From positions 372,001 to 436,000 of the forward strand of contig NZ_JBFUPK010000002.1 in NCBI RefSeq assembly GCF_041355105.1: a stretch of DNA of 64,000 bases. Direction: 5' to 3'. This DNA is from Terriglobus sp. RCC_193. GTDB taxonomy: Bacteria > Acidobacteriota > Terriglobia > Terriglobales > Acidobacteriaceae. The notes beneath the pieces were generated by a model. The model worked only from the letters and a program-made list of their open reading frames with translations, was not told the DNA's origin and searched no databases. Of this stretch, positions 1 through 64,000 are shown one piece after another. Every line of letters starts with the position of its first letter. Position 1 is the stretch's first letter. The position numbers were made by a program, and so were the translations under genes.

Positions 1-1
1 G

Positions 2-1006
2 GACACTGTCGATGGCGGCGAAGCAATCGCTATTCCTACTGGCGTCCAGCTCAAGCGCCTGATGGGCGAAGCGCAGCCGCGCGTGCTGAACCTTGTCCGC
101 ACGGATGATGATCCCTACTCGGAGACCTTTGGCCATCTGAAGGGAAACTGCTTCTATTTTCCGATTAACAAGGCATCTGGCGGAAGCCGTGGCATCTCCG
201 AGTTGTTTTCTCTCGCGGACTGGATCGACGTGTTCGACCAGATGATCTTTGACTTCGCGGACAAGGTTCGTTTCCTTAACCAATACATCTGGCATTACAC
301 CGTCGAAGGCGGTACGGATAAGCAGGTTGCAGCACTGCGTGAATCTGTCCTGAATAACCCGCCACGGCAGGGCGAGGCTCTCTTCACCAACGACCGCGTT
401 ACGGTCGAAGCGAAGACGCCCGATCTGCAGGGTGCGGATATGGCCGATAGCTCTGAGGTGGTGAAGAAGTATGGCCAAGGTGGCGCTGGCCTGCCGGATT
501 GGTTCTTCGGTGATTCCGGTTCCGGCAATCGCTCGACTGCTGATGAGATGAATGGCCCCACCGGAAAGAAGGTTGGGCAACGGCAGGAGAACCTTGTCCA
601 CTCGCTCACGCAGGTGATTGCCTTCGTGATCGACTGCGCGGTGATCGCAGGCGTCCTGGGTGACGCGGTAGATCGGTCCTTCACGATAGAAGTTCCCAAC
701 GTTGCAGTGCGCGATCTCACCAATGGCGCGACCACACTCAGCAGCGTGACCACATCGCTTACGGTTGCGGAGGACCGCGGCTGGATTCGCAGCGAGACTG
801 CGGCGCGTTCGTTCTGCGTGGTGCTTGCCGAGGTCGGCGTTGAGATCGACGATCCGCTGAAGGAGTACCAGCTCGCACAGGCGGAGTTGCAGGATAAGGC
901 TCGTGAAAACCAGAACCTCATCCTTGACCAGGGCAAGCTGCAGGAGGCACTGACCGCGCTGCAGAAGCAGAACGCATTGCCCAGCCAGACGGGAGTTGAT
1001 GCGTAA
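2..1006 (+). CDS. Phage portal protein, C-terminal part (5' partial)
   Basis: The reading frame is open from the second base of the window, so the start lies upstream; about 334 residues are visible. The portal is the dodecameric ring at the capsid vertex through which DNA passes. The call rests on the position just before the minor head gene and on the composition: an alpha/beta core, a helical stretch around VRFLNQYIWHYTV, a Gly/Ser-rich segment with the GDSGSGNRSTADEMNGPTG type loop seen in large-phage portals, and a long charged C-terminal helix rich in Gln, Leu and Lys that would form the inner crown. No catalytic motif is expected. It ends 2 bases before the next start, so it is co-translated with the minor head gene. 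A precise family (Mu gp29-like or SPP1 gp6-like) cannot be fixed by eye. Confidence 0.72.
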   Translation, partial: DTVDGGEAIAIPTGVQLKRLMGEAQPRVLNLVRTDDDPYSETFGHLKGNCFYFPINKASGGSRGISELFSLADWIDVFDQMIFDFADKVRFLNQYIWHYTVEGGTDKQVAALRESVLNNPPRQGEALFTNDRVTVEAKTPDLQGADMADSSEVVKKYGQGGAGLPDWFFGDSGSGNRSTADEMNGPTGKKVGQRQENLVHSLTQVIAFVIDCAVIAGVLGDAVDRSFTIEVPNVAVRDLTNGATTLSSVTTSLTVAEDRGWIRSETAARSFCVVLAEVGVEIDDPLKEYQLAQAELQDKARENQNLILDQGKLQEALTALQKQNALPSQTGVDA

Positions 1007-1008
1007 CC

Positions 1009-1911
1009 ATGGCACTCTCCCGCAGCGGCGCATACACGCAGCAGATGGACAGCCTTACAGAGGCTGCAAAGCTGCTTGCGCCGGAAGCTCGTGCGGCGAT
1101 GGTTCCACTGCTGGAAGATGCCCATCGCCAGATCATGAAGGACCTTGCGCAGGTGACACCGGACAGCTACAGCGAATCGCGCCTGCGCCTGGTGAAACAA
1201 GGAATTGAGCAGACCCTTACGCAGCTTCGCAACGTGGCACAGAACACGGTGAACAGCCTGCAGACGGTGACGTATCGCGCGGCGGCCAATAGCGTTGACT
1301 CCGTCGTCTTCGCTGGCACCGGCAAGCAACTCATCCAGCCGGTGCTGGATACACGCGCCTTGAGTATTGTGCAGGGCTTCTCAGCGGATCTGATTGGTGG
1401 CGTGACCTCAGACGCTACGGCGAAGATTAACGCCGCGATTCAGCGCTCCTACCTTGGCAAGACCACTCTCTCTGATCTCTTCAACGTTGTTGGTCAGGCG
1501 CAAGGCAATGGCCAATTCAGCGGCCTGTTTGGAACGCTGGGAGCCAAGGCCGCAGACACGGCCATGAACGAAGTGATGCGCGTTGACTCGATGGCGAAGC
1601 AGGCACGTATCTCTGATCTGTCCACAAACATTGATGGCATCGGCAAGCAGTGGGTGCATCTGCCTATCGCACGCGTGCCGCGTGTGTCGCACATCCTTGC
1701 CGATCTACAGGTACGTAAGGCCGATGAGAGTTTCGAAGTCGGCGGAGAAGCGCTGATGTATCCGCGCGATCCGGCTGGCTCTGCGGCTAACACGATCTTC
1801 TGCCACTGCACCATGCGTCCACATGTCGCAGTGGATTTACTTCAACCCACTGACAGAGAACGCGACTTGTTGAAGAGTCTCGGCCTGTCAGTCACAACCA
1901 CAAGGAGCTAA
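1009..1911 (+). CDS. Phage minor head / head morphogenesis protein (Mu F-like C-terminus)
   Basis: This 300-residue protein is mostly helical in its first two thirds and ends in the hallmark of the Mu gpF/SPP1 gp7 family: a Gly-Glu-Ala-Leu-Met-Tyr-Pro-Arg-Asp-Pro stretch followed by Asn-Thr-Ile-Phe-Cys-His-Cys (about residues 248-267), the equivalent of the conserved 'P.DP...NCRC' signature. Members of the family sit inside the head at the portal and are ejected or assist DNA packaging. The ATG at 1009 follows the portal stop by two bases, and GGAG about 11 bases upstream can serve as ribosome binding site. An overlapping ATG at 996 in another frame yields no family-like protein. Neighbouring portal and capsid genes support the assignment. 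Confidence 0.75.
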   Translation: MALSRSGAYTQQMDSLTEAAKLLAPEARAAMVPLLEDAHRQIMKDLAQVTPDSYSESRLRLVKQGIEQTLTQLRNVAQNTVNSLQTVTYRAAANSVDSVVFAGTGKQLIQPVLDTRALSIVQGFSADLIGGVTSDATAKINAAIQRSYLGKTTLSDLFNVVGQAQGNGQFSGLFGTLGAKAADTAMNEVMRVDSMAKQARISDLSTNIDGIGKQWVHLPIARVPRVSHILADLQVRKADESFEVGGEALMYPRDPAGSAANTIFCHCTMRPHVAVDLLQPTDRERDLLKSLGLSVTTTRS

Positions 1912-1916
1912 GAGCC

Positions 1917-2240
1917 ATGGCATCAACTCTTGCCGATCACTCGGCACCCAAGCATCTTCCAGGCAAGCTGCAGGCGGAATGGAAGAAGACCTACAAGGAA
2001 GAAAAGGACGCTGTGCTGCGTGCAGACCCGGATAACCCCAACGCCGCTCGCGTGAAGGCGCTCCATGCCGCGAATAAGCTACTGCGCGTGAAGAAGCCAA
2101 CATCGGCTGCCGACATCGAGAAGATGGAGCCACATGAGTTCGTCAAGCGCGAAGAGCGCGAGATCGACGGCGTTCCCCATCTTTGGGTGCTGACAGCGGA
2201 TGGCGACAAGATCGCTTTCCCGAAGGAGACGAAGAAGTAG
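1917..2240 (+). CDS. Small phage head-region protein of unknown function
   Basis: A 107-residue, highly charged, Lys/Glu/Ala-rich protein that I do not recognise. It starts at ATG 1917, six bases after the minor head stop, behind a clear AAGGAG. The N-terminal half (LPGKLQAEWKKTY onward) is predicted helical and vaguely recalls ChaB-like helical modules; the C-terminal half ends in a short beta-type segment (GVPHLWVLTADGDKIAFP). Its place between minor head and protease/capsid genes suggests a head accessory or packaging helper, which is inference only. It terminates one base before the ATG of the next gene, so the two are probably translationally coupled. Confidence 0.6.
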   Translation: MASTLADHSAPKHLPGKLQAEWKKTYKEEKDAVLRADPDNPNAARVKALHAANKLLRVKKPTSAADIEKMEPHEFVKREEREIDGVPHLWVLTADGDKIAFPKETKK

Positions 2241-2241
2241 C

Positions 2242-4638
2242 ATGATCACTCTTGCAGCCAACGCAACCAGGATGATCGCGCTTACCGCAGAGGCGGACCT
2301 GTCGCTCGATGAGCAGCAGTGCCGCCTCAGCGAGGCGTTGACCGAACAGTTTGGAAAGGGCGCTTACGGTGAGCCGCAGTTTTATCTCATCGAAACCTTC
2401 CCGACGTACATCATCGCTCGCGGCCCTGAAGAGAAGCTCTTCAAGATCGGCTACACGATGAGCGATGACAACACGGTCACGTATGCGGATGCACAGGAAG
2501 TCGAGCGCGCGTATGTCCCGGTTGCTACGGCTGCGGAGTTTGACTTCACGGCGGCAGAAGCTGCTGCTGAGACTGACGCGTTTCCTATCGTGATCATGAA
2601 GGCCGGATGGGGTAAGGGCGCTCTCAACGGTAAGGCTGTCGATCACTACTATCCACCTGAGTTCGTAAAAGAGTTGGCGCTTGCCGCAGAGGCGCACACG
2701 GTACCTTTCGGGCGTCGTCATCCCGATCAGCGCGGCCCTGATCCCACAGGCGCTAACGATCCAGAGCGGATCGCTGGCTTCGTCCAGGGCGGCCTGTTTC
2801 ACGGAAATGAGGCGCGTGGCTCGGTGCAGTTGTTCGGTGCGGAGGCCGATCTGCGCAGCAAGCTCCATGAAGCAAGGCAGGCAGGTAAGGCCGACGTTTT
2901 CGCAGTGTCGGCACTCCATCTCTCTTCGTATAAGTCGGGCGTCGTTGAAGGGCGTAAGTGCCAGATCGCCGACAAGCTCATCAAGCTCTATTCCGTTGAC
3001 CTCGTCGGTCGCGGCGGGGCGGGTGGCCGTTTTCTGGCCGCTCAAGCCGCGTATGGCGACGACGTCACCACCGCGCAGGAAAGCGCAGTGAAACATCAAC
3101 AGCCCGGTATCTCGCCCAAGCGGACATCGACCGGCAACCCAGGCGCGCCGGAGAAGGTCGCCGTAGGAGCCAAAATGAAGGATTTTTTGCTTCGCCTTCT
3201 GAATCAACTGAAGGAGAAGGACGCCTCCACGGCTGCCGCTCTCACCACGAAGCTGCAGCTTGCTGCCGAAGCGGATTATGACGCGCTCGGCATTGAAATC
3301 GGCAATGCGCTTGCCTCTACCGGAACGACTGCCATCACCGCTGAAGCGCAGGCCGTATTGGATGACATTCACCGCGAACGCAGCCGCAACCGTATCGAGA
3401 CGAAGCTCTCAATCAGCAAGCTGCCGGAACCCGCGAAGACTCTTGCGCGTAGTCACCTTGAAGCACGCTTGACTGCTGAGGCTGATCTTGCCGATACCAC
3501 GATTGACACGGAGATCAGCACTACGCGGGAAGCCTTCGCTGCGATGATGCAGTCGCCGGTTCGTCACAGCGCCCGTATCGGCCTGGAAACCATCGACAAG
3601 GTGCGCCTTGCCGCTGAATGCCTACTCGATGTGAAGTCTGCTAAGGGGCAGGGTGTGACTCCCTTCAAAGGTATCCGTGATGCCTACGTCACGATTACTG
3701 GCGACTCTGAGTTGAAGTTTCAGGGTGGTATGTTCGCGCTCTCCGCAGAAGCAATCGCGTCTGACACCTTCCCGCTGATTATGCAGGATGCGATGCATAA
3801 GAAGCTGTTGGAGCAATACGCGGAGGAGACCTCCACAGACAAGCTCAACCAGCTCGTCACCTTCGGCAGCGCAAGCGACTTCCGCAATCAGTATCGCGAG
3901 CGCCTGGGTGGCCTATCTGAACTGCCTGTCGTGAATGAAAACGACGCGTATGTTGAGATGGCGTATCCCACAGACGAGGGTGTCAGCTACGCAGTGTCCA
4001 CGCGTGGCGGCGTTCTGACGATCAGCCGGCGAACCATCATCAACGACGATTCGAGTGTTGTGCAGCGCTTCCCTGGTATGCAGGCGCGTGCAGCACGTAA
4101 CACGTTGCGCACCTTCCTCACGCAGCGTTTTGTCACGAATCCAAACTATGGTGGCGATGCTGTTGCCATGTTCCATGCGAACCATGCGAACCTCTACAGC
4201 GGCGCACTCAGCACCGCCAACCTGAAGATCGCGCAGACCTCGCTGCGTCGCAAGACGGAGCCGAACTCTGGCGCGCCGCTCGACATGGACTTGAACTGGA
4301 TCATGGTGCCTCCTGAACTGGAAGGCACTGCGATTGAGATCAACAACACACAGGCCGCTGGCAATGGCTTCTATCAGCGGTTCGGTGCCAACAATGAACG
4401 GATCATCGTCAACGCTCGGCTCGCCGACGTGGATGACTGGTTCTATGGCGCTTCTGCGGCATCGTTCCCGTTCATTGAGGTTGGCTTCCTGAATGGTCAG
4501 CAGGAGCCGGAGCTGTTCACTTCCAACGATCCCACGCAGGGCAAGGCGTTCTCGAACGACCAGGCACAGTTCAAGGTGCGCTTCGAGTTCGGCGGCACCT
4601 TCACGGACTATCGCGGTATCGGTAAGTTCGGCAACTAA
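2242..4638 (+). CDS. Fused prohead protease - scaffold - major capsid protein
   Basis: A 798-residue polyprotein. Residues 1-113 form a small N-terminal domain; residues about 114-271 resemble a prohead protease of the Mu gpI / T4 gp21 type, with a candidate catalytic His in GRRHPDQRG, a candidate Ser in FAVSALHLS, and the closing SVDLVGRGGAGG stretch typical of these proteases. Residues about 312-440 are Lys/Glu/Ala-rich and helical, as expected for an internal scaffold. From about residue 443 the sequence is a major capsid protein of the Mu gpT/HK97-fold type (conserved MFHANHANL and MVPPELEG segments). ATG 2242 is chosen because it follows the previous stop by one base behind AAGGAGA; the upstream in-frame ATG 2200 lies inside the preceding gene. 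An internal start at 3175 could also yield scaffold-capsid alone (see separate entry). Confidence 0.8.
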   Translation: MITLAANATRMIALTAEADLSLDEQQCRLSEALTEQFGKGAYGEPQFYLIETFPTYIIARGPEEKLFKIGYTMSDDNTVTYADAQEVERAYVPVATAAEFDFTAAEAAAETDAFPIVIMKAGWGKGALNGKAVDHYYPPEFVKELALAAEAHTVPFGRRHPDQRGPDPTGANDPERIAGFVQGGLFHGNEARGSVQLFGAEADLRSKLHEARQAGKADVFAVSALHLSSYKSGVVEGRKCQIADKLIKLYSVDLVGRGGAGGRFLAAQAAYGDDVTTAQESAVKHQQPGISPKRTSTGNPGAPEKVAVGAKMKDFLLRLLNQLKEKDASTAAALTTKLQLAAEADYDALGIEIGNALASTGTTAITAEAQAVLDDIHRERSRNRIETKLSISKLPEPAKTLARSHLEARLTAEADLADTTIDTEISTTREAFAAMMQSPVRHSARIGLETIDKVRLAAECLLDVKSAKGQGVTPFKGIRDAYVTITGDSELKFQGGMFALSAEAIASDTFPLIMQDAMHKKLLEQYAEETSTDKLNQLVTFGSASDFRNQYRERLGGLSELPVVNENDAYVEMAYPTDEGVSYAVSTRGGVLTISRRTIINDDSSVVQRFPGMQARAARNTLRTFLTQRFVTNPNYGGDAVAMFHANHANLYSGALSTANLKIAQTSLRRKTEPNSGAPLDMDLNWIMVPPELEGTAIEINNTQAAGNGFYQRFGANNERIIVNARLADVDDWFYGASAASFPFIEVGFLNGQQEPELFTSNDPTQGKAFSNDQAQFKVRFEFGGTFTDYRGIGKFGN
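3163..3177 (+). promoter_or_regulatory. Internal ribosome binding site and in-frame start for scaffold-capsid
   Basis: GTAGGAG followed by CCAAA and ATG (start 3175) lies in frame inside the protease-capsid gene, at codon 312. The spacing is ideal for initiation. The product would be 487 residues, beginning MKDFLLRLL, exactly at the change from protease to scaffold-like sequence. Nested in-frame scaffold genes are established in lambda (C/Nu3) and Mu (I/Z). Use of this site here is inference. Confidence 0.55.
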
Positions 4639-4664
4639 GACCCTCCCCGTTCACAAGTCAACCG

Positions 4665-4692
4665 AGAGGGCGCGGTCCAGGCCGCGCCCTCT
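4665..4692 (+). terminator. Strong hairpin after the capsid gene
   Basis: A perfect 11-bp inverted repeat (AGAGGGCGCGG / CCGCGCCCTCT) with a 6-base loop lies 27 bases after the capsid stop and ends 15 bases before the next ATG. No T-run follows, so it may attenuate transcription or protect the 3' end of the abundant capsid message rather than stop transcription fully. Confidence 0.5.
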
Positions 4693-4707
4693 GTGTAGGA
4701 GAAGCAT

Positions 4708-5088
4708 ATGGAAAAGATCGGTCGCAGCTACGTCACGCTGCCTCTCATGGGAGCGCTCGCCGTTGGCGCTGGTGTCGTTGCCTTTGTGGCACCGCGCCCC
4801 ATGCGCATCAGCGGCGCGCAGCTTGTCCTTAAAGCCACCGGCACCGGCGCTGGCAACACCACGGCTCAGATCAAGGTGGGTGCCAATAACATCCTGAAGG
4901 CAGACCTGACCATTGCAGGCGCGGCAGCCACGAAGTACGTCAAGCAGTCTGCAAAGGGCGGCGGCGTGCCGAGTGGCTATGACGTGAATGAAGGCGATGT
5001 CATCACCGTCGATATCACCGCCATTCCCGCGACCACGGCTCCCACGGATGGCTACGTCATCCTCCACATTGCACAGGTGGAAGTCTAA
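4708..5088 (+). CDS. Putative capsid decoration / head-fibre-like protein
   Basis: A 126-residue protein made almost entirely of short, beta-prone segments rich in Ala, Gly, Thr and Val, with no charged helix and no Cys. That composition, its length and its position directly after the major capsid gene fit a capsid decoration or stabilising protein, but no family signature was recognised, so the function is inference. The ATG at 4708 has a good AGGAGA eight bases upstream. The hairpin at 4665-4692 separates it from the capsid gene, which could tune its level relative to capsid. Confidence 0.6.
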   Translation: MEKIGRSYVTLPLMGALAVGAGVVAFVAPRPMRISGAQLVLKATGTGAGNTTAQIKVGANNILKADLTIAGAAATKYVKQSAKGGGVPSGYDVNEGDVITVDITAIPATTAPTDGYVILHIAQVEV

Positions 5089-5091
5089 GCA

Positions 5092-5778
5092 ATGGCCACC
5101 CTGGAACAGATCACGAATGCAATGCTCGACGTTGTGATGCAGGACAATTCCCGCATCCCGACGCCGAGCCGCTTCGTGATCCAGGCGATCACGCAGCGTT
5201 ACTCGCTGGATCGACCGCTTGAAGTCTGCACGGACATCAACGGCAGCGGTACATCGCTGCTTGAGCTGCCGGATGGATTTGAAGACGGCTTCTCCGAGGT
5301 CAGTGGTGTTGAGTACCCGGTGGACGACGAGAACCCGCAGCCCGTGGATGACATGGGCTACCGGATGCGTCGCCTGCCATCCGGCATCCGTCTGCAGATG
5401 GTAGGTATCTCCGTGCCTGCTGGCAGCCCCGTGCGTCTGCAGTGGACGCAGCGGCATGCCGATGACGGCACCACGGTTGCTGACGCGGACCTGTACACCG
5501 TCGCCGATCTTGCTGGCGCTCTCTACATGGAGAAGCTCGCCGCCGATTACATCGACCTCGGCGATGCCTCTGTGAGCGCTGACTCCGTCAGCTACCGCAC
5601 CAAGGGGCAGGAAGCCCTCACCATGGCGAAAGCTCTGCGCAAGCGGTACCAGGACGCCATTGGCACGACAGGCGCAGATGGCGACACGCAGCCTGCGCCT
5701 GCGTTCGGTCGCTTGAATCAGGATCAGATGATGGGCGACGGCTCTCCACGCCTGATCCATCGCGGAGGTGGCCGCTGA
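5092..5778 (+). CDS. Putative head-tail connector (adaptor) protein
   Basis: This 228-residue protein begins with an amphipathic helix (LEQITNAMLDVVMQ), continues with a beta-rich central part, and contains a helical segment (DLAGALYMEKLAADYIDLG ... MAKALRKRYQDAIG) near the C-terminus, the arrangement seen in many siphovirus neck adaptors. It lies between the decoration-like gene and an HK97 gp10-like gene, the usual place of connectors. The start at 5092 is three bases after the preceding stop. Its TGA overlaps the ATG of the next gene (TGATG), so the next gene is translationally coupled. The identification is by context; no diagnostic motif is visible. Confidence 0.55.
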   Translation: MATLEQITNAMLDVVMQDNSRIPTPSRFVIQAITQRYSLDRPLEVCTDINGSGTSLLELPDGFEDGFSEVSGVEYPVDDENPQPVDDMGYRMRRLPSGIRLQMVGISVPAGSPVRLQWTQRHADDGTTVADADLYTVADLAGALYMEKLAADYIDLGDASVSADSVSYRTKGQEALTMAKALRKRYQDAIGTTGADGDTQPAPAFGRLNQDQMMGDGSPRLIHRGGGR

Positions 5779-6314
5779 TGGAATGGACCACGCGGATCAA
5801 CGGATGGGAGACGCTCGACGCCAAGGGCCATGATGCTCTGCTGGAAGGCGCAAAGAGCGGCCTTGATGTGCTTGGCAGTTTGGCTGAGGCAACGGTGCAG
5901 GACCTCATCCGCACACCCTTCGGCGATAAGCCTCCTGCCGTTGCATCCGGCAATCTCGCTTCGTCGATCATGCATGAGACGGACATTGATCAGGGCATGC
6001 TGCGCTTGCTGGTGGGCGTCTCTCCGCGTCTTGGTGCTGATCAGTATGCCGATGCGGTTGAAGACGGCAGCAGGCCGCACATGCCGCCCTACGATGCACT
6101 GGATGCATGGGTGCTTCTGAAGTTCCACCCCGATACGGAAGAGCAGGCGCGTGAGATTGCGAACGGTGTCCTGCGAAAGATTTATTACCACGGCACCAAG
6201 CCTCACCACATGTTTGAGCGTGCACTGCCGGAGGTTGAGAAAAATGCAGTTCCGGTCCTTGAGAAGCAGATTGCGCAGGCGTTTCTTCGCGCCGGATTCG
6301 GAGTTGCAGCATGA
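5778..6314 (+). CDS. HK97 gp10-like neck / tail-completion protein
   Basis: 178 residues. The central part carries the features of the HK97 gp10 family: a TGxLxxSI-like segment (SGNLASSIM), a Tyr-Ala-Asp-Ala-Val-Glu-Asp-Gly-Ser-Arg-Pro-His segment equivalent to the conserved 'YA..vEyGt..hp' motif, and a later His-Pro/HHMFERALPEVEK segment equivalent to 'Pf..pAl'. These proteins sit at the head-tail interface and complete the tail or neck. The ATG at 5778 overlaps the previous TGA and its own TGA overlaps the next ATG (ATGA), showing a chain of coupled genes. Confidence 0.7.
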   Translation: MEWTTRINGWETLDAKGHDALLEGAKSGLDVLGSLAEATVQDLIRTPFGDKPPAVASGNLASSIMHETDIDQGMLRLLVGVSPRLGADQYADAVEDGSRPHMPPYDALDAWVLLKFHPDTEEQAREIANGVLRKIYYHGTKPHHMFERALPEVEKNAVPVLEKQIAQAFLRAGFGVAA

Positions 6315-6760
6315 CGCTTGCTGACATCACGCACGTTGCACAGCAGCGCCTGGAATCCGTTTCCGGCATGGGGCAGGTGTATGACACCATCCGCAACAGC
6401 AATAGCGATAAGAGCTTTCGTGAGCTGTTTACGAAGGACGCCAAGATCAACGCGTGGCTGATCACGCGTGACGGTGTCGCCTCTCAGGATGGTCAACTGA
6501 TCCGCACATCCACGGACACGCACAACATCGTGATCATCGGCTACTACGGCTTTGAGGATGGCGTAAGCGAACCGATCATCCAGGGCATGGCGGACGCGAT
6601 ACGCCCACTTTTTAACAGCATGTCCGCGCGCCGCTTTGCTCCCGGCATCGAGTGGTCAGGTCCGATGCAGATGCCCAGCATCTACCTGGTCAATTTCGCA
6701 AACAGGCTTTGCCACATTGTCCGGTGCGTCTGGCCGGTAACAGTCATCAACGAGGAGTAA
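6311..6760 (+). CDS. Putative tail terminator (minor tail) protein
   Basis: A 149-residue protein with a helical start (LADITHVAQQRLESV), a central beta-hairpin region (INAWLITRDGVASQDGQLIRTSTDTHNIVIIGYYG) and a helix (IQGMADAIRPLFN), followed by a strand-rich end. This alternation, the size, and the position between the gp10-like protein and the tail tube match tail terminator proteins such as lambda gpU, which cap the growing tail. The assignment is mainly positional. It overlaps its upstream neighbour by four bases, and a GAGGAG near its own 3' end is the ribosome binding site of the next gene. Confidence 0.55.
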   Translation: MTLADITHVAQQRLESVSGMGQVYDTIRNSNSDKSFRELFTKDAKINAWLITRDGVASQDGQLIRTSTDTHNIVIIGYYGFEDGVSEPIIQGMADAIRPLFNSMSARRFAPGIEWSGPMQMPSIYLVNFANRLCHIVRCVWPVTVINEE

Positions 6761-6764
6761 CACC

Positions 6765-7790
6765 ATGTCAATCGGTTTCAATACGCAGCGGAATCTACTG
6801 CGCAACGTAGTGGTCAGCGCGGGTATCCAGACTGACTTCGCCCAAACTTTCGACGACGCCGATCTGACCGAGCATCTGAAGATCGACCCCACCTCCTACG
6901 TGAAATTCAACCCGGAGATGCAGTCCGACGTGGACCAGGCAGGCAAGGGCCATAGTTCTGCGACCGAGTCTGACCTTATCGCTATCAGCGCCGCTCTGGA
7001 CCTGACGACGCGTGCGAATGACTGGAACACCGGATGGGCCTTGATGTTGGTGATGGGCAACCACTCCGCGACGAACGCGGTTGGCGTTTACACCCATACC
7101 TTCAAGTTTGAGGACTCGCAGAACAACGTGGCGAAGGTCTCGAACATGTACATCGAAGACACCAACGCCATCAAGTACAAGTTGCTGGACGTTGCTGGAT
7201 CGACGCTCACGCTGACCAGCACGGCCAAGGGAGCAATGGACCTGAAGCTGTCGCTGATGGGCACTGGCCGCACGGTGGATGGTGCCATGGGCGCTGTCCC
7301 GGCCATTGTTGCACGCCAGCGCTTCTATGGCTCCGATACCAAGGTGAAGCTCGGTCCCGTGGGTGCGCCGCTGGACTTCTATCCTCGCGTTCTGTCGTGG
7401 GAGATCGAGCTTGACCGTGGCACGACAGAGATGCGTGTACCCGGCAACGGCACCACAGCGGCTTTCCTGCAGTGGGGTAATCCGAAGCCCAAGGTGAAGC
7501 TGGTCATCGCCGCTGACTCCACCGACGACGTGCGTGCATGGCAGCGTGCTGGCACCCCGCTTGAGTTGCAGATCAATACGACCAGCGGACCATCGCAGAT
7601 CAACTTCAAATTCCCGAAGGTGATCCTGCCTGCCGACGACTTCACCGACCAGAATGGGTCTTCGGCTTACTCCGTCCAGCTTGACGAGAACACGATTCTC
7701 CGCGCAGTTGGGCAGGAAGTCGCTACCGCCACATTGGTGAATGGCATCGCCGCCTACGGCACCGTGATCGCCCCGCCTGAAGAGGACTAA
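6765..7790 (+). CDS. Major tail (tail tube) protein
   Basis: A 341-residue, beta-rich protein with repeated Thr/Val/Gly segments and few Cys, located between the tail terminator and chaperone genes and followed by a hairpin, as expected for the highly expressed tube subunit. Two similar halves may exist (both contain alternating LTLTST.. and VKLGPVG.. strands), consistent with a tube domain plus a second beta domain decorating the tail surface. ATG 6765 has GAGGAG six bases upstream. The family was not recognised from a diagnostic motif, so the evidence is composition, size and synteny. Confidence 0.65.
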   Translation: MSIGFNTQRNLLRNVVVSAGIQTDFAQTFDDADLTEHLKIDPTSYVKFNPEMQSDVDQAGKGHSSATESDLIAISAALDLTTRANDWNTGWALMLVMGNHSATNAVGVYTHTFKFEDSQNNVAKVSNMYIEDTNAIKYKLLDVAGSTLTLTSTAKGAMDLKLSLMGTGRTVDGAMGAVPAIVARQRFYGSDTKVKLGPVGAPLDFYPRVLSWEIELDRGTTEMRVPGNGTTAAFLQWGNPKPKVKLVIAADSTDDVRAWQRAGTPLELQINTTSGPSQINFKFPKVILPADDFTDQNGSSAYSVQLDENTILRAVGQEVATATLVNGIAAYGTVIAPPEED

Positions 7791-7801
7791 ACGCAAACGA
7801 T

Positions 7802-7825
7802 GTGGGTGCGTTTCGGCGCACCCAC
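7802..7825 (+). terminator. Hairpin after tail tube gene
   Basis: A perfect 9-bp stem (GTGGGTGCG / CGCACCCAC) with a 6-base loop starts 11 bases after the tail tube stop. It is followed by CTAATTCATTT, only moderately T-rich, so it may be a partial terminator that lowers expression of the chaperone and tape measure genes relative to the tube. Confidence 0.55.
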
Positions 7826-7847
7826 CTAATTCATTTCGAGGAACGGT

Positions 7848-8561
7848 ATGCAGGAAGTCATCACAGCACCCACCCACATCGCACTTGACGCACCTCGCTT
7901 TCTCTCCATGAAGGCTAAGGACGCGATCTACCGCTACCACATCCGCCGCGTGACTGCGAAGGAATGGAAGGCATACTACGCTGGCATCCTCTCCGAAACA
8001 GTCCAGGTAGCGCCCAGCACAGTCGAGCGTATCTATGACGAAGATGTTGCCGGTCTGCAGCTTGTCAATGATGTGCTGCTGGTCATGGCGGTTCGTCCGA
8101 ACGGCGAAGAGCATTTCGCTGATCGCGACCTGGACGCCGCGAAGATTCCGTTGCGCCAGCGGATCGGCATGAGCAAGTTGTTGGCATCGGCCACATCGCT
8201 CAGCATGGTGGACGCCTATGGCGATGAAGTTGAGGTCAAGCTCTCGTCGTTATGGTCCGCCCCGGATGGCACGATGCACCTGTTCGAGACAGCTCATACC
8301 TTCGTGCAGCCCGGCATTGAGCATGTGCGCAAGTTTCGCGCTGGCAGTGCCAACATCCGCGTGGGTAAGCGCGATGGGATGACAATCAATTCCTTCGTCG
8401 CGCCGGAGCTGGCGTCCATGGCGATCTATGACGATCTCATTGTGTGCTGCAGCGGCTACATGGCCAATGGCGCGGAGCTGGAGGGCAAGGAAGCCATCGT
8501 CCGAGAGATGGACGGCCATCACAAGGCCGTTGCTGCTCGTGCCTTGTTTTCACTGGATTGA
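7848..8561 (+). CDS. Putative tail assembly chaperone, first ORF (gpG position)
   Basis: 237 residues, located exactly between tail tube and tape measure, where tail assembly chaperones are encoded. It is alpha/beta with an N-terminal sequence typical of soluble helpers (ALDAPRFLSMKAKDAIYRYHIRRVT). It is longer than lambda gpG (about 140). The start at 7848 has GAGGAA eight bases upstream. The TGA at 8559-8561 overlaps an alternative start of the next ORF, which lies in the -1 frame, recalling the gpG/gpGT arrangement. No canonical XXXYYYZ slippery heptamer was found near the end, so coupling by reinitiation is at least as likely as frameshifting. Confidence 0.6.
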   Translation: MQEVITAPTHIALDAPRFLSMKAKDAIYRYHIRRVTAKEWKAYYAGILSETVQVAPSTVERIYDEDVAGLQLVNDVLLVMAVRPNGEEHFADRDLDAAKIPLRQRIGMSKLLASATSLSMVDAYGDEVEVKLSSLWSAPDGTMHLFETAHTFVQPGIEHVRKFRAGSANIRVGKRDGMTINSFVAPELASMAIYDDLIVCCSGYMANGAELEGKEAIVREMDGHHKAVAARALFSLD

Positions 8562-8935
8562 TCGCTGTAGCCCGTGACCTGGTCACACTGGCTGCGGCTG
8601 CGGACGATTTCTTTGAGGAAGGCTTCCAGCTTCCGTTTGCGCTGAAAGTGATCGCGGAGACGGAGCCGGAAGAGAGGGCCGAGGCGGAAGAAAAGATGCT
8701 TCCGCGCAGGCAATACGCAGATGGTTATTACGTCTGGCTCAACTACCTGGTCTGGCTGGATGCCGTGGTAGAGATGCAGCCCCAAAGCCTGAGCGTCGCG
8801 GAGCTGGAAGGATTGCGGGTACTACGAACCGCCCGGAACCACTTCCTGAGAACACACCCTTCCTGCCACGCCTGCGGAAGGCCTGAAGAAGCCACAGTGG
8901 TCCGGTGTCGTCACTGCGGTGCGGAGATTAAGTAA
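8558..8935 (+). CDS. Putative tail assembly chaperone, second ORF with C-terminal zinc ribbon
   Basis: The frame is open well upstream, but inside the coding part of the previous gene the translation is low-complexity and not protein-like; sequence typical of a folded protein begins at IAVARDLVTLAAAADDFF. The TTG at 8558 overlaps the upstream TGA (TTGA), giving about 125 residues; the frame lies -1 relative to the upstream gene. Residues are strongly helical (EERAEAEEKMLPRRQYADGYYVW) and the last 30 carry CHAC...CRHC, a four-Cys zinc-ribbon pattern. By position this is the gpT-like extension of the chaperone. The alternative is that it is produced only as a fusion by ribosomal frameshifting; the start is therefore uncertain. 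Confidence 0.6.
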   Translation: MIAVARDLVTLAAAADDFFEEGFQLPFALKVIAETEPEERAEAEEKMLPRRQYADGYYVWLNYLVWLDAVVEMQPQSLSVAELEGLRVLRTARNHFLRTHPSCHACGRPEEATVVRCRHCGAEIK

Positions 8936-8937
8936 AC

Positions 8938-11900
8938 GTGGGTAGCACAGCCCAACTCGAAATCCTGCTTGACCAGAACGGTGCCATCCGTGGCTGGAAG
9001 GAGTTCTCTGACCAGGCCGACAAAGGAAAGCAGTCGGTTGACTCCGTTACCGTGTCCCTCGGCAAGCAGGCCGAGGCTGCGGATCGGGCTGGTGAGAAGT
9101 CGGAAGCAGGCCAGAAAAAGGCTACTGCTGCGGCCACCGATGCGAAGAAGGCTGTGGATGCCTATGCCGCCTCCGTAAAGGCCGCCTCAACCGCGCAGGA
9201 CACGCAAATCGCCAATCTGGAGAAGAATCAGCAGCGCGTTGCGAAGGCGCAGGCCAGCTTCGTCAGCGGCTCCATGTCCACCTCGCGCGGTGCCAGTGGT
9301 CGCTTCGTGAGCAATTCCAGCGATAGTGGTCTCGGCGAGACTGCGAACATTGAGAAGCAGCTTAACAATGCCAATGCAGCCGCAACGAAGTTCCGGCAGA
9401 CCGGCACGAAGGCATTGGACGATGTGCATGAGCATTCGCTGAAGCCGATTGACTCGCTGCGTCAGGTACGCGACATCTTCGGCATTGAGATCACCGGCGC
9501 GATGGAGAAGGTCATTGCCGCATCGCCTGCGCTGATGAATGGCATCATGGCGCTCGGCAAGGTCGCTGTGGTCGGCGGCTATGCCATGATCGGAATCAGT
9601 ATCGCGAAAGGCATGTACGAAGGCTACAAAGCCGTTAGCGAATTGAACGGAGGGCTGAAGGACTATCGCACCGAAGCCGAAAAATCGCAAAGAGAAGACA
9701 TTATCAACAATGCCTCGCTTGAGCAGGCAAAACGAAACTTGGCTGAACTCACGCAGGAGATGCAGGAGTTCGATAGGTCAGCTAAAGCAGCAGGATACGA
9801 CGTAGATAGTGATCGCGGTTCTGTTTTGCAGTGGCTTGGATACTCTGCGCAGGCACAGGTCAATGCCGAAGGGTTAAATACTTCAGGTAAAGGCCAACCG
9901 GAAGCCGCCAGCCCAATTATGCAACGTCAGGTCGACGCTCAGGTTCAGCGTATAGCGGCAGCAGAAAAGGCACAGCAGCGTATTCGTCAACTTCAACAAG
10001 AAATCGCTCTACAGAACAAACAGAGCGATTTGGGCGTGAGTGTCGCGGGACTACAAGGCCCGGCTTTGCTGGCAGCTCAAGAACGAGCTGACAAAGAGCT
10101 TGCCAATTTTCGAGCACAACAGGCCCAGGGCGAGAATAGGGCGCGGTTTGATGCGCGGAACGAAACCATCGCCAAGATACGAAAGATTCCCGGCGTCCAC
10201 GAGGACAACTTGCCGCCGTCCCTGACGCTAGATGAAAAATCCGGGGAAGCTCAGCGTCAACAGGACCTCTCGGACGCGCAGCGTCAAGGCGAGGTGCGCC
10301 GTCGTGCAATGGCGCTTCAGGCTCACGAAGAAGTGATCACGATTGATCATGCAGCGCAGGTAACAAGTCTTCGTGGCGAAGCAGCCTTTCAAAAGCAGGC
10401 AGAGCAGCAATACGAAGATTACACGCGCCAATATGGAGCGAGTGCGGAAGCCCGCGCAGCCATTGATCGCAAGTATCAGGCAGAGCGCCAGCAGCGCCTG
10501 GATACAGAGAACATGACGTCGAATCAGACGTCGCGCGCCGCAGAAATTGCAGGCATGCAGGGTGTTGGACGTACGCAGGCGCAGCTCAACGTGGACCTCG
10601 CAAAAATCAACGATGATGAAAAGGCTGGCCACTACGTAAGCGCCGATAACGCTGAGAAGGATCGCGAGTCCGCTCGGATTCGTGCTGCTGCCGATATCGC
10701 ACAACAGGTGAAGCAGTTTAATCGCGACATCGATGACAGCTACACGCAGAGCGTCACGTCCACGCTGTCCGGCTTTGCACAGATCGACGCCGAGTCAGCA
10801 GCGACGACGAAGCGTATGCGCCAGCACTTTGATGATTTGTGGACTGATGCGCAGCGTGGAACCGCTGAATATGCTGCCGCGCTGCAGAAGGAGCTTGCTG
10901 CGGAAGATGCTGCACGGCAGGAGTCCGCACGGAAGCAGGCGCGTCTCATGCGTGACAATGCTGACGAAACAGTCACGATGGAGGAAGAGGCTCGCCGCCG
11001 CAGCCTGCCGGTTTGGCAGCAGGCACAGCAGGAGATTCTGGACAACTACGCGGATCGCCGCCGCAAGCTCGATGAGATGCTCAACGATGCGGAGATCGGC
11101 GAGGCTGACTATCAGCGCCGAGTGATCGCCATGGACCGCGAGAAGAACGCGGAGCTGCAGCAGAACGCACGCGACACGCGCGACAGGATTGCCAGCACTC
11201 TGCAAGGCTTTATCACCGATCCCATGCAGGCGCTTCGTCAACAAGCGGAAAGCTCCATGGCGAAGAGCGCTGCTGACATCTTCCTGCGCTATGGCAGCAA
11301 GTTCACTGGCGCGCAGGGCGGCAGCGGTGGCATGTTCTCCGGCATGGATAAGCTGCCCTGGATTCATGGCATTGGCGGCGGCAGCATGACCGTTCCTGTT
11401 GGTGGCATGCAGGCACCGATGGGTGCGGCCGCCAGCGCACTCCAGGTCGGCACCGCAACCATACAGGTTGGCACGGCGACGATTATTGGCGGTGGCGCAC
11501 CGGGCGCATCCATGGCATCGGGTCTGCCTGCTGGTCTTGCTCCTTTGATGTCGTCTGCGGGCGGTTACACGACAAACCTGCGCACTGGTGCGAGCGCCTT
11601 CACGCCGTTCTCTACAGGCGGCATGCCCATGGTTTCGGCCATTCCTTCGTCGGTGCAAGGACTCGGCTCTTCTTCGGGAAGCGGCCTCGCGCTGGCTAAC
11701 TCCACCCTCGGTTATGCGACGCAGGCCAAGAGCGCAATCGACTTTGCGAAGAGCTTCAATTCTGACGACAAGGGCGGAGTTATCACCGGGCATTCGTCGG
11801 GCGGCAGCATCATCGACATGGCCAATGAAGATGACAGCACATCGAAGCCGTCCGATTGGCAGAAGGGTGGCGGCCTTCTCGGAGCCGGTCAGGCCGGTCT

Positions 11901-12687
11901 TGGTTTGTGGGGCGCATACCAGAGCAAGAGTGTTCTTGGCGGCATGCTCGGCGGCGCGATGTCTGGCGCTAAACTCGGCGGCATGATTGCGGGACCGGGC
12001 GGCGCGCTCGTGGGCGCTGCAGCAGGCGCGCTCGTCGGCCTGTTTGGTGATCACGGACGTTCGCAAGCAAAGCAGTATGACGAAAAGACCGTGCAGCCAT
12101 GGATTGCGGATGAGTTTAAGAGCTTCGAGCAAAGCGGTGGAGACTATCTTTCGATCTACTCCGATATGGACGCATTCTCTGCGAGCTCGAAGGCGCAGAC
12201 AGACCAGTGGGGAACGGGCGCTCAGTCCTACTACAGCGACACAATCAAGCCGGAGATTACTGCGGCACAGGCGAAGCTGACGAAGCTGCAGAAGGCCGGG
12301 CGTAGCCAGTTCCAGTTCACGGCGGCTCAATATCACACAGGCGATCTGATCAGCAGCTTCGGTGACTTCAGCACCTCTCCAACCGAAGGCATGGTAAACG
12401 CGGAGATCGGCGAGTTCATGGTTCGCTCGAATCCGGCGAAAGCGCACCTTTCGACGCTTCGCGCGATCAACAGCGGCGTCTCTCCTGAAGAGCTTGCAAA
12501 GAGCTATCAGTCTTCTATCGACACAGACCGTCGCCAGCGCATGATGCAGACAGTAACTCGCAACACGCATATTACTGTGCAGGCGCTTGATTCGGACAGT
12601 TTCCATCGTGCCGCACGACGCAATGCGGGAACGCTGCGGGCAGTGATCAACGACAGCATCGGAGACTCCGCGGGGTTTGGATCGTAA
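8938..12687 (+). CDS. Tail tape measure protein
   Basis: The longest gene of the module, 1249 residues from a GTG start two bases after the chaperone stop. It shows the tape measure pattern: long charged helices and coiled coils rich in Ala, Gln, Glu, Lys and Arg over most of the length (about residues 30-800), a hydrophobic segment around residues 195-230 (MALGKVAVVGGYAMIGISIAKGMY), a second Gly/Ala-rich hydrophobic stretch near residues 1000-1040 (AGPGGALVGAAAGALVGLFG), and Gly/Ser-rich linkers between. By the usual scale of about 0.15 nm per residue the tail would be near 190 nm long. It overlaps the next gene by one base. No peptidase or lysozyme motif was recognised inside it. Confidence 0.85.
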   Translation: MGSTAQLEILLDQNGAIRGWKEFSDQADKGKQSVDSVTVSLGKQAEAADRAGEKSEAGQKKATAAATDAKKAVDAYAASVKAASTAQDTQIANLEKNQQRVAKAQASFVSGSMSTSRGASGRFVSNSSDSGLGETANIEKQLNNANAAATKFRQTGTKALDDVHEHSLKPIDSLRQVRDIFGIEITGAMEKVIAASPALMNGIMALGKVAVVGGYAMIGISIAKGMYEGYKAVSELNGGLKDYRTEAEKSQREDIINNASLEQAKRNLAELTQEMQEFDRSAKAAGYDVDSDRGSVLQWLGYSAQAQVNAEGLNTSGKGQPEAASPIMQRQVDAQVQRIAAAEKAQQRIRQLQQEIALQNKQSDLGVSVAGLQGPALLAAQERADKELANFRAQQAQGENRARFDARNETIAKIRKIPGVHEDNLPPSLTLDEKSGEAQRQQDLSDAQRQGEVRRRAMALQAHEEVITIDHAAQVTSLRGEAAFQKQAEQQYEDYTRQYGASAEARAAIDRKYQAERQQRLDTENMTSNQTSRAAEIAGMQGVGRTQAQLNVDLAKINDDEKAGHYVSADNAEKDRESARIRAAADIAQQVKQFNRDIDDSYTQSVTSTLSGFAQIDAESAATTKRMRQHFDDLWTDAQRGTAEYAAALQKELAAEDAARQESARKQARLMRDNADETVTMEEEARRRSLPVWQQAQQEILDNYADRRRKLDEMLNDAEIGEADYQRRVIAMDREKNAELQQNARDTRDRIASTLQGFITDPMQALRQQAESSMAKSAADIFLRYGSKFTGAQGGSGGMFSGMDKLPWIHGIGGGSMTVPVGGMQAPMGAAASALQVGTATIQVGTATIIGGGAPGASMASGLPAGLAPLMSSAGGYTTNLRTGASAFTPFSTGGMPMVSAIPSSVQGLGSSSGSGLALANSTLGYATQAKSAIDFAKSFNSDDKGGVITGHSSGGSIIDMANEDDSTSKPSDWQKGGGLLGAGQAGLGLWGAYQSKSVLGGMLGGAMSGAKLGGMIAGPGGALVGAAAGALVGLFGDHGRSQAKQYDEKTVQPWIADEFKSFEQSGGDYLSIYSDMDAFSASSKAQTDQWGTGAQSYYSDTIKPEITAAQAKLTKLQKAGRSQFQFTAAQYHTGDLISSFGDFSTSPTEGMVNAEIGEFMVRSNPAKAHLSTLRAINSGVSPEELAKSYQSSIDTDRRQRMMQTVTRNTHITVQALDSDSFHRAARRNAGTLRAVINDSIGDSAGFGS

Positions 12688-13529
12688 TGGCCAAAGAGGA
12701 CATCCTTAACCCGATTCGCGGCTTCGACAAGGCCGTGGCCGATTCCATGACCTGGGACTACAAAGGCTCACTCAAAGGGTCGAATACGGTGGTCGGAATT
12801 AAGGCCGCTGGTGGCCGTCCGATGGACATCGAGACGACGAATGGCGGAACGATCTTCACGATGTCCTACACGGGCCGCTCTCTCGCCTGTGTGCGGCGCG
12901 TGAAGCGCTTCTGCAAACAGTTCAGGCGTGGCTTCTTCACCGTCCTCGATTGGGAGGATATCCAGCCAGACGGCACGCCTCGTCAATACGTTGGCCGCTT
13001 CGTGACAGAGCCGGAGATTCAGCCCGATAGCTTTGGAAAGTGGAGCATTTCCGGCCTTCAGTTTGAAGAGGTTCCTACGGTCGCGATGTTGAGCTATCCG
13101 GCTAATTGGGCCGATGAGGCGATCTCGCTGTTTGTGCGTGACGACTACGACGATTTGCAAGTGGTCACAGAAGGCTCTCACTGGACCGAGGCGGAACATG
13201 TTCGGGCCGAGGACGGAGTCTCCTACCTCACCCTCGTCAACGATGGCACCACAGCAAACGAGTGGGCACAGTATGAATACAAGGGCTATGGCTTTCGCAT
13301 CTTCGCAGAGAGTGGAACTGATTGCGGCCAGTTTGCCGTTGCCCTGGACGGTATGGCAGTTGGTACGGTCGATCTCTACTTCGCAGATGCTCTGCCGCCT
13401 TCGCCCGTGTTCGAAAAGGCGGATGTGCCACTCGACTTTCACCGCGTGAAGATCATTGTGCTGGCCACGAAGAATGGCGCTGCTACAGCGGCTCGTGTTC
13501 CGTTCTTCAAACTTGAGGTGATGCAGTGA
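12687..13529 (+). CDS. Putative distal tail protein
   Basis: 280 residues, beginning at an ATG that overlaps the tape measure TAA. The protein is beta-rich: an N-terminal region (about 1-130) with an IETTNGGTIFTMSYTG/VRRVKRFC segment, and a C-terminal region with Tyr/Trp-rich strands (EWAQYEYKGYGFRIF) resembling a carbohydrate-binding-type sandwich. Proteins immediately after the tape measure form the distal tail ring and often carry such a domain. The role is inferred from synteny. The GTG of the next gene overlaps its TGA (GTGA). Confidence 0.55.
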   Translation: MAKEDILNPIRGFDKAVADSMTWDYKGSLKGSNTVVGIKAAGGRPMDIETTNGGTIFTMSYTGRSLACVRRVKRFCKQFRRGFFTVLDWEDIQPDGTPRQYVGRFVTEPEIQPDSFGKWSISGLQFEEVPTVAMLSYPANWADEAISLFVRDDYDDLQVVTEGSHWTEAEHVRAEDGVSYLTLVNDGTTANEWAQYEYKGYGFRIFAESGTDCGQFAVALDGMAVGTVDLYFADALPPSPVFEKADVPLDFHRVKIIVLATKNGAATAARVPFFKLEVMQ

Positions 13530-14197
13530 ACGCTGCCGGTGGAATGGACTACCCCGCACGCCTCATTGCAACACGGACCGGCGTGGCTCCCGCCGATCTG
13601 CTCGACGTGCAGCTTCCGAGTGGAGAGGTTCTTTATTGGGCCAATCGCAGGATCACAGCTCCCAGTGTGATCGTTGCAGACGGTGGCACCGCAGAGAATG
13701 AATACTTGCCGTGGCTCGTTGGCGTCCCTGAGTTCAGCCTAGTCGGTAACATGGACGCCGATACGGCTCAGTTCGAAGTGCAGAACGTCACCGGCAATAG
13801 CATGCAACGTGACTTTGAGCGCATCATGCAACGAAACGTGATCAATGGTGCGTTGTTCGTCTATCGCCTGTGGCAGGCTGGCGCGGAGTCAGCATGGCTG
13901 GAGGTGCATGGCACGTTCGACCTTGGCAGCGTTGGCATTACCGCAGAGCTGGATGGCAAAGATATTGTGGATGCGAGTTCCGCAGATACGCCGGAGTTTA
14001 ACTATGGTGAGATTTGCCCGTTGGAATATGGCGAGCTGCGCTGTGGCGCAACAGATGTAACTCCATGCCAGAATACATTTCCAACCTGCAGGGTTCCTGA
14101 ACGTGCCCTTGTTGTTCTCACTGACTTTGAGAAGGATTACAGCGAAACCATTGCGGATGTCAGCACGCGGTACGTGGATCGCCGGAGGAAGTTCTAA
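13526..14197 (+). CDS. gpL-like minor tail protein with four conserved-type cysteines
   Basis: 223 residues. The second half contains ICPLEYGELRCG followed by a Cys eight bases of protein later and another six later (pattern C-x9-C-x8-C-x6-C, about residues 161-187). This is the arrangement of lambda gpL and the DUF2163/gene-transfer-agent tail proteins, where the four Cys bind an iron-sulphur cluster at the tail tip. The GTG at 13526 overlaps the previous stop and has GAGGTG upstream; ATG 13544 is an alternative start. It precedes the J-like protein as L precedes J in lambda, supporting the call. Confidence 0.65.
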   Translation: MNAAGGMDYPARLIATRTGVAPADLLDVQLPSGEVLYWANRRITAPSVIVADGGTAENEYLPWLVGVPEFSLVGNMDADTAQFEVQNVTGNSMQRDFERIMQRNVINGALFVYRLWQAGAESAWLEVHGTFDLGSVGITAELDGKDIVDASSADTPEFNYGEICPLEYGELRCGATDVTPCQNTFPTCRVPERALVVLTDFEKDYSETIADVSTRYVDRRRKF

Positions 14198-17100
14198 TGG
14201 CTGCATCCGCATCGTCTTCGGCAGTTGGAAACTCAATCGCTCTGGCATATGGCTATGTTCAGGTCACGGGTGTTGCGGGGCCGAAGTTCATGTTGCAGAA
14301 CACCGGCAACGACGATCTTAACTACACGCGCACCAAGTTCTTTTTCCTTGGTGATGGCCCATGGGATTCCAACACCGGCATGTGGATCGACGACGATCTT
14401 CAGTGGCTCTCAGAGAACGACGATCCCGCCCAATTTCACTTCCACAACGGCTATGACACACCACTTGGTACGAGCCTGAGCGATGCATCCTCTCAGGGTG
14501 GCGACCAGCTTGTGGATAGCTTCTGGAGTGACTTTCCTTCTGGCATCAACCGGCTCGCGTACTCGCGGCTGGCCTACTATGCCATCCGTCACAAACACAA
14601 GAGCAGCAGCTATACGGACGACACGAAGAACGATGCGGCTTCCTGGTCTGACTGGAATCCTATCGGCGAATGGCGAGCGTTGCGGACTCGCATCTTTGAT
14701 GCAAGTGGCAACGTCGAAGCCTTTGCCTTCACTGTGAATCCGGCGTGGCATATCGCGGACGTGATCCTGCGTCGCAAGGTGCAGCGCCATTACACGCTTG
14801 ACCTTGCAAATGGTCCATCGGAGATGAGCGCAGCGCAGAAGGCTTGCTTTAGCTGGGATTCGTTTTACGAGGCAGGTCAGTATTTCGCCGAGTTGCTGGC
14901 AAACGGACGTCCGCGCTTCTCTGGTAGCTACGTATTCAATCAGCGCACCACCTTGCGAGCCATCCTTGATCAGATGAGCCTTTGCTGCCGCAGCACAATT
15001 CGCTTCGACGCAGGCAAGTATTACCTCCTCTGCGACAAGCCGCGTCCGAGCTACTTCACTCTCGACAGGACTCACATTCAGCCTCAGACGATCAAGCCAT
15101 CCGGTAGCGATATCGGCGCGGCAGCTAACCATGTCGTCTCCACCTTCCGCGACATCCTCATTCCTGCCGTAGATGCAAACATCGTGTCCATCGACATGGC
15201 CGACCATCAGAACCCGGTTGTTACATTCGACGCGGATGTTCCATTCGACGCAGACGACTGGATTGTGCTGGGCGGTACGAACGGTGGCAATGGTTCTGCC
15301 TATGACAAGCGCTGGCAGGTGGCGTCATCGGACGGTGCAATCACAACACTGAAAACGCGTGGTCTGAACTACCCCTCGCACGTCGGTCCGGGTGGCAAAG
15401 CTGGCTTTCTGCGCTGCCGCTACATGGAGCGCACGCCGGAGTTTCCACACAAGGCTCACCAACTCGCGAAGGGCGTTGCTGGCGTGGGCCTTGAGCGTAT
15501 CCGCAATCGCGTGCGTGTGGACTACGACTTTGCGAACAACACGTATGACCAGGTGGATCGCCTCTCGCGCTATGAACGCGATCTCGCGCTTGGGCCGGAC
15601 GTCCAGCCCTACGCTCCACGCCCTTCCATCGCTGTATCAGCTGGTATGTTCTGTCGCGACGTGAATGGCACCGTTCTTGCCGGTGTGCGGCCACGCGCAC
15701 GCTTCACCGTGGATGACACCGCAAGCTACACGTTCGCTGGCGATTACTTCGTTGATAAGCAGAGCTTCAAGACGTTTGGTGGAGATACTTCTGGCCAGCC
15801 CGGCAGTGATGCGGGACTGGTGAACTTATCGCTCAAGCCTTACGACGAGAGCATTATGTACGACACCAGTAATCCCGGTGGCTATGTGAATGTTCCCGGT
15901 TCCGATCCGGGCAACGATGGCGATTACACAGAGATTCCGCTGCAGGATGGTTCAGCTTATTTCTGGACTGGTGGCGATGCATCCGGCGCGACGGTGAGCA
16001 TCCCCAGCGTCGGCATCAATCCAGGCAATGTGCAGGGATGGGTTTCACCACAAGGCACTGTTGAGGCCAACCACCAGCTTCACGTTATTCGCGATCTAAG
16101 CGTGAGCGCCACGCGCAAGCTGAACCTCGTGTGGTCGGACGGCAATAAGTACGACAGCAACATTTGGTCGGGCGACGTGGGCTATGCATTCCTAGGCTGG
16201 CGCACGCGTAACTCTGTGTTGGTGTTCGGAGCGAATGGCATCAACTGGATTGAGTTGACGCTGCTCGGCGGCGAGCAAGTCGTTTTCGGCTATGGCAAAG
16301 TCAGCGGCACCGGAAATCTCAGCTTCTCGCCTTCTTCGTATTCGCCACCGCTCCTCGCTCCGTTCTATGTGGCGCCACCGGCTGGCTACACGTTCGACAA
16401 AGCCGTGTGTCTCGGCAATTGCAGAGACGGCATCGAGCGCGGCGACAACGACGCACATGGCTTCTCAGCGTGGGTGGACGCATCCGGCCTCGTACATAGC
16501 CTGTATCAGGACGGAGAAGGCAACCAATGGTGTGCTCAGTATGTTGACCTGCTCATCTTCGCCTTCAAGAACAACAAAGACACTTGGAGCCGCGATAGCC
16601 ACGGCTATTGGAGCTGTCCGTTGGGTGCGACGGCGAAGCGTCTCTCCATTGGAGGCTTCAGCATTTCCGATCCGACGTTCAACGGTGGGCAGCCGTCAAA
16701 CTTTCCGGCAACGCTGCTTCGTACGATCACCTCCGGTGTGCTTCCACTGCCGGTGGGACAGACACAAAAGTCTCTCCAGGTCTACTGCACTCCAAATGGC
16801 TTCGAGATCGTTGATCACCCCACGCATGGAATCAAGGAATGCTATGTGGATGGCGACCTCAACGCGCTCGCGAAGTTCGAGGATGGAGAGGGCAATACTT
16901 GGCGCGGAAGCATGGGAGCGTTCAGCCTAGTCTGCGAGGACTCCAGCGGCACCGATACCGGCTCAGATGATGGTGGTGGTACGCCATCGACCTTCGCTAT
17001 CCCCGGCTCAGCCGCTTCCTACGCAACACCGGGTGGACAAACCACCGTGCAAGTGAACGTGCACCCGGACGCAACCAGTTCCGGGATTGCGGTTACGGTG

Positions 17101-17556
17101 GATGCCAGCGCCATCGGCGCACCCCCGTCCAATACGCTGCAGCAGGGCCTGGCGCAGCCCCTGTACACGCCGTTCAGCGGCAACATTAATGTGCCGTCCA
17201 GCACCGCCATCGGCTCCTATACTTTGGCAGCCACGGCGACAGACCTTCAGGGGCACACGGCGACCGTCAACATTGCTCTCACTGTTCAGCCCGGAGTCAC
17301 CGAGGCCTTCATCGAATTGCAGCTTGAGCAAGCTGGAACGCGCTTCACAACAAACGGCTTCAGGATCATCAACGGAGGCACCGGGTACACGCCCTCCTCT
17401 AGCGCTCAGATCGAGGGCTTGGATGCGGACGATCCCTACGGTCCCAAAGTCGTGGCCTGCTTCCTGACTATCGACGCCAACGGTAGCATCACCGACATTC
17501 AGGGTGGCATGGGCGTCCGGTGGTATGGCCCACCAGACCTGGTCCTGAATCGATAG
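14197..17556 (+). CDS. J-like tail tip / host-specificity protein with C-terminal Ig-like domain
   Basis: 1119 residues, starting at an ATG that overlaps the previous TAA behind GGAGGA. Residues about 1-500 form the tip body (a conserved-looking segment TVNPAWHIADVILRRKVQRHYTL resembles the J-family 'NPAwi..dll' region). Residues about 500-920 are beta-rich and aromatic. Around residues 930-1030 lies a 'PGGQTTVQVNV ... GSYTLAATATD' segment typical of a bacterial Ig-like domain, then a final small domain ending at residue 1119. The modular, Gly/Ser/Thr-rich C-terminus is the likely receptor-binding part. It is the last gene of the module; no fibre chaperone or lysis gene follows. Confidence 0.75.
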   Translation: MAASASSSAVGNSIALAYGYVQVTGVAGPKFMLQNTGNDDLNYTRTKFFFLGDGPWDSNTGMWIDDDLQWLSENDDPAQFHFHNGYDTPLGTSLSDASSQGGDQLVDSFWSDFPSGINRLAYSRLAYYAIRHKHKSSSYTDDTKNDAASWSDWNPIGEWRALRTRIFDASGNVEAFAFTVNPAWHIADVILRRKVQRHYTLDLANGPSEMSAAQKACFSWDSFYEAGQYFAELLANGRPRFSGSYVFNQRTTLRAILDQMSLCCRSTIRFDAGKYYLLCDKPRPSYFTLDRTHIQPQTIKPSGSDIGAAANHVVSTFRDILIPAVDANIVSIDMADHQNPVVTFDADVPFDADDWIVLGGTNGGNGSAYDKRWQVASSDGAITTLKTRGLNYPSHVGPGGKAGFLRCRYMERTPEFPHKAHQLAKGVAGVGLERIRNRVRVDYDFANNTYDQVDRLSRYERDLALGPDVQPYAPRPSIAVSAGMFCRDVNGTVLAGVRPRARFTVDDTASYTFAGDYFVDKQSFKTFGGDTSGQPGSDAGLVNLSLKPYDESIMYDTSNPGGYVNVPGSDPGNDGDYTEIPLQDGSAYFWTGGDASGATVSIPSVGINPGNVQGWVSPQGTVEANHQLHVIRDLSVSATRKLNLVWSDGNKYDSNIWSGDVGYAFLGWRTRNSVLVFGANGINWIELTLLGGEQVVFGYGKVSGTGNLSFSPSSYSPPLLAPFYVAPPAGYTFDKAVCLGNCRDGIERGDNDAHGFSAWVDASGLVHSLYQDGEGNQWCAQYVDLLIFAFKNNKDTWSRDSHGYWSCPLGATAKRLSIGGFSISDPTFNGGQPSNFPATLLRTITSGVLPLPVGQTQKSLQVYCTPNGFEIVDHPTHGIKECYVDGDLNALAKFEDGEGNTWRGSMGAFSLVCEDSSGTDTGSDDGGGTPSTFAIPGSAASYATPGGQTTVQVNVHPDATSSGIAVTVDASAIGAPPSNTLQQGLAQPLYTPFSGNINVPSSTAIGSYTLAATATDLQGHTATVNIALTVQPGVTEAFIELQLEQAGTRFTTNGFRIINGGTGYTPSSSAQIEGLDADDPYGPKVVACFLTIDANGSITDIQGGMGVRWYGPPDLVLNR

Positions 17557-17602
17557 CCTCCAGAGGCTCGCCGTGAAGCTCTTTGACAACCGAGTGGGAG
17601 GG

Positions 17603-17629
17603 CCGCAGGAGATGCTCTCCCTTCTGCGG
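17603..17629 (+). terminator. Possible terminator after the tip gene
   Basis: CCGCAG and CTGCGG pair around an inner GAGA/TCTC stem, 46 bases after the stop of the J-like gene. No T-run follows, so its strength is uncertain. Confidence 0.35.
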
Positions 17630-17676
17630 ACCTGAAACCTTCCAAAAATGGGATACGCACGCTTTTTGACCCTCAA

Positions 17677-17714
17677 GGTCACTGTTCGTGCGTTTTCAGG
17701 GTCACCGTTCGTGC
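17677..17714 (+). repeat. Tandem pair of 16-base direct repeats
   Basis: GGTCACTGTTCGTGCG at 17677-17692 and GGTCACCGTTCGTGCG at 17699-17714 differ at one base and are spaced 22 bases start to start. They could be part of an attachment or recombinase-binding region at the prophage edge, or a duplicated operator; neither is shown. Confidence 0.55.
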
Positions 17715-17767
17715 GCGGCCACACAGCACCTATGCCGCCCATCGCTTCCAGCCACAGAACCAAAACC

Positions 17768-17904
17768 AGCTTCGCGAAAGCGAAGCTCCTACGGCCAAAG
17801 TCCGTCATTCTGAGCGCAGCGAAGAATCCCAACGCGTCTTCCTACACCGACACGTTAAACGCCTTCCGGCCACAAAACCCACACCAGCTTCGCAAAGCGA
17901 AGCT
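17768..17904 (+). repeat. Two copies of an AGCTTCGC stem-loop unit
   Basis: AGCTTCGC-GAAA-GCGAAGCT at 17768-17787 and AGCTTCGC-AAA-GCGAAGCT at 17886-17904, each followed after about 15-20 bases by a copy of the dispersed CCTGAGCG repeat. The two units are therefore a duplicated composite of about 118 bases. Confidence 0.65.
17801..17842 (+). repeat. Dispersed repeat, copy 1 (short form)
   Basis: CGTCATTCTGAGCGCAGCGAAGAATCC is a diverged, truncated version of the repeat described for copies 2-5, ending in the GAAGAATCC variant that also occurs at 62958-63097. Confidence 0.6.
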
Positions 17905-17920
17905 CAAACGGTCGAAGACC

Positions 17921-17995
17921 GTCGTCCTGAGCGAAACGAAGTGAAATCGAAACATGCCCTCGAGCGAAGCGAAGGGGGCCTGCTGTCTTCTCACA
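17921..17995 (+). repeat. Dispersed repeat, copy 2 (long form)
   Basis: CGTCGTCCTGAGCGAAACGAAG, then a CATGCCCTCGAGCGAAGCGAAG core and GGCCTGCTGTCTTCTC end. It has the same layout and orientation as copy 3 inside mnmG. Confidence 0.7.
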
Positions 17996-18021
17996 CCGCT
18001 ACGATGCGACTGGAAGACGCC

Positions 18022-20202
18022 CTAAACCTTCGCAGCCTTCCGTCCCTCAACCTCAATCAACAGATGAATCAGCGTTACCGCCGCAGGTGTAACTCCGGGA
18101 ATCCGGCTCGCCTGCCCAATCGTCTGCGGACGCACACGCTCCAGCTTCTCCTGCATCTCGCGCGAAAGTCCACTGATGCCGCGATACACAAACGAAGCAG
18201 GGATCACATGCCCTTCCGCCTTCTTCAACTTCTCAATCGACCGTCGCTGCTGCTCCAGATATCCCGCAAACTTAATCTCCGTCTCCACCGCACGAAGCTC
18301 ATTGCGCACACGCGAAGTCATCGACTCATCCGCATACTCGCGCAAGTCGGAAATCTTTCCAATCTCCTCGCGCAAAAACGGAATCAGCATCTCCACACGA
18401 ACTTCAGGGCGCTTCAACAACTGCGCATACGTCTGCCCCTTGATCGTTGAAGCAATGCCCATGAAACCGTCATCCTGAGCGGAGCGCAGCGAAGTCGAAG
18501 CATGCCCTCGAGCGAAGCGAAGGGGACCTGCATTCTTCTCGTCATCCAAAGATGCATCCGCCAACTCACCCGACTTCAAACCAGCCAGCATCAAACCAAC
18601 CTGCTGGCTCGCTGACTCGCTAACCCGCTGCGTCTCCAGCAAAACCGTCATCGCAGCCATCCGCGCCTGCCGCGCTTCATAATCAGCCCACGCGTCATCA
18701 TCAATCAGTCCAAGCCGTCGCCCGTGCGGTGTCAACCTGCGATCCGCGTTATCAATCCGCAGATGCAAACGAAACTCCGCACGCGATGTGAACATGCGAT
18801 ATGGCTCATTCGTTCCCTTGCTGATCAGGTCATCCACCAGGATGCCGGTATAACCCTCCGTGCGATCCAGCGTGAAGGCAGCCTCACCCTTCACCACCAG
18901 CGCCGCATTAATGCCCGCCATCAAGCCCTGGCACGCTGCCTCTTCATAACCGCTGGTGCCATTGATCTGCCCGGCAAGATACAGCCCGTCAATCGACTTC
19001 ACCTTCAGCGCACGATCCAGCTCCGTAGGATCAATCGAGTCATACTCAATCGCATAACCCGGCCGCAGCATGGTCACATTCTCCAGCCCCGGAATCGAAC
19101 GCACCATCTGCAACTGCACATCGCGCGGCAGTGACGTGCTCATGCCGTTGATGTACACCTCGTCGGTGTTCAACCCTTCCGGTTCCAGGAAAAACTGGTG
19201 CTGCTCCTTATCGGGAAAACGAACGATCTTGTCTTCAATCGAAGGGCAATACCGCGGGCCAATGCCTTCAATCCGGCCCGAGTACATCGCCGACCGATGC
19301 ACGTTATCGCGAATCAACTGCAACAACGCAGGCGTGGTGTAAGCAATATGGCACGACACCTGCCGCAACTGCGGCACCTGCTTCGAGCGGAACGAAAACG
19401 GCGTCGGGTCTTCATCGCCGGGTTGCTCTTCAAACTTCGACCAGTCAATCGTCCGGCCATCCAGCCGAGGCGGCGTTCCCGTCTTCAAGCGGCAACCGCG
19501 CAACCCCAGCTTCTTCAGGTTCTCGCCAAGAAACACGCTCGCCGCTTCTGTAGGAGTACGTCCAGCACTCGTGCGTTCTTCACCGCAATGAATCAACCCA
19601 TTCAGGAAGGTTCCGGTCGTAATGACAACAGCCTTCGCCCGAACCTCAGATCCATCCCGCAACTTCAAACCAACACAACGCCGCTGCATGGAAGCATTGT
19701 CCTTAGCGACAAATCCGTCATCCTGAGCGAAGCGAAGGGGACCTGCATTCCTTTCCTCAGCCTGCAATGTATCCGGAAGCGACAAAGCCAAATCTGCCTC
19801 ACCGCCGCTTTCCAGCACCACATCCACAACTTCCGCCTCAACCACAGACAGATTGGGAATGCGTGCCAGCACCTCGCGCATCTTCACGCGATACAGCGCC
19901 TTGTCACATTGAGCACGCGGCGACCACACCGCAGGCCCGCGCGAGGTGTTCAACAAACGAAACTGAATGCCGCAGGCATCGGCCACTTCGCCCATCACGC
20001 CGCCCAGCGCATCCACTTCACGAACAAGATGTCCTTTGGCAATGCCGCCGATCGCGGGGTTGCAGCTCATCTGCGCAACCATCTCCACGCTCAGCGTGAA
20101 TAGCGCAGTGCGCAGCCCCATGCGCGCAGCAGCCGCGGCAGCCTCACAACCGGCATGCCCCGCACCCACCACCAGCACATCGAACTGTTCCGTAACGCCC
20201 AC
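18022..20202 (-). CDS. mnmG: tRNA uridine-5-carboxymethylaminomethyl(34) synthesis enzyme MnmG (GidA)
   Basis: MnmG works with MnmE to install the (carboxymethyl)aminomethyl group on wobble U34 of several tRNAs, using FAD. The FAD-binding [10 protein letters not shown] is at residues 13-22, the conserved [18 protein letters not shown] at 45-62, TTGTFL..GLIH at 195-205, and the C-terminal helical domain ends the protein. At 726 residues it is about 85 longer than usual. The excess is two insertions: about residues 133-176 (core [13 protein letters not shown], 152-164) and about 548-588 (core NAGPLRFA...SAQDDGF, 557-580). Both cores are translated from dispersed repeats (19714-19758 and 18468-18542) read in the same frame. 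Both lie in surface-type loops, so the enzyme may still be active. The gene follows the VWFA-related gene by 27 bases. Confidence 0.95.
18468..18542 (+). repeat. Dispersed repeat, copy 3, inside mnmG (long form)
   Basis: CGTCATCCTGAGCGGAGCG, CAGCGAAGTCGAAG, CATGCCCTCGAGCGAAGCG and AAGGGGACCTGCATTCTTCTC in succession. It lies wholly in the mnmG reading frame and is translated on the minus strand as part of a 40-residue insertion near residue 560. Confidence 0.85.
19714..19758 (+). repeat. Dispersed repeat, copy 4, inside mnmG (short form)
   Basis: CGTCATCCTGAGCGAAGCG followed by AAGGGGACCTGCATTCCTTTC. Compared with copy 3 it lacks the middle 24-base section. It is translated in mnmG on the minus strand as [13 protein letters not shown] near residue 152, the same frame as copy 3. 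Confidence 0.85.
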
Positions 20203-20229
20203 ACCCTTATTCTACGAGGGTTTCGTGCA

Positions 20230-21474
20230 TCACCGCGGATGCTGCAGGTCATCCGTGATATCGGTCGGGTCTGGCTGTGGAGATTTTGGAGCCGACTGTA
20301 CTGCATTCGAAACTGCTGATGCTGGAGAAGATACGGGCGGCGCAGGCGTTTGCGGCGCAACAACTACCGCCGGATTCCCTTTGATGTCACCTTGCGAGGA
20401 TGTATTCGACGTTCCGCCGCTATCGACAGCAGGCGCTTCCGTTGTCATCAGAGGCCCATGTTCCACTGTCGGATCCTGCTTCTCATTCGATCCTGCGATA
20501 GGCACGGAAATCCCCGCTGGCCGGATGAAATCGTGCGGATGCCCATCCGCTACCTGGATGTAATGTGTCCCCGGCGGCAATTTATCCGGCCGCGGGAATT
20601 CGATGATGTACCGCGCGCGCGCCAACTCCACGGGCTGCGCCAGCGTTTTGCCAAAATCTCGGTACGAAGTTCCCAACAGCATGCCGCCACTCAACTCCGC
20701 CTGGTTCGCCATCACCTGCAACGCACCCATATCAAAATTGGAGCCAAACGGTAGTCCAGCGCCGATCAGCGTTGAGCCGTGAACGATGGGAAACAGCGTA
20801 ATGCTGTTCCCCGTGAGCAGCCCATGCACCTGCTTGGCGAACTGCGGATTCAGCGTGTCTCCCGGTCCAAGAGTCACCAGAATCTTTCTTCCCGGAAATT
20901 GAGAAAGCTTACTGGCCGCATACACCACCAGTTCCCAGTAGCTAATTGGCTTAGGGCAAGCTTGTTTCTTTCCGAGGGACTTAAACGGCACCATGTCCGT
21001 GACCGCCTTCGCAGTCTGCTTCAACCACTCCGCATCAAACGGAGCCATCTCCGGCCCAAACCTCCGTGCCGTGCATCCATCCATACCGAGGAAGGAGATA
21101 TGATCACGCGAACGCAACGACTCTATCAGTGGCTCCAGCGATTTCGGAAGATCGTTCCACAACGTGTCATCCTTCACACTGCGGTCCACGAGCAATGTCA
21201 CGTTGATGGGATCTTCCCCCTCCATGCGAATCCGCGCGGGATGTATCTGCCCCAGCCCGTCAATGGTGACCTTGAAATTGTTGTCCGGAATATGCGGTAT
21301 CGGGCGCAGTGACCTGTTTAACACCAGCACAGGAATCTGAACCAGGTTCACATAAACATGCAACGTGGATTTATCGTCCTCGGCTGATGCCGCATTTGTC
21401 TGTGCAAAGCAGGACCGGGCTAACACCAATGCGGCAACACAAAGCACCGCCGTTCTGGTAATCCGTCGAAGCAT
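20230..21474 (-). CDS. Secreted VWFA-related protein (acidobacterial VWA family)
   Basis: 414 residues with a signal peptide (LRRITRTAVLCVAALVLARSCFA, cleavage likely after residue 24). The mature part resembles the VWFA-related proteins expanded in Acidobacteria: a beta-rich N-terminal segment with VNLVQIPVLVLN, a von Willebrand A-like domain beginning at NVTLLVDRSVKDD (about 90) and including RKILVTLGPGD (about 195), then a C-terminal tail from about residue 340 rich in Pro, Ser, Thr and Gln. The metal-site motif DxSxS is changed to DRSVK, so the adhesion site may be non-canonical. Function in the cell envelope is unknown. It probably shares a transcript with mnmG, 27 bases downstream. Confidence 0.8.
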   Translation of the reverse strand: MLRRITRTAVLCVAALVLARSCFAQTNAASAEDDKSTLHVYVNLVQIPVLVLNRSLRPIPHIPDNNFKVTIDGLGQIHPARIRMEGEDPINVTLLVDRSVKDDTLWNDLPKSLEPLIESLRSRDHISFLGMDGCTARRFGPEMAPFDAEWLKQTAKAVTDMVPFKSLGKKQACPKPISYWELVVYAASKLSQFPGRKILVTLGPGDTLNPQFAKQVHGLLTGNSITLFPIVHGSTLIGAGLPFGSNFDMGALQVMANQAELSGGMLLGTSYRDFGKTLAQPVELARARYIIEFPRPDKLPPGTHYIQVADGHPHDFIRPAGISVPIAGSNEKQDPTVEHGPLMTTEAPAVDSGGTSNTSSQGDIKGNPAVVVAPQTPAPPVSSPASAVSNAVQSAPKSPQPDPTDITDDLQHPR

Positions 21475-21836
21475 GACCGTGGAGTCACCCTAGCACGACC
21501 GCCAGTCTTCATGCACGCGATTCAATCAAAACGCGGTAGATGCCGCAACGCACCCGCAAGCACCGGCTCCGTCAGCCACGCACGCAGGCCGCTTTCGCGT
21601 ATCCATGCGCCGACATCCATGCCGCCAGACTCATCTCGCCCTGCATCCAGAAAATCCTGTAATGGTCTTTCCTCGGATGCAGTGTCTCAGTCAGAAAATC
21701 AGCCAGAAGAATTTGGGCTTTTCTCAGGAGATATATCCCCATCAACACGTCATCCTGAGCGGAGCGCAGCGAAGTCGAAGGACCTGCTTTCCTTTCTCAT
21801 CACTACAATTTCGAAGGAAGGCTAGAGAAAACGCCG
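21475..21836 (+). other. Intergenic stretch with repeat copy 5 and a short open remnant
   Basis: 362 bases without a clear gene. The minus strand is open for about 54 codons ending at TGA 21522-21524 (translation ends ESGLRAWLTEPVLAGALRHL...), with only an internal ATG; it might be a gene fragment. The dispersed repeat copy 5 lies at 21748-21800 next to the stop of the peptidase gene. Confidence 0.5.
21748..21800 (+). repeat. Dispersed repeat, copy 5
   Basis: CGTCATCCTGAGCGGAGCG, CAGCGAAGTCGAAG and GACCTGCTTTCCTTTCTC. It matches copy 3 without the CATGCCCTCGAGCG section and has the same orientation; here it is intergenic. Confidence 0.85.
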
Positions 21837-24005
21837 CTACTTACCCTTCAACTTCCGATCAAAGAACTCCGCCGCAGCCTCATACGCCGCAACCCAGTTT
21901 CGGTGCAGCAGAAAATCATGCACTTCGTCTGGAAATATCTTCTCTTCCACATCGACGCCTTCCGCACGAAGCGCAGCCGCCAGCCGCACCGTCTGACCAA
22001 ACAACACATTGCGATCATCATCGCCCTGCATTAGCAGCACTGGCGACTTCCACTTCGCCACATCCACCATCGGCGAGGCAGCAAACGCAATCTTTGCACG
22101 AGCTGCCGCGTCATACTTCGGGTCGCTGGTCGGCTTCCACGAATCCATCTCAAACGACCAGTCATGCACCCCATGCAGATCAACACCCGCAGCAAAATCC
22201 GCAGAGTCACGCGCCAGTGCCAGTGCCGTCATGTATCCGCCATAACTACCGCCCCACGCGCCGATGCGTTTCGCATCGACATTCGGCTGCGCCTTCAACC
22301 ACTTCACCGCACCTTCAATATCGTGATATTCGCTGCCACCAAAAACGCCGTAATCCTTCGCCTGCCTGAACTCCATGCCATAGCCGGTGCCACTGCGATA
22401 GTTCACGCTCAGCACCGCATACCCACGCGAAACGAAGTATTGATTCAGTTCATAAGCTTGCGCGTAATACTGCATGGGGTTATAGCCCAACAGCATCTGC
22501 CGCCGCGATCCACCATGAAAGAAAACAATCGTCGGTAGCTTCTCTCCCGGCTTCACGTTCTTTGGTACAAACCATTGCCCATGAATCGAGAGCCCATCAC
22601 TTGCTGGAAAAAGAACTTGCTTCGGAGTTACGAATTGTCGCTCCCCCACACCCGCGTTCCGCCCACCGATTCCGGTATCAATCCAGAATGACCCGCTGCT
22701 GCATTGGGTTCCAGTTACTGGTTCAGTAACCATGTCACACCTTTTCATTCCCTGACCTGGAGTCGCGGTCGTACTGACGTACGGAAGGAACGGCTGCTCT
22801 GCAGAGGCTCTCATGAATGCGAACCCATCTCCAGAAAGCAACGAGGGATTGGTCTCGATACTTCTGCCAGCCGAAAGCTGGTCCGACTTGTTTGACCTGC
22901 TTTGAATCAGCCACAAATGTTTGCGGTCTGAGTCATTCGGATCGTTCGTCACCTGATTGCTGCTGTAAACAATCCGCTCGCCATCTGTAACAACGTTATC
23001 TATCTCAAAATCCCCCGGCGTCAGCGGCTTGGCGTCTTTCTCTCCCGGCATCAGCGAATACAGATGCAGCCAGCCAGTCTTCTCCCAAGGAAAAACCAGC
23101 CGCCCATCCTTCATCCACAGCAACTGGTTGCTAGCCACCATCTCATGGAACAGTGACCCCGTTCCCTTATTCGCCTGCCAAACCTGCTTGCCTGTACCCG
23201 TTGCCACATCGGCAATGCGAATCGCCCACGGCACCGGCACACTCCGCATCCAGCGCAGATCAAGCTCCGTCAATACGGGCGATTCTCGAACAAACGCAAT
23301 CCGCTTTGAATCCGCCGACCAGACTGCATCATGGTCCAGCCCTGTTCCTGGATCGACATACGTCAGCGTCCTGGTGGCGAACGTAAACACGCCAAGGAAG
23401 CTGTGATCTCCACGATTGGAAACAAACGCCAGCCTCGTTCCATCCGGCGAAGGCCGAAGCTGCGACGCATGACCCTCCGCAACGACAAGTTGTTGGGGTT
23501 GCTTCGAGGCATCCGCAACGTCAGCGGCATAAACCTTTCCGTCGTGCAGATAAAACACCTGCCTGCCATCCACAGAAAACACCGGCTTATGCCCCACGCC
23601 GACAACACGCACCCCACCGTCCCAGGTGGCAATCTCAACACGCTGCTGCACATCCTCCTGCAGATGCGCAGGATTCGCCGCCACCGGATGCTCGCTTCCC
23701 TCCGATCCGGTGCCATGCGTGTACGCCACACGCTCGCCCTCCGGCGACCAGATGATGTCGTCAATGTCCTGCCCGTCATCCTCCGTGTAGTGCGTCAGCG
23801 AACGCGCCTTCTCCGTGGGCGACGCGGCCCACACATTGCGTTTCCCCTCGTCATCCACAAACCACGCCACACGGCTTTTTGCCGGGGCTGCGGTCAATTG
23901 ATTCATAAAGGGTGCAGAAAGCGCATCCGCTACGCTGAACGGCTTCTGCGCTACAGCAGAGGAGACGGAGGCGGACAACGCAACTACGGCCAGGAGGATT
24001 CGCAT
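21837..24005 (-). CDS. Secreted S9 family prolyl oligopeptidase / dipeptidyl aminopeptidase
   Basis: 722 residues. The ATG at 24005 is chosen because it begins a typical signal peptide (MRILLAVVALSASVSSAVA, cleavage before Gln); the frame stays open 260 codons further upstream but that part is antisense to the next gene and not protein-like. Residues about 25-430 form a beta-propeller with WD40-like/TolB-like repeats (for example IDDIIWSPEGERVAYTHG, RPSPDGTRLAFVSN). The C-terminal alpha/beta hydrolase domain has the catalytic Ser in GGSYGGYM, Asp in MQGDDDRNV, and His in DEVHDFLLHR. Such enzymes cleave dipeptides or short peptides in the periplasm. It diverges from the lectin-like gene at 24135, with a 129-base shared promoter region. 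Confidence 0.9.
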   Translation of the reverse strand: MRILLAVVALSASVSSAVAQKPFSVADALSAPFMNQLTAAPAKSRVAWFVDDEGKRNVWAASPTEKARSLTHYTEDDGQDIDDIIWSPEGERVAYTHGTGSEGSEHPVAANPAHLQEDVQQRVEIATWDGGVRVVGVGHKPVFSVDGRQVFYLHDGKVYAADVADASKQPQQLVVAEGHASQLRPSPDGTRLAFVSNRGDHSFLGVFTFATRTLTYVDPGTGLDHDAVWSADSKRIAFVRESPVLTELDLRWMRSVPVPWAIRIADVATGTGKQVWQANKGTGSLFHEMVASNQLLWMKDGRLVFPWEKTGWLHLYSLMPGEKDAKPLTPGDFEIDNVVTDGERIVYSSNQVTNDPNDSDRKHLWLIQSRSNKSDQLSAGRSIETNPSLLSGDGFAFMRASAEQPFLPYVSTTATPGQGMKRCDMVTEPVTGTQCSSGSFWIDTGIGGRNAGVGERQFVTPKQVLFPASDGLSIHGQWFVPKNVKPGEKLPTIVFFHGGSRRQMLLGYNPMQYYAQAYELNQYFVSRGYAVLSVNYRSGTGYGMEFRQAKDYGVFGGSEYHDIEGAVKWLKAQPNVDAKRIGAWGGSYGGYMTALALARDSADFAAGVDLHGVHDWSFEMDSWKPTSDPKYDAAARAKIAFAASPMVDVAKWKSPVLLMQGDDDRNVLFGQTVRLAAALRAEGVDVEEKIFPDEVHDFLLHRNWVAAYEAAAEFFDRKLKGK

Positions 24006-24134
24006 GACGGTGCTGTGAGCATAACGCGATTTCTCGCGGATTTTGCGCAGTATGTATGCGAACCGCAGTAGAATGAGTGCCGAACGACGGCGGCCCGGCC
24101 GCCAACATCTAAGCGGCACAGGACACACACAGTC

Positions 24135-24827
24135 ATGCATAAGATACTTTGTAGCACCCTCCTCGCACTCGCCCCCGTGATGCTCTACGCTCAGCAGGGC
24201 GGCAGCGCACCGCACGAAGAAAAAGCGACTCCCATCCAGAACGGTGGCATCTTCGTTCCCGGATGGAAGGCAACCGTGGACGCTGGCGCCATCAAGCAGG
24301 GCCAAAGCGAAAAGGATTCCAGCTTCAAGGCCGAAGCTGGCGGCTTCCACATCATGACCGGCCCCGCGCTCACCTACTGGGACACGAAGAAATCCCTTAA
24401 GGGTGACTACACCGTTTCCGCCACGTTCACGGAAGCGCAGTACATGAACCGCAATGACCATCCGCATCCCTACGGCATCGCCATCGCAGGCGAGAGCGGT
24501 AATGGCCTCTATTGCGCCGCATACGGCAACGGTACCTTCATCGTGCGCGGCTTCTCCCCCGACGCCTTCCAGATGGGTGGTCGCCGTCCTGAAGCAAACG
24601 ACGCAATCCACAAGGCCGCAGGCCCCGGCCAACCGGTGACGCAGACCATCGCCATGCAGGTAAAGGGTGACAAGGTCTCCTGCATGGTCAACGGCACCAC
24701 CGTCGCCAGCTACAACAAGACCGACGTGGTAGCCGATGGCAAACTGAAGTCCACCGACGGCTTCGCCGGCATCCGCATGGCACACAACACCGACGTGATG
24801 GTGAAGGACTTCAAGATAACGAAGTAG
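24135..24827 (+). CDS. Secreted lectin-like (concanavalin-fold) protein of unknown function
   Basis: 230 residues with a signal peptide (HKILCSTLLALAPVMLYA, cleavage before QQGG). The mature part is beta-rich with features of the 3-keto-disaccharide hydrolase/LamG-type jelly roll: GGFHIMTGPALTYWD, an Asp/Asn/His-rich loop (QYMNRNDHPHPYGIAIAG), VKGDKVSCMVNGTTVASYN, and a terminal strand DGFAGIRMAHNTDVMVKDFKI typical of this fold. Acidobacteria encode many such periplasmic proteins, often linked to polysaccharide use, but no catalytic residues can be assigned here. A strong terminator follows. The 129-base gap to the divergent peptidase gene holds its promoter. Confidence 0.7.
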   Translation: MHKILCSTLLALAPVMLYAQQGGSAPHEEKATPIQNGGIFVPGWKATVDAGAIKQGQSEKDSSFKAEAGGFHIMTGPALTYWDTKKSLKGDYTVSATFTEAQYMNRNDHPHPYGIAIAGESGNGLYCAAYGNGTFIVRGFSPDAFQMGGRRPEANDAIHKAAGPGQPVTQTIAMQVKGDKVSCMVNGTTVASYNKTDVVADGKLKSTDGFAGIRMAHNTDVMVKDFKITK

Positions 24828-24847
24828 ATCGACGACGAAGCAAAACA

Positions 24848-24897
24848 GAACGCAGCGCTCGCAGCGGAAACGTCGCGAACGCTGCGTTCGTTCTTTT
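24848..24897 (+). terminator. Bidirectional terminator between lectin-like gene and garD
   Basis: GAACGCAGCG (24848-24857) pairs with CGCTGCGTTC (24880-24889) and is followed by GTTCTTTT. It lies between two convergent genes and can serve both. Confidence 0.8.
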
Positions 24898-24902
24898 AGG
24901 TT

Positions 24903-26438
24903 TTAAGTGATTGGCGCGGGGTTGAACAGCGCAAACTCATTATGCAGACCGTAATGATCCGCGCATGTTGTGTGCTTTCCGCTCGCCGTATCCAGGATCA
25001 TCTGGAAGATGCGTTCGCCCACCTGCGCAATCGTCTCTTCGCCTGTGGCAATCGTTCCCGCATCAATATCAATCAGGTCATGCCATCGCCGCGCCAGCGG
25101 TGACCGCGTACTCAACTTGATCACCGGCGCCATCGCCAAACCATACGGCGTGCCACGTCCCGTGGTGAACACATGCATGTTCATGCCCGCCGCAAGCTGC
25201 AGCGTGCCACACACAAAGTCACTCGCAGGCGTTGCGGCAAAAAGCAATCCCTTTGTGGTCACGCGCTCACCCGGCCCCAGCACTCCGTGAATCTGCGAGC
25301 GTCCGCTCTTGGCAATGGAACCCATCGCCTTCTCCACAATGTTGTTCAGTCCGCCGGCTTTATTGCCCGGCGTTGGATTGGCGCTGCGATCCATGCCGCC
25401 ATGCGCAAGATAATCGTCATACCACTGCATCTCGCGCACCAGCGAGCGTGCTACATCGTCATTCGCAGCGCGCGCCGTCAGCAGATGAATGCCATCGCGC
25501 ACCTCTGTGACTTCACTGAACATCACCGTAGCGCCTGCGCGTACCAGCAGATCGCTCGCATAGCCCACTGCGGGATTCGCGGTGACGCCGCTAAAGGCAT
25601 CGCTGCCACCACACTGCATACCCACCACAAGATCGCTTGCGGGGCATGTCACGCGTATGCGCCGATTCAGTTCCTCAAGCCGCTTCTCCGCCATCTCCAG
25701 AATGGCCGCAACCATCTCCATGAAGCCATGATGTTCTTCGTCCTGCAGCCGCACCACATAGGGCGCTTGCTGCAGCACAGGCAATGCCGACGCAGGCAGC
25801 ATGGACACAGGCTGCATCTTTTCGCAGCCCAGGCTCACCACCATCGGCGCGCCGCCAAGATTCGGATTCAGTGCAAGATTGCGCAGCGTACGAATGGGTA
25901 TCTCTGACCCGGGCGCATGGAAAGCAATGCCACAGCCGTAGTTATGCGTAATGGCGATGACATCATCCACATTGGGATACTTCGACAGCAGGTCTTGCTT
26001 GATGCGTTTCACCGCATAGTCCACCGTGGCGGAAACACATTGCACCGTAGTGCTGATGCCGAGAATGTTGCGCGTGCCAACCGTGCCATCCGCGTTGCGA
26101 TAACCCTGAAACGTGATGCCATCCAACGGCGACATCTCCGGCACAGGCGCGCCACCAAACGGAGCATTTTGCAGCGAGGGCGCAGCAGGCTCCTCCATCA
26201 ACCCCTCATGCACCCACGCACCGCGCGGCACGTCCGCATTCGTGGTGCCGATGGTCACGCCATAGCGAGTCACCGCAGTGCCTTTTGGCAGATCGACAAG
26301 CGCTACCTTGTGCGCTTCAGGAACATGCTCCACCAGCGTCAATCCATCATCAAAGACAGTGCCCGCAGGTAAGCCGCCTTCGTTTACCACGATGGCAACG
26401 TTGTCTTCCGGTTGGAGCTGTATGCGTAAGGGTTTCAT
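24903..26438 (-). CDS. garD: Galactarate dehydratase (UxaA/GarD family)
   Basis: 511 residues, close to the 523 of E. coli GarD. It dehydrates galactarate to 5-dehydro-4-deoxyglucarate using a metal. The N-terminal SAF-type domain (about 1-95) is followed by [21 protein letters not shown] (about 110-130), [14 protein letters not shown] (about 165), [20 protein letters not shown] and [19 protein letters not shown] (about 430), all characteristic of GarD/altronate dehydratases; the '[13 protein letters not shown]' and 'GRGTPYG' forms favour galactarate over altronate. It is the last gene of the aldarate operon; its ATG overlaps the upstream stop by four bases. Altronate dehydratase is the alternative, less likely given the neighbours. 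Confidence 0.85.
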
Positions 26439-28015
26439 GCGGTGTACAGCTTTCCGTCGACGAGTCTTGCGTATTGCGAAAGATGATTATCCTGCAACTC
26501 TGCAGGCAATAACTCCGCAGGAAAATCCTGATAGCAGACAGGCCGCAGAAAACGCTCAATCGCCATCGCTCCAACGCTGGTTGCACGCGCGTCTGACGTT
26601 GACGGGAACGGGCCGCCATGCACCATGGCGTAACTCACCTCAACACCTGTCGGAAAGCCATTGATGACAATGCGTCCTGCCTTGCGTTCCAGCACTGGCA
26701 GCAATCGCGCAGCCAGCGCATGGTCTGGGACTTCGAGATGCATCGTCGCCGTTAGCTGTCCTTCCAACTGGTTCGCTAGGTTAACCATCTCATCTGCCGT
26801 GCTGCATTCAATCACCAGAGCAGCGGGCCCAAAGACCTCTTCCGACAACTTGGGATTTGCAGCAAACTCCGCAGCCGTTGTGGCGAATAGTACCGGCTGC
26901 GCAGCCGTAGCATGAGCAGCCGCAGTACCTTCGCCCAGCTTCTTCACTCCATCCGCCGCACACAACGCACCCACACCATGCACAAATGCCTGCTGTATCC
27001 CGCTGTTCAACATGGTCGCAGAAGCAGCAGCAGAAATCGCCTCTGTCGCCGACGCTTTGAACGCATCGAACTCAGGCCCTGCAATACCGAAGATCAATCC
27101 CGGCTTGGTGCAGAACTGTCCCACGCCCAATGTTGCCGATGCAACCAATCCCGCGGCAATCGCTGCAGCACGCGTCTCCAGAGCAGCAGGCAACAGGAAC
27201 AGGGGGTTGATGCTGCTCATCTCCGCAAACACCGGAATGGGTTGCGGACGCGCCGCCGCAAGTGCCATCAACGCCTGCCCGCCTCTGCGCGACCCAGTGA
27301 ATGCAACTGACTGCACCGCAGGATGCTGTACCAACGCCGCACCCACTTCATTGCCCACGCCCACCAGCAGCGAAAACACACCCGCAGGCAATCCCAGCGA
27401 AGCCACAGCCTGCTGAATCGCGCGGCCCGCAAGCTCCGACGTGCCAAGGTGGGATGGATGTGATTTCGCAATCACAGGACATCCCGCAGCCAGCGCAGCA
27501 GCCGTATCTCCACCCGCAACGGAAAATGCCAGTGGAAAATTGCTCGCACCAAAAACGGCAACCGGACCAACAGGAATCTTGCGCGAACGCAGATCAGACC
27601 GAGGTAACGGCTTGCGATCCGGCAGCGCGGTATCCACCGTGACATTCAGGAAACGTCCTTCGCGTACCAGCGAAGCGAACAGACGAAGCTGGCCACAGGT
27701 GCGTCCGCGTTCCCCTTCAAGACGTGGCCGAGGCAACCCGCTCTCTGCCATGGCGCGCTCGATCAACTCATCGCCAAGCGCCATCAGGTTGTCCGCAATC
27801 GTCTCCAGCAATTGAGCGCGCACTTCCAGCGGCGCATTGCGAAGCGCATCGAAATCCTGTGCGGCCAGCGTGCAGGCGCGATGAACATCTTCCAGCGTTC
27901 CACCACCAAACACAGGCTCCATCTCCGCGTTTGTTGCAGGATTCACCGCACGCTGCGTTCCCGCCGTGCCGATAATTTCTTCGCCGCCAATCAGTATGGA
28001 TCCTGTGATCGCCAT
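26435..28015 (-). CDS. 2,5-dioxovalerate (alpha-ketoglutarate semialdehyde) dehydrogenase
   Basis: 526 residues of the aldehyde dehydrogenase superfamily. It oxidises 2,5-dioxovalerate to 2-oxoglutarate with NAD(P)+, the last step of the aldarate route. Visible catalytic residues are Asn159 in GASNFPLAF, Lys184 in VIAKSHP, Glu265 in FAEMSSINP, and the nucleophile Cys302 in [10 protein letters not shown]. The FAEMSSINP and FCTKPG forms are those of KGSA dehydrogenases rather than general aldehyde dehydrogenases. ATG 28015 is chosen because GGGAG precedes it at proper distance and the family usually begins MAITG; the frame upstream is not protein-like. It is 23 bases downstream of the dehydratase gene and overlaps garD. 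Confidence 0.9.
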
Positions 28016-28038
28016 CTTTTTTCTCTCCCGCAACAACG

Positions 28039-28950
28039 TTACGAACGGCCGTCCAGCAGCTTCGCCAGCATAGCCATTTCTTCTTCGGTCAGGTCGCTCA
28101 GTGGTGTGCGCACCGGGCCACAATCATGCCCTTTTAGACGCACACCCGCCTTCACGATGGATACCGCGTACCCCTTGCGGCGATCACGAATGGCAAGATA
28201 CGGCACAACAAATTCGCGCATCTCCTTCGCGACGTAAGCATGGTCACGCCGCCGCACGGCAGCATAGAATGCTGTGGCCCACTTGGGTAGAAAGTTAAAG
28301 ATGGCGGATGAATAGGTGGTGACGCCCATCTCCAGGTAGCTCAGCGCGAACGTCTCTGCAGTAGGCAAACCGCCGATGTAAGTAAGCCGATCGCCCAGAC
28401 GCAGATAGATCTTCATCATCAACTCAAGATCGCCCACGCCATCCTTAAACCCAACCAGGTTCGGGCACGCATCACACATCCGCGCCAGCGTCACATCGGT
28501 AGCAACTGCGTTGTCGCGGTTGTAAACAATCACGCCCAACGACGTGGAATCACACACTGCCTTCACATGGCGAAACAATCCATCCTGATCTGCATTCACG
28601 AGATATGGAGGGAACAGCAACAATCCCTGCGCACCCGCTTTCTCTGCAGCTTTCGCATACTCAATCGCCGTACGCGTGCCATAACCACATCCGCTCAGGA
28701 TGGGCATGTGACCTGCGACTTCATCAACAGCCGCACGCACAACGCGGCTGTATTCATCCAACGTCAACGAGAAATACTCGCCCGTTCCACCTGCAGCAAA
28801 CAGTGCAGCCAACGGTGTTTCACCCAGCCACGCAAGGTGTTTGCGATACGAGCCTTCGTTGAAGTCGCCATCGGCGGTGAAGTGCGTCACAGGAAAAGAG
28901 AGAAGGCCGGAGCCAACCGTCTGCGCAAGTGCTTTGGGATCCATGGTCAT
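28039..28950 (-). CDS. kdgD: 5-dehydro-4-deoxyglucarate dehydratase (DapA superfamily)
   Basis: 303 residues, a TIM-barrel class I aldolase-type lyase that converts 5-keto-4-deoxyglucarate to 2,5-dioxovalerate with loss of CO2 and water. The Schiff-base Lys169 lies in [11 protein letters not shown], the catalytic Tyr143 in GVIVYNRDN, and the substrate loop [10 protein letters not shown] around residues 54-63; these match the family well. Possible starts are GTG 28962, ATG 28950 and ATG 28944; 28950 is preferred because GAGA lies six to seven bases upstream. It lies 27 bases after glucarate dehydratase in the operon, which supports substrate assignment over other DapA-like lyases. Confidence 0.9.
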
Positions 28951-28977
28951 TTCGATTCTCACTATAACGTTGAAACA

Positions 28978-30315
28978 TTAACGAACAAGGCACGCCTTCT
29001 TCGGGTCAAACTTCCAGTCTGGAATCAGGTATTGCATCGCTGCCGCATCGTTGCGCGCACCAGCAGGCAAACGGTTGTACGCAGCATGTGCCTGCTCCAC
29101 CTGCTCCATATCCACTTCCACGCCCAGGCCCGGTTTCTCTGGAACAATCAGCAGACCATCCTGAATACGCAGCGGCTCCTTCGTCAGCCGCTGCCCGTCC
29201 TGCCAGATCCAGTGCGTATCAATCGCCGTAGTATCTCCCGGCGCAGCCGCTGCCACATGCGTAAACATCGCCAGCGAAACATCAAAGTGGTTGTTCGAAT
29301 GCGATCCCCATGTAAGCCCATGCATCTGGCATGTCTGCGCCACCCGCACTGAACCTTCCATCGTCCAGAAATGCGGATCGGCGAGCGGAATATCCACGGA
29401 ATGCAACTGCAAGGCATGTTGAAGCTGCCGCCAATCCGTTGCAATCATGTTGGTGGCTGTGGGCAAACCCGTTTCCTTACGGAACTCCGCCATGATTTCG
29501 CGTCCGCTGAAACCTTCCTCTGCACCGCACGGGTCTTCGGCATACGCAAGCACATCATGCTTACCGCTGCACAGCCGCACCGCTTCTTTTAACGGCCACG
29601 CGCCGTTGGGATCCAGCGTGATGCGCGCTTCCGGAAAACGCTCTGCGAGCGCGGTAACAGCTTCCATTTCCTCATCACCCGAAAGCACACCGCCTTTCAG
29701 TTTGAAGTCGCGAAAGCCGTAGCGTGCATACGTGGCCTCTGCCAAACGCACAATACTTTCCGGTGTCAGCGCTTCTTCATTGCGCAGACGAAACCATTCA
29801 TTCCCATCTTCGGCTTCGTTGCGGTAGCAAAGGTCCGTTTTCGTGCGATCACCGATATAGAACAAATATCCCAACACTTCCACCTGCGAACGCTGTCTGC
29901 CTTCACCCAACAGGTCCGCAACGGGAAGGTTCACAAACTTACCCATCAGGTCCAGCAGCGCCGCTTCTACAGCGGTAACAGCATGAATCGCCACGCGCAG
30001 ATCAAACGTCTGCAACCCACGTCCTCCCGCATCACGATCCGCAAAGGCTTCATGCACACGTTGCAGTGTTGTTCGATAGGCTGCGATATTGCTGCCAATC
30101 ACAATTGCGCGCGATTGCTCCAGCACTTCACGAATCGCCTCGCCACCGGGGACTTCACCCACACCAACATTGCCCGTGCTATCCGTCAGCAGCACCAGGT
30201 TACGCGTGAAGAACGGAGCGTGTGCGCCGCTTAGATTCAGCAACATGCTGTCCTGCCCCGCAACAGGGACCACGCGCATCTCCGTAATGACTGGCGCGCC
30301 TTTCATCTCGCTCAT
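28978..30315 (-). CDS. gudD: Glucarate dehydratase (enolase superfamily)
   Basis: 445 residues, the length of E. coli GudD. It dehydrates D-glucarate (and L-idarate) to 5-keto-4-deoxyglucarate using Mg2+. The catalytic residues fall at the same numbers as in E. coli: Lys205 and Lys207 in FKLKGG, Asp235 and Asn237 in LDPNGAW, a metal-ligand Glu at 260 in AYAEDPCG, Asn289 in TNMIATD, and His339 in GSHSNNHF. The KxK motif and the HSNNHF region distinguish it from mandelate racemase relatives. Its ATG overlaps the transporter stop (ATGA), so translation is coupled. It supplies the substrate for kdgD directly downstream. Confidence 0.95.
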
Positions 30316-31646
30316 CCCGCTCTCCCCTGCAACTGTTCCGGCGTAAATTCCACACGGCGAATCTCACCCACAATCAGCAGATAACTCACGATGGCCGTCA
30401 GTGCCATGAAACCCACATAGACCAGCGCCATCTCAAACGATCCTGTTTTTTCGCGGATATAACCAATGATGATGGGTGTCGTAATGCCTGCAGTATTGCC
30501 AATCAAATTAAACAGCCCGCCATTCAATCCAATCATGTTCTTTGGTGAAACGTCAGAGATCACGGTCCAGCCCAACGCGCCGAAGCCCTTGCCAAAGAAT
30601 GCCAGCGCCATCAGCGCCACCACCACAGTGCTGCTATTCGTGTAGTTGCAACCGATCATCGTCAGCGAACACAGCATCCCCGCCACGATCGGCGTCTTAC
30701 GTGCAATGGTTGCGCTCTTCGTTTTGCGCAACAAGATGTCACTCACTACACCACCAAGAATGCCACCGATTACGCCGCACAGCGCCGGCAGCGCTGAAAG
30801 AAAACCCACCTTCTGCATAGACATATGCCGCGCCTGACTCAGGTAGATAGGAAACCATGTAAGGAAGAACCACGTGAGGGCGGTGATGCAGTATTGACCG
30901 ATGTAAATGCCTACGAGCATACGATTACTCAGCAGGAGCTTAACGCCAGCCCACGTTAATGTAGACGCACGCTTCGCTGTGCCGGAATCCATGGAAGCGA
31001 GTCCGCCGCCAACTTCAATGTGTTCTATCTCAGCCTGGCTAATGCGCGGATGTTCCTTTACGCTGTAGATCGCGCGAAACCACACAAGGCTCAGCAGCAG
31101 GCTCATCACACCGCCCAGCCAGAAGCACGCCTCCCAGTTGCGCCGGGTTACCAGCCATCCCATCAGCGGCCCGAAGAACACCAGCGCAAAGTATTGCGAT
31201 GAATTAAAGATGGCCGATGCACGGCCACGCTCCGCAGCAGGAAACCATGCGGCCACAATGCGACCATTGCCCGGAAAGATGGGCGACTGCACCGCACCCG
31301 ACAGCAGCCGCAAAAAGAACAATGCACCAAACGCGACCGCAATCGGCAGATATCCTACAAAACCCGCAGCGATAGCGCAGATGGACCATCCCACAATGCT
31401 GTAGCCATACACTCGCTTCGACCCGTAACGATCCAACAGACTGCCCGCGGGCAACTGCATCACCACATACGCCCAACTGAATGCAGATAACAGATAGCCC
31501 AGCTTCAGCGCATTCAGATGCAGGTCCTTACTCAAGGCCACGCCAACAATCGACAGCACCACGCGGTCGCCATAGCTGAAGGAACTGGCAAGGAAGAGCA
31601 TCAACACAATCAGGTAACGGATCCGCGTCTGTCGTGACGTGCTCAT
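30312..31646 (-). CDS. gudP: MFS transporter for glucarate/galactarate (GudP-like)
   Basis: 444 residues with about 12 hydrophobic segments in two blocks of six. The signature of the anion:cation symporter branch is visible: [13 protein letters not shown] in helix 1, [24 protein letters not shown] between helices 2 and 3 (the Asp-Arg-x-Gly-x-Arg-type motif), and [20 protein letters not shown] after helix 4. The group includes E. coli GudP and GarP. The ATG at 31646 is preferred over 31709 since the extra 21 residues are not hydrophobic or conserved-looking and GGAGG precedes the second one. It is the promoter-proximal gene of the operon, and diverges from the FAD/Fe-S gene with about 90 bases between. 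Confidence 0.88.
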
Positions 31647-31736
31647 GTTGGCTGGAATTCCTCCGGGGAACTGCGTGGACAACAGAACTATAGCGGCTGG
31701 CACTGACAATTGGCCATGCGCGGTGGGAGCGGTAGG

Positions 31737-34688
31737 ATGGCAGCAGGGAGTTCCGCTGCCGACGTCATGAGCACCTCACCATTTCCCATCCTTCAACAAA
31801 CGCCGTCTGACCTGCATCCTCACGAGCGTTTCTCCGATGCGTCGCGTCTGGAAAAACGCCTGCGCGCCACCGTTCAGGGTGAGGTGCGATTCGACGATGC
31901 CTCGCGTGCTCTTTACGCCACGGATGCCTCGAACTATCGCCAGGTGCCCATCGGCCTCGTCATTCCAAAGACGATCGATGATGTGATTGCAACCGTTGCA
32001 GCCTGCCGTGCCTTCGGTGCGCCGGTGCTGTCACGCGGCGGCGGTACCAGCCTTGCGGGCCAGTGCTGCAATGTGGCCGTGGTGATGGATTTTTCCAAAT
32101 ATCTGAATCACATCGTCTCGCTCGATCCAGATGGCCGCATGGCACATGTGCAACCGGGCATTGTGCTGGATGCACTGCGTGACGAAGCCGAGAAGCATGA
32201 ACTGACCTTCGCGCCCGATCCTGCGACGCATTCGCGCTGCACGCTGGGTGGCATGATCGGCAACAATTCCTGCGGTGTGCATGCGCTGATGGGCGGTAAG
32301 ACCGTCGACAACATCGAAGAATTGGACATTCTGCTTTACGACGGCACGCGTATGACCGTGGGCCGCACCAGCGGAGAAGAACTGGAACAGATCATTGCAA
32401 CAGGTGGCCGCAAAGGTGAGATTTACGCAGGATTGAAGCGCCTTCGCGACACCTACAGCACACTGGTGCGCGAACGTTTCCCAGACATCCCGCGTCGTGT
32501 CTCCGGTTACAACCTGGATCAGCTTCTTCCGGAAAATGGTTTCAATGTGGCGCGTGCTCTCGTCGGCACGGAAGGGACCTGCGTCACGATTCTGGAAGCG
32601 AAATGCGAATTAAAACAAAGTCCACAGAAGCGCCGTCTCGTCGCGCTTGGATTCCCTGATCCATACATTGCAGCCGACCACGTACCAAATGTGTTGAAGC
32701 ACAATCCCATCGGCCTGGAAGGCTTTGATGGTCTGCTGGTTGACTTCATGCTGCGTAAGAATCTCGCAGTGGATGATGTGAAGTTGTTGCCGGAAGGACG
32801 CGGCTTCCTGCTCTGTGAATTCGGCACGAACGACGACGCAGAAGTCGATGCCATTGTGGAGCGCTTCCTTCAAGATGTACTGACGTTTCCTGTAAAGCCG
32901 ACTGTTGGCCGCTACACCGAAACCGAAGCCGCGCGCGTGTGGAAGGTGCGCGAATCAGGGCTTGGCGCCAGCGTGTTTGTTCCCGGCGAAAAGAGCGGCT
33001 GGGAAGGTTGGGAAGACTCCGCGGTTCCGCCCGAACACCTTGGCAACTACCTGCGCGATCTCTTCCATCTGCTACACGAATACGATTACCGCACGCCCAT
33101 GTATGGCCACTTCGGACAGGGATGCGTGCACCTGCGCATCTCTTTCGATCTGCGCACGCACGAGGGCGCGGAGAAGTATCGTTCCTTCATTGATCGCGCC
33201 GCAGACATCGTGTTGAAGTATGGCGGTTCCTTCTCCGGCGAACATGGTGATGGGCAATCGCGCGCATGCCTGCTGCCGAAGATGTTTGGCGATGAATTGA
33301 TGGGAGCCTTCCGCGAATTCAAGCGGCTATGGGACCCCACCAATCACATGAATCCGGGCAAACTTATCGATCCCGTTGCGGTGTATGACGCCATCGACAA
33401 TCTGCGCATTGGCCCCGGCTACAAAGCGGCTGCAACAAAGACATGGTTCAACTATCCCAATGATGAAGGCTTCGCCGGAGCAACGGAACGCTGCGTTGGC
33501 GTTGGCGCATGCCGACGCCACGATCACGGCACCATGTGCCCCAGCTACATGGCCACACACGAAGAGAAGCATTCCACACGAGGACGCGCACACCTGCTGT
33601 GGGAGATGCTGCACGGCAACACCATCAGCGAAGGTTGGAAGAACGAAGAGATTCACGATGCACTGGACCTCTGCCTGTCCTGCAAAGCCTGCAAAACAGA
33701 GTGCCCAGTGAATGTGGATATGGCCACGTGGAAATCAGAGTTCCTGGCGCATTACTACGAAGGCAAACACCATCCGCTGTCGCACTATGGCTTCGGCTAT
33801 ATGGATAAATGGGCATCGCTCGCATCCATTACGCCCACGCTGGCCAATCTGCCGATGAAGATTGCACCACTGGCCTCGCTTGCAAAACGAGTGCTGCACA
33901 TTGCACCGCAACGCGAATTGCCGCAGTTTGCAAAAAGCAACTTTCGCGACGCCTTCAATCGCACACATGCATGGAAGCCGCAGCAGACCGACGCCATCCT
34001 GTGGGCCGATACGTGGAACAACTACTTCCATCCGTCAGCACTGCACGCCGCTGCCGATCTGCTGCAAGATGCCGGTTACACCATCGCCACGCAGAAGCGG
34101 CACATCTGCTGCGGACGCCCGCTCTATGACTTCGGCTTCCTGGATGAAGCGAAGAAATACCTCCGCGGTGTGCTGGACACCTTCGCCCATGAGATTGATG
34201 CGGGAATCCCTGTCATCATGCTGGAACCAAGCTGCGCCACCGTCTTCCGCGATGAGCTACTGAATTTTTACCCCAATGACGAACGCGCGAAGAAGTTAGC
34301 AAAACAAACCATCATGTTGAGCGAGGCGCTTGCACGCAAACAATGGCAGCCACCCCAGATGCCGGATCGCCGCATTGTGGTGCACGGCCACTGCCATCAG
34401 AAGACACAGCTCACCATGAAGGACGACATGGCCTTACTCCAGGCAACGGGAGCACAGGTAGAACTCCTCGACTCCGGCTGCTGCGGCATGGCCGGTCCAT
34501 TCGGCTTTGAAAAGGACAAGTATGAAGTCTCGCAGACACTCGCCGAGCGCGTCCTGATGCCTGCCGTGCGCAAGGCGGGCGCAAACGACATTATCGTCAG
34601 CAATGGCTTCAGTTGCCGCGAACAGGTTGCACAAAACGGCCCACGCCGCGCCGTACATCTTTCAGAAGTTCTTGCTGGCCGCTACTGA
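31737..34688 (+). CDS. FAD-linked oxidase with 4Fe-4S and CCG domains (D-lactate/D-2-hydroxyacid dehydrogenase type)
   Basis: 983 residues. Order: FAD-binding PCMH domain with PVLSRGGGTSLAGQ (about 100) and GGMIGNNSCGVHALMGGKTVDN (about 175); FAD-oxidase C-terminal domain with TGEHGDGQ-like FSGEHGDGQSR (about 500); a ferredoxin-like region with CVGVGACRRHDHGTMCPSY and CLSCKACKTECPVN, which can ligate two 4Fe-4S clusters; and CCG-type repeats with HGHCHQKTQ and DSGCCGMAG near the end. This layout is that of YdiJ-type/D-2-hydroxyglutarate or D-lactate dehydrogenases that pass electrons to a membrane acceptor. ATG 31737 has GGGAG seven bases upstream; TTG 31710 and ATG 31767 are alternatives. 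Reading divergently from the aldarate operon, it may use a related hydroxyacid (inference). Confidence 0.88.
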   Translation: MAAGSSAADVMSTSPFPILQQTPSDLHPHERFSDASRLEKRLRATVQGEVRFDDASRALYATDASNYRQVPIGLVIPKTIDDVIATVAACRAFGAPVLSRGGGTSLAGQCCNVAVVMDFSKYLNHIVSLDPDGRMAHVQPGIVLDALRDEAEKHELTFAPDPATHSRCTLGGMIGNNSCGVHALMGGKTVDNIEELDILLYDGTRMTVGRTSGEELEQIIATGGRKGEIYAGLKRLRDTYSTLVRERFPDIPRRVSGYNLDQLLPENGFNVARALVGTEGTCVTILEAKCELKQSPQKRRLVALGFPDPYIAADHVPNVLKHNPIGLEGFDGLLVDFMLRKNLAVDDVKLLPEGRGFLLCEFGTNDDAEVDAIVERFLQDVLTFPVKPTVGRYTETEAARVWKVRESGLGASVFVPGEKSGWEGWEDSAVPPEHLGNYLRDLFHLLHEYDYRTPMYGHFGQGCVHLRISFDLRTHEGAEKYRSFIDRAADIVLKYGGSFSGEHGDGQSRACLLPKMFGDELMGAFREFKRLWDPTNHMNPGKLIDPVAVYDAIDNLRIGPGYKAAATKTWFNYPNDEGFAGATERCVGVGACRRHDHGTMCPSYMATHEEKHSTRGRAHLLWEMLHGNTISEGWKNEEIHDALDLCLSCKACKTECPVNVDMATWKSEFLAHYYEGKHHPLSHYGFGYMDKWASLASITPTLANLPMKIAPLASLAKRVLHIAPQRELPQFAKSNFRDAFNRTHAWKPQQTDAILWADTWNNYFHPSALHAAADLLQDAGYTIATQKRHICCGRPLYDFGFLDEAKKYLRGVLDTFAHEIDAGIPVIMLEPSCATVFRDELLNFYPNDERAKKLAKQTIMLSEALARKQWQPPQMPDRRIVVHGHCHQKTQLTMKDDMALLQATGAQVELLDSGCCGMAGPFGFEKDKYEVSQTLAERVLMPAVRKAGANDIIVSNGFSCREQVAQNGPRRAVHLSEVLAGRY

Positions 34689-34699
34689 GGAACGCAGAA

Positions 34700-35869
34700 C
34701 TAAGCGCTTAGCTGCACCAGCGTATCCGCAGGCTTTTCCGGTTCCACGGTGCGCTTCAACTGGCCGCAGGCTGCATAGATGTCGCGGCCGCGCGGGCGGC
34801 GGATGTAGCAGGGCAAGCCATTCTGGATCAGCGTCTGCTGGAATACATCCACGTCTTCTGACGTGGGTTGCGTGTAAGGCATATCCGGACCCGGGTTCCA
34901 CACGATCAGGTTGACCTTCGCATGCATTCCCTTCAGCAGCGCAAGTACCTCATGCGCGTTCTCAAGCTGGTCGTTGATGCCGCCCAGCATGACGTACTCA
35001 AACGTGACCCAGTCGCGCTTGTTCAGCGGGATGGTATTCACCGCATCCAGCAGTGCTGCAATGTTCCATTTGCGGGTGATGGGCATTACCTGTTCGCGCA
35101 CCGTGTCGTTCGATCCGTTTAACGACAGTGCCAGGTTGGGCCGAACAGTCTCGGTGGCAAAGCGGCGAATCGCAGGTTCAATGCCGCTGGTGCTCACCGT
35201 CATGCGCGATGCGGGAATACCGATGCCTTCCACCAGCAGCAGCACCGACTTCATGAAGTTGTCGTAGTTCAGAAACGGTTCGCCCATGCCCATGAAGACA
35301 AGGTTGATGCGGTCCTTGCCCATCTGCACCTTGTGGCGATTGAGCACAGCAGCCACCTGCCCGGCGATTTCGCCCGCGGTCAGATCGCGCTTGATCCCGA
35401 GTTTCGCCGTCAGGCAGAACTGGCAGTTCACCGCGCAGCCCACCTGCGAAGAAATGCAGATGGTCGCACGCCGATAGCCCAGCGGTGCCAGTGCGCCCCA
35501 ATTCCGCCTGTCTACGAATTTTGCGTCGGCACGGGCGTCGGCCGCTTCTTCGGCATCGTCGGTATTCTCCACACCGTCGCCATCGGGCATCCAGACGGTT
35601 TCCACCGTCTCGCCGTCTTCCATGCGCATCAGGTAGCGCTCGGTGCCGTCCACGGAAATCGCGGTTTGCACAATTTCAGGCATGCCAATTGTGTGCCCAG
35701 CAGCCAGCGCAGCGCGCAACTCCTGCGAAAGCGGCGTGATGGCGTCAAAGTCCGTCACGCGCTGTTTGTAGAGAGCGTCGAATATCTGCCGCGCACGGTA
35801 GGGCTTCTGGCCCAGCGTGGCGGCCAGTTCAGTCAGTTCCGGAAGCGATTTACCAAACAGCGCAGACAT
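34700..35869 (-). CDS. rlmN: Dual-specificity rRNA/tRNA adenine-C2 methyltransferase RlmN
   Basis: 389 residues. A radical-SAM enzyme that methylates A2503 of 23S rRNA and A37 of some tRNAs. The SAM cluster cysteines are Cys145, Cys149 and Cys152 in QVGCAVNCQFC, followed by GMGEPFLNYDN; the methyl-carrying Cys is 368 in AACGQL. The N-terminal helical RNA-binding region includes KPYRARQIFDALY. Between ETVWMP (about 94) and RRATICIS (about 133) there is an extra acidic loop of about 30 residues (ENTDDAEEAADARADAK), longer than in most RlmN. It converges with the FAD/Fe-S gene and diverges from the M16 peptidase gene. Confidence 0.95.
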   Translation of the reverse strand: MSALFGKSLPELTELAATLGQKPYRARQIFDALYKQRVTDFDAITPLSQELRAALAAGHTIGMPEIVQTAISVDGTERYLMRMEDGETVETVWMPDGDGVENTDDAEEAADARADAKFVDRRNWGALAPLGYRRATICISSQVGCAVNCQFCLTAKLGIKRDLTAGEIAGQVAAVLNRHKVQMGKDRINLVFMGMGEPFLNYDNFMKSVLLLVEGIGIPASRMTVSTSGIEPAIRRFATETVRPNLALSLNGSNDTVREQVMPITRKWNIAALLDAVNTIPLNKRDWVTFEYVMLGGINDQLENAHEVLALLKGMHAKVNLIVWNPGPDMPYTQPTSEDVDVFQQTLIQNGLPCYIRRPRGRDIYAACGQLKRTVEPEKPADTLVQLSA

Positions 35870-35946
35870 CGTCTTCTAGGATAAATCCTCACAGTGCATC
35901 AGCGGTTGACCCGCCCGGAGCGGTAGAGTCTAAAGCAGCGAGGTAC

Positions 35947-38670
35947 ATGTTCGTTTTGAAAGCACGCACGCCACTCGTTTTAGCCGCCGTTCTGTCCGTT
36001 GCCATTTCTTCTCCGCTGTTTACCAGCGCGCAGAAGAAGCCCGTCGCCGCCAAGCACGCCACCGTCAAAGCATTGGCGGACGGCCCCAATGTGACGCGTG
36101 AAACGCTGCCTAACGGCCTGCGCGTGGTGATTGTGAAGAATCGGCTGGCCCCCGTGGCCACCGTGGAACTGAACATCCTTGCCGGTGGCAACCAGACGCC
36201 GACGGGCTTCCCCGGTACGGCGCATGCGCTGGAACACATGGCATTTCGTGGATGCACCGGCATGACAGCAGACCAGACCGCCGCCATCTACGCGCGTCTG
36301 GGTGGCGACAATAACGCCGACACGCAGGGCAACGTGACGCAGTTCTACGCCACCGTTCCATCCACAGATGTGGAAGTGGCGTTGCGTGCGGAAGCCGCCT
36401 GCATGGTGGGTATCGACAATGCGGACAAAGAGTGGGAGCAGGAGCGCGGCGCCATTACGCAGGAGGTGCAGCGCGATCTTTCCTCGCCCACATACAAGCT
36501 CATCTCGCGGCTGAATGAAGGCATGTTCGCCGGAACGCCCTACGCGCACGATGCCCTTGGAACCAAGGAAAGTTTTGAAAAGACCACCGGCGCCGACCTC
36601 CGCGCGTTTTATGACAAGTGGTATTCGCCGTCCAATGCAGTGCTGGTCATTGTGGGCGATGTCGATCCTGCGCAGACATTGACGCAGGTGCGCGAATTCT
36701 TCGGTCCGGTGAAACGTCGCGAGGTACCGAAGGAAGCTGCCTTCACGCTGAGCCCGATAAAGAACGAAACGTTCACGCTGGACAGCAACCTGCCGTACAC
36801 ATTGGCCGTAATTGGCTATCGCCTTCCTGGTACGGACAGCAAAGATTACGCCGCTGCGCAGGTATTGGCCGATGTTCTCAGCAGCCAGCGCGGTGATCTG
36901 TACGCTATGGTGCCCGCGGGCAAAGCCCTGGGAACACAGTTCGGCATGGCAGGCAGCTACCCCAAGGCCAGCCTTGGCTTTGGCATGGTGGCGGTAGCCA
37001 GCGAAGCCGACGCCAAGCCCGCTCTGGACGAGATGCGCACGATCCTGAACCGGTACGCACAGAACGGCGTACCCGCTGATCTGGTGGAAGCTGCGAAGCG
37101 CAGCGAAATTACAGAAGACGCCTTTGGCGCAAACTCCATTCCGGGGCTGGCGCAGCAGTGGTCACAGGCTTTGGGCGCGGATCGCAAGAACTCTCCCGCA
37201 GAAGCGACGGAAGCCATCAAGCGTGTGACCGTGGCTGACGTGAACCGCGTGGCACGGCAGTATCTGCTGCATGTGAACACCATGACGGCAACGCTGAAAC
37301 CCGTGGCAAGCGGCGCCCCCACAGCAGGTAAAGGCTTTGGCGGTGGAGAGAAGCTGACTTCCACTCCAACGAAAGAAGTCGCACTGCCCGACTGGGCCGC
37401 AAAACCGTTGGCAGAACTTCGCCTGCCGCATCCCATGACGTTGCCCAGCGATGAGACGTTGCCGAACGGGCTGCGCCTGATCGTCCGCACGGATCTCACC
37501 AGCCCCACCGTAACGCTGACCGGCTCCGTGCGACACAACGAAGATCTGGACACGCCAAAGGGTAAAGAGGGCGTCGCCGACGTTCTGGAAGAACTCTACG
37601 GCTACGGCAGCACATCGCTGGACCGCATTGCCTTCCAGAAAGAGCTCGACGACATTGGCGCCACGGAAGATGCGGGATTCAGCTTTGGGCTGAAGGTGTT
37701 GAAGGAAAACTTCGCGCGCGGTGTAGAGCTGCTGGCGGACAACCAGCTACATCCCGCATTGCCCGCGGAAGCCTTCCCTGTGGTGCAAAAGCAGACAGCA
37801 GATCTGACTGCGGGCAATCTCACATCGCCCGGCTATCGCACACACCGGGCACTGAGTGAAGCATTGCTACCGAAGAACGATCCGTCTCTACGCGAACAGA
37901 CGCCGCAAACCATCACGGCACTGAAGCTGGACGATGTGAAGAGTTACATGAAATCCACCATGCGTCCCGATCTGACGACCATCGTCATCGTAGGAGACAT
38001 CACTCCTGCGGAAGCTCGTGCCCAGGTGGAGAAGGCCTTTGGCACATGGACGGCAACCGGCCCCAAGCCGCAGGTAGACCTGCCGCCCGTACCACCGAAC
38101 AAACCAACCGCCGCCGTCGTAGGTGATCCAGAGGCTGTGCAGGATTCCGTCACGCTGTCGCACACACTGCAGATGAACCGCTTCAGCCCGGATTACTATC
38201 CCATGCAGCTTGGTACCTACGTGCTGGGTGGAGGCTTCTACGCCAGCCGCCTGTATCACGATCTCCGGCAGGTGGCGGGGTATGTCTACACGGTGGACGT
38301 GAACCTCCGTGCCACCAGAACGCGCGCCACGTACACGGTGGACTATGGCAGCGAACCGGCGAACGTCTCCAAGGCGCGTGCGCTGGTGGAACGCGATCTG
38401 CAGTCGATGAAGACCACACCCGTGACCTCCGGCGAACTGACGCTGGCAAAGAGCCTGATCCTGCGCCAGCTTCAGCTTGGCGAATCCAGTCAAGCCGCGG
38501 TGGCAAGTGCTCTGCTGGCACGTGCACAGATGGGTCTGCCGCTGAATGAAAGCGATAACGCCGCAAAGACCTACCTGGGCCTGACCGCCGAACAGGTGCA
38601 GGCCTCCTTCGCCAGAAACCTGCGCGTGGAAGACATGGTGCAGGTAGTCCGCGGACCAGCACCGCAATAA
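35947..38670 (+). CDS. Periplasmic M16 zinc peptidase, two tandem M16 units
   Basis: 907 residues with a signal peptide (about residues 1-29, cleavage near TSAQ). The first M16 unit has the inverted zinc motif His93-x-x-Glu96-His97 in AHALEHMAF, and the downstream Glu in EQERGAITQEV. The second unit begins near residue 495 (TLPNGLRLIVRTD) and has VADVLEEL where the motif should be, so it is inactive and probably helps form the clamshell chamber. Such fused M16B proteins degrade short peptides in the periplasm. The start gives a good signal peptide. A strong terminator follows. Confidence 0.92.
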   Translation: MFVLKARTPLVLAAVLSVAISSPLFTSAQKKPVAAKHATVKALADGPNVTRETLPNGLRVVIVKNRLAPVATVELNILAGGNQTPTGFPGTAHALEHMAFRGCTGMTADQTAAIYARLGGDNNADTQGNVTQFYATVPSTDVEVALRAEAACMVGIDNADKEWEQERGAITQEVQRDLSSPTYKLISRLNEGMFAGTPYAHDALGTKESFEKTTGADLRAFYDKWYSPSNAVLVIVGDVDPAQTLTQVREFFGPVKRREVPKEAAFTLSPIKNETFTLDSNLPYTLAVIGYRLPGTDSKDYAAAQVLADVLSSQRGDLYAMVPAGKALGTQFGMAGSYPKASLGFGMVAVASEADAKPALDEMRTILNRYAQNGVPADLVEAAKRSEITEDAFGANSIPGLAQQWSQALGADRKNSPAEATEAIKRVTVADVNRVARQYLLHVNTMTATLKPVASGAPTAGKGFGGGEKLTSTPTKEVALPDWAAKPLAELRLPHPMTLPSDETLPNGLRLIVRTDLTSPTVTLTGSVRHNEDLDTPKGKEGVADVLEELYGYGSTSLDRIAFQKELDDIGATEDAGFSFGLKVLKENFARGVELLADNQLHPALPAEAFPVVQKQTADLTAGNLTSPGYRTHRALSEALLPKNDPSLREQTPQTITALKLDDVKSYMKSTMRPDLTTIVIVGDITPAEARAQVEKAFGTWTATGPKPQVDLPPVPPNKPTAAVVGDPEAVQDSVTLSHTLQMNRFSPDYYPMQLGTYVLGGGFYASRLYHDLRQVAGYVYTVDVNLRATRTRATYTVDYGSEPANVSKARALVERDLQSMKTTPVTSGELTLAKSLILRQLQLGESSQAAVASALLARAQMGLPLNESDNAAKTYLGLTAEQVQASFARNLRVEDMVQVVRGPAPQ

Positions 38671-38678
38671 GACGAAAG

Positions 38679-38712
38679 GCGGCAATTGCACCGTACCCCG
38701 TGCAATTGCCGC
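38679..38712 (+). terminator. Terminator after the M16 peptidase gene
   Basis: Perfect 13-bp stem GCGGCAATTGCAC / GTGCAATTGCCGC with an 8-base loop, followed by TTCCTTCTTTGCTTTT. Confidence 0.85.
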
Positions 38713-38791
38713 TTCCTTCTTTGCTTTTCAGCTTCCCATGTTCGATTGTTCCGCTATAGGCTGAATCAACTTCCTCCGAAGGCAATCGACT

Positions 38792-40000
38792 ATGTCCTCA
38801 GCCGCACATTCCTCTTCTCTCATCGGTCTGCCGGAAACGGAGATTCATACCACGGTGCGCGCAGTGGAATCCGCCACTGTCCCCTGGTACATCTGGACAT
38901 GCGTTGCCGGAGTGACCTCCGCCGTCATCGGCGGCCAGTGGGATGTCTCGTGGCACCGCTCCATTGGCCGCGACACCTTCTGGACACCCGCCCACCTGCT
39001 GATTCAACTCTGCGGTGTGATTGCTGCGGTGGTGGGACTATATCTGGTCTATCAGTGCACCTTCCGCCGCGAATCGGAACTTGCGGCGTCTTCCGTCAGC
39101 GTCTTTGGACTGCGCGCGCCGCTGGGCATCTTTGTGGCAGCTTGGGGCGGCGTGGCCATGATCACCTCTGCGCCCTTCGATAACTGGTGGCACGACGCCT
39201 ACGGCCTGGATGTGAAGATCATTTCGCCGCCGCACACACTGCTGATCCTGGGCATGCGTGCCGTATCGCTGGGAGTCTTCTTCCTGATCCTGGCCACCAT
39301 GAATCGCGCCGCGGACGAGGGCTCGGAAAACTTCGCGCCATTGCAGCGACTCCTGCTCTACATGGGTGGACTCACGGTCTGCGGGCAGATGTTCTTCCTG
39401 CAGGAATACACAACGGAAGTGGCGATGCATCGCGTGGTGGCATACGTTGCTCTGGCCATTGCCGTGCCAGTTGCGCTGGCCACGGTTTCACAGGCATCGC
39501 GCTTCAAGTGGGCTGCAACGACCGCCGCGAGCATCTACACCGTACTGCTGATTGCGGAAATTCTGATCTTCCCGCTGGTGAAGGCCGAACCCAAACTGGG
39601 CCCCGTCTACTTCCCCGTCACGCACCTGGTTCCCACAAAGTTTCCTGTACTGATCCTGATTCCAGCGATTGCACTGGATCTGCTATGGCAACGAACACAG
39701 TCGTGGAAACGGTGGCAGGTGGCACTCGCTTCCGGCTTCCTCTTCACCGCCGTGCTGGTCGCGGTGGAGTGGCCTTTCACGCGCTTCCTGATGACGCCCG
39801 CCGCTGCCAACCGCTTCTTCGGCACCATCTATTTCAGCTTCTTCCAGAGCCCTAACAGCTTTGACGTTCGGCGCCAGTTCTTCTCGCCTGACAGCGGCGT
39901 CACGCTCTGGATGGGGCTGTTCAACGCCTCGGTCTATGCGTCGCTTTCAGCATGGTGTGGTCTTGCTTTCGGCAAGTGGATGCGTGGAGTGCGCCGTTAA
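38792..40000 (+). CDS. Polytopic membrane protein of unknown function
   Basis: 402 residues with about nine or ten hydrophobic segments. A conserved-looking polar stretch, WDVSWHRSIGRDTFWTPAH (about residues 50-68), carries two His and several Trp and Arg between helices 1 and 2, and further His and Trp occur at membrane borders (FDNWWHDAYGLD, SPPHTLLI). The pattern suggests a metal- or haem-related membrane protein, but I know no function. The next gene starts immediately after its TAA with no gap, so both form one operon; the partner is a Met/His-rich periplasmic protein. The start at 38792 follows a CTCCGAAGGCAATCGACT stretch with an AAGG. Confidence 0.75.
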   Translation: MSSAAHSSSLIGLPETEIHTTVRAVESATVPWYIWTCVAGVTSAVIGGQWDVSWHRSIGRDTFWTPAHLLIQLCGVIAAVVGLYLVYQCTFRRESELAASSVSVFGLRAPLGIFVAAWGGVAMITSAPFDNWWHDAYGLDVKIISPPHTLLILGMRAVSLGVFFLILATMNRAADEGSENFAPLQRLLLYMGGLTVCGQMFFLQEYTTEVAMHRVVAYVALAIAVPVALATVSQASRFKWAATTAASIYTVLLIAEILIFPLVKAEPKLGPVYFPVTHLVPTKFPVLILIPAIALDLLWQRTQSWKRWQVALASGFLFTAVLVAVEWPFTRFLMTPAAANRFFGTIYFSFFQSPNSFDVRRQFFSPDSGVTLWMGLFNASVYASLSAWCGLAFGKWMRGVRR

Positions 40001-41482
40001 ATGCGTCGTATCATTCTGCTTCTTTTCCTTTGCCTGGGCTTCGTTCTGCCTGCCCACGCGCACGTTGGTTCCAAGGATGTTTTTGAGCAGGTGCAGGCCG
40101 GACCATACAAGCTGTACGTAACGGTGCGCCCACCCGACGTCATCCCCGGCGTGGCCGTCGTGGAAGTGCGCATCTCCGGCGATGCCGTACCCGACACACT
40201 CCGCGTGACGCCCATTCCCATGACCGGCGACGCCAGCAAACATCCGCCGACACCCGATACGTTGCAGGTCTCCAGCGCTGACGCAAAGTTCTTCAGCGGC
40301 TCTGTATGGCTGATGGCTCCCGGTTCGTGGAAGGTGTCGCTTCAAGCCGATGGCCATGCCGGTTCCGGCAACGCCAGTGTTCCGGTTCCCGCCGTGGCCC
40401 TGCAGATGCTGCGCATGAATCGCTCCATTGGGATTCTGCTCGGCGTTCTGGGCTTTCTGCTGGTGGGGGGCGTGGCCGCGATCGTCGCAGCGGCTGCTCG
40501 TGAATCACGGCTTGCGCCTGGACAAGAGCCGTCTGCTAACAACAATCGCCGTGCCTGGATCGCAGGCGGCGCAACGCTTGCGATTGCAATCCTCGCCGTC
40601 TGGCTGGGGGCGAAGTGGTGGAACGTGGAGGCCGCGGGCTATGCCGAGGGTGTTTACCATCCCCTCTCGCTGACGCCAACGCTTCAGGGCAACCATCTTG
40701 ACCTGGCCATTGGCGAGGATGCCGCGGACAATCCGCACTGGCGGCGCAGGAACACCGATCTGCTGCCCGACCACGGCCACCTGATGCATCTGTACGCCAT
40801 CCGCGAACCCGGCATGGATGCCGTCTACCATCTGCATCCCACCCCTGCCGGAAACGGCGAGTTGAAGATGGCTCTTCCGGCCATGCCTGCGGGCCACTAT
40901 CGCCTGTTTGCGGACATTGTCCATCGCAGTGGACTGCCGGAAACGCTGACCTCCACACTGGATATTCCTGCTGACTTCCACGGAGGCGCACTCGCCACGG
41001 AAGACGCCTCTGCCGCACCCGCTCCTCTTTCCGCAGGCGGACTAGGACCGCGGTTTCACCTGCCCGACGGCTACATCATGGTCTGGGACAAACCTGTATC
41101 GCTGAAGTCGGGCGAGGCCGCTACTTTCCGTTTCCATCTGCAGGACGCCAACGGCAAACCTGCCACCGATGTGGTTCCTTATCTCGGCATGGCTGGTCAC
41201 GCAGCCTTCGTTCGCGACGACTTCTCCACTTTCGCGCATACGCACCCTGAAGGTTCCGCGCCGATGCAGTCCATGGAGATTGCCAACGGGGAAAGTGACA
41301 TGGCCATGCAAAACATGGATTCCATGTCCGGCATGCCAGGCATGAATATGCCGGAAGCGCACCTTGCCTCGACCGTCGAATTTCCCTACGGCTTCCCGAA
41401 GCCGGGACGCTATCGCATCTTCGTGCAGATGAAGCACGGCAACACGGTGGAAACCGGTGTTTTCGACGCAGACGTTCAGTAA
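40001..41482 (+). CDS. Met/His-rich exported membrane-anchored protein, possible metal handling
   Basis: 493 residues. A signal peptide (MRRIILLLFLCLGFVLPAHA) precedes a first FixH/YtkA-like beta domain (HVGSKDVFEQVQAGPYKLYVTVRPPDVIPGVAVVEV, about 21-125). Two hydrophobic helices lie around residues 145-170 and 185-205. Then a periplasmic beta-rich region with clustered His (LPDHGHLMHLYAI, VYHLHPT, FRFHLQD, MAGHAAFVRDDFSTFAHTHPEG) and a Met-rich run (DMAMQNMDSMSGMPGMNMPEAH, about 430-450; longer than quoted in full). Such Met/His clusters bind Cu(I)/Cu(II) in known proteins; the role here is inference. ATG directly follows the TAA of the membrane protein gene. Confidence 0.7.
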   Translation: MRRIILLLFLCLGFVLPAHAHVGSKDVFEQVQAGPYKLYVTVRPPDVIPGVAVVEVRISGDAVPDTLRVTPIPMTGDASKHPPTPDTLQVSSADAKFFSGSVWLMAPGSWKVSLQADGHAGSGNASVPVPAVALQMLRMNRSIGILLGVLGFLLVGGVAAIVAAAARESRLAPGQEPSANNNRRAWIAGGATLAIAILAVWLGAKWWNVEAAGYAEGVYHPLSLTPTLQGNHLDLAIGEDAADNPHWRRRNTDLLPDHGHLMHLYAIREPGMDAVYHLHPTPAGNGELKMALPAMPAGHYRLFADIVHRSGLPETLTSTLDIPADFHGGALATEDASAAPAPLSAGGLGPRFHLPDGYIMVWDKPVSLKSGEAATFRFHLQDANGKPATDVVPYLGMAGHAAFVRDDFSTFAHTHPEGSAPMQSMEIANGESDMAMQNMDSMSGMPGMNMPEAHLASTVEFPYGFPKPGRYRIFVQMKHGNTVETGVFDADVQ

Positions 41483-41503
41483 CTAGAGAATCCAGCAAGC
41501 AGA

Positions 41504-41529
41504 AAGGGCATGGCGCAAGCCATGCCCTT
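41504..41529 (+). terminator. Bidirectional terminator between the Met/His-rich gene and sthA
   Basis: Perfect 11-bp stem AAGGGCATGGC / GCCATGCCCTT with a GCAA tetraloop, lying between convergent genes. Confidence 0.8.
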
Positions 41530-41551
41530 CTCAGTCTCTTACGAAGCGAAA

Positions 41552-42964
41552 CTAGTCGTTGCGACGCAGGCGGTTCAGGCCATTGAAAGCCGCCACCTTG
41601 TAGCACTCAGCCAGCGTGGGATAGTTGAAGACCGTATCCACAAAATAATCCACGTTGCCGCCCAGCGCCATCACAGCCTGTCCGATGTGCAACAGTTCGC
41701 TGGCGCCTTCGCCAATGATGTGCACACCGAGGATCGACTTGTTTTCGCGATGGAAGATGAGTTTCAGACGACCGGTCGTATCGCCGCGAATCTGGCCGCG
41801 CGCAATCTCCCGGTAGTACGCCACACCCACTTCGTAGGGCACATCCTCTTCCGTCAACTGCTCCTCGGTCTTGCCCAGGAAGCTGATCTCCGGAATGGTC
41901 CAGATGCCGTACGGGTAGAAGCTGGGGTTGGAGAGGATCGTCTCGTCGCCAAAGGCACGAGCACCTGCAATGCGGCCCTGCTCCATGGATACTGATGCCA
42001 AAGACGGGAACCCAATGACGTCACCCACGGCGAATACGGTGGGACACTTCGTCCGGTAATCCTTGTCGACGGGGATACGTCCGCGTTCATCGGACTCCAC
42101 ACCAATGTTCTTCAGCTCCAGTTCATCCACGTTGCCCTGGCGGCCCACAGCGTACAGCAGCGCATCGCCCTGTACCTTCTTGCGCGATTCCAGGTTCGCC
42201 GTAACGGTGCCGTCTTCGTTCTCTTCGACGGACTCCACCTCTTCGTTCAGGCGCATGGTCACGCGGCTGTCACGCAGGTGGTAGCTGAGCGCTTCAACGA
42301 TCTCCTGATCGGCAAACTCAAGCAGGCGCGGACGACGCTCAATCAGCGTGACGCGCACACCCAATGCGGCGAACATGCAGGTGTATTCCACGCCGATAAC
42401 GCCACCACCCACCACGATCATGGTCTTGGGCAACTGCTTCAGGTCCAGCACCAGGTCACTGTTGATGATGGTGTTGCCGTTGATGGGCACCTTGGCGCTG
42501 CTTGCCGGCTTCGTGCCCGTGGCGATGATGATGTTCTTCGCCTCGTAGACGTTCGATCCGCGGCTATTGGTCACGCGGAGATGGGTCGGATCTTCAAAGG
42601 AAGCGACACCGGTAAACATCTCGATGTTGTTGCGGGAGAGCTGCGCCTCGGTAACGTCGATTTCGGTTTTGATGACGTGCTGCACACGGAAGGCAAGGTC
42701 GGCCATCGTGATGCGCTCTTTCACCCGGTAGTTCATACCGTAGATAGAGCGGTAGTTATAGCCCGAGAGGTGCAGCACCGCCTCGCGCATGGTTTTGCTG
42801 GGGATGGTTCCGGTATTGATACAGGCTCCGCCCACCACTTCGCGCATCTCGACGAGGGCGACCCTCTTGCCGAGCTTTGCGCCATAAATGGCAGCGCGTT
42901 GTCCGGCGGGGCCGGAGCCGATCACGATCAGGTCATACACACTGGCCGACGATGCACTGCTCAT
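41552..42964 (-). CDS. sthA: Soluble pyridine nucleotide transhydrogenase (Si-specific)
   Basis: 470 residues, a flavoprotein that exchanges hydride between NADPH and NAD+ and so balances the two pools. FAD-binding GSGPAGQRAA is at residues 17-26, the NAD(P)-binding GGGVIGVEY is at about 185, and the second FAD motif TVFAVGDV is at about 308. In place of the redox disulphide of the lipoamide dehydrogenase family it has Cys48-INTG-Thr53: the second Cys is replaced, the diagnostic state of SthA. The C-terminal dimer domain ends HIGQAVMALGGNVDYFVDTVFNYPTLAECYKVAA. It diverges from the GH28 gene. Confidence 0.93.
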   Translation of the reverse strand: MSSASSASVYDLIVIGSGPAGQRAAIYGAKLGKRVALVEMREVVGGACINTGTIPSKTMREAVLHLSGYNYRSIYGMNYRVKERITMADLAFRVQHVIKTEIDVTEAQLSRNNIEMFTGVASFEDPTHLRVTNSRGSNVYEAKNIIIATGTKPASSAKVPINGNTIINSDLVLDLKQLPKTMIVVGGGVIGVEYTCMFAALGVRVTLIERRPRLLEFADQEIVEALSYHLRDSRVTMRLNEEVESVEENEDGTVTANLESRKKVQGDALLYAVGRQGNVDELELKNIGVESDERGRIPVDKDYRTKCPTVFAVGDVIGFPSLASVSMEQGRIAGARAFGDETILSNPSFYPYGIWTIPEISFLGKTEEQLTEEDVPYEVGVAYYREIARGQIRGDTTGRLKLIFHRENKSILGVHIIGEGASELLHIGQAVMALGGNVDYFVDTVFNYPTLAECYKVAAFNGLNRLRRND

Positions 42965-43250
42965 TGCGATGGCGCTTTCCTCTGGTTGGCAGGACGCTGC
43001 GCGCTCTGGCGGTTCGTTAACGCTTTGTAGCGGGCGGAAATGTGCCGCCGTTGTGCGACTCCGCTCACCCCTGTTTTCGGTTTCAGGCTACCACAGCACG
43101 GGCGCAGCGTCCGTCCTTCCATCTCGACTATCGGCCAGCAGCAGCCGAAAGGTTACCGTTTACGATTTCAGAGTTTCCATCACATCCAGTTCATCGCTCT
43201 CGCCTAAACTGGTGCTGCTTTCCACACAGACGAGTTATGGGGATGAAAAC
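42965..43250 (+). other. Divergent promoter region between sthA and the GH28 gene
   Basis: 286 bases with no gene. The plus frame that leads into the GH28 gene is open through it but does not look like a leader or signal sequence. Promoters for both genes should lie here; I could not place them with confidence. Confidence 0.4.
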
Positions 43251-44954
43251 GTGCAGGAGTTTCGTCGCGAATTTTTGAAGATGGCCGGCCTGGGCATCGC
43301 CGGCGGCGCGGTCACACTGGCAGGATCGATGGAGGCACAGCCCCGTCGGGGAGGCGCCGCCACGGCCACTCGCGAGGTCTATTACGACGTGCGCCGTTAT
43401 GGCGCCACAGGCGACGGCCAGACCATCGACTCGCCCGCCATCAACCGGGCCATTGAAGCGGCGGCCAACGCGGGCGGTGGGACGGTGGTGTTCCCTGCAG
43501 GCGTCTACGCCAGCTATTCCATCCGTCTGAAGAGCAACGTCGCGCTCTACCTGTCGCAGGGCGCGACCATTCTTGCCGCCACCGTGCCGATGGATGGCCT
43601 GAAAACCGGCGGCTACGATGCTGCGGAACCACAGAACCCGGCCATTGAGAAGTTTCAGGACTATGGGCATAACCACTGGCACAACTCGCTGATCTGGGGC
43701 GAGGACCTGCATGACGTCGGCATCTTTGGGCCCGGATTGATCTGGGGCAAAGGGCTGGCGCGCGGCGAAAGGGCAGAAGTCGATCTGCCCGCCAGCACGT
43801 CGCCCGGTGTGGGGAATAAAGCCATCGCCCTGAAGAACTGCCGCAACGTCATCCTGAGCGACTTCTCCGTACTGCGCGGCGGATGGTTCGCCATTCTGGC
43901 CACCGGCGTGGACAACCTGACCATCGACAACCTGAAGATCGACACCGCCCGCGACGGCATTGACGTGGATTGCTGCCGCAATGTGCGCATCAGCAACTGC
44001 ACCGTGAACTCGCCGCAGGATGACGGCATCTGCCCCAAGAGCAGCTACGCGCTGGGTTACCGTCGCGACACCATCAACGTGACCATCACCGGCTGCTACG
44101 TCACCGGCGGCTACCAGGTGGGCACGGTGCTGGACGGTACATGGAAGCCGCACGTGAACCCCGTGCGCTTCTTTGGACATGGCCGCATCAAGTGCGGTAC
44201 GGAATCCAACGGCGGCTTCCGCAACATCACCATCTCCGACTGCACCTTCGATACCTGTCGCGGCTTTGCGCTGGAAACAGCCGATGGCGCGAACCTGGAA
44301 GACATTACCTTCACCGGCATCACTATGCGCGGTGTGCGTGGCGCGCCGCTGTTCCTGCGGCTGCAGTCGCGTATGCGCGGTCCGAAGGAGATTCCCATCG
44401 GCACGCTGAAGCGCGTGTTGATGAGCAACATCACCAGTCACGACGCCGATCCCATGCCGAGCATCTTCGCGGGTATTCCCGATCATGCAATTGAAGACGT
44501 GAAGCTCTCCGACAGCTACTTCCATCACGCCCCTGTCGAGAGCGTCTCCCCAGCCTCGAACGTGCAGATGAGCGCCGTCGATAAGGGTCATGCATCATCC
44601 GGCTACGGGCAGGCTGGCCCCGCGCCGCTGGGGCCGGATGGCATTCCGCAGGAGCTACCCACCGGCTACCCCGAACCGAATATGTTCGGTGATGTCCCGG
44701 CAAGCGGCCTATATGCGCGCCACATCCGCAACCTGGAGCTGACGAACGTGGAGTTTGCCAACGCATCCACCAGCGACACGCGACCGGCCATGCTGCTGGC
44801 TGATGCGGAGGGTGTAGACCTGTTCCGGCTACGTCTGCCGCGGCGTCTGCAGGAAAAGCAGTTCCGCCTGCATAACGTGCAGGATTTCCGGCTGTTCGGC
44901 TGCCAGTTCTATAACGACAAGAAAGTGGACCACGTGACAGACCAGACCGTGTAA
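43251..44954 (+). CDS. Tat-exported glycoside hydrolase family 28-like protein (polygalacturonase fold)
   Basis: 567 residues. The GTG at 43251 is chosen since it gives a Tat signal with the twin Arg at positions 5-6 (MQEFRREFLKMAGLGIAGG) and has GGGGA eight bases upstream. The mature part starts with VRRYGATGDGQTIDSPAINRAIEAAANAGGGTVVFPAGVY, the entry coil of GH28/pectate lyase-like right-handed beta-helices. Further coils carry IDVDCCRNVRISNCTV, SPQDDGICPKSS (the DD pair and Lys), and GHGRIKCGTESNGGFRNITISD (His, Arg, Lys). These suit a glycosidase acting on galacturonate-type polymers, which fits a strain able to use aldarates, though the substrate is unproven. It ends 13 bases from the convergent HEPN gene. 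Confidence 0.85.
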   Translation: MQEFRREFLKMAGLGIAGGAVTLAGSMEAQPRRGGAATATREVYYDVRRYGATGDGQTIDSPAINRAIEAAANAGGGTVVFPAGVYASYSIRLKSNVALYLSQGATILAATVPMDGLKTGGYDAAEPQNPAIEKFQDYGHNHWHNSLIWGEDLHDVGIFGPGLIWGKGLARGERAEVDLPASTSPGVGNKAIALKNCRNVILSDFSVLRGGWFAILATGVDNLTIDNLKIDTARDGIDVDCCRNVRISNCTVNSPQDDGICPKSSYALGYRRDTINVTITGCYVTGGYQVGTVLDGTWKPHVNPVRFFGHGRIKCGTESNGGFRNITISDCTFDTCRGFALETADGANLEDITFTGITMRGVRGAPLFLRLQSRMRGPKEIPIGTLKRVLMSNITSHDADPMPSIFAGIPDHAIEDVKLSDSYFHHAPVESVSPASNVQMSAVDKGHASSGYGQAGPAPLGPDGIPQELPTGYPEPNMFGDVPASGLYARHIRNLELTNVEFANASTSDTRPAMLLADAEGVDLFRLRLPRRLQEKQFRLHNVQDFRLFGCQFYNDKKVDHVTDQTV

Positions 44955-44967
44955 CCCGGAGGAATCC

Positions 44968-45417
44968 CTAATTCCTTGCGATCAAATTTGGATGTCGCTC
45001 ACGAAGCCAGCTTTCAACGCTATAGCGCAGCTCTGATGCAGTCTCAAGAATGTCTTCTAATTCCTGCCTGGAGATAAAAGCCCGCAGAGTCATAACTGGC
45101 AGTGTTGCGTTTCTTTGAAAGGCCAGCAGCTTGCGGATCAACTTCGGATTGGCGCTGAGCGTGTACTCCAATGTTTCAAGTGTTCGGGTATGGTGCCCCT
45201 GTTGATGGGTGGTTCGATAGCCGCTTGCACGTAATTCCGTATTGGCTAACGCAAGTATTGCGTTAAACGTGGTGTAGAAGCGTAGATCGTCCGATATGGC
45301 TTCAACGGCTGCATCCTTCATCGAACGGTCAATGATTCCCAACTGATCCGCGATTTCCTAAGCGCTGGTGGGCTCACGACGCAGCCACGCGTTTTCAGCG
45401 TATTTCTCTAAACTCAT
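44968..45417 (-). pseudogene. HEPN-domain gene (HepT-like toxin partner) with in-frame amber codon
   Basis: Reading from ATG 45417, 19 codons give MSLEKYAENAWLRREPTSA, then TAG at 45360-45358, then in the same frame EIADQLGIIDRSMKDAAVE and the rest of a HEPN domain to 44968. The joined product would be 149 residues with the normal start of this family (WLRRHEPTxxEIADLL) where the stop replaces one residue, most simply a Gln (CAG) changed to TAG. The body has the helix pair and an Arg-x6-His site (GYRTTHQQGHH) of HEPN RNases. The ATG overlaps the 3' end of the nucleotidyltransferase gene by 23 bases, the usual MNT/HEPN organisation. A downstream TTG at 45342 could start a shortened form of 124 residues. 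Confidence 0.8.
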
Positions 45418-45998
45418 TCTCGTCCCCAATCAGGAAATGGAGTGGCGCGTTCTGAATTGCCTTCAGGAAATGATTGTTGGAACGAAGCTTCTTTCGGACC
45501 TCTGCTCGAGCATAGACAGTTGGGTTGATAGGTCTCTTCAATTCACGCTCGACAGGCACGAGGTGCTCCAATAGCTGATCGAGCGTGATCTCTCCGATGA
45601 CCATGAGATCGATATCACTTTCAGGCCTTTCTTCTCCTTTGGCAAAAGAACCATAGACAAAAGCAAATTCAACATTCTCTGCAACCACGGCGAGCGCCTT
45701 GCCGAGGAGAGAAAAGACCCCGGCTGTCTTGGCCAGCAGCGAACGGAGTTCCTGGGAAAACCGGGTGGGCGCGATTCGCACGATAGAACACTTGCTTTTC
45801 ACGCTCTTCACGAAGAATGAGTCCCGTCGCGGTCAATGTCGTTAACTCACGTTGAATGGTTCCGGCGCTTCCATTCATCTGCCGGGCAAGTTGCCGCACA
45901 AAGAACGAGGACTCGGGTTTGTCATAGAGCGTGGCAAGAATGCGCCCCCTTGTTCGACCAAAAAGCAAATCGCCGACCGCGTCCAAACCCGTTCTCAT
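45395..45998 (-). pseudogene. HTH-nucleotidyltransferase (MntA-like antitoxin) gene with frameshift
   Basis: From ATG 45998 the first frame gives MRTGLDAVGDLLFGRTR and a winged-helix region to FYRANRAHPVF (about 78 residues), then drifts into non-protein-like sequence. The +1 frame resumes at SQELRSLLAKTAG and holds a complete minimal nucleotidyltransferase: AFVYGSFAKGEERPESDIDLMVIG (Gly-Ser and Asp-x-Asp site), ending GDENEFREIR. The join falls in the run TTTTCCC of the minus strand (plus-strand 45754-45760); removing one base restores a continuous protein of about 200 residues. Intact relatives are fused HTH-MNT proteins that adenylylate and neutralise HEPN toxins and repress their own operon. 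A sequencing error or programmed shift is possible. Confidence 0.8.
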
Positions 45999-46007
45999 AA
46001 TGAGAAC
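45991..46007 (-). promoter_or_regulatory. Palindromic operator candidate O1 over the start codon
   Basis: GTTCTCATAATGAGAAC is a perfect 17-base palindrome that contains the ATG (45998-45996) of the HTH-nucleotidyltransferase gene. It matches O2 as GTNCTC-N5-GAGNAC. Confidence 0.6.
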
Positions 46008-46011
46008 AATC

Positions 46012-46028
46012 GTACTCAAAAAGAGTAC
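46012..46028 (-). promoter_or_regulatory. Palindromic operator candidate O2 upstream
   Basis: GTACTCAAAAAGAGTAC has the same GTNCTC-N5-GAGNAC shape, with its centre 21 bases (two helical turns) from that of O1. It lies just upstream of the gene, where a promoter would be. Confidence 0.6.
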
Positions 46029-46108
46029 AGGCAGCAATTGTTTTCACATTCGATCGGATGACTCGCACGATATGGGATTCGGCATCGGTTCCGCTTATGG
46101 TGGTAAGG

Positions 46109-46231
46109 ATGAGAACGAACGACGAATTCTCCCGGCTGCAACGACTGCAACTGGCAGCAGCCATCGCGGTGGGTGCGGTCATGCTGATCGTCATTGTGTT
46201 GCGCGCATGGCGTGGGGGGATGCTGCCGTGA
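46109..46231 (+). CDS. Small single-span membrane protein upstream of miaA
   Basis: 40 residues from ATG 46109 (an in-frame ATG at 46097 would add four). A charged N-terminus (RTNDEFSRLQRLQ) is followed by one hydrophobic helix (LAAAIAVGAVMLIVIVL) and a short basic end (RAWRGGMLP). This has the makeup of a type II single-pass membrane peptide rather than chance reading. Its TGA overlaps the GTG of miaA (GTGA), so it may be translationally coupled to it. Function unknown; too short for family assignment. It could also be a leader peptide for miaA. Confidence 0.45.
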   Translation: MRTNDEFSRLQRLQLAAAIAVGAVMLIVIVLRAWRGGMLP

Positions 46232-47148
46232 GCGCACTTCCCCTGCTGCCTGTCATCGTTGGGCCAACGGCCAGCGGCAAGACAGCGCTCTCCCTCGCAC
46301 TCGCGGAACAGCTTGGTGGCGAGATTGTCTCCTGCGATTCCGTGGCGGTGTACCAGGAGATGGAGCTGGGAACAGCGAAGCCATCGCGGGAAGAACGCGC
46401 GCAGGTGCGGCACCACATGATCGACGTGGTATCGCCCAACGTGGAATACACTGCAGGCGAATATGGCCGAGCCGCGCGCGCGGCCGTGCAGGACATTGCC
46501 AGTCGTGGCAAAGTCCCCATCGTGGCCGGTGGAACCGGCCTGTATCTGCGAGCACTGCTGGATGGTTTTAGCCCTGTGCCGCAACGAGATGAAGCTCTGC
46601 GCGACAAGCTGCGTGCGGCGATGGAACGTCGCGGCCCCTCAGTGCTGATGCGTGTGCTGCGAAGACTGGACGCTGCTGCGGCCTCTCGAATTCATGAGAA
46701 TGATTACCCCAAGCTGATTCGCGCCATTGAGGTTTCCGTACTGGAAGGCAGGCCGATGAGCGATGCATGGCAAGCTCGATCCCCTTCGCCGCTGGAAGGG
46801 TTTCGCGTTGTGCAAATGGGTCTGGCGCCGGAACGCGCTGCGTTATACGAACGCATCAACGCGCGCTGTGCAGCCATGTTTAACGATGGCCTGGTGGAAG
46901 AAACGCGCGGACTTGTAGCGAAATACGGAGCCGACTGTCGCGCGTTAGGTTCGCTGGGATACGCAGAAGCGCAGGCAGTGTTACGCGGTGAAATAACCGA
47001 GGCCGAAGCCATCGCAAAGGCGCAGACCGGGCATCGCAACTACAGTAAGCGGCAAGGTACATGGTTCCGTCGCGATATACGCGTGCAGTGGCTGTACGGC
47101 TTTGGCGGCGATGTGGTGGACGAGGCATTGCATTTGCTCGCGATCTAA
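46228..47148 (+). CDS. miaA: tRNA dimethylallyltransferase MiaA
   Basis: 306 residues. MiaA adds a dimethylallyl group to N6 of A37 in tRNAs that read codons starting with U. The P-loop GPTASGKT is at about residues 10-17, SCDSVAVYQEMELGTAKPS at about 37, HHMIDVVSPNVEYTAGEY at about 65, GGTGLYLRALLDG at about 100 and HENDYPKLIRAIEV at about 155. The end GHRNYSKRQGTWFRRD is the conserved C-terminal signature. GTG 46228 is chosen over ATG 46207 since GGGGGA lies eight bases upstream and the length then matches the family. It overlaps the small membrane ORF by four bases. Confidence 0.93.
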   Translation: MSALPLLPVIVGPTASGKTALSLALAEQLGGEIVSCDSVAVYQEMELGTAKPSREERAQVRHHMIDVVSPNVEYTAGEYGRAARAAVQDIASRGKVPIVAGGTGLYLRALLDGFSPVPQRDEALRDKLRAAMERRGPSVLMRVLRRLDAAAASRIHENDYPKLIRAIEVSVLEGRPMSDAWQARSPSPLEGFRVVQMGLAPERAALYERINARCAAMFNDGLVEETRGLVAKYGADCRALGSLGYAEAQAVLRGEITEAEAIAKAQTGHRNYSKRQGTWFRRDIRVQWLYGFGGDVVDEALHLLAI

Positions 47149-47248
47149 ACTTCCTTCTGGGCAGTTTTTATCAACACTGGCGCGGCATGGCGATACATTG
47201 AGAGGCGTCTTCTGCGACTTCGAGATCGGTGAGGCATCTGAGGGAAAT

Positions 47249-48289
47249 ATGGAATTTCGACAGCTTGGCAACAGCGGTCTGATGGTTCCAGTGCTTTGCT
47301 ATGGCACTGGAACCTTTGGTGGTTCGAACGAGTTCTTCAAAGCGTGGGGTTCGACCGACGTCGAAGAAGCGCGGCAACTGATCGACCAGTGTATGGATGC
47401 CGGTGTGAACTTCTTCGACACAGCCGATGTGTATTCCGAAGGCCGATCGGAAGAGATTCTGGGTGCAGCCATCAAGCATCTGCCGCGTGAGAGCGTGCTG
47501 ATCAGCACGAAGTCCACCTTCAGCTTTGAGCCGGGGCCAAACAATTGCGGCTCGTCACGCTACAACATCACGAAGCAGTTGCACGGCAGCCTGAAGCGCC
47601 TGCAGACGGACTACATTGACGTCTACCACATGCATGCATTCGATGGCCTGACGCCCATTGAAGAGACCCTGAACACGCTGGATAAGTTTGTGCGCGAGGG
47701 CAAGATCCGCTACATTGCCTGCTCCAACTTCTCCGGCTGGGCGCTGCAGAAGTCTGTGGACATCAGCGAAAAATATGGCTGGGCAAAGTATGCCGCGCAC
47801 CAGGTGTATTACTCGCTGATTGGCCGCGACTATGAGCATGAGTTGATGCAGGTGGGCGACAAGGAAAGTGTGGGCGCGCTGGTGTGGAGCCCGCTGGGAT
47901 GGGGACGCCTGACCGGTAAGATTCGCCGTGGACAGCCGCCTGCCGCTGGCACGCGCGCCAGGGAAGGCGCCACGGGTGGTCCGGTGGTGGGTGACGAGTA
48001 CCTCTACAAAGTGGTGGATGCCCTGGATGCAGTCGCCGCGGAAACCGGCAAGACTGTGCCGCAGGTAGCTCTGAACTGGCTTCTGCGCAAACCAACCGTA
48101 AGCAGCCTGATCATCGGTGCGCGCAACGCAGAACAGCTCAAAGGCAATCTGGAAGCAGCCAGCTTCGTACTGACAGAAGAGCAAGTGGCAAAGCTGGATA
48201 AGGCCAGCGAACTACCGAAGCCTTATCCCTACTGGCACCAGGTGCAGTTCTACCATCGCAACCCGCAGCCGCCCGCTTATCGCGCATAA
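47249..48289 (+). CDS. Aldo/keto reductase
   Basis: 346 residues with a (beta/alpha)8 barrel. It reduces aldehydes or ketones with NADPH. The catalytic tetrad is visible: Asp in FFDTADVYSEGRSEE, Tyr in the same segment (DVY), Lys in LISTKSTF, and His in VYHMHAFD. The cofactor region near the C-terminus is SSLIIGARNAEQLKGNLEA. The start at ATG 47249 has GAGGG just upstream; the frame before it is not protein-like. It resembles the YajO/general-stress-protein-69 branch of the family; the natural substrate cannot be told. A good terminator follows. Confidence 0.9.
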   Translation: MEFRQLGNSGLMVPVLCYGTGTFGGSNEFFKAWGSTDVEEARQLIDQCMDAGVNFFDTADVYSEGRSEEILGAAIKHLPRESVLISTKSTFSFEPGPNNCGSSRYNITKQLHGSLKRLQTDYIDVYHMHAFDGLTPIEETLNTLDKFVREGKIRYIACSNFSGWALQKSVDISEKYGWAKYAAHQVYYSLIGRDYEHELMQVGDKESVGALVWSPLGWGRLTGKIRRGQPPAAGTRAREGATGGPVVGDEYLYKVVDALDAVAAETGKTVPQVALNWLLRKPTVSSLIIGARNAEQLKGNLEAASFVLTEEQVAKLDKASELPKPYPYWHQVQFYHRNPQPPAYRA

Positions 48290-48311
48290 GCCAACATCCA
48301 AACGCCGACAC

Positions 48312-48345
48312 AAGCCCCCGGAGATACAAACCGGGGGCTTTGATT
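48312..48345 (+). terminator. Terminator after aldo/keto reductase
   Basis: AAGCCCCCGG / CCGGGGGCTT, a perfect 10-bp stem with a 9-base loop, followed by TGATTC. Confidence 0.75.
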
Positions 48346-48502
48346 CATCACCGGGTAAAAAGTCCTCATCCTTCCGTACCTCCTTCTCATGTTTGGGTCG
48401 CATCAAAGGTCATTAGAATCATCCCTGTCAGACCACCTTGCAGTATCTTGTTCGCTTTCTGCCTGTTCCATGCCCGGAGAAGTTCCTGTTCCAGGTGGAC
48501 GC

Positions 48503-48688
48503 ATGAAAGAACACGAGTGCACGGTATGCCTGCACGGCATGCTGCGGCGCAGCGAACGGCGCGGTTTATGGGAGAAGTACTTCCTCCCGCTAGTGGGACT
48601 CTATCCGTGGCGCTGCAAGTTCTGCAAAGCACGCGTGAGGTTGTCTGATCGCGGTCCTGATCGCCATATCATCGATTCTCGTAGTTAA
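48503..48688 (+). CDS. Small zinc-ribbon protein
   Basis: 61 residues. ATG 48503 has AGGTGG four bases upstream. It contains HECTVCLHGMLRRSERRG at the start and PWRCKFCKARVRLSD near the end: two Cys-x2-Cys knuckles about 30 residues apart, linked by a basic RRSERR stretch and an aromatic turn (YFLPLVGLYPW). This is the pattern of small acidobacterial zinc-ribbon proteins that carry 'RSRRR...PYRC..C'. Its function is unknown; nucleic acid or protein binding is likely for such a basic ribbon. It stands alone between the aldo/keto reductase terminator and a hairpin ahead of hslV. A start at 48470 in the same frame is possible. Confidence 0.65.
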   Translation: MKEHECTVCLHGMLRRSERRGLWEKYFLPLVGLYPWRCKFCKARVRLSDRGPDRHIIDSRS

Positions 48689-48722
48689 CCCTCCCCTTTC
48701 TTTCCCCTCCCCCAAAACCCTG

Positions 48723-48756
48723 CAGCACGGACGCGGCAAAGCCGACGTCCGTGCTG
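48723..48756 (+). terminator. Hairpin upstream of hslV
   Basis: CAGCACGGACG / CGTCCGTGCTG, perfect 11-bp stem with a 12-base loop. No T-run follows; a pyrimidine-rich tract (48692-48715) precedes it. It may end the zinc-ribbon transcript. Confidence 0.45.
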
Positions 48757-48963
48757 TACAGCCTCCTGGTCGTCCGTAACGCCGTACCGCATCGCCGAAT
48801 TCCATCCAAAGCTACCGGTGTTTCCATGCGCTGCTTCTGGTAGTGCAGAGAGTCCTGCCTGAGCGAGGCGAGCCAGTGATTTAGTGTGGCTGCGGGCGTA
48901 TACTGGTGCGTGATGCACACTTCCTCTGGCACTCGTTCTGAGCTGTCTTTTCGCAGCGATTCC

Positions 48964-49566
48964 ATGGCCGACTCCACGCATTCCGCAAAGCCCGCGATGC
49001 ACCCGTATGACACGGCGGATGGCCGGCGCATACGTTCCACGACCGTGCTTTGCGTGCGTCGCAACGGCAAGGTCGTCATGGCTGCCGATGGACAGGTGAC
49101 GCTTGGTTCGGCCGTGATGAAGTCCGGCGCGAAGAAGCTGCGTCGGCTTTACCAGGACAAGGTGCTGGCAGGATTCGCCGGATCGACGGCAGATGCGTTC
49201 TCGCTGTTCTCACGCTTTGAAGGCAAGCTGGAGCAGTTTGCCGGAAATATGCCGCGCGCCGCCGTGGAACTGGCCAAGGATTGGCGCACGGACAAGATGC
49301 TGCGTCAGCTTGAGGCCCTGCTGCTGATCGCCGACAAGGAACACATGTACCTGCTGGGCGGTAACGGCGATGTGATTGAGCCGGACATGACCGGCGATGG
49401 CGCCATCATGACCATCGGCAGCGGCGGATCGTTCGCGCAGGCCGCAGCGCAGGCGTTGCTTGAGAATACAGACCTTTCCGCCCGCGAGATCGTCGAAAAG
49501 AGCATGAAGATAGCCGCAGAGATTTGCATCTACACGAACAGCAACATCGCCGTGGAGGAGCTCTAA
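48964..49566 (+). CDS. hslV: ATP-dependent protease peptidase subunit HslV
   Basis: The threonine protease half of HslVU (ClpQY), a double hexamer that degrades proteins unfolded by HslU. The core begins [25 protein letters not shown]; the nucleophile should be the first Thr after Ser (Thr26 with this start), and SKGGSF-type [15 protein letters not shown] lies near residue 160. 200 residues with ATG 48964. The N-terminus ahead of the nucleophile is longer (about 25 residues) than the usual 1-8, and several starts exist (48913, 48964, 48997); a propeptide must be removed in any case. No good ribosome binding site marks one of them. HslU starts directly after its TAA. Confidence 0.92.
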
Positions 49567-51156
49567 ATGGCCATTTACCTTCCCGGAGTTGCAGAAGACC
49601 AGGCCGTTGCGCTGGAAGAGATGACGCCGCGCGAGATTGTTGCGGAGCTGGATAAGTACGTTGTTGGCCAGTACGCAGCGAAGCGTGCTGTGGCCATTGC
49701 GCTGCGCAATCGCCAGCGTCGGCAGAAGCTGCCGCCCGAGCTTGCCGACGAGATCATGCCGAAGAACATCATCATGATCGGCGCGACGGGCGTGGGCAAA
49801 ACAGAGATTGCCCGACGGTTAGCCAAGTTAACCAATTCGCCGTTCCTGAAAGTGGAAGCCAGCAAGTTTACTGAAGTTGGTTACGTGGGCCGCGATGTGG
49901 AATCCATCGTGCGCGACCTGGTGGAAACCGCCATTGAGATGGTGCGCGAAGAGAAGCTGGAAGAGGTGGAAGACAAGGCAGAACGCAACGCCGAAGAGCG
50001 CTTGCTGGACCTGCTTCTGCCGCCGACTCCTGAGACTTTGAAAGCCGCACAGGAAAAGCCCATTGACGTTGCGGGAACGCCTGCTGTTGCGATTGATTTC
50101 GATGCTTCAGCCGAAGCGAAGCCGGAAGAGCCCCATACACAGGAACGCACGCGTGAAAAACTTCGTCAGCAGTTTCGTGAAGGCAAGCTGGACGACCGCA
50201 CCGTGGAACTGGATGCGCGTGACCGCAATCAGCCACAGTTTGAGATTGTAGGTGTGGGCGGTGCAGAAGATGCCGATGTGAACCTGAAGGACATCCTTCC
50301 CGGACTCTTTGGACCGCGCAAGAGTAAGAAGAAGATGAAGGTGAGTGAAGCCTTCGAATACCTCATCAGCGAGGAAGAAGGCCGCCTGATCGACATGGAT
50401 CTGGTGACTCGCACTGCCATTGAACGCGTGGAAGATTCAGGCATCGTCTTCCTGGATGAGATCGACAAGATCGCCGGGCGCGAGGGCGGTCATGGCCCGG
50501 ACATTAGCCGCGAAGGTGTGCAGCGCGACATTCTGCCCATTGTGGAAGGCACCACCGTGAACACGAAATACGGTTTCGTTTCAACAGACCACATCCTGTT
50601 CATCGCCGCCGGTGCATTCCACGTTTCCAAACCCAGCGACCTGATCCCGGAATTGCAGGGCCGCTTTCCCATTCGTGTGGAGTTGCAATCGCTCACCGTG
50701 GAAGACTTCATCCGCATTCTGACGGAGCCAAAGTCGTCGCTGGTGAAGCAATCCATTGCGCTGCTGGAGACCGAAGGCCTGAAGCTGGAGTTCCAGCCCG
50801 ATGCTTTGGAAGAAATGGCTTCGTTTGCCTTCAACGTGAACGAGACCACCGAAAACATCGGCGCCCGTCGTCTGCACACCATTATGGAGCGCGTGCTGGA
50901 CGAGATCAGCTTCCAGGCACCGGACCTGATCAAGAATGCGCAACCCGCCGTCAACGGCGTCATTGCACAGGTGGAACCGAGCACCGTGCAGCAGCCGCGT
51001 GGTGCGGCCCAGCCGGAAAACGCGCATCCTCTGCCAGTGCTGGAACGGCAGGTGGAAGGCGGCGTGGAACGCGTGGTCCTGATCGACCGCGAATACGTTC
51101 GGCAGCAGGTGGCGGGCATCGTGAAGAACCAGGACCTGAGCCGCTACATCCTCTAA
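49567..51156 (+). CDS. hslU: ATP-dependent protease ATPase subunit HslU
   Basis: 529 residues. AAA+ unfoldase that feeds HslV. The start has GGAGG eight bases upstream, inside the end of hslV. Walker A GATGVGKT is at residues 72-79, followed by the pore GYVGR (about 105), Walker B VFLDEIDK (about 300), and the sensor/arginine region [18 protein letters not shown]. The C-terminal LSRYIL tail that docks into HslV is intact. The protein is longer than E. coli HslU (443), owing to a large charged intermediate domain (about 130-260) and a Pro/Gln-rich insertion before the tail (about 455-505). A hairpin terminator follows. Confidence 0.95.
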
Positions 51157-51182
51157 CCAAACAGATCGAATGAAATGCACAG

Positions 51183-51206
51183 ACGGCTCAACTTTGGGCC
51201 GTTTTG
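51183..51206 (+). terminator. Terminator after hslU
   Basis: ACGGCTC / GGGCCGT (one G-T pair), 6-base loop, followed by TTTGTGCCTT. Confidence 0.65.
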
Positions 51207-51329
51207 TGCCTTCTGCTCCAAAGCAGCAGGCGGCAAAAAGCTGTCATATCTGCGCAGTTTGAGCTGGGCGCACATAAACCAGGAAAATCCCGGAGAATGG
51301 TTTCCTTTGAGTTTCCGGAGGAGATCGTG

Positions 51330-52895
51330 ATGCGATTCAGTGTGTGTTTGCTGGCACTTGCACTTGGCCTGAGTGGAAATGCGACAGGCCAGAAGGTGCC
51401 GGGCGTGGTGATTGACCACCAACCGCCTGCAAGCCGCGCATACATTGGCTCGCCTTCGATTGTGATTGCGCCGAATGGTGATTACATCGCTTCCCACGAT
51501 CTGTTTGGCCCCGGGTCCACCAGCACCGTGTCTGCCGTGTCGAAAATCTTCCTGTCGCATGATCGAGGCGTGAGTTGGACAAAGGTCGCCGAGGTGAACG
51601 ACCAGTTCTGGTCGAACCTGTTTGTGCTGAAGAACCACATCTACCTGATGGGCACCAGCTACGAATACGGTCGCATTGTGATCCGCGGGTCGGACGACAA
51701 CGGCAAAACGTGGAGTGATGCCCACTTTCTTACAGAAGACACGGGATACCATACGGCGCCGGTACCGATGGTGATTCACGATGGCAAGATTTACCGCGCA
51801 TTTGAATTCCACCCCAAAGGACCGTGGGGCTCATTCCAGGCGTTCCTGATGTGGGCGTCTATCGACAGCGACCTTACCAAGCCAGCGAACTGGACGATGG
51901 CGGAACGGCTGTCGTTTCCGGTAGGCGACATGGGTGATACGTGGCTGGAAGGTAATGCCGTTGTTGGCCGCGATGGATCGATGCTGGACATTCTGCGCGT
52001 GAACAACGCATCGCGTGCCGCTGTGCTGAAGCTGGCGGACCACAGCATGAAGCTGGATCGCTTTGTGAACTTTCCCGGAGGCGCGACGAAGTTTTCCATC
52101 CGCTTTGATCCTGCGTCGAAGCTGTACTGGACGCTGTCAAATCCCGCGCTGCCGGGCGAAGCCATGGCCGTGAGTTCGCCCGCGAGCGTGCGAAATACGC
52201 TGGTGCTGATGAGTTCGCCCGACCTGACGCACTGGACGCCGCGCGAGATTGTGCTGCACCATCCGGAATCACGTGTGCATGGCTTCCAGTATGTCGATTG
52301 GCAGTTCGATGGAAACGACATCATTGTCGCCTCGCGCACCGCTTTCGACGATGAGCAGGGGACAGCACACAACTTTCACGATGCGAATTACCTCACGTTT
52401 CATCGCGTGGTGAGCTTCCGCAAGAAGGGCACGGTAAAGCTGATGGGCGAAGCCTTCTCGTCTGCGGAGGTATTCACCGACCAGCAGATGCAGAACTGGA
52501 CCAAAGCCACGACAACAGACGCTGCCAAAGCGGAATCGGGTGTGTATCCGCAACCTCTAGGTGGATACGGAAACCACAGCATGGGAATCACGACACGCGT
52601 GAAGACAGGCGAATCGGAACAGCACCGGGACTGGGTAGATATCTTCTACGCGGTTGCGGGTGAGGCAACGCTGGTGAGCGGCGGTCACCTGGAAAACGCA
52701 AGAATGACTAGCCCCGGCGAACAAAAGGGCAGTGGCGTGGCTGGCGGGGTTTCCAGGGTTCTGAAGGCAGGCGCGGTAGCCCACATTGATCCAGAGATTG
52801 CCCACCAGTTGATCGTGCCCGAGGGCGGTTCTTTCACATATTTCGTGGTGAAGGTGAAAAGGCCCCTTCTCCCAGCCAGAAATAACGATAAGTAG
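51330..52895 (+). CDS. Secreted sialidase-like beta-propeller with C-terminal cupin domain
   Basis: 521 residues. ATG 51330 has GGAGGAG six to eight bases upstream and starts a signal peptide (RFSVCLLALALGLSGNATG, cleavage near GQ). Residues about 25-390 are a six-bladed-propeller-type exo-sialidase/BNR region: GSPSIVIAPNGDYIASHD, KIFLSHDRGVSWTKVAEV and RGSDDNGKTWSDAHF are Asp-box-like elements, and HTAPVPMVIHDGKIYRAFE is typical of putative neuraminidases. The end (about 435-515) reads DWVDIFYAVAGEATLVSGG ... LKAGAVAHIDPEIAHQLIVPEGGSFTYFVVKV, a cupin with an HIDPEIAH element. The fusion is unusual; the cupin might bind the released sugar or a metal. Frame continuity across the join is clean. 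Confidence 0.75.
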   Translation: MRFSVCLLALALGLSGNATGQKVPGVVIDHQPPASRAYIGSPSIVIAPNGDYIASHDLFGPGSTSTVSAVSKIFLSHDRGVSWTKVAEVNDQFWSNLFVLKNHIYLMGTSYEYGRIVIRGSDDNGKTWSDAHFLTEDTGYHTAPVPMVIHDGKIYRAFEFHPKGPWGSFQAFLMWASIDSDLTKPANWTMAERLSFPVGDMGDTWLEGNAVVGRDGSMLDILRVNNASRAAVLKLADHSMKLDRFVNFPGGATKFSIRFDPASKLYWTLSNPALPGEAMAVSSPASVRNTLVLMSSPDLTHWTPREIVLHHPESRVHGFQYVDWQFDGNDIIVASRTAFDDEQGTAHNFHDANYLTFHRVVSFRKKGTVKLMGEAFSSAEVFTDQQMQNWTKATTTDAAKAESGVYPQPLGGYGNHSMGITTRVKTGESEQHRDWVDIFYAVAGEATLVSGGHLENARMTSPGEQKGSGVAGGVSRVLKAGAVAHIDPEIAHQLIVPEGGSFTYFVVKVKRPLLPARNNDK

Positions 52896-53105
52896 CTCCT
52901 TTGAAAAGTCGGAAATAGCGGTAGCGACTTGCCGATTATCGCCCGGCAGGCGTATGCTGCGCGGCAGGGAGGTGTCATTCGCCTTCAGCCCGCCCCTCTG
53001 GGCCTGGCCGACCCCGGTTGCTCTTGCCGCTCTCGACCGCACCCTCTTGGACCCGCTCCAGACGAGCACCTCTGACGTAGATCGAGGACGTTAGGAGGTA
53101 TCCCC

Positions 53106-53312
53106 ATGAGTTTTCTCTCGCACAACTCATCCAACCACAGCCATTTGTCGCGCAAGATTGGCAAGAAACACAACGCGCTGCATACAGTGACCGGCGCCAA
53201 GCACGAAGAACATGCAAATGCCGATCAGCCGCGACCGTTTGCGCCGATTCAGTACGACAAGGACGCTCCCCCACCCCAAACCCCGTTTTCCAACTCCATC
53301 TTCAAGCTGTAA
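53106..53312 (+). CDS. Small His-rich protein of unknown function
   Basis: 68 residues. The ATG at 53106 has TAGGAGGT seven bases upstream, one of the strongest ribosome binding sites in the window, and a strong terminator follows, so the gene is very likely real. The N-terminal half is rich in His, Asn, Ser and Lys (SHNSSNHSHLSRKIGKKHN), the C-terminal half in Pro and Asp (DQPRPFAPIQYDKDAPPP). No hydrophobic segment or family signature. It may bind metal or nucleic acid, which is only suggested by its composition. Confidence 0.65.
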   Translation: MSFLSHNSSNHSHLSRKIGKKHNALHTVTGAKHEEHANADQPRPFAPIQYDKDAPPPQTPFSNSIFKL

Positions 53313-53334
53313 AAGCCTTCCCCGGGGATGTGGC

Positions 53335-53371
53335 GGCTGGCAGTTTATTCAGGACTGCCAGCCGTTTTATT
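53335..53371 (+). terminator. Terminator after the His-rich protein gene
   Basis: GGCTGGCAGT / ACTGCCAGCC, perfect 10-bp stem, 9-base loop, then GTTTTATTT. Confidence 0.85.
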
Positions 53372-53444
53372 TCGCTAAAATATGAGCGCAATACACTCAT
53401 GTAATCTGCAACCATATGCTACTATCTGCATCAGACAGTACAGG

Positions 53445-53474
53445 GGCCGGAACGCCTCCAAGAGGAGTTCGGCC
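53445..53474 (+). promoter_or_regulatory. Leader hairpin upstream of hsp20
   Basis: GGCCGGAAC-G-CCTC-CAA-GAGG-A-GTTCGGCC folds into a long stem with one bulge and one mismatch. It lies in the likely 5' leader of hsp20, about 20 bases before its ribosome binding site, and pairs up an AGAGGAG sequence. It may be a stabilising or temperature-responsive element. Confidence 0.4.
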
Positions 53475-53506
53475 ATACAAGCTATGGAGATTCAAGGAGA
53501 TACACG

Positions 53507-54013
53507 ATGACGATCACCCGTTTCACACCGTTTTCTGATGTAGCCGTGCTGCAGAACCGGCTGAACTCCATCTTTCATGACTTCTCCCGCCCCCAGACTA
53601 CAGAGGGCGAGAGCCTGCAGGCCGGATCGTTCGTTCCGGCGGTCGACATCTATGAGGACGCGCAGAAGCTGGCGCTGACCTTTGAGATCCCCGGCATCAA
53701 GCCCGAGGGTGTGGATGTGCGCGTGGAAAACAACGTGCTGACCGTGAAGGGCGAACGCACCTGGGCTGGTGAGCAGAAGGAAGAAAACTTCCGCCGTATC
53801 GAGCGCCGGTATGGATCGTTCGTCCGCAGCTTTACCCTGCCCCAGTCGGTGGACACGGAGCAGGTGACAGCGCAGAGCGACAACGGCGTATTGGTAATTG
53901 AGCTGCCGAAGAAGGCGGCTGCACAACCGAAACAGATCAAAGTGACGGCAGCCGCACCGCAGATTGAGGCGAAGGAAAACCAGGTTCCCGCCACCGAACA
54001 GAAGGCTGCTTAA
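53507..54013 (+). CDS. Small heat shock protein, Hsp20/alpha-crystallin family
   Basis: 168 residues. A holdase chaperone that forms oligomers and binds unfolding proteins. The alpha-crystallin domain runs about from FVPAVDIYEDAQKLALTFEIPG (residue 45) to GVLVIELPKKA (about 135), including ENNVLTVKGERTW and ERRYGSFVRSFTLP. The N-terminal arm is short, and the C-terminal tail (Ala/Gln/Lys-rich) lacks an obvious I-x-I. ATG 53507 has AAGGAGA seven bases upstream. It has its own promoter region after a terminator and is followed by a 17-bp hairpin. No CIRCE element is visible upstream. Confidence 0.95.
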   Translation: MTITRFTPFSDVAVLQNRLNSIFHDFSRPQTTEGESLQAGSFVPAVDIYEDAQKLALTFEIPGIKPEGVDVRVENNVLTVKGERTWAGEQKEENFRRIERRYGSFVRSFTLPQSVDTEQVTAQSDNGVLVIELPKKAAAQPKQIKVTAAAPQIEAKENQVPATEQKAA

Positions 54014-54027
54014 GGCGGATTCTCAGA

Positions 54028-54067
54028 TGAGCCAGGGGCTGCCGGAATTTCGGCAGCCCCTGGCTCA
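54028..54067 (+). terminator. Bidirectional terminator between hsp20 and the DUF1275 gene
   Basis: Perfect 17-bp stem (TGAGCCAGGGGCTGCCG and its complement) with a GAATTT loop, between convergent genes. Confidence 0.8.
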
Positions 54068-54075
54068 GATCAGGC

Positions 54076-54759
54076 TTACTCGGTTTCTTCAGACGCCTGG
54101 ACCCGACGGATAAGCCATCCGGCAACGATGAGGAGCAGGTCAGCAATCCAAAAGGTATGGTCACTGAGGCGTTGTAGCGAAAGTGAACCAATGGCAGCGC
54201 CGCCGAGAAAGCCGATGACGGTAAGCCCAACGATGAGGAACTGCTGCTCGCCTGGTGTGCGATGAGCGGCGGGATGGGAAGGCCAGAGTGCGTCAAAGGC
54301 ACCTTCAAAGACAGCCCGGAGGTTGCCGGTCATAAAGGTGACGTTGAAGGCGGCTTCCCCGGCACGACGAATCACCGTGATGATTATGGCACCGGAAACG
54401 GCGAGACAAATGACGAGCAGATCTGCCGGGATATGCGAGGCAAAAGTACCTGCAAGTGTCAGAACCACAATTTGAAGCAGCAGCGTGAGATGCAGCGCAA
54501 AGGGACGAAATTTTCGGAGGAGAAATTTGCCAACAAACACACCGCAGGCAAAACCGAGAACAGGCGCAAGGTGACTCAGGATGGAATGCAGGTTGTAAGA
54601 GGCAAAGGCAACGCCGAGCAGAACAAGATTTCCAGTCATGGCATAGGCAAAGACATGACCATGGCGCATGTAGACCACGGCATCCACCAGGCCGGATGAC
54701 ATGGCGAGGAGCATAACGGCCAGGATGATGCCTGGCTTGCGGGGAAGCGGATCAGGCAA
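54076..54759 (-). CDS. DUF1275 (YoaK-like) membrane protein
   Basis: 227 residues with about six hydrophobic helices. The family signature is near the start: LAMSSGLVDAVVYMRHGHVFAYAMTGNLVLLG, with the conserved Asp and MTGN, and a second FMTGNL motif occurs near residue 150 (AAFNVTFMTGNLRAV). Function of the family is unknown; transport is suspected. No ATG gives a plausible start: TTG 54759 is chosen since AAAGGA lies about 11 bases upstream and the length then matches relatives. The longer open frame to 54963 overlaps clpB and reads as random sequence. It diverges from clpB, so their promoters share about 150 bases. Confidence 0.8.
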   Translation of the reverse strand: MPDPLPRKPGIILAVMLLAMSSGLVDAVVYMRHGHVFAYAMTGNLVLLGVAFASYNLHSILSHLAPVLGFACGVFVGKFLLRKFRPFALHLTLLLQIVVLTLAGTFASHIPADLLVICLAVSGAIIITVIRRAGEAAFNVTFMTGNLRAVFEGAFDALWPSHPAAHRTPGEQQFLIVGLTVIGFLGGAAIGSLSLQRLSDHTFWIADLLLIVAGWLIRRVQASEETE

Positions 54760-54913
54760 GGTGCGGCGTTTCCTTTTGAAAGATCTGGCGTGTGATTTGC
54801 GATACAGCAGATAACAGGCCGTGACAGGATGATTGTAACGATCGGCAGGAACAGGTGTGGCGACGCCGGAACAGTGAAGTAACGCAAAGCTTCTGAGGGA
54901 GTGGAACGAAATT

Positions 54914-57547
54914 ATGGCAATCAAGTGGGACAAGATGACGGTCAAGAGCCAGGAGGCGATCAATGCCGCCGGTCAGATGGCCGCTGAATATGGCAATCCG
55001 GAAGTGATGCCGCTGCACCTGTTGGCGGCTCTGCTGGAGGACCGTGAAGGTATCGTGCTGCCGGTGTTGGAGAAGATTGGCGTGCCAGCGCAGCAGTTGC
55101 TGACGAGCGTAAATGCCGCGATTCAGCGGTTGCCGAAAATTCAGGGCGCGCAGCAGAACCCGAGTGCCGGTGCGGCGCTGACGAAGGTGTTGGAGCAGGC
55201 GTTTAAGGAAGCCGACAACTTTAAGGACGAGTTTGTTTCAACGGAACATCTTCTGCTGGCGTTGGCGCAGCAGAAGAACGAACCAACGCGTGACGCACTG
55301 ACGGCACTGGGCGCGACACATGATGCGATTCTGAAGGCGCTGACCAGCGTGCGTGGAACGCAGCGTGTGACGGATCAGAACCCTGAGGGGAAGTTCCAGG
55401 CGCTGGAAAAGTACGGCAAGGATGTGACGAAGCAGGCGCGCGAAGGCCGTCTCGATCCAGTGATCGGCCGCGATGAAGAGATTCGGCGCGTGGTACAGGT
55501 TCTTTCCCGCCGCACGAAGAACAACCCCGTCCTTATTGGTGAACCGGGCGTGGGTAAGACCGCGATTGTGGAAGGGCTTGCCCGCCGCATTGTGAGCGGT
55601 GATGTTCCTGAATCGTTGAAGGACAAGCGCGTGGTATCGCTCGATCTTGCCTCCATGCTTGCGGGTGCAAAGTATCGCGGCGAATTTGAAGAGCGCCTGA
55701 AGGCGATGCTAAAGGAGATTGAGGATTCGCATGGACAGATCATTCTGTTCATTGACGAGTTGCATACTCTCGTTGGCGCGGGTGCTTCCGAAGGCGCTGT
55801 CGATGCCAGCAACATGCTGAAGCCTGCATTGGCGCGTGGTGAGCTGCGTGCGATTGGCGCGACCACACTGAACGAATTCCGTAAATACATCGAAAAGGAT
55901 GCGGCTCTGGAACGCCGCTTCCAGCAGGTGTATGTGGGTGAGCCGAACGTTGAGGATACCATCGCTATCCTGCGCGGACTGAAAGAAAAGTATGAAGCGC
56001 ATCACAACGTGCGTATCAAGGACAGCGCCATCATTGCGGCGGCAGAGCTGTCGCATCGTTACATCAGTGATCGTTTCCTGCCGGACAAGGCGATTGATCT
56101 TGTCGACGAAGCCGCGGCTTCACTGGCGATACAGATCGGCAGTGTGCCGGAAGAGATTGATGCGATTGATCGTCGTGTGATGAGTCTTCAGATCGAGAAG
56201 ACCGCACTCTCACGCGAGACAGATGAGAACAGCAAGGATCGCCTGGAAGACGTGGAACGCGAGCTCGCTGAACTAAACGAGAAGGCAAGCGGCCTGCGTG
56301 CGAAGTGGCAGCATGAACGCGAGGCCATTGGCCGTATCACCGAACTGAAAAAGCTGGTGGAGAATCTGCGCTTTGAAGCAGAAGATCAGACGCGCCGTGG
56401 CAACTATGAGCGTGCCGCTGCGATTCAGTATGGCGATCTGCCGAAGGCCGAGGCGGAACTGAAGTCGCTGGAAGGCGAGCAGGACGCGATCAAGAACGGC
56501 AGCAATAATCGCATGTTGAAAGAGGAAGTGGATGAAGAGGACATTGCGGAGATTGTTTCGCGATGGACCGGCATCCCTGTCTCGAAGATGCTTGAAGGCG
56601 AAGTGCAGAAGCTGGTGCAGATGGAGAAGCGTCTGCAGGAGCGCGTCATTGGCCAGGACGAGGCACTGGTCGTGGTTGCGAATGCGATTCGGCGTTCGCG
56701 TGCGGGCCTGAGCGATCCGAAGCGACCGATTGGTTCGTTCATCTTCCTCGGGCCTACGGGCGTGGGTAAGACGGAGACGGCGCGTGCTCTGGCAGAGTTC
56801 CTGTTTGATGACGAACAGGCGATGGTCCGCATCGACATGAGCGAGTACATGGAGAAGCACGCCGTGGCACGCCTGATTGGCGCGCCTCCGGGATATGTTG
56901 GTTTCGATGAGGGCGGTCAACTCACAGAAGCAGTGCGTCGCCGGCCTTACTCTGTTGTGCTCTTCGATGAGATCGAAAAGGCGCATCCGGATGTGTTCAA
57001 TGTGTTGCTGCAGGTGCTGGATGATGGTCGCTTAACGGATAGCAAAGGACGCACCGTTGACTTCAAAAATACTGTGTTGATTCTGACGTCGAACATCGGC
57101 GCGAGTGCCCTGACAACCGCATGGGCAGAGGGTCCGCAGGGCTTTGACGATGCGAAGGCCCGTGTTCTGGATGAGCTGAAGAAGCACTTCCGTCCGGAGT
57201 TCCTGAACCGTGTGGACGATATCGTTGTGTTCCATGCGCTGGGCGAGGACCAGTTGACGCACATTGTGGATCTGCGTCTGCATGAACTGGAAAATCTGCT
57301 GAAGGATCGCAAGATCACGCTGGAACTGACACCGGAAGCAAGGCATCTGGTCTTCGCAACGGGATACGACCGAGCCTATGGTGCGCGGCCGTTGAAGCGT
57401 GCGATTCAGCGACTGGTGCAGGACCCGCTGGCCATCAAGATCCTGAACGGAGAGGTTCGCCACGGCGATCATGTACGTGTGGAAGCGCAGGGAGAACATC
57501 TTGCCTTCCACGTAACTGGGCACGAAGCGGAACCAGTAGAAGCATAA
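54914..57547 (+). CDS. clpB: ATP-dependent disaggregase ClpB
   Basis: 877 residues, usual length for ClpB. With DnaK it extracts and refolds proteins from aggregates. The N-domain (1-145) starts [30 protein letters not shown]. The first AAA+ module has Walker A GEPGVGKT, Walker [10 protein letters not shown] and is followed by the coiled-coil middle domain (about 405-525, [20 protein letters not shown]) that is specific to ClpB rather than ClpA or ClpC. The second module has GPTGVGKT and [15 protein letters not shown]. The C-terminal ends with [23 protein letters not shown] precedes the start at a slightly long distance. A strong terminator follows. Confidence 0.96.
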
Positions 57548-57568
57548 CGATTAGCACTGAAGTAAAAG

Positions 57569-57612
57569 GTGAAACGCAGCGAATCTTCATTCTCGCTGCG
57601 TTTCACTTTTTA
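57569..57612 (+). terminator. Terminator after clpB
   Basis: Perfect 14-bp stem GTGAAACGCAGCGA / TCGCTGCGTTTCAC, 10-base loop, then TTTTTA. It also ends the convergent glycosyltransferase transcript. Confidence 0.9.
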
Positions 57613-57627
57613 CTTTGCTATGGTTGC

Positions 57628-59157
57628 TTATTCTCCTGAGAAGGTGACAGAAACAAGTTTCCCCCCAAGCGCGGGGCCCAGCGGCGCGATCGTGGCGTGA
57701 TCCTGCTGCAGCGCATTCTGCAGCCAGTTCCATCCGTCAACGCGATACAGGATCATCAGGTGCGGCCCGGGCTGGTTGCGCAGATCTTCGTATCGATCAA
57801 TGCGATAACCCGTGAAATGCCGCATGTGTTCTGCGGTGAGCGATTGCGTGTCGTGATGAGCCAACGCAATCTCCAGCGGCGCAGAATAGACGAGCGCAAT
57901 GCGGCTGCGAACGGCAGGATCTGACACAACATTTCCAAGCTCATTGAAGTTGCCCATGTTCTGGATGTAGATGGGATCGGGTAGCGCAGGGACATGCGAT
58001 ACCGTCAACATCCGGGGCGATGGCCTTTGCAGGTTGGCGTTCGCCGCGCGTGAAAAACCCAGACCGACAAGCAGTACCAACACAACTCCAACCAGAGCAC
58101 GTGCACGGAACGGGCTGCGTTCAAGCGGTGCGACTGCAACTGCGATGAGAACAGACAATCCCAGAATTGCCGGCAGGATATAACGCACCTCGATGGAATG
58201 GGTGACGAAGCGCGCCAGCAAAAAGCCGAAGAAGGGAAGTATCGCAAGCACCAAAAGGAAAACCTTCTCCGCCAGCGGCACGTCTGGATCGTTTTTACGA
58301 AAACGAGCAAAGAGCGCACCGGCGAAAATCAGCGCGGCCAGCACGAGAAGCACGATGAGGATCTGCTGTGTTCGTAAGGAATACTGCGTGTAATTGAGGA
58401 AGAGAGCGCGGTACGACTGCGTGATGGCATGAAGCCCCACCCGACCCACGTTGTAGTAATGCTTGCGGAATTCGCCTGCGCCCTTCTGGAAAGGCAACGT
58501 GAGAAGCGCTCCTGCGGAGCCAAGCGCGATGGCAAAGATCATGGGCCAGTCAATGCGACGACGCTGCACGATACGTACCAGCTCAGCCGTATACAACGGT
58601 AGCAGTAGAAGGATTGCGAAGTAGTGCGTATTCAACGCAAGCGCCAACGTAACGGCAAGCGAGATCAGCCAACCAGTGCGTTGCGTATCACGCGTGCCGT
58701 GCTGATAAGCAAGCAATAACAGGGCCCCAAGCCCAAGAAGAACACCGTAAGGCCGCGCTTGCTGTGCGTAAAAGAGGGTTGCGGTAAGAGCAGGAACTGC
58801 GGCAGCAACAAAGCCCGCAAAATTGCCCGCAATGCGTTTCGCCACGTTATACAGGCAGACCTGCATCAGCAGAAAGCCCAGCAACGATGGCAGACGGATA
58901 GCAAACGCCGTTGCACCGAAAAGCGATGTAGAGGCGTGGCCCAGCAAGTGATAAAAGAGCGGGTCCAGCGAGATGGGGTAATGCAGCTGGACCTCGATCA
59001 GCTTGCTGATGGAAGACACCGTGTCCGTTTGGAAGACGAACCATTCGTCCTGATCAAGCAGACGATAGTGGCCCCAGGCAAGCGCGCTGGCCGCCGTAAG
59101 GATGAGAAGAAGAACAAGCAGAGTGCGGCTGAATCTGGTCTCAGACGCTGCTGTCAT
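57628..59157 (-). CDS. GT-C type (family 39-like) membrane glycosyltransferase
   Basis: 509 residues with about ten to twelve hydrophobic helices and a periplasmic C-terminal domain of about 140 residues. After the first helix comes LLDQDEWFVFQTD, the acidic pair expected for catalysis in ArnT/PMT-type enzymes that take sugars from polyprenyl phosphate; SLDPLFYHLLGHASTSLFG and FAIRLPSLLGFLLM follow as in family 39/DUF2029-like proteins. The acceptor is unknown. It overlaps the upstream prenyltransferase gene by four bases (ATGA), so both act together: the UbiA enzyme could make the lipid-linked donor that this enzyme uses (inference). Confidence 0.8.
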   Translation of the reverse strand: MTAASETRFSRTLLVLLLILTAASALAWGHYRLLDQDEWFVFQTDTVSSISKLIEVQLHYPISLDPLFYHLLGHASTSLFGATAFAIRLPSLLGFLLMQVCLYNVAKRIAGNFAGFVAAAVPALTATLFYAQQARPYGVLLGLGALLLLAYQHGTRDTQRTGWLISLAVTLALALNTHYFAILLLLPLYTAELVRIVQRRRIDWPMIFAIALGSAGALLTLPFQKGAGEFRKHYYNVGRVGLHAITQSYRALFLNYTQYSLRTQQILIVLLVLAALIFAGALFARFRKNDPDVPLAEKVFLLVLAILPFFGFLLARFVTHSIEVRYILPAILGLSVLIAVAVAPLERSPFRARALVGVVLVLLVGLGFSRAANANLQRPSPRMLTVSHVPALPDPIYIQNMGNFNELGNVVSDPAVRSRIALVYSAPLEIALAHHDTQSLTAEHMRHFTGYRIDRYEDLRNQPGPHLMILYRVDGWNWLQNALQQDHATIAPLGPALGGKLVSVTFSGE

Positions 59158-60194
59158 GCCACCTCACCGGTAAGGTGTGCGCTGTTCCGCAACTGCGCCT
59201 GTGACACGGGTGCGGTCACCGCGGGCGAGGAGGGAAGCGTGGGGTTGAAGAATTCCTCCAGCCGTGGCATACGGATGAAAAGGAGGATTGCCATCACCAA
59301 TGACGTTGCGACGAACGAAGCCATCAGCAGAGGCTCACGGTAAAGCTTTTCCGGGTTCTGCACAGCGGACTGCGGCTTGAACGCAATCTGCAGATAGATG
59401 GCCATAGTGAAGGCCACCAGCGGGAAGCCGAGGATCAACTCCATGCGATAACGAATAATGAACGCGCCCAGAAAGAGCATAGCCGTGGAAGCGTAGAACA
59501 GAACCGACACCAGCAGCCGTTCCGGTGTGTAGTGCCGGAAGCTTTTGCGATAAGAGCCGGCAACGGTGCGATCACCAATCTCGTTGAGTTCGCTGAAGCG
59601 CTTCAGTGCCATGAAGTAGCAGCCGATCATCCAGTACGCGATGAGCAGCGAAACCGGCGGCACCAGCACTGCCGTCACCGCATACCAGCCCAACAACATA
59701 CGCAGCGGATTATTGACTGACTCGGTCAGTACGTCTACATATGGCTTGTCCTTGGTACGGACTGGCGGGAAGTTGTACAGGCAACCCATGATCCACAGAA
59801 TCAGCGCCACCAGCGTAAACATCTTACCGATAAAGAACCAGCCAATGGCCACGCCCGCCAGCATCATGCAGAGCCACTGAATATAGGCAGCAGGAATGTT
59901 GACTACGCCGCGCGCCGCCGGACGATTCTTCTTAATGGGGTGCAGGCGATCGAAAGGCGCGTCCAGCACCTCATTGATCACGTAGTTGCTGCATGCCACC
60001 AGGGTGATGGAAAAAAAAGCCAGCACCAGCCGAACAACAAGATCGCGATCCAGCAGCGCGGGGTATGCACTGAGTGGAACGATAACGCCCGGAAGGACGA
60101 AAAGGTTTTTGATGGAGTGATCCAACCGCGCAATGGCGATGTGAGCGCGCACGCGCTCTCCCAGGGAAACGGTCGGTTTCAAGGCGTCATTCAT
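59154..60194 (-). CDS. UbiA family prenyltransferase (decaprenyl-phosphate phosphoribosyltransferase-like)
   Basis: 346 residues with about nine transmembrane helices. The first Asp-rich motif is N70-YVI-N74-EVL-D78-APF-D82, followed by R-x-HPxKxxRP (RLHPIKKNRPAARG); the DRxHPxKxxRPxA form is that of phosphoribosyl-transferring members (Rv3806c-like) rather than quinone or haem-O enzymes. The second motif region is YNFPPVRTKDKPYVDVLTESVNNPLR. It would join a 5-phosphoribosyl group to polyprenyl phosphate. The N-terminal 20 and C-terminal 40 residues are polar. It is the first gene of a two-gene operon with the GT-C enzyme. Confidence 0.8.
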   Translation of the reverse strand: MNDALKPTVSLGERVRAHIAIARLDHSIKNLFVLPGVIVPLSAYPALLDRDLVVRLVLAFFSITLVACSNYVINEVLDAPFDRLHPIKKNRPAARGVVNIPAAYIQWLCMMLAGVAIGWFFIGKMFTLVALILWIMGCLYNFPPVRTKDKPYVDVLTESVNNPLRMLLGWYAVTAVLVPPVSLLIAYWMIGCYFMALKRFSELNEIGDRTVAGSYRKSFRHYTPERLLVSVLFYASTAMLFLGAFIIRYRMELILGFPLVAFTMAIYLQIAFKPQSAVQNPEKLYREPLLMASFVATSLVMAILLFIRMPRLEEFFNPTLPSSPAVTAPVSQAQLRNSAHLTGEVA

Positions 60195-60727
60195 GATGGC
60201 GTAAGGACTCCGATCTTTCGCCTTAGGCTACCATCCTGCGGTTGGCGCGAGGTGAATACGATCCACACGAAGGGCTTCCATCCATGTTCAGGCCACGTAT
60301 CGGCGCAGAATTTATTTATAAGTTTGCGGTGATTTCAAATGCTTCAACTTTTGCAGAAGTTTCGATGCGTGCTGCTTCATGTTCGGTTGCAAGGCGCATC
60401 GCCTCCTGATGCAACACGACAAGATGAATCTTCCTGCGAGTTGAGTTCGGCCGTGTAACGGCGTGCAAGAGCGCGTTCCTCCGCAGAACCTTTGAGGGCC
60501 TCCGGATTTTTACGCAGGCGCTCCTGATCGGCAAGGATACGATTCGTTTCTGTTGGGTTGGCGAGAACCCTCAAAGCAGACCGCCGTGTGACGTGGCCAG
60601 AGTGGCAGATATGTCATCTGTGCGGTAGACACCGTAAGGAAAATATTTGTTCCAAACTGCCGGCGGCTTTCCTGCTCACAAACCATTTCGAATCGGGTGC
60701 GTCCAACAGGCCTGAGATAATCAAAGG
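60195..60727 (-). other. Intergenic stretch with a frame-split small ORF
   Basis: 533 bases between the divergent UbiA and thioredoxin genes. The only structured content I see is the split reading frame at 60316-60574 described separately; both promoters should also lie here. Confidence 0.5.
60316..60574 (-). pseudogene. Possible remnant of a small helical protein, split between two frames
   Basis: From TTG 60574 one frame reads LANPTETNRILADQERL and then NPEALKGSAEERALARRYTAELN; the +1 frame goes on with LHQEAMRLATEHEAARIETSAKVEAFEITANL to a stop at 60316. Each part is charged and helical, unlike the other frames here. A join near the CTCGCAGGAAG region would give about 85 residues. Either a decayed gene or chance; no family is recognised. 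Confidence 0.3.
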
Positions 60728-61735
60728 ATGTCGATGTTCCCTCGCCTCACGCGCCTTTCTGCACTTCTTCTGCTGGCTGCCAGCACCATCCTTAGCAGCG
60801 GTTGCCGTGCCCAGGCGGGCGCGGAAGCCATGAAGATGTCGCCGGAACTGACGCGGCGCGTGGCGCTGCTGATCCGCACCAAGGCGCAGTTACCTTTTAA
60901 CTATGAAGTCAAAGTGAACGACCGCCGCCCCAGCCCTGTTTCGGGTTATGACCAGATCACCGTCTCCATTGGCGAATATGGCAAGGCGCTAAAGCCGATG
61001 GCCTTCCTCATCAGCAAAGACAACCAGTCGCTGGCACAGATGAACTCCTTCGATCTGTCGAAAGACCCTCTGACCCTGACCAGCGATGCAGGCCGTCCTT
61101 CACGCGGCGGCAACGAGAAGGCGCCCGTTAAGATCGTGGTCTATGACGACCTGGAATGCCCCTTCTGCGCCCGGATGCATGCGCAGATGTTCCCCGCGCT
61201 CACGAATCGGTACGGTGACAAGGTTCGTATCGTGTACAAGGACTTTCCGCTGACGCAGATTCATCCGTGGGGCATGCACGCTGCGGTGAACGCCGACTGC
61301 CTGGCAGACCAGAGCGCCCCGGCCTACTGGAACTTTGTGGATTACATGCACAGCCACCTTGATACCGTGGGCATCGACCCGGATGCGAAGGACAAGGAAA
61401 AGACCCTGCCTGTAGCGCTGAAACAACTGGACCGCGCTGCGCTGGACGAAGGTACGAAACAGAAGCTGGACATGAAGCGCCTGAACGCCTGCGTGGACAA
61501 GCAGGATGAAACAGCCGTCAAGGCCTATATGAAGGAGGGCGAGGGCCTGAGTGTCGGCGGCGTTCCGGCTCTGTTCATCAACGGCGAAATGATTACCGGC
61601 GCAGTGCCGATCGAATATGTCTATCGCGCCGTGGATGACGCCCTGCTGGCACAGGGAGTCACCTCCCCACCGGCGGTTCCACTGCCCTCGCTGGACGCTC
61701 CTGAGGCTTCCACCCCGGCTCCGGCGGCAAAATAA
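60728..61735 (+). CDS. Exported DsbA-like thioredoxin-fold protein
   Basis: 335 residues with an N-terminal export signal ending ILSSGC; Cys26 could be lipid-modified, though the lipobox is imperfect. Residues about 30-120 form a small helical/beta domain. The thioredoxin-fold domain starts near residue 131 and has the active-site Cys144-Pro-Phe-Cys147 in DLECPFCARMH, and the cis-Pro in SVGGVPALFING (about 283). Two further Cys occur (NADCLAD and LNACVDK). It belongs to the DsbA/DsbG-like thioredoxin_4 family acting in disulphide exchange outside the cytoplasm. The C-terminal tail is Pro/Ala-rich. The next gene starts shortly downstream, making a periplasmic folding pair. Confidence 0.88.
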   Translation: MSMFPRLTRLSALLLLAASTILSSGCRAQAGAEAMKMSPELTRRVALLIRTKAQLPFNYEVKVNDRRPSPVSGYDQITVSIGEYGKALKPMAFLISKDNQSLAQMNSFDLSKDPLTLTSDAGRPSRGGNEKAPVKIVVYDDLECPFCARMHAQMFPALTNRYGDKVRIVYKDFPLTQIHPWGMHAAVNADCLADQSAPAYWNFVDYMHSHLDTVGIDPDAKDKEKTLPVALKQLDRAALDEGTKQKLDMKRLNACVDKQDETAVKAYMKEGEGLSVGGVPALFINGEMITGAVPIEYVYRAVDDALLAQGVTSPPAVPLPSLDAPEASTPAPAAK

Positions 61736-61806
61736 TGATGGGTAAATCTGCACAGCTTCTGTCGCAACCGTGCGCTCAGGGCACGAAGGCGTTACCATTG
61801 CACCGG

Positions 61807-62883
61807 ATGCTTCTAAAGACCGCACATCGCGCCACCTGGCTACTTTCCGCCGTTAGTCTTTTCACCGTTGCCGCCACCGTGGGATGCAAGAAGGAACACG
61901 GAGCGGACGTGGTAGCCAGCGTGAATGGCCATGCCATCATGCGCTCTGAGCTGGACCGCACCTACAACGATCAGGAACGCGGCAAGCAGGACCAGCAGCC
62001 GATCACGGAAGAACAGGCCAAAAGCGACAAGCTGACGCTTCTCCGCACACTGATTGACACGGAGATTACTGAACAGCGCGCCGCCAAGATGAACCTGACA
62101 GCCACCAATGAAGAGGTGGACGCCAAGCTGACGGAGATGAAGAGCCACTACACCGAAGAGCAGTTCAACCAGATGCTCAAGGAAAGTGGCCGTTCGCTGG
62201 ATGAGGTTCGTCGTGACTTGCGCAAGCAACTGACACTGGAAAAGCTGTTTAATAAAGAGATCAACAGCAAAATCAATGTGACCGATGGCGAAGTCTCAAA
62301 CTTCTACAACGCGCACAAGGCCGATTTCAACCTGATTGAAAACAAGATTCACCTTGCCCAGATTGTGGTGACGAATCAGCCATCGCAACAGGCGGGCGGC
62401 ACGAATCTACAGGGCAGCAAGGCTGGCAACGATGCCGATGCGCGCAAGAAGATTGCCACGCTGAAAGCACAGTTGGACAGTGGCGCGGACTTCAGCGCAC
62501 TGGCTGCAAATTATTCCGAAGACCCACAAACTGCGTCCAACGGCGGCGATATGGGCTTCATCTCGGAATCGCAACTGCGGCAGGATGCGCAGGTGTGGGA
62601 TGCGGTAAGCAAGCTGAAGGCAGGCGAAAACACGGCCATCATCACGATTACGCCTCCGGGATCGAAGCAGCCCGTTGGTTATTCGATCATCCATCTGGTG
62701 AGCCGCGAAGCCGCAGGACAACGCGATCTGACCAATCCTGCGGTGCAGCAGAGCATTCGCGATCAGATTCGCAACACCCGCAGCCAGCTACTGCGCAGCG
62801 CGTACATCGAAATGCTGCGTGACCAGGCAAAGGTAGAGAACTACTACGCGGAAAACATCTTCAAGGCTGGCTCAGGCGCGTAA
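61807..62883 (+). CDS. Peptidyl-prolyl isomerase lipoprotein (PpiC/SurA/PrsA-like)
   Basis: 358 residues. ATG 61807 gives a signal peptide with VAATVGC, and Cys27 is probably lipidated. The SurA-N-like helical domain follows (ADVVASVNGHAIMRSELDRTYNDQ, about 32-170). Then comes one parvulin domain (about 180-305) with KIHLAQIVVTN, DSGADFSALAANYSEDPQTASNGGDMGFISESQL and the closing PVGYSIIHLVSR, matching the PpiC fold. The tail is a charged helix. It helps fold exported proteins. ATG 61735 is an alternative start that overlaps the stop of the thioredoxin gene. Together they form a secretion-quality operon. Confidence 0.9.
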   Translation: MLLKTAHRATWLLSAVSLFTVAATVGCKKEHGADVVASVNGHAIMRSELDRTYNDQERGKQDQQPITEEQAKSDKLTLLRTLIDTEITEQRAAKMNLTATNEEVDAKLTEMKSHYTEEQFNQMLKESGRSLDEVRRDLRKQLTLEKLFNKEINSKINVTDGEVSNFYNAHKADFNLIENKIHLAQIVVTNQPSQQAGGTNLQGSKAGNDADARKKIATLKAQLDSGADFSALAANYSEDPQTASNGGDMGFISESQLRQDAQVWDAVSKLKAGENTAIITITPPGSKQPVGYSIIHLVSREAAGQRDLTNPAVQQSIRDQIRNTRSQLLRSAYIEMLRDQAKVENYYAENIFKAGSGA

Positions 62884-62908
62884 CGGATTCGCAACTTACG
62901 AATGAGAG

Positions 62909-62936
62909 AGGCCTGGCGATTGCCGGGCCTTTCTGT
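62909..62936 (+). terminator. Terminator after the PpiC-like gene
   Basis: AGGCCTGGC / GCCGGGCCT (one mismatch), GATT loop, then TTCTGTT. Confidence 0.7.
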
Positions 62937-62957
62937 TGGCATGTGTAATCCCGCCTA

Positions 62958-63097
62958 TCATTCTGAGGAGCGTAGCGACGAAGAATCCCCGCGATGCTTC
63001 CTGTGCGATGCGGCCTCTGTCTTTCTCGCCAGGAACCTTTAACCGCTGTGCCACTGCCAAACCTATCGGATTCTTCGCTGCGCTCAGAATGACGGCC
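62958..63097. repeat. Inverted pair of dispersed repeats (REPIN-like)
   Basis: CATTCTGAGGAGCGTAGCG-ACGAAGAATCC (about 62960-62989) faces its near-complement GGATTCTTCGCTGCGCTCAGAATG (about 63069-63092), with about 79 bases between. Both ends match the short form at 17801-17842. The pair could form a hairpin in RNA or single-stranded DNA. Confidence 0.75.
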
Positions 63098-63119
63098 TTT
63101 GTGCACTAACAGAAAGTCA

Positions 63120-63146
63120 AAGAGCGGCCTTGAAGGCCGCTCTTTT
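63120..63146. terminator. Terminator at the 3' end of the cytochrome gene
   Basis: AAAGAGCGGCC / GGCCGCTCTTT, perfect 11-bp stem with a 5-base loop; located 22 bases past the stop of the minus-strand cytochrome gene. Confidence 0.7.
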
Positions 63147-63167
63147 CTATGGCTGACTTACTCTGAT

Positions 63168-63701
63168 TTAGAACTGCAGATCCGCTGCGTGCGAATCGAA
63201 TTTCGCGGCGTCAATGCCCGGCACTTTCTTCAGGTCGTCAATGGTCTTGAAGGTGCCGTTCTTATCGCGGTAGGCCACGAGTGCCTTCGATTCGTCGTCC
63301 GTAAGGCCCAAATCTGTGGCGAGTTCGGTGGCAGATTCCGTATTGACGGCAATCTTGTGTGCCGCGGCGGGAGCGGGAGCGGTCGCACCTGCGCTGTCCA
63401 GACCGTAGTTCTTCGTCACGTAGTCCAGGATGGCCTGAAAGTCCTCATCAGATCCCGTGGCGCCATAGCCCACCATCTTGGTGATGGTCGCTGTCCATCC
63501 ATCGCGGTCCTTGTGCTGGCCGGTGATGTTGGTGATGGAGTGGCACTTGGTGCAGGTGGCCACGGTAATGTCCTTGCCGGGGCCTGCGGGCATCTGGTCC
63601 GCAGCGGACTGGGCGGAGACAGCGCTGCCCAGGGAAACACCCCAGACCAGCAGCGGAAGGCCAAACGTTAAGCTAAGAAGGACCGGTTTTGCATGCTTCA
63701 T
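63168..63701 (-). CDS. Exported cytochrome c fused to a ComEA-like helix-hairpin-helix domain
   Basis: 177 residues. ATG 63701 begins a signal peptide (KHAKPVLLSLTFGLPLLVWGVSLGSAVSA, cleavage near residue 30). A haem c site Cys50-Thr-Lys-Cys53-His54 follows, with Met76 in ITKMVGYG as possible axial ligand and DEDFQAILDYVTKNYG closing the cytochrome. After an Ala/Pro linker, residues about 118-177 (IAVNTESATELATDLGLTDDESKALVAYRDKNGTFKTIDDLKKVPG) form a tandem helix-hairpin-helix unit as in ComEA. In ComEA this unit binds DNA; in periplasmic fusions it may instead bind protein. It would carry electrons outside the cytoplasm; the partner is unknown. Confidence 0.85.
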   Translation of the reverse strand: MKHAKPVLLSLTFGLPLLVWGVSLGSAVSAQSAADQMPAGPGKDITVATCTKCHSITNITGQHKDRDGWTATITKMVGYGATGSDEDFQAILDYVTKNYGLDSAGATAPAPAAAHKIAVNTESATELATDLGLTDDESKALVAYRDKNGTFKTIDDLKKVPGIDAAKFDSHAADLQF

Positions 63702-63875
63702 GTGTTCTCTGTCACCCATAAAAAGAATTACAAACAATGAAGACCCGGGGCGCGGACGTGCGTTGCGGTCAGCGGGCCAAGCGATGCAATACACCTTTGC
63801 ACCCGCCTGACGGCAGGCGGCGAACTTTGCAGTAGGATTGCAGCGGTTATTCCGACGCGTCCAGTGTATCGCGTT

Positions 63876-64000
63876 TCATCCGCGTTTTTTGCTGCGGGGA
63901 CGCGCCGTTCCGCGCGCGCCGTGCGGTTCACTGCTGGATTCTCGCACCACAAGCGTTGCCGGCAGGCGAACGGTCTCCAATGGCAGCGGGGTTTCGCCGC
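63876..64000 (-). CDS. LacI-family transcriptional regulator, C-terminal end (5' partial)
   Basis: The minus frame open from the window edge reads ETPLPLETVRLPATLVVRESSS and ends after a basic tail at TGA 63876-63878. This is the usual end of LacI-family sugar-sensing regulators ('..LPTELVVRESS'). About 40 residues are visible; the DNA- and ligand-binding parts lie beyond the window. Confidence 0.75.
   Translation of the reverse strand, partial: GETPLPLETVRLPATLVVRESSSEPHGARGTARPRSKKRG

Follow-up and report, generated by a model that had tools for sequence, protein, structure and literature searches.

How can a phage build its head from a single gene that joins protease, scaffold and capsid protein in one reading frame? 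Such tripartite genes pose a puzzle, since a protease on each of several hundred subunits would crowd the shell and leave a large excess of protease. A gene of this kind is found in a stretch of 64,000 nucleotides from Terriglobus sp. RCC_193 (the window, that is, the whole stretch of DNA that was analysed). A conserved second start inside the gene would solve the crowding puzzle, and it predicts two products, the short one beginning at a domain border.

The fused gene and its domains

The gene is an uninterrupted ORF of 798 codons plus a stop (positions 2242–4638; this and all features below lie on the plus strand). Upstream of it are a portal-like ORF (PHROG 10963), a head-morphogenesis ORF (PHROG 2468) and an ORF of 107 aa, and downstream a tail-completion-like gene and a tail-protein-like gene. 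Together with these neighbours, the fusion ORF is the head part of a prophage.

The full-length protein was modelled with AlphaFold2 from 47 sequences (mean pLDDT 82.1, pTM 0.47). From the N-terminus onwards, the model has a small domain, a domain rich in beta strands, stretches of low confidence, helices from aa 306 to ~490, and a capsid domain. The small alpha/beta domain (aa 22–87; 2305–2502) came without a database name, function or partner. The beta-rich part contains the protease domain (aa 113–265; 2578–3036). It is followed by a linker (aa 266–311; 3037–3174) that is mostly of low confidence, with pLDDT values below 50 at aa 268–278 and aa 294–308. The next section (aa 312–500; 3175–3741) is mainly helix in the model up to aa 490, and its helix content and position suggest the role of a scaffold. 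The remainder is the major capsid protein domain (aa 505–798; 3754–4635).

The protease part had no match in Pfam or NCBIfam, and its sole PHROG match was PHROG 29592, a family of unknown function. Because the sequence libraries gave no informative match, a fold search was required. The VIA structure list for the whole model covered the capsid part alone, and the protease (aa 106–272) was therefore modelled separately, with a pLDDT of 92.5. Its best match in the PDB was T4 gp21 (5jbl; Foldseek E = 7.8e-4; Z = 10.6, rmsd 3.6, 131 aligned), followed by herpesvirus proteases with Z values up to 7.9. Viral models labelled as capsid maturation or prohead protease also resembled it. Judged from its predicted structure, the protease thus belongs to the T4 gp21/herpesvirus assemblin fold. 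Conserved positions suggest a putative catalytic site, with Ser223 (2908–2910) as candidate catalytic serine and Asp253 (2998–3000) as candidate active-site residue, both invariant in 47 of 47 sequences. Histidine (RRHP in the window) was frequent among the 47 sequences, yet did not form a single invariant column.

The capsid part matched PF25209 (aa 503–793) with 118.2 bits at a cut-off of 27, the sole Pfam match of the fusion above cut-off. Structural comparison of the model gave the HK97 fold (Foldseek, lowest E = 1.0e-9; Z = 14.8 for an encapsulin). The two NCBIfam models of fused proteins, NF045541 and NF045540, both matched (E = 6.8e-56 and 4.1e-47). At 190.1 bits (curated cut-off 525) and 161.2 bits (curated cut-off 475), these matches stayed well below the threshold. 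By these profile scores, the fusion of the window is related to the NF045541/NF045540 proteins, but is not a member by the cut-off rule. Hence, the ORF, the PF25209 match and the fold models bear out the initial annotation, which had read a protease, a helical scaffold-like section and a full capsid protein in one frame.

The PF25209 capsid protein also occurs in another setting. In two Acidobacteria genomes, a PF25209 ORF stands alone (L176:3878-5071, the same locus as L005, and L175:3908-5077) behind a helix-turn-helix regulator, with an S24-like trace and an RRM protein in L176. The profiles used here found no protease at either locus. These lone ORFs may encode a domesticated, encapsulin-like shell.

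The nested start and its two predicted products

The initial annotation had pointed to an in-frame ATG with AGGAG at the scaffold boundary, and such a site is indeed present. The nested ATG (Met312, codon 312; 3175–3177) is preceded by AGGAG, an internal Shine-Dalgarno sequence (3165–3169), at a spacer of 5 nt. In the AlphaFold2 model, Met312 lies at the end of the disordered linker, on the border to the helices. Between 3175 and the capsid domain there is no stop codon, so the nested product (3175–4638) would be scaffold plus capsid, not scaffold alone. Its predicted length is 487 aa. The computed masses of 86.4 kDa for the full-length and 53.3 kDa for the nested product agree with the earlier estimates of ~85 and 52 kDa.

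The fusion ORF has 15 in-frame ATGs, including the first, and codon 312 was the only one listed with a match of at least 5 nt to TAAGGAGGT. Across the whole window, a 5-nt match at a distance of 4–10 nt precedes 22 of the 1142 ATGs on the plus strand. Given this background and 14 internal ATGs, one such site in the ORF is not rare by chance. Taken as a single sequence, the ATG3175 site is weak evidence; its location and its conservation in relatives raise it above chance.

We consider it very probable that translation of this late prophage gene begins at two in-frame starts, and that a long and a short form are co-assembled in one procapsid, with the long form in the minority, and then cleaved. 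Ribosomes starting at ATG2242 would produce the protease-scaffold-capsid protein of 86 kDa, while ribosomes recruited to ATG3175 by the internal AGGAG would produce the scaffold-capsid protein of 53 kDa. Both forms would enter the same procapsid, where the scaffold section would act like the delta domain of HK97. The short form would build most of the shell, and the few long subunits would carry the protease domains inside it. Subsequently, the protease would remove the scaffold and itself, such that the capsid domain remains. A rough filling estimate for a T = 7 procapsid, with an assumed 415 copies and an assumed radius of 20–21.5 nm, speaks for the short form as the main subunit. If all subunits carried residues 1–500, these would occupy 65–80% of the cavity, versus 25–31% for residues 312–500.

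Alternatively, internal initiation might be real, but with both forms present in similar amounts or the long form as the major one, in which case the short form would merely dilute the protease or trim the packing. A possible Shine-Dalgarno sequence of the full-length start, AAGGAG, is located within the end of the upstream ORF (1917–2240) at 2223–2228, and its duplex energy of −8.8 kcal/mol is stronger than the −6.5 kcal/mol of the nested AGGAG. The unpaired value of the nested site is 0.34 (not open), versus 0.49 for the full-length start. However, AAGGAG lies 13 nt before ATG2242, which is a long spacing. The full-length start thus has the longer match at a long distance, and the nested start the shorter match at 5 nt. 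Judged from the sequence, the strengths of the start sites in the window do not mark the short form as the major one, as the initial annotation had proposed with much scaffold-capsid and little protease fusion. In a second family of fusions, strong sites precede both the full-length and the nested start in many ORFs, which also fits similar amounts of the two forms. Neither the long spacing nor the cavity estimate is decisive here. We regard similar amounts or a predominance of the long form as unlikely, though to be taken seriously, and favour a procapsid made mostly of the short form.

Conservation of the nested start in related fusions

If the two-start reading is right, the nested start should not be confined to the window. 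Relatives were drawn from viral contigs and genomes. A scan of viral contigs with the single protein gave 6 stretches, none of which was confirmed as a relative, while a scan with an alignment yielded 132 relatives; 80 of these were retained. From 201 loci initially, 24 without a match to the capsid profiles used here were dropped. The resulting 177 capsid ORFs formed 82 clusters at 70% identity, which are still mutually related. Two representatives (L009 and L189), in which the capsid is preceded by fewer than 270 codons, were left out, which resulted in 80 fusions. In three of these (L046, L067 and L092), the match to the capsid profile was fragmentary, and the capsid start was set at 330 codons before the end.

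Several loci depart from the fused layout. Some of those dropped encode the protease in a gene of its own, such as L152 and L165, where it ends 9 and 7 bases, respectively, before the next ORF, which the capsid profiles did not match; others have a different downstream part. At L299, L304 and several of L164-L174, protease and scaffold match the second fusion family and the C-terminal part is unmatched by the capsid profiles; possibly, the same kind of fusion ends in a different capsid protein here. At L004 and L012 (G049, contig C1), the capsid part of a relative is broken by a shift of frame that comes with a TGA, which reflects either a decayed prophage or a sequencing error.

Sites were scored in a linker window of 100–215 codons before the capsid domain, with limits that were set after seeing the site list. 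There, 56 of the 80 non-redundant fusions have an in-frame ATG preceded by at least 5 nt of Shine-Dalgarno match, and in 35 of 80 the match reaches at least 6 nt. Control windows of the same size contained a site with at least 5 nt in only 7/80 (protease) and in 5/78 and 0/74 (capsid) cases. When AGGAG occurred in the linker, it was followed by an in-frame ATG at 4–10 nt in 44 of 83 cases and by an ATG out of frame in 3. The corresponding in-frame counts were 2/75 in the capsid region and 4/25 in the protease region. The mean best duplex energy for ATG starts was −7.47 in the linker, compared to −2.7 to −3.0 in the controls. Positions −14 to +5 were less paired than control positions in 64/80 fusions, a value that is biased because the site was picked by energy.

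These counts bear on a second alternative, in which all capsid subunits derive from the full-length precursor and the AGGAG and ATG are either a relic left where separate genes once met or a by-product of encoding Lys/Gly-Glu and Met. The fusion is, after all, one open frame, and tripartite genes have been described without an internal start, at least in the available part of that source (PMC8508860). Moreover, 200 synonymous-codon shuffles within each ORF still yielded a mean of 21.9/80 fusions with at least 5 nt (maximum 29), and a mean of 9.8 with at least 6 nt (maximum 16). The protein sequence therefore explains part of the signal. It does not explain all of it, since the observed 56 fusions exceed every one of the 200 shuffles. 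Similarly, shuffling gave a mean duplex energy of −5.98 (best of 40 shuffles: −6.43), versus the observed −7.47.

The codons at the boundary provide further evidence against a relic or by-product. In seven aligned proteins with 28–42% identity to the window, Met312 is invariant while the preceding residues are variable. We also examined an alignment of 56 proteins of the window's family that was made without using the Shine-Dalgarno sequence, and is hence independent of the choice of the linker window. In this alignment, 30 of the 56 proteins have Met in the exact column of Met312. Gly codons located 3 or 4 codons before the aligned Met were GGA in 29 of 30 cases, versus 13.3% of the Gly codons in the fusion ORFs. 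Given the divergence of these proteins, relics would have decayed at synonymous sites. In the second fusion family, the anchor column has Met in 9 of 25 proteins, and offers no Gly codons to test. Together with the cavity filling estimated for residues 1–500 on every subunit, these results make it very improbable that the shell is built from full-length precursors only. A pause in translation at the domain border, giving the protease time to fold ahead of the scaffold, with an incidental ATG, would suit the location of the site, but is scarcely credible given the tie between linker AGGAG and in-frame ATG at start spacing (44 versus 3 out of frame), while the best-scoring picks with another start codon (GTG 5 and TTG 1 of 80) count little, as the search admitted start codons only.

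The two-start reading does not depend on every relative passing the strict rule (ATG, at least 5 nt), which 24 of the 80 fusions fail. Most of these misses had, by eye, a 4-nt match or a GTG or TTG start near the boundary (e.g., L047, L073 and L150; in L047 the GTG is preceded by AAGGAG), whereas inspection by eye of L130, L134 and L187 revealed no convincing nested start near the boundary. Nine named phages showed a similar range. S1 and Solano have AGGAG before ATG, Pd_22F has AAGGAG before TTG, and LPPA33, LLS, PSTCR8lys, PBb001 and Mae-JY22 have a 4-nt match; Vibrio 1.083.O was the only one of the nine with no site. In a later set, 369 genomes of another class gave 29 loci, with 8 ORFs of at least 500 codons that matched the profiles. 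Six were scored by a rule fixed beforehand, without control windows or a redundancy check against the first set, and L299 and L304, with no capsid match, were not scored. Four of the six passed (L296, L297, L298 and L301), while L295 and L302 have 4-nt sites; in L302, GTG/TTG codons slightly upstream score a little above the boundary ATG.

The initial annotation had proposed comparing the internal site in relatives, where its loss would have spoken against it. Instead, 56/80 fusions keep both the ATG and a match of at least 5 nt, and the synonymous codons are constrained. As far as sequence comparison can tell, a nested start with a Shine-Dalgarno sequence at the scaffold start, as found in nested protease/scaffold genes, is thus kept in many relatives. 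Only 2 codons ahead of the capsid profile start, several fusions (L015, L016, L019, L025 and others) also have another in-frame ATG, preceded by AAGGA at 4 nt, which is probably a by-product of the coded sequence.

Comparison with known head genes

Gifsy-2 reportedly fuses the coding regions for protease, scaffold and capsid protein. Phage MD8 has a single gene for the same three parts, and the available part of its description nowhere mentions an internal start (PMC8508860). Tripartite genes of this Gifsy-2/MD8 type (NF045540, NF045541; PHROG 133, 4523) share the three-part layout with the window. However, they have a ClpP-like protease, whereas the window protease is of the T4 gp21/assemblin type and not ClpP-like. 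The combination of a protease-capsid fusion with a nested start, put forward in the initial annotation, is thus present in both its elements, but the fusion itself had already been described, as the MD8 gene and the NCBIfam names indicate.

Fusions with a ClpP-type protease may have a nested start as well. Among 20 non-redundant Gifsy-2-like ORFs (reduced from 80), the border Met is kept in 20/20, with GAGGA or AGGAG ~9–10 nt upstream, and the Glu codon within this site is GAG in 19/19 cases versus 40.5% of Glu codons. Since these ORFs are closely related and the site lies far from the Met, this is suggestive of a nested start, and their internal sites are weaker. There may be an even chance that a nested scaffold-capsid start belongs in general to genes that fuse protease, scaffold and capsid protein, and that it is conserved in them; fusions with at least two unrelated kinds of protease, gp21-type and ClpP-type, would share it. 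The second start would then set the number of protease-bearing subunits per capsid, and thereby permit gene fusion.

The initial annotation had named lambda C/Nu3 as the precedent. This comparison is valid, in that the scaffold start of lambda is likewise annotated in frame inside a gene for protease and scaffold. It differs in that the capsid protein E is separate and the protease is, by annotation, of the S49 kind. Genes I, Z and T of phage Mu (NC_000929) are nearer. Z is annotated as starting inside the protease gene I, with AGGAG before it, and the capsid domain of the window is akin to that of Mu (hhalign 95.5%; Mu capsid 9jod, E = 3.8e-8), with a score for the Mu gpT family PF10124 of 14.1 bits, below the gathering cut-off of 20.1. 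T begins 4 bases before I ends, but it is a separate capsid gene, so Z is scaffold only. A kinship of the window protease with Mu I was not supported. The profile comparison by hhalign gave no match between the two protease families, merely a 0.6% match to the capsid part. The window gene thus looks like Mu I, Z and T run together, with a kinship that appears limited to the capsid part. For PaMx73, too, a Mu-like protease gene has been described with a putative internal start, in the available part of that source (PMC4378225).

Our search of the literature, which did not extend to the Gifsy-2 paper and most subscription papers, where this may differ, found no mention of internal initiation in any gene that fuses protease, scaffold and capsid protein. 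Protease-capsid fusions (Gifsy-2, MD8, NCBIfam) and nested scaffold starts (lambda, Mu) are known already. Apparently new, in the literature searched, are the nested start within a fusion and a nested product that comprises scaffold and capsid. If such a product is made, the annotation of fused capsid genes misses a product, and capsids produced for structural studies should be expressed with the short form included.

Parallels exist for the parts of this arrangement. HK97 gp5 consists of the delta domain and the capsid protein. Its scaffold is N-terminal to the capsid protein, like in the predicted nested product, although the HK97 protease is a separate gene (see also PMC8508860, available part). 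The herpesvirus proteases share a similar fold with the window protease in our structure comparison. In herpesviruses, UL26.5 is an in-frame scaffold nested inside the protease-scaffold gene UL26, but it is made from a separate internal transcript and the capsid protein is unfused. The same nested logic would thus recur in lambda, Mu and the herpesviruses.
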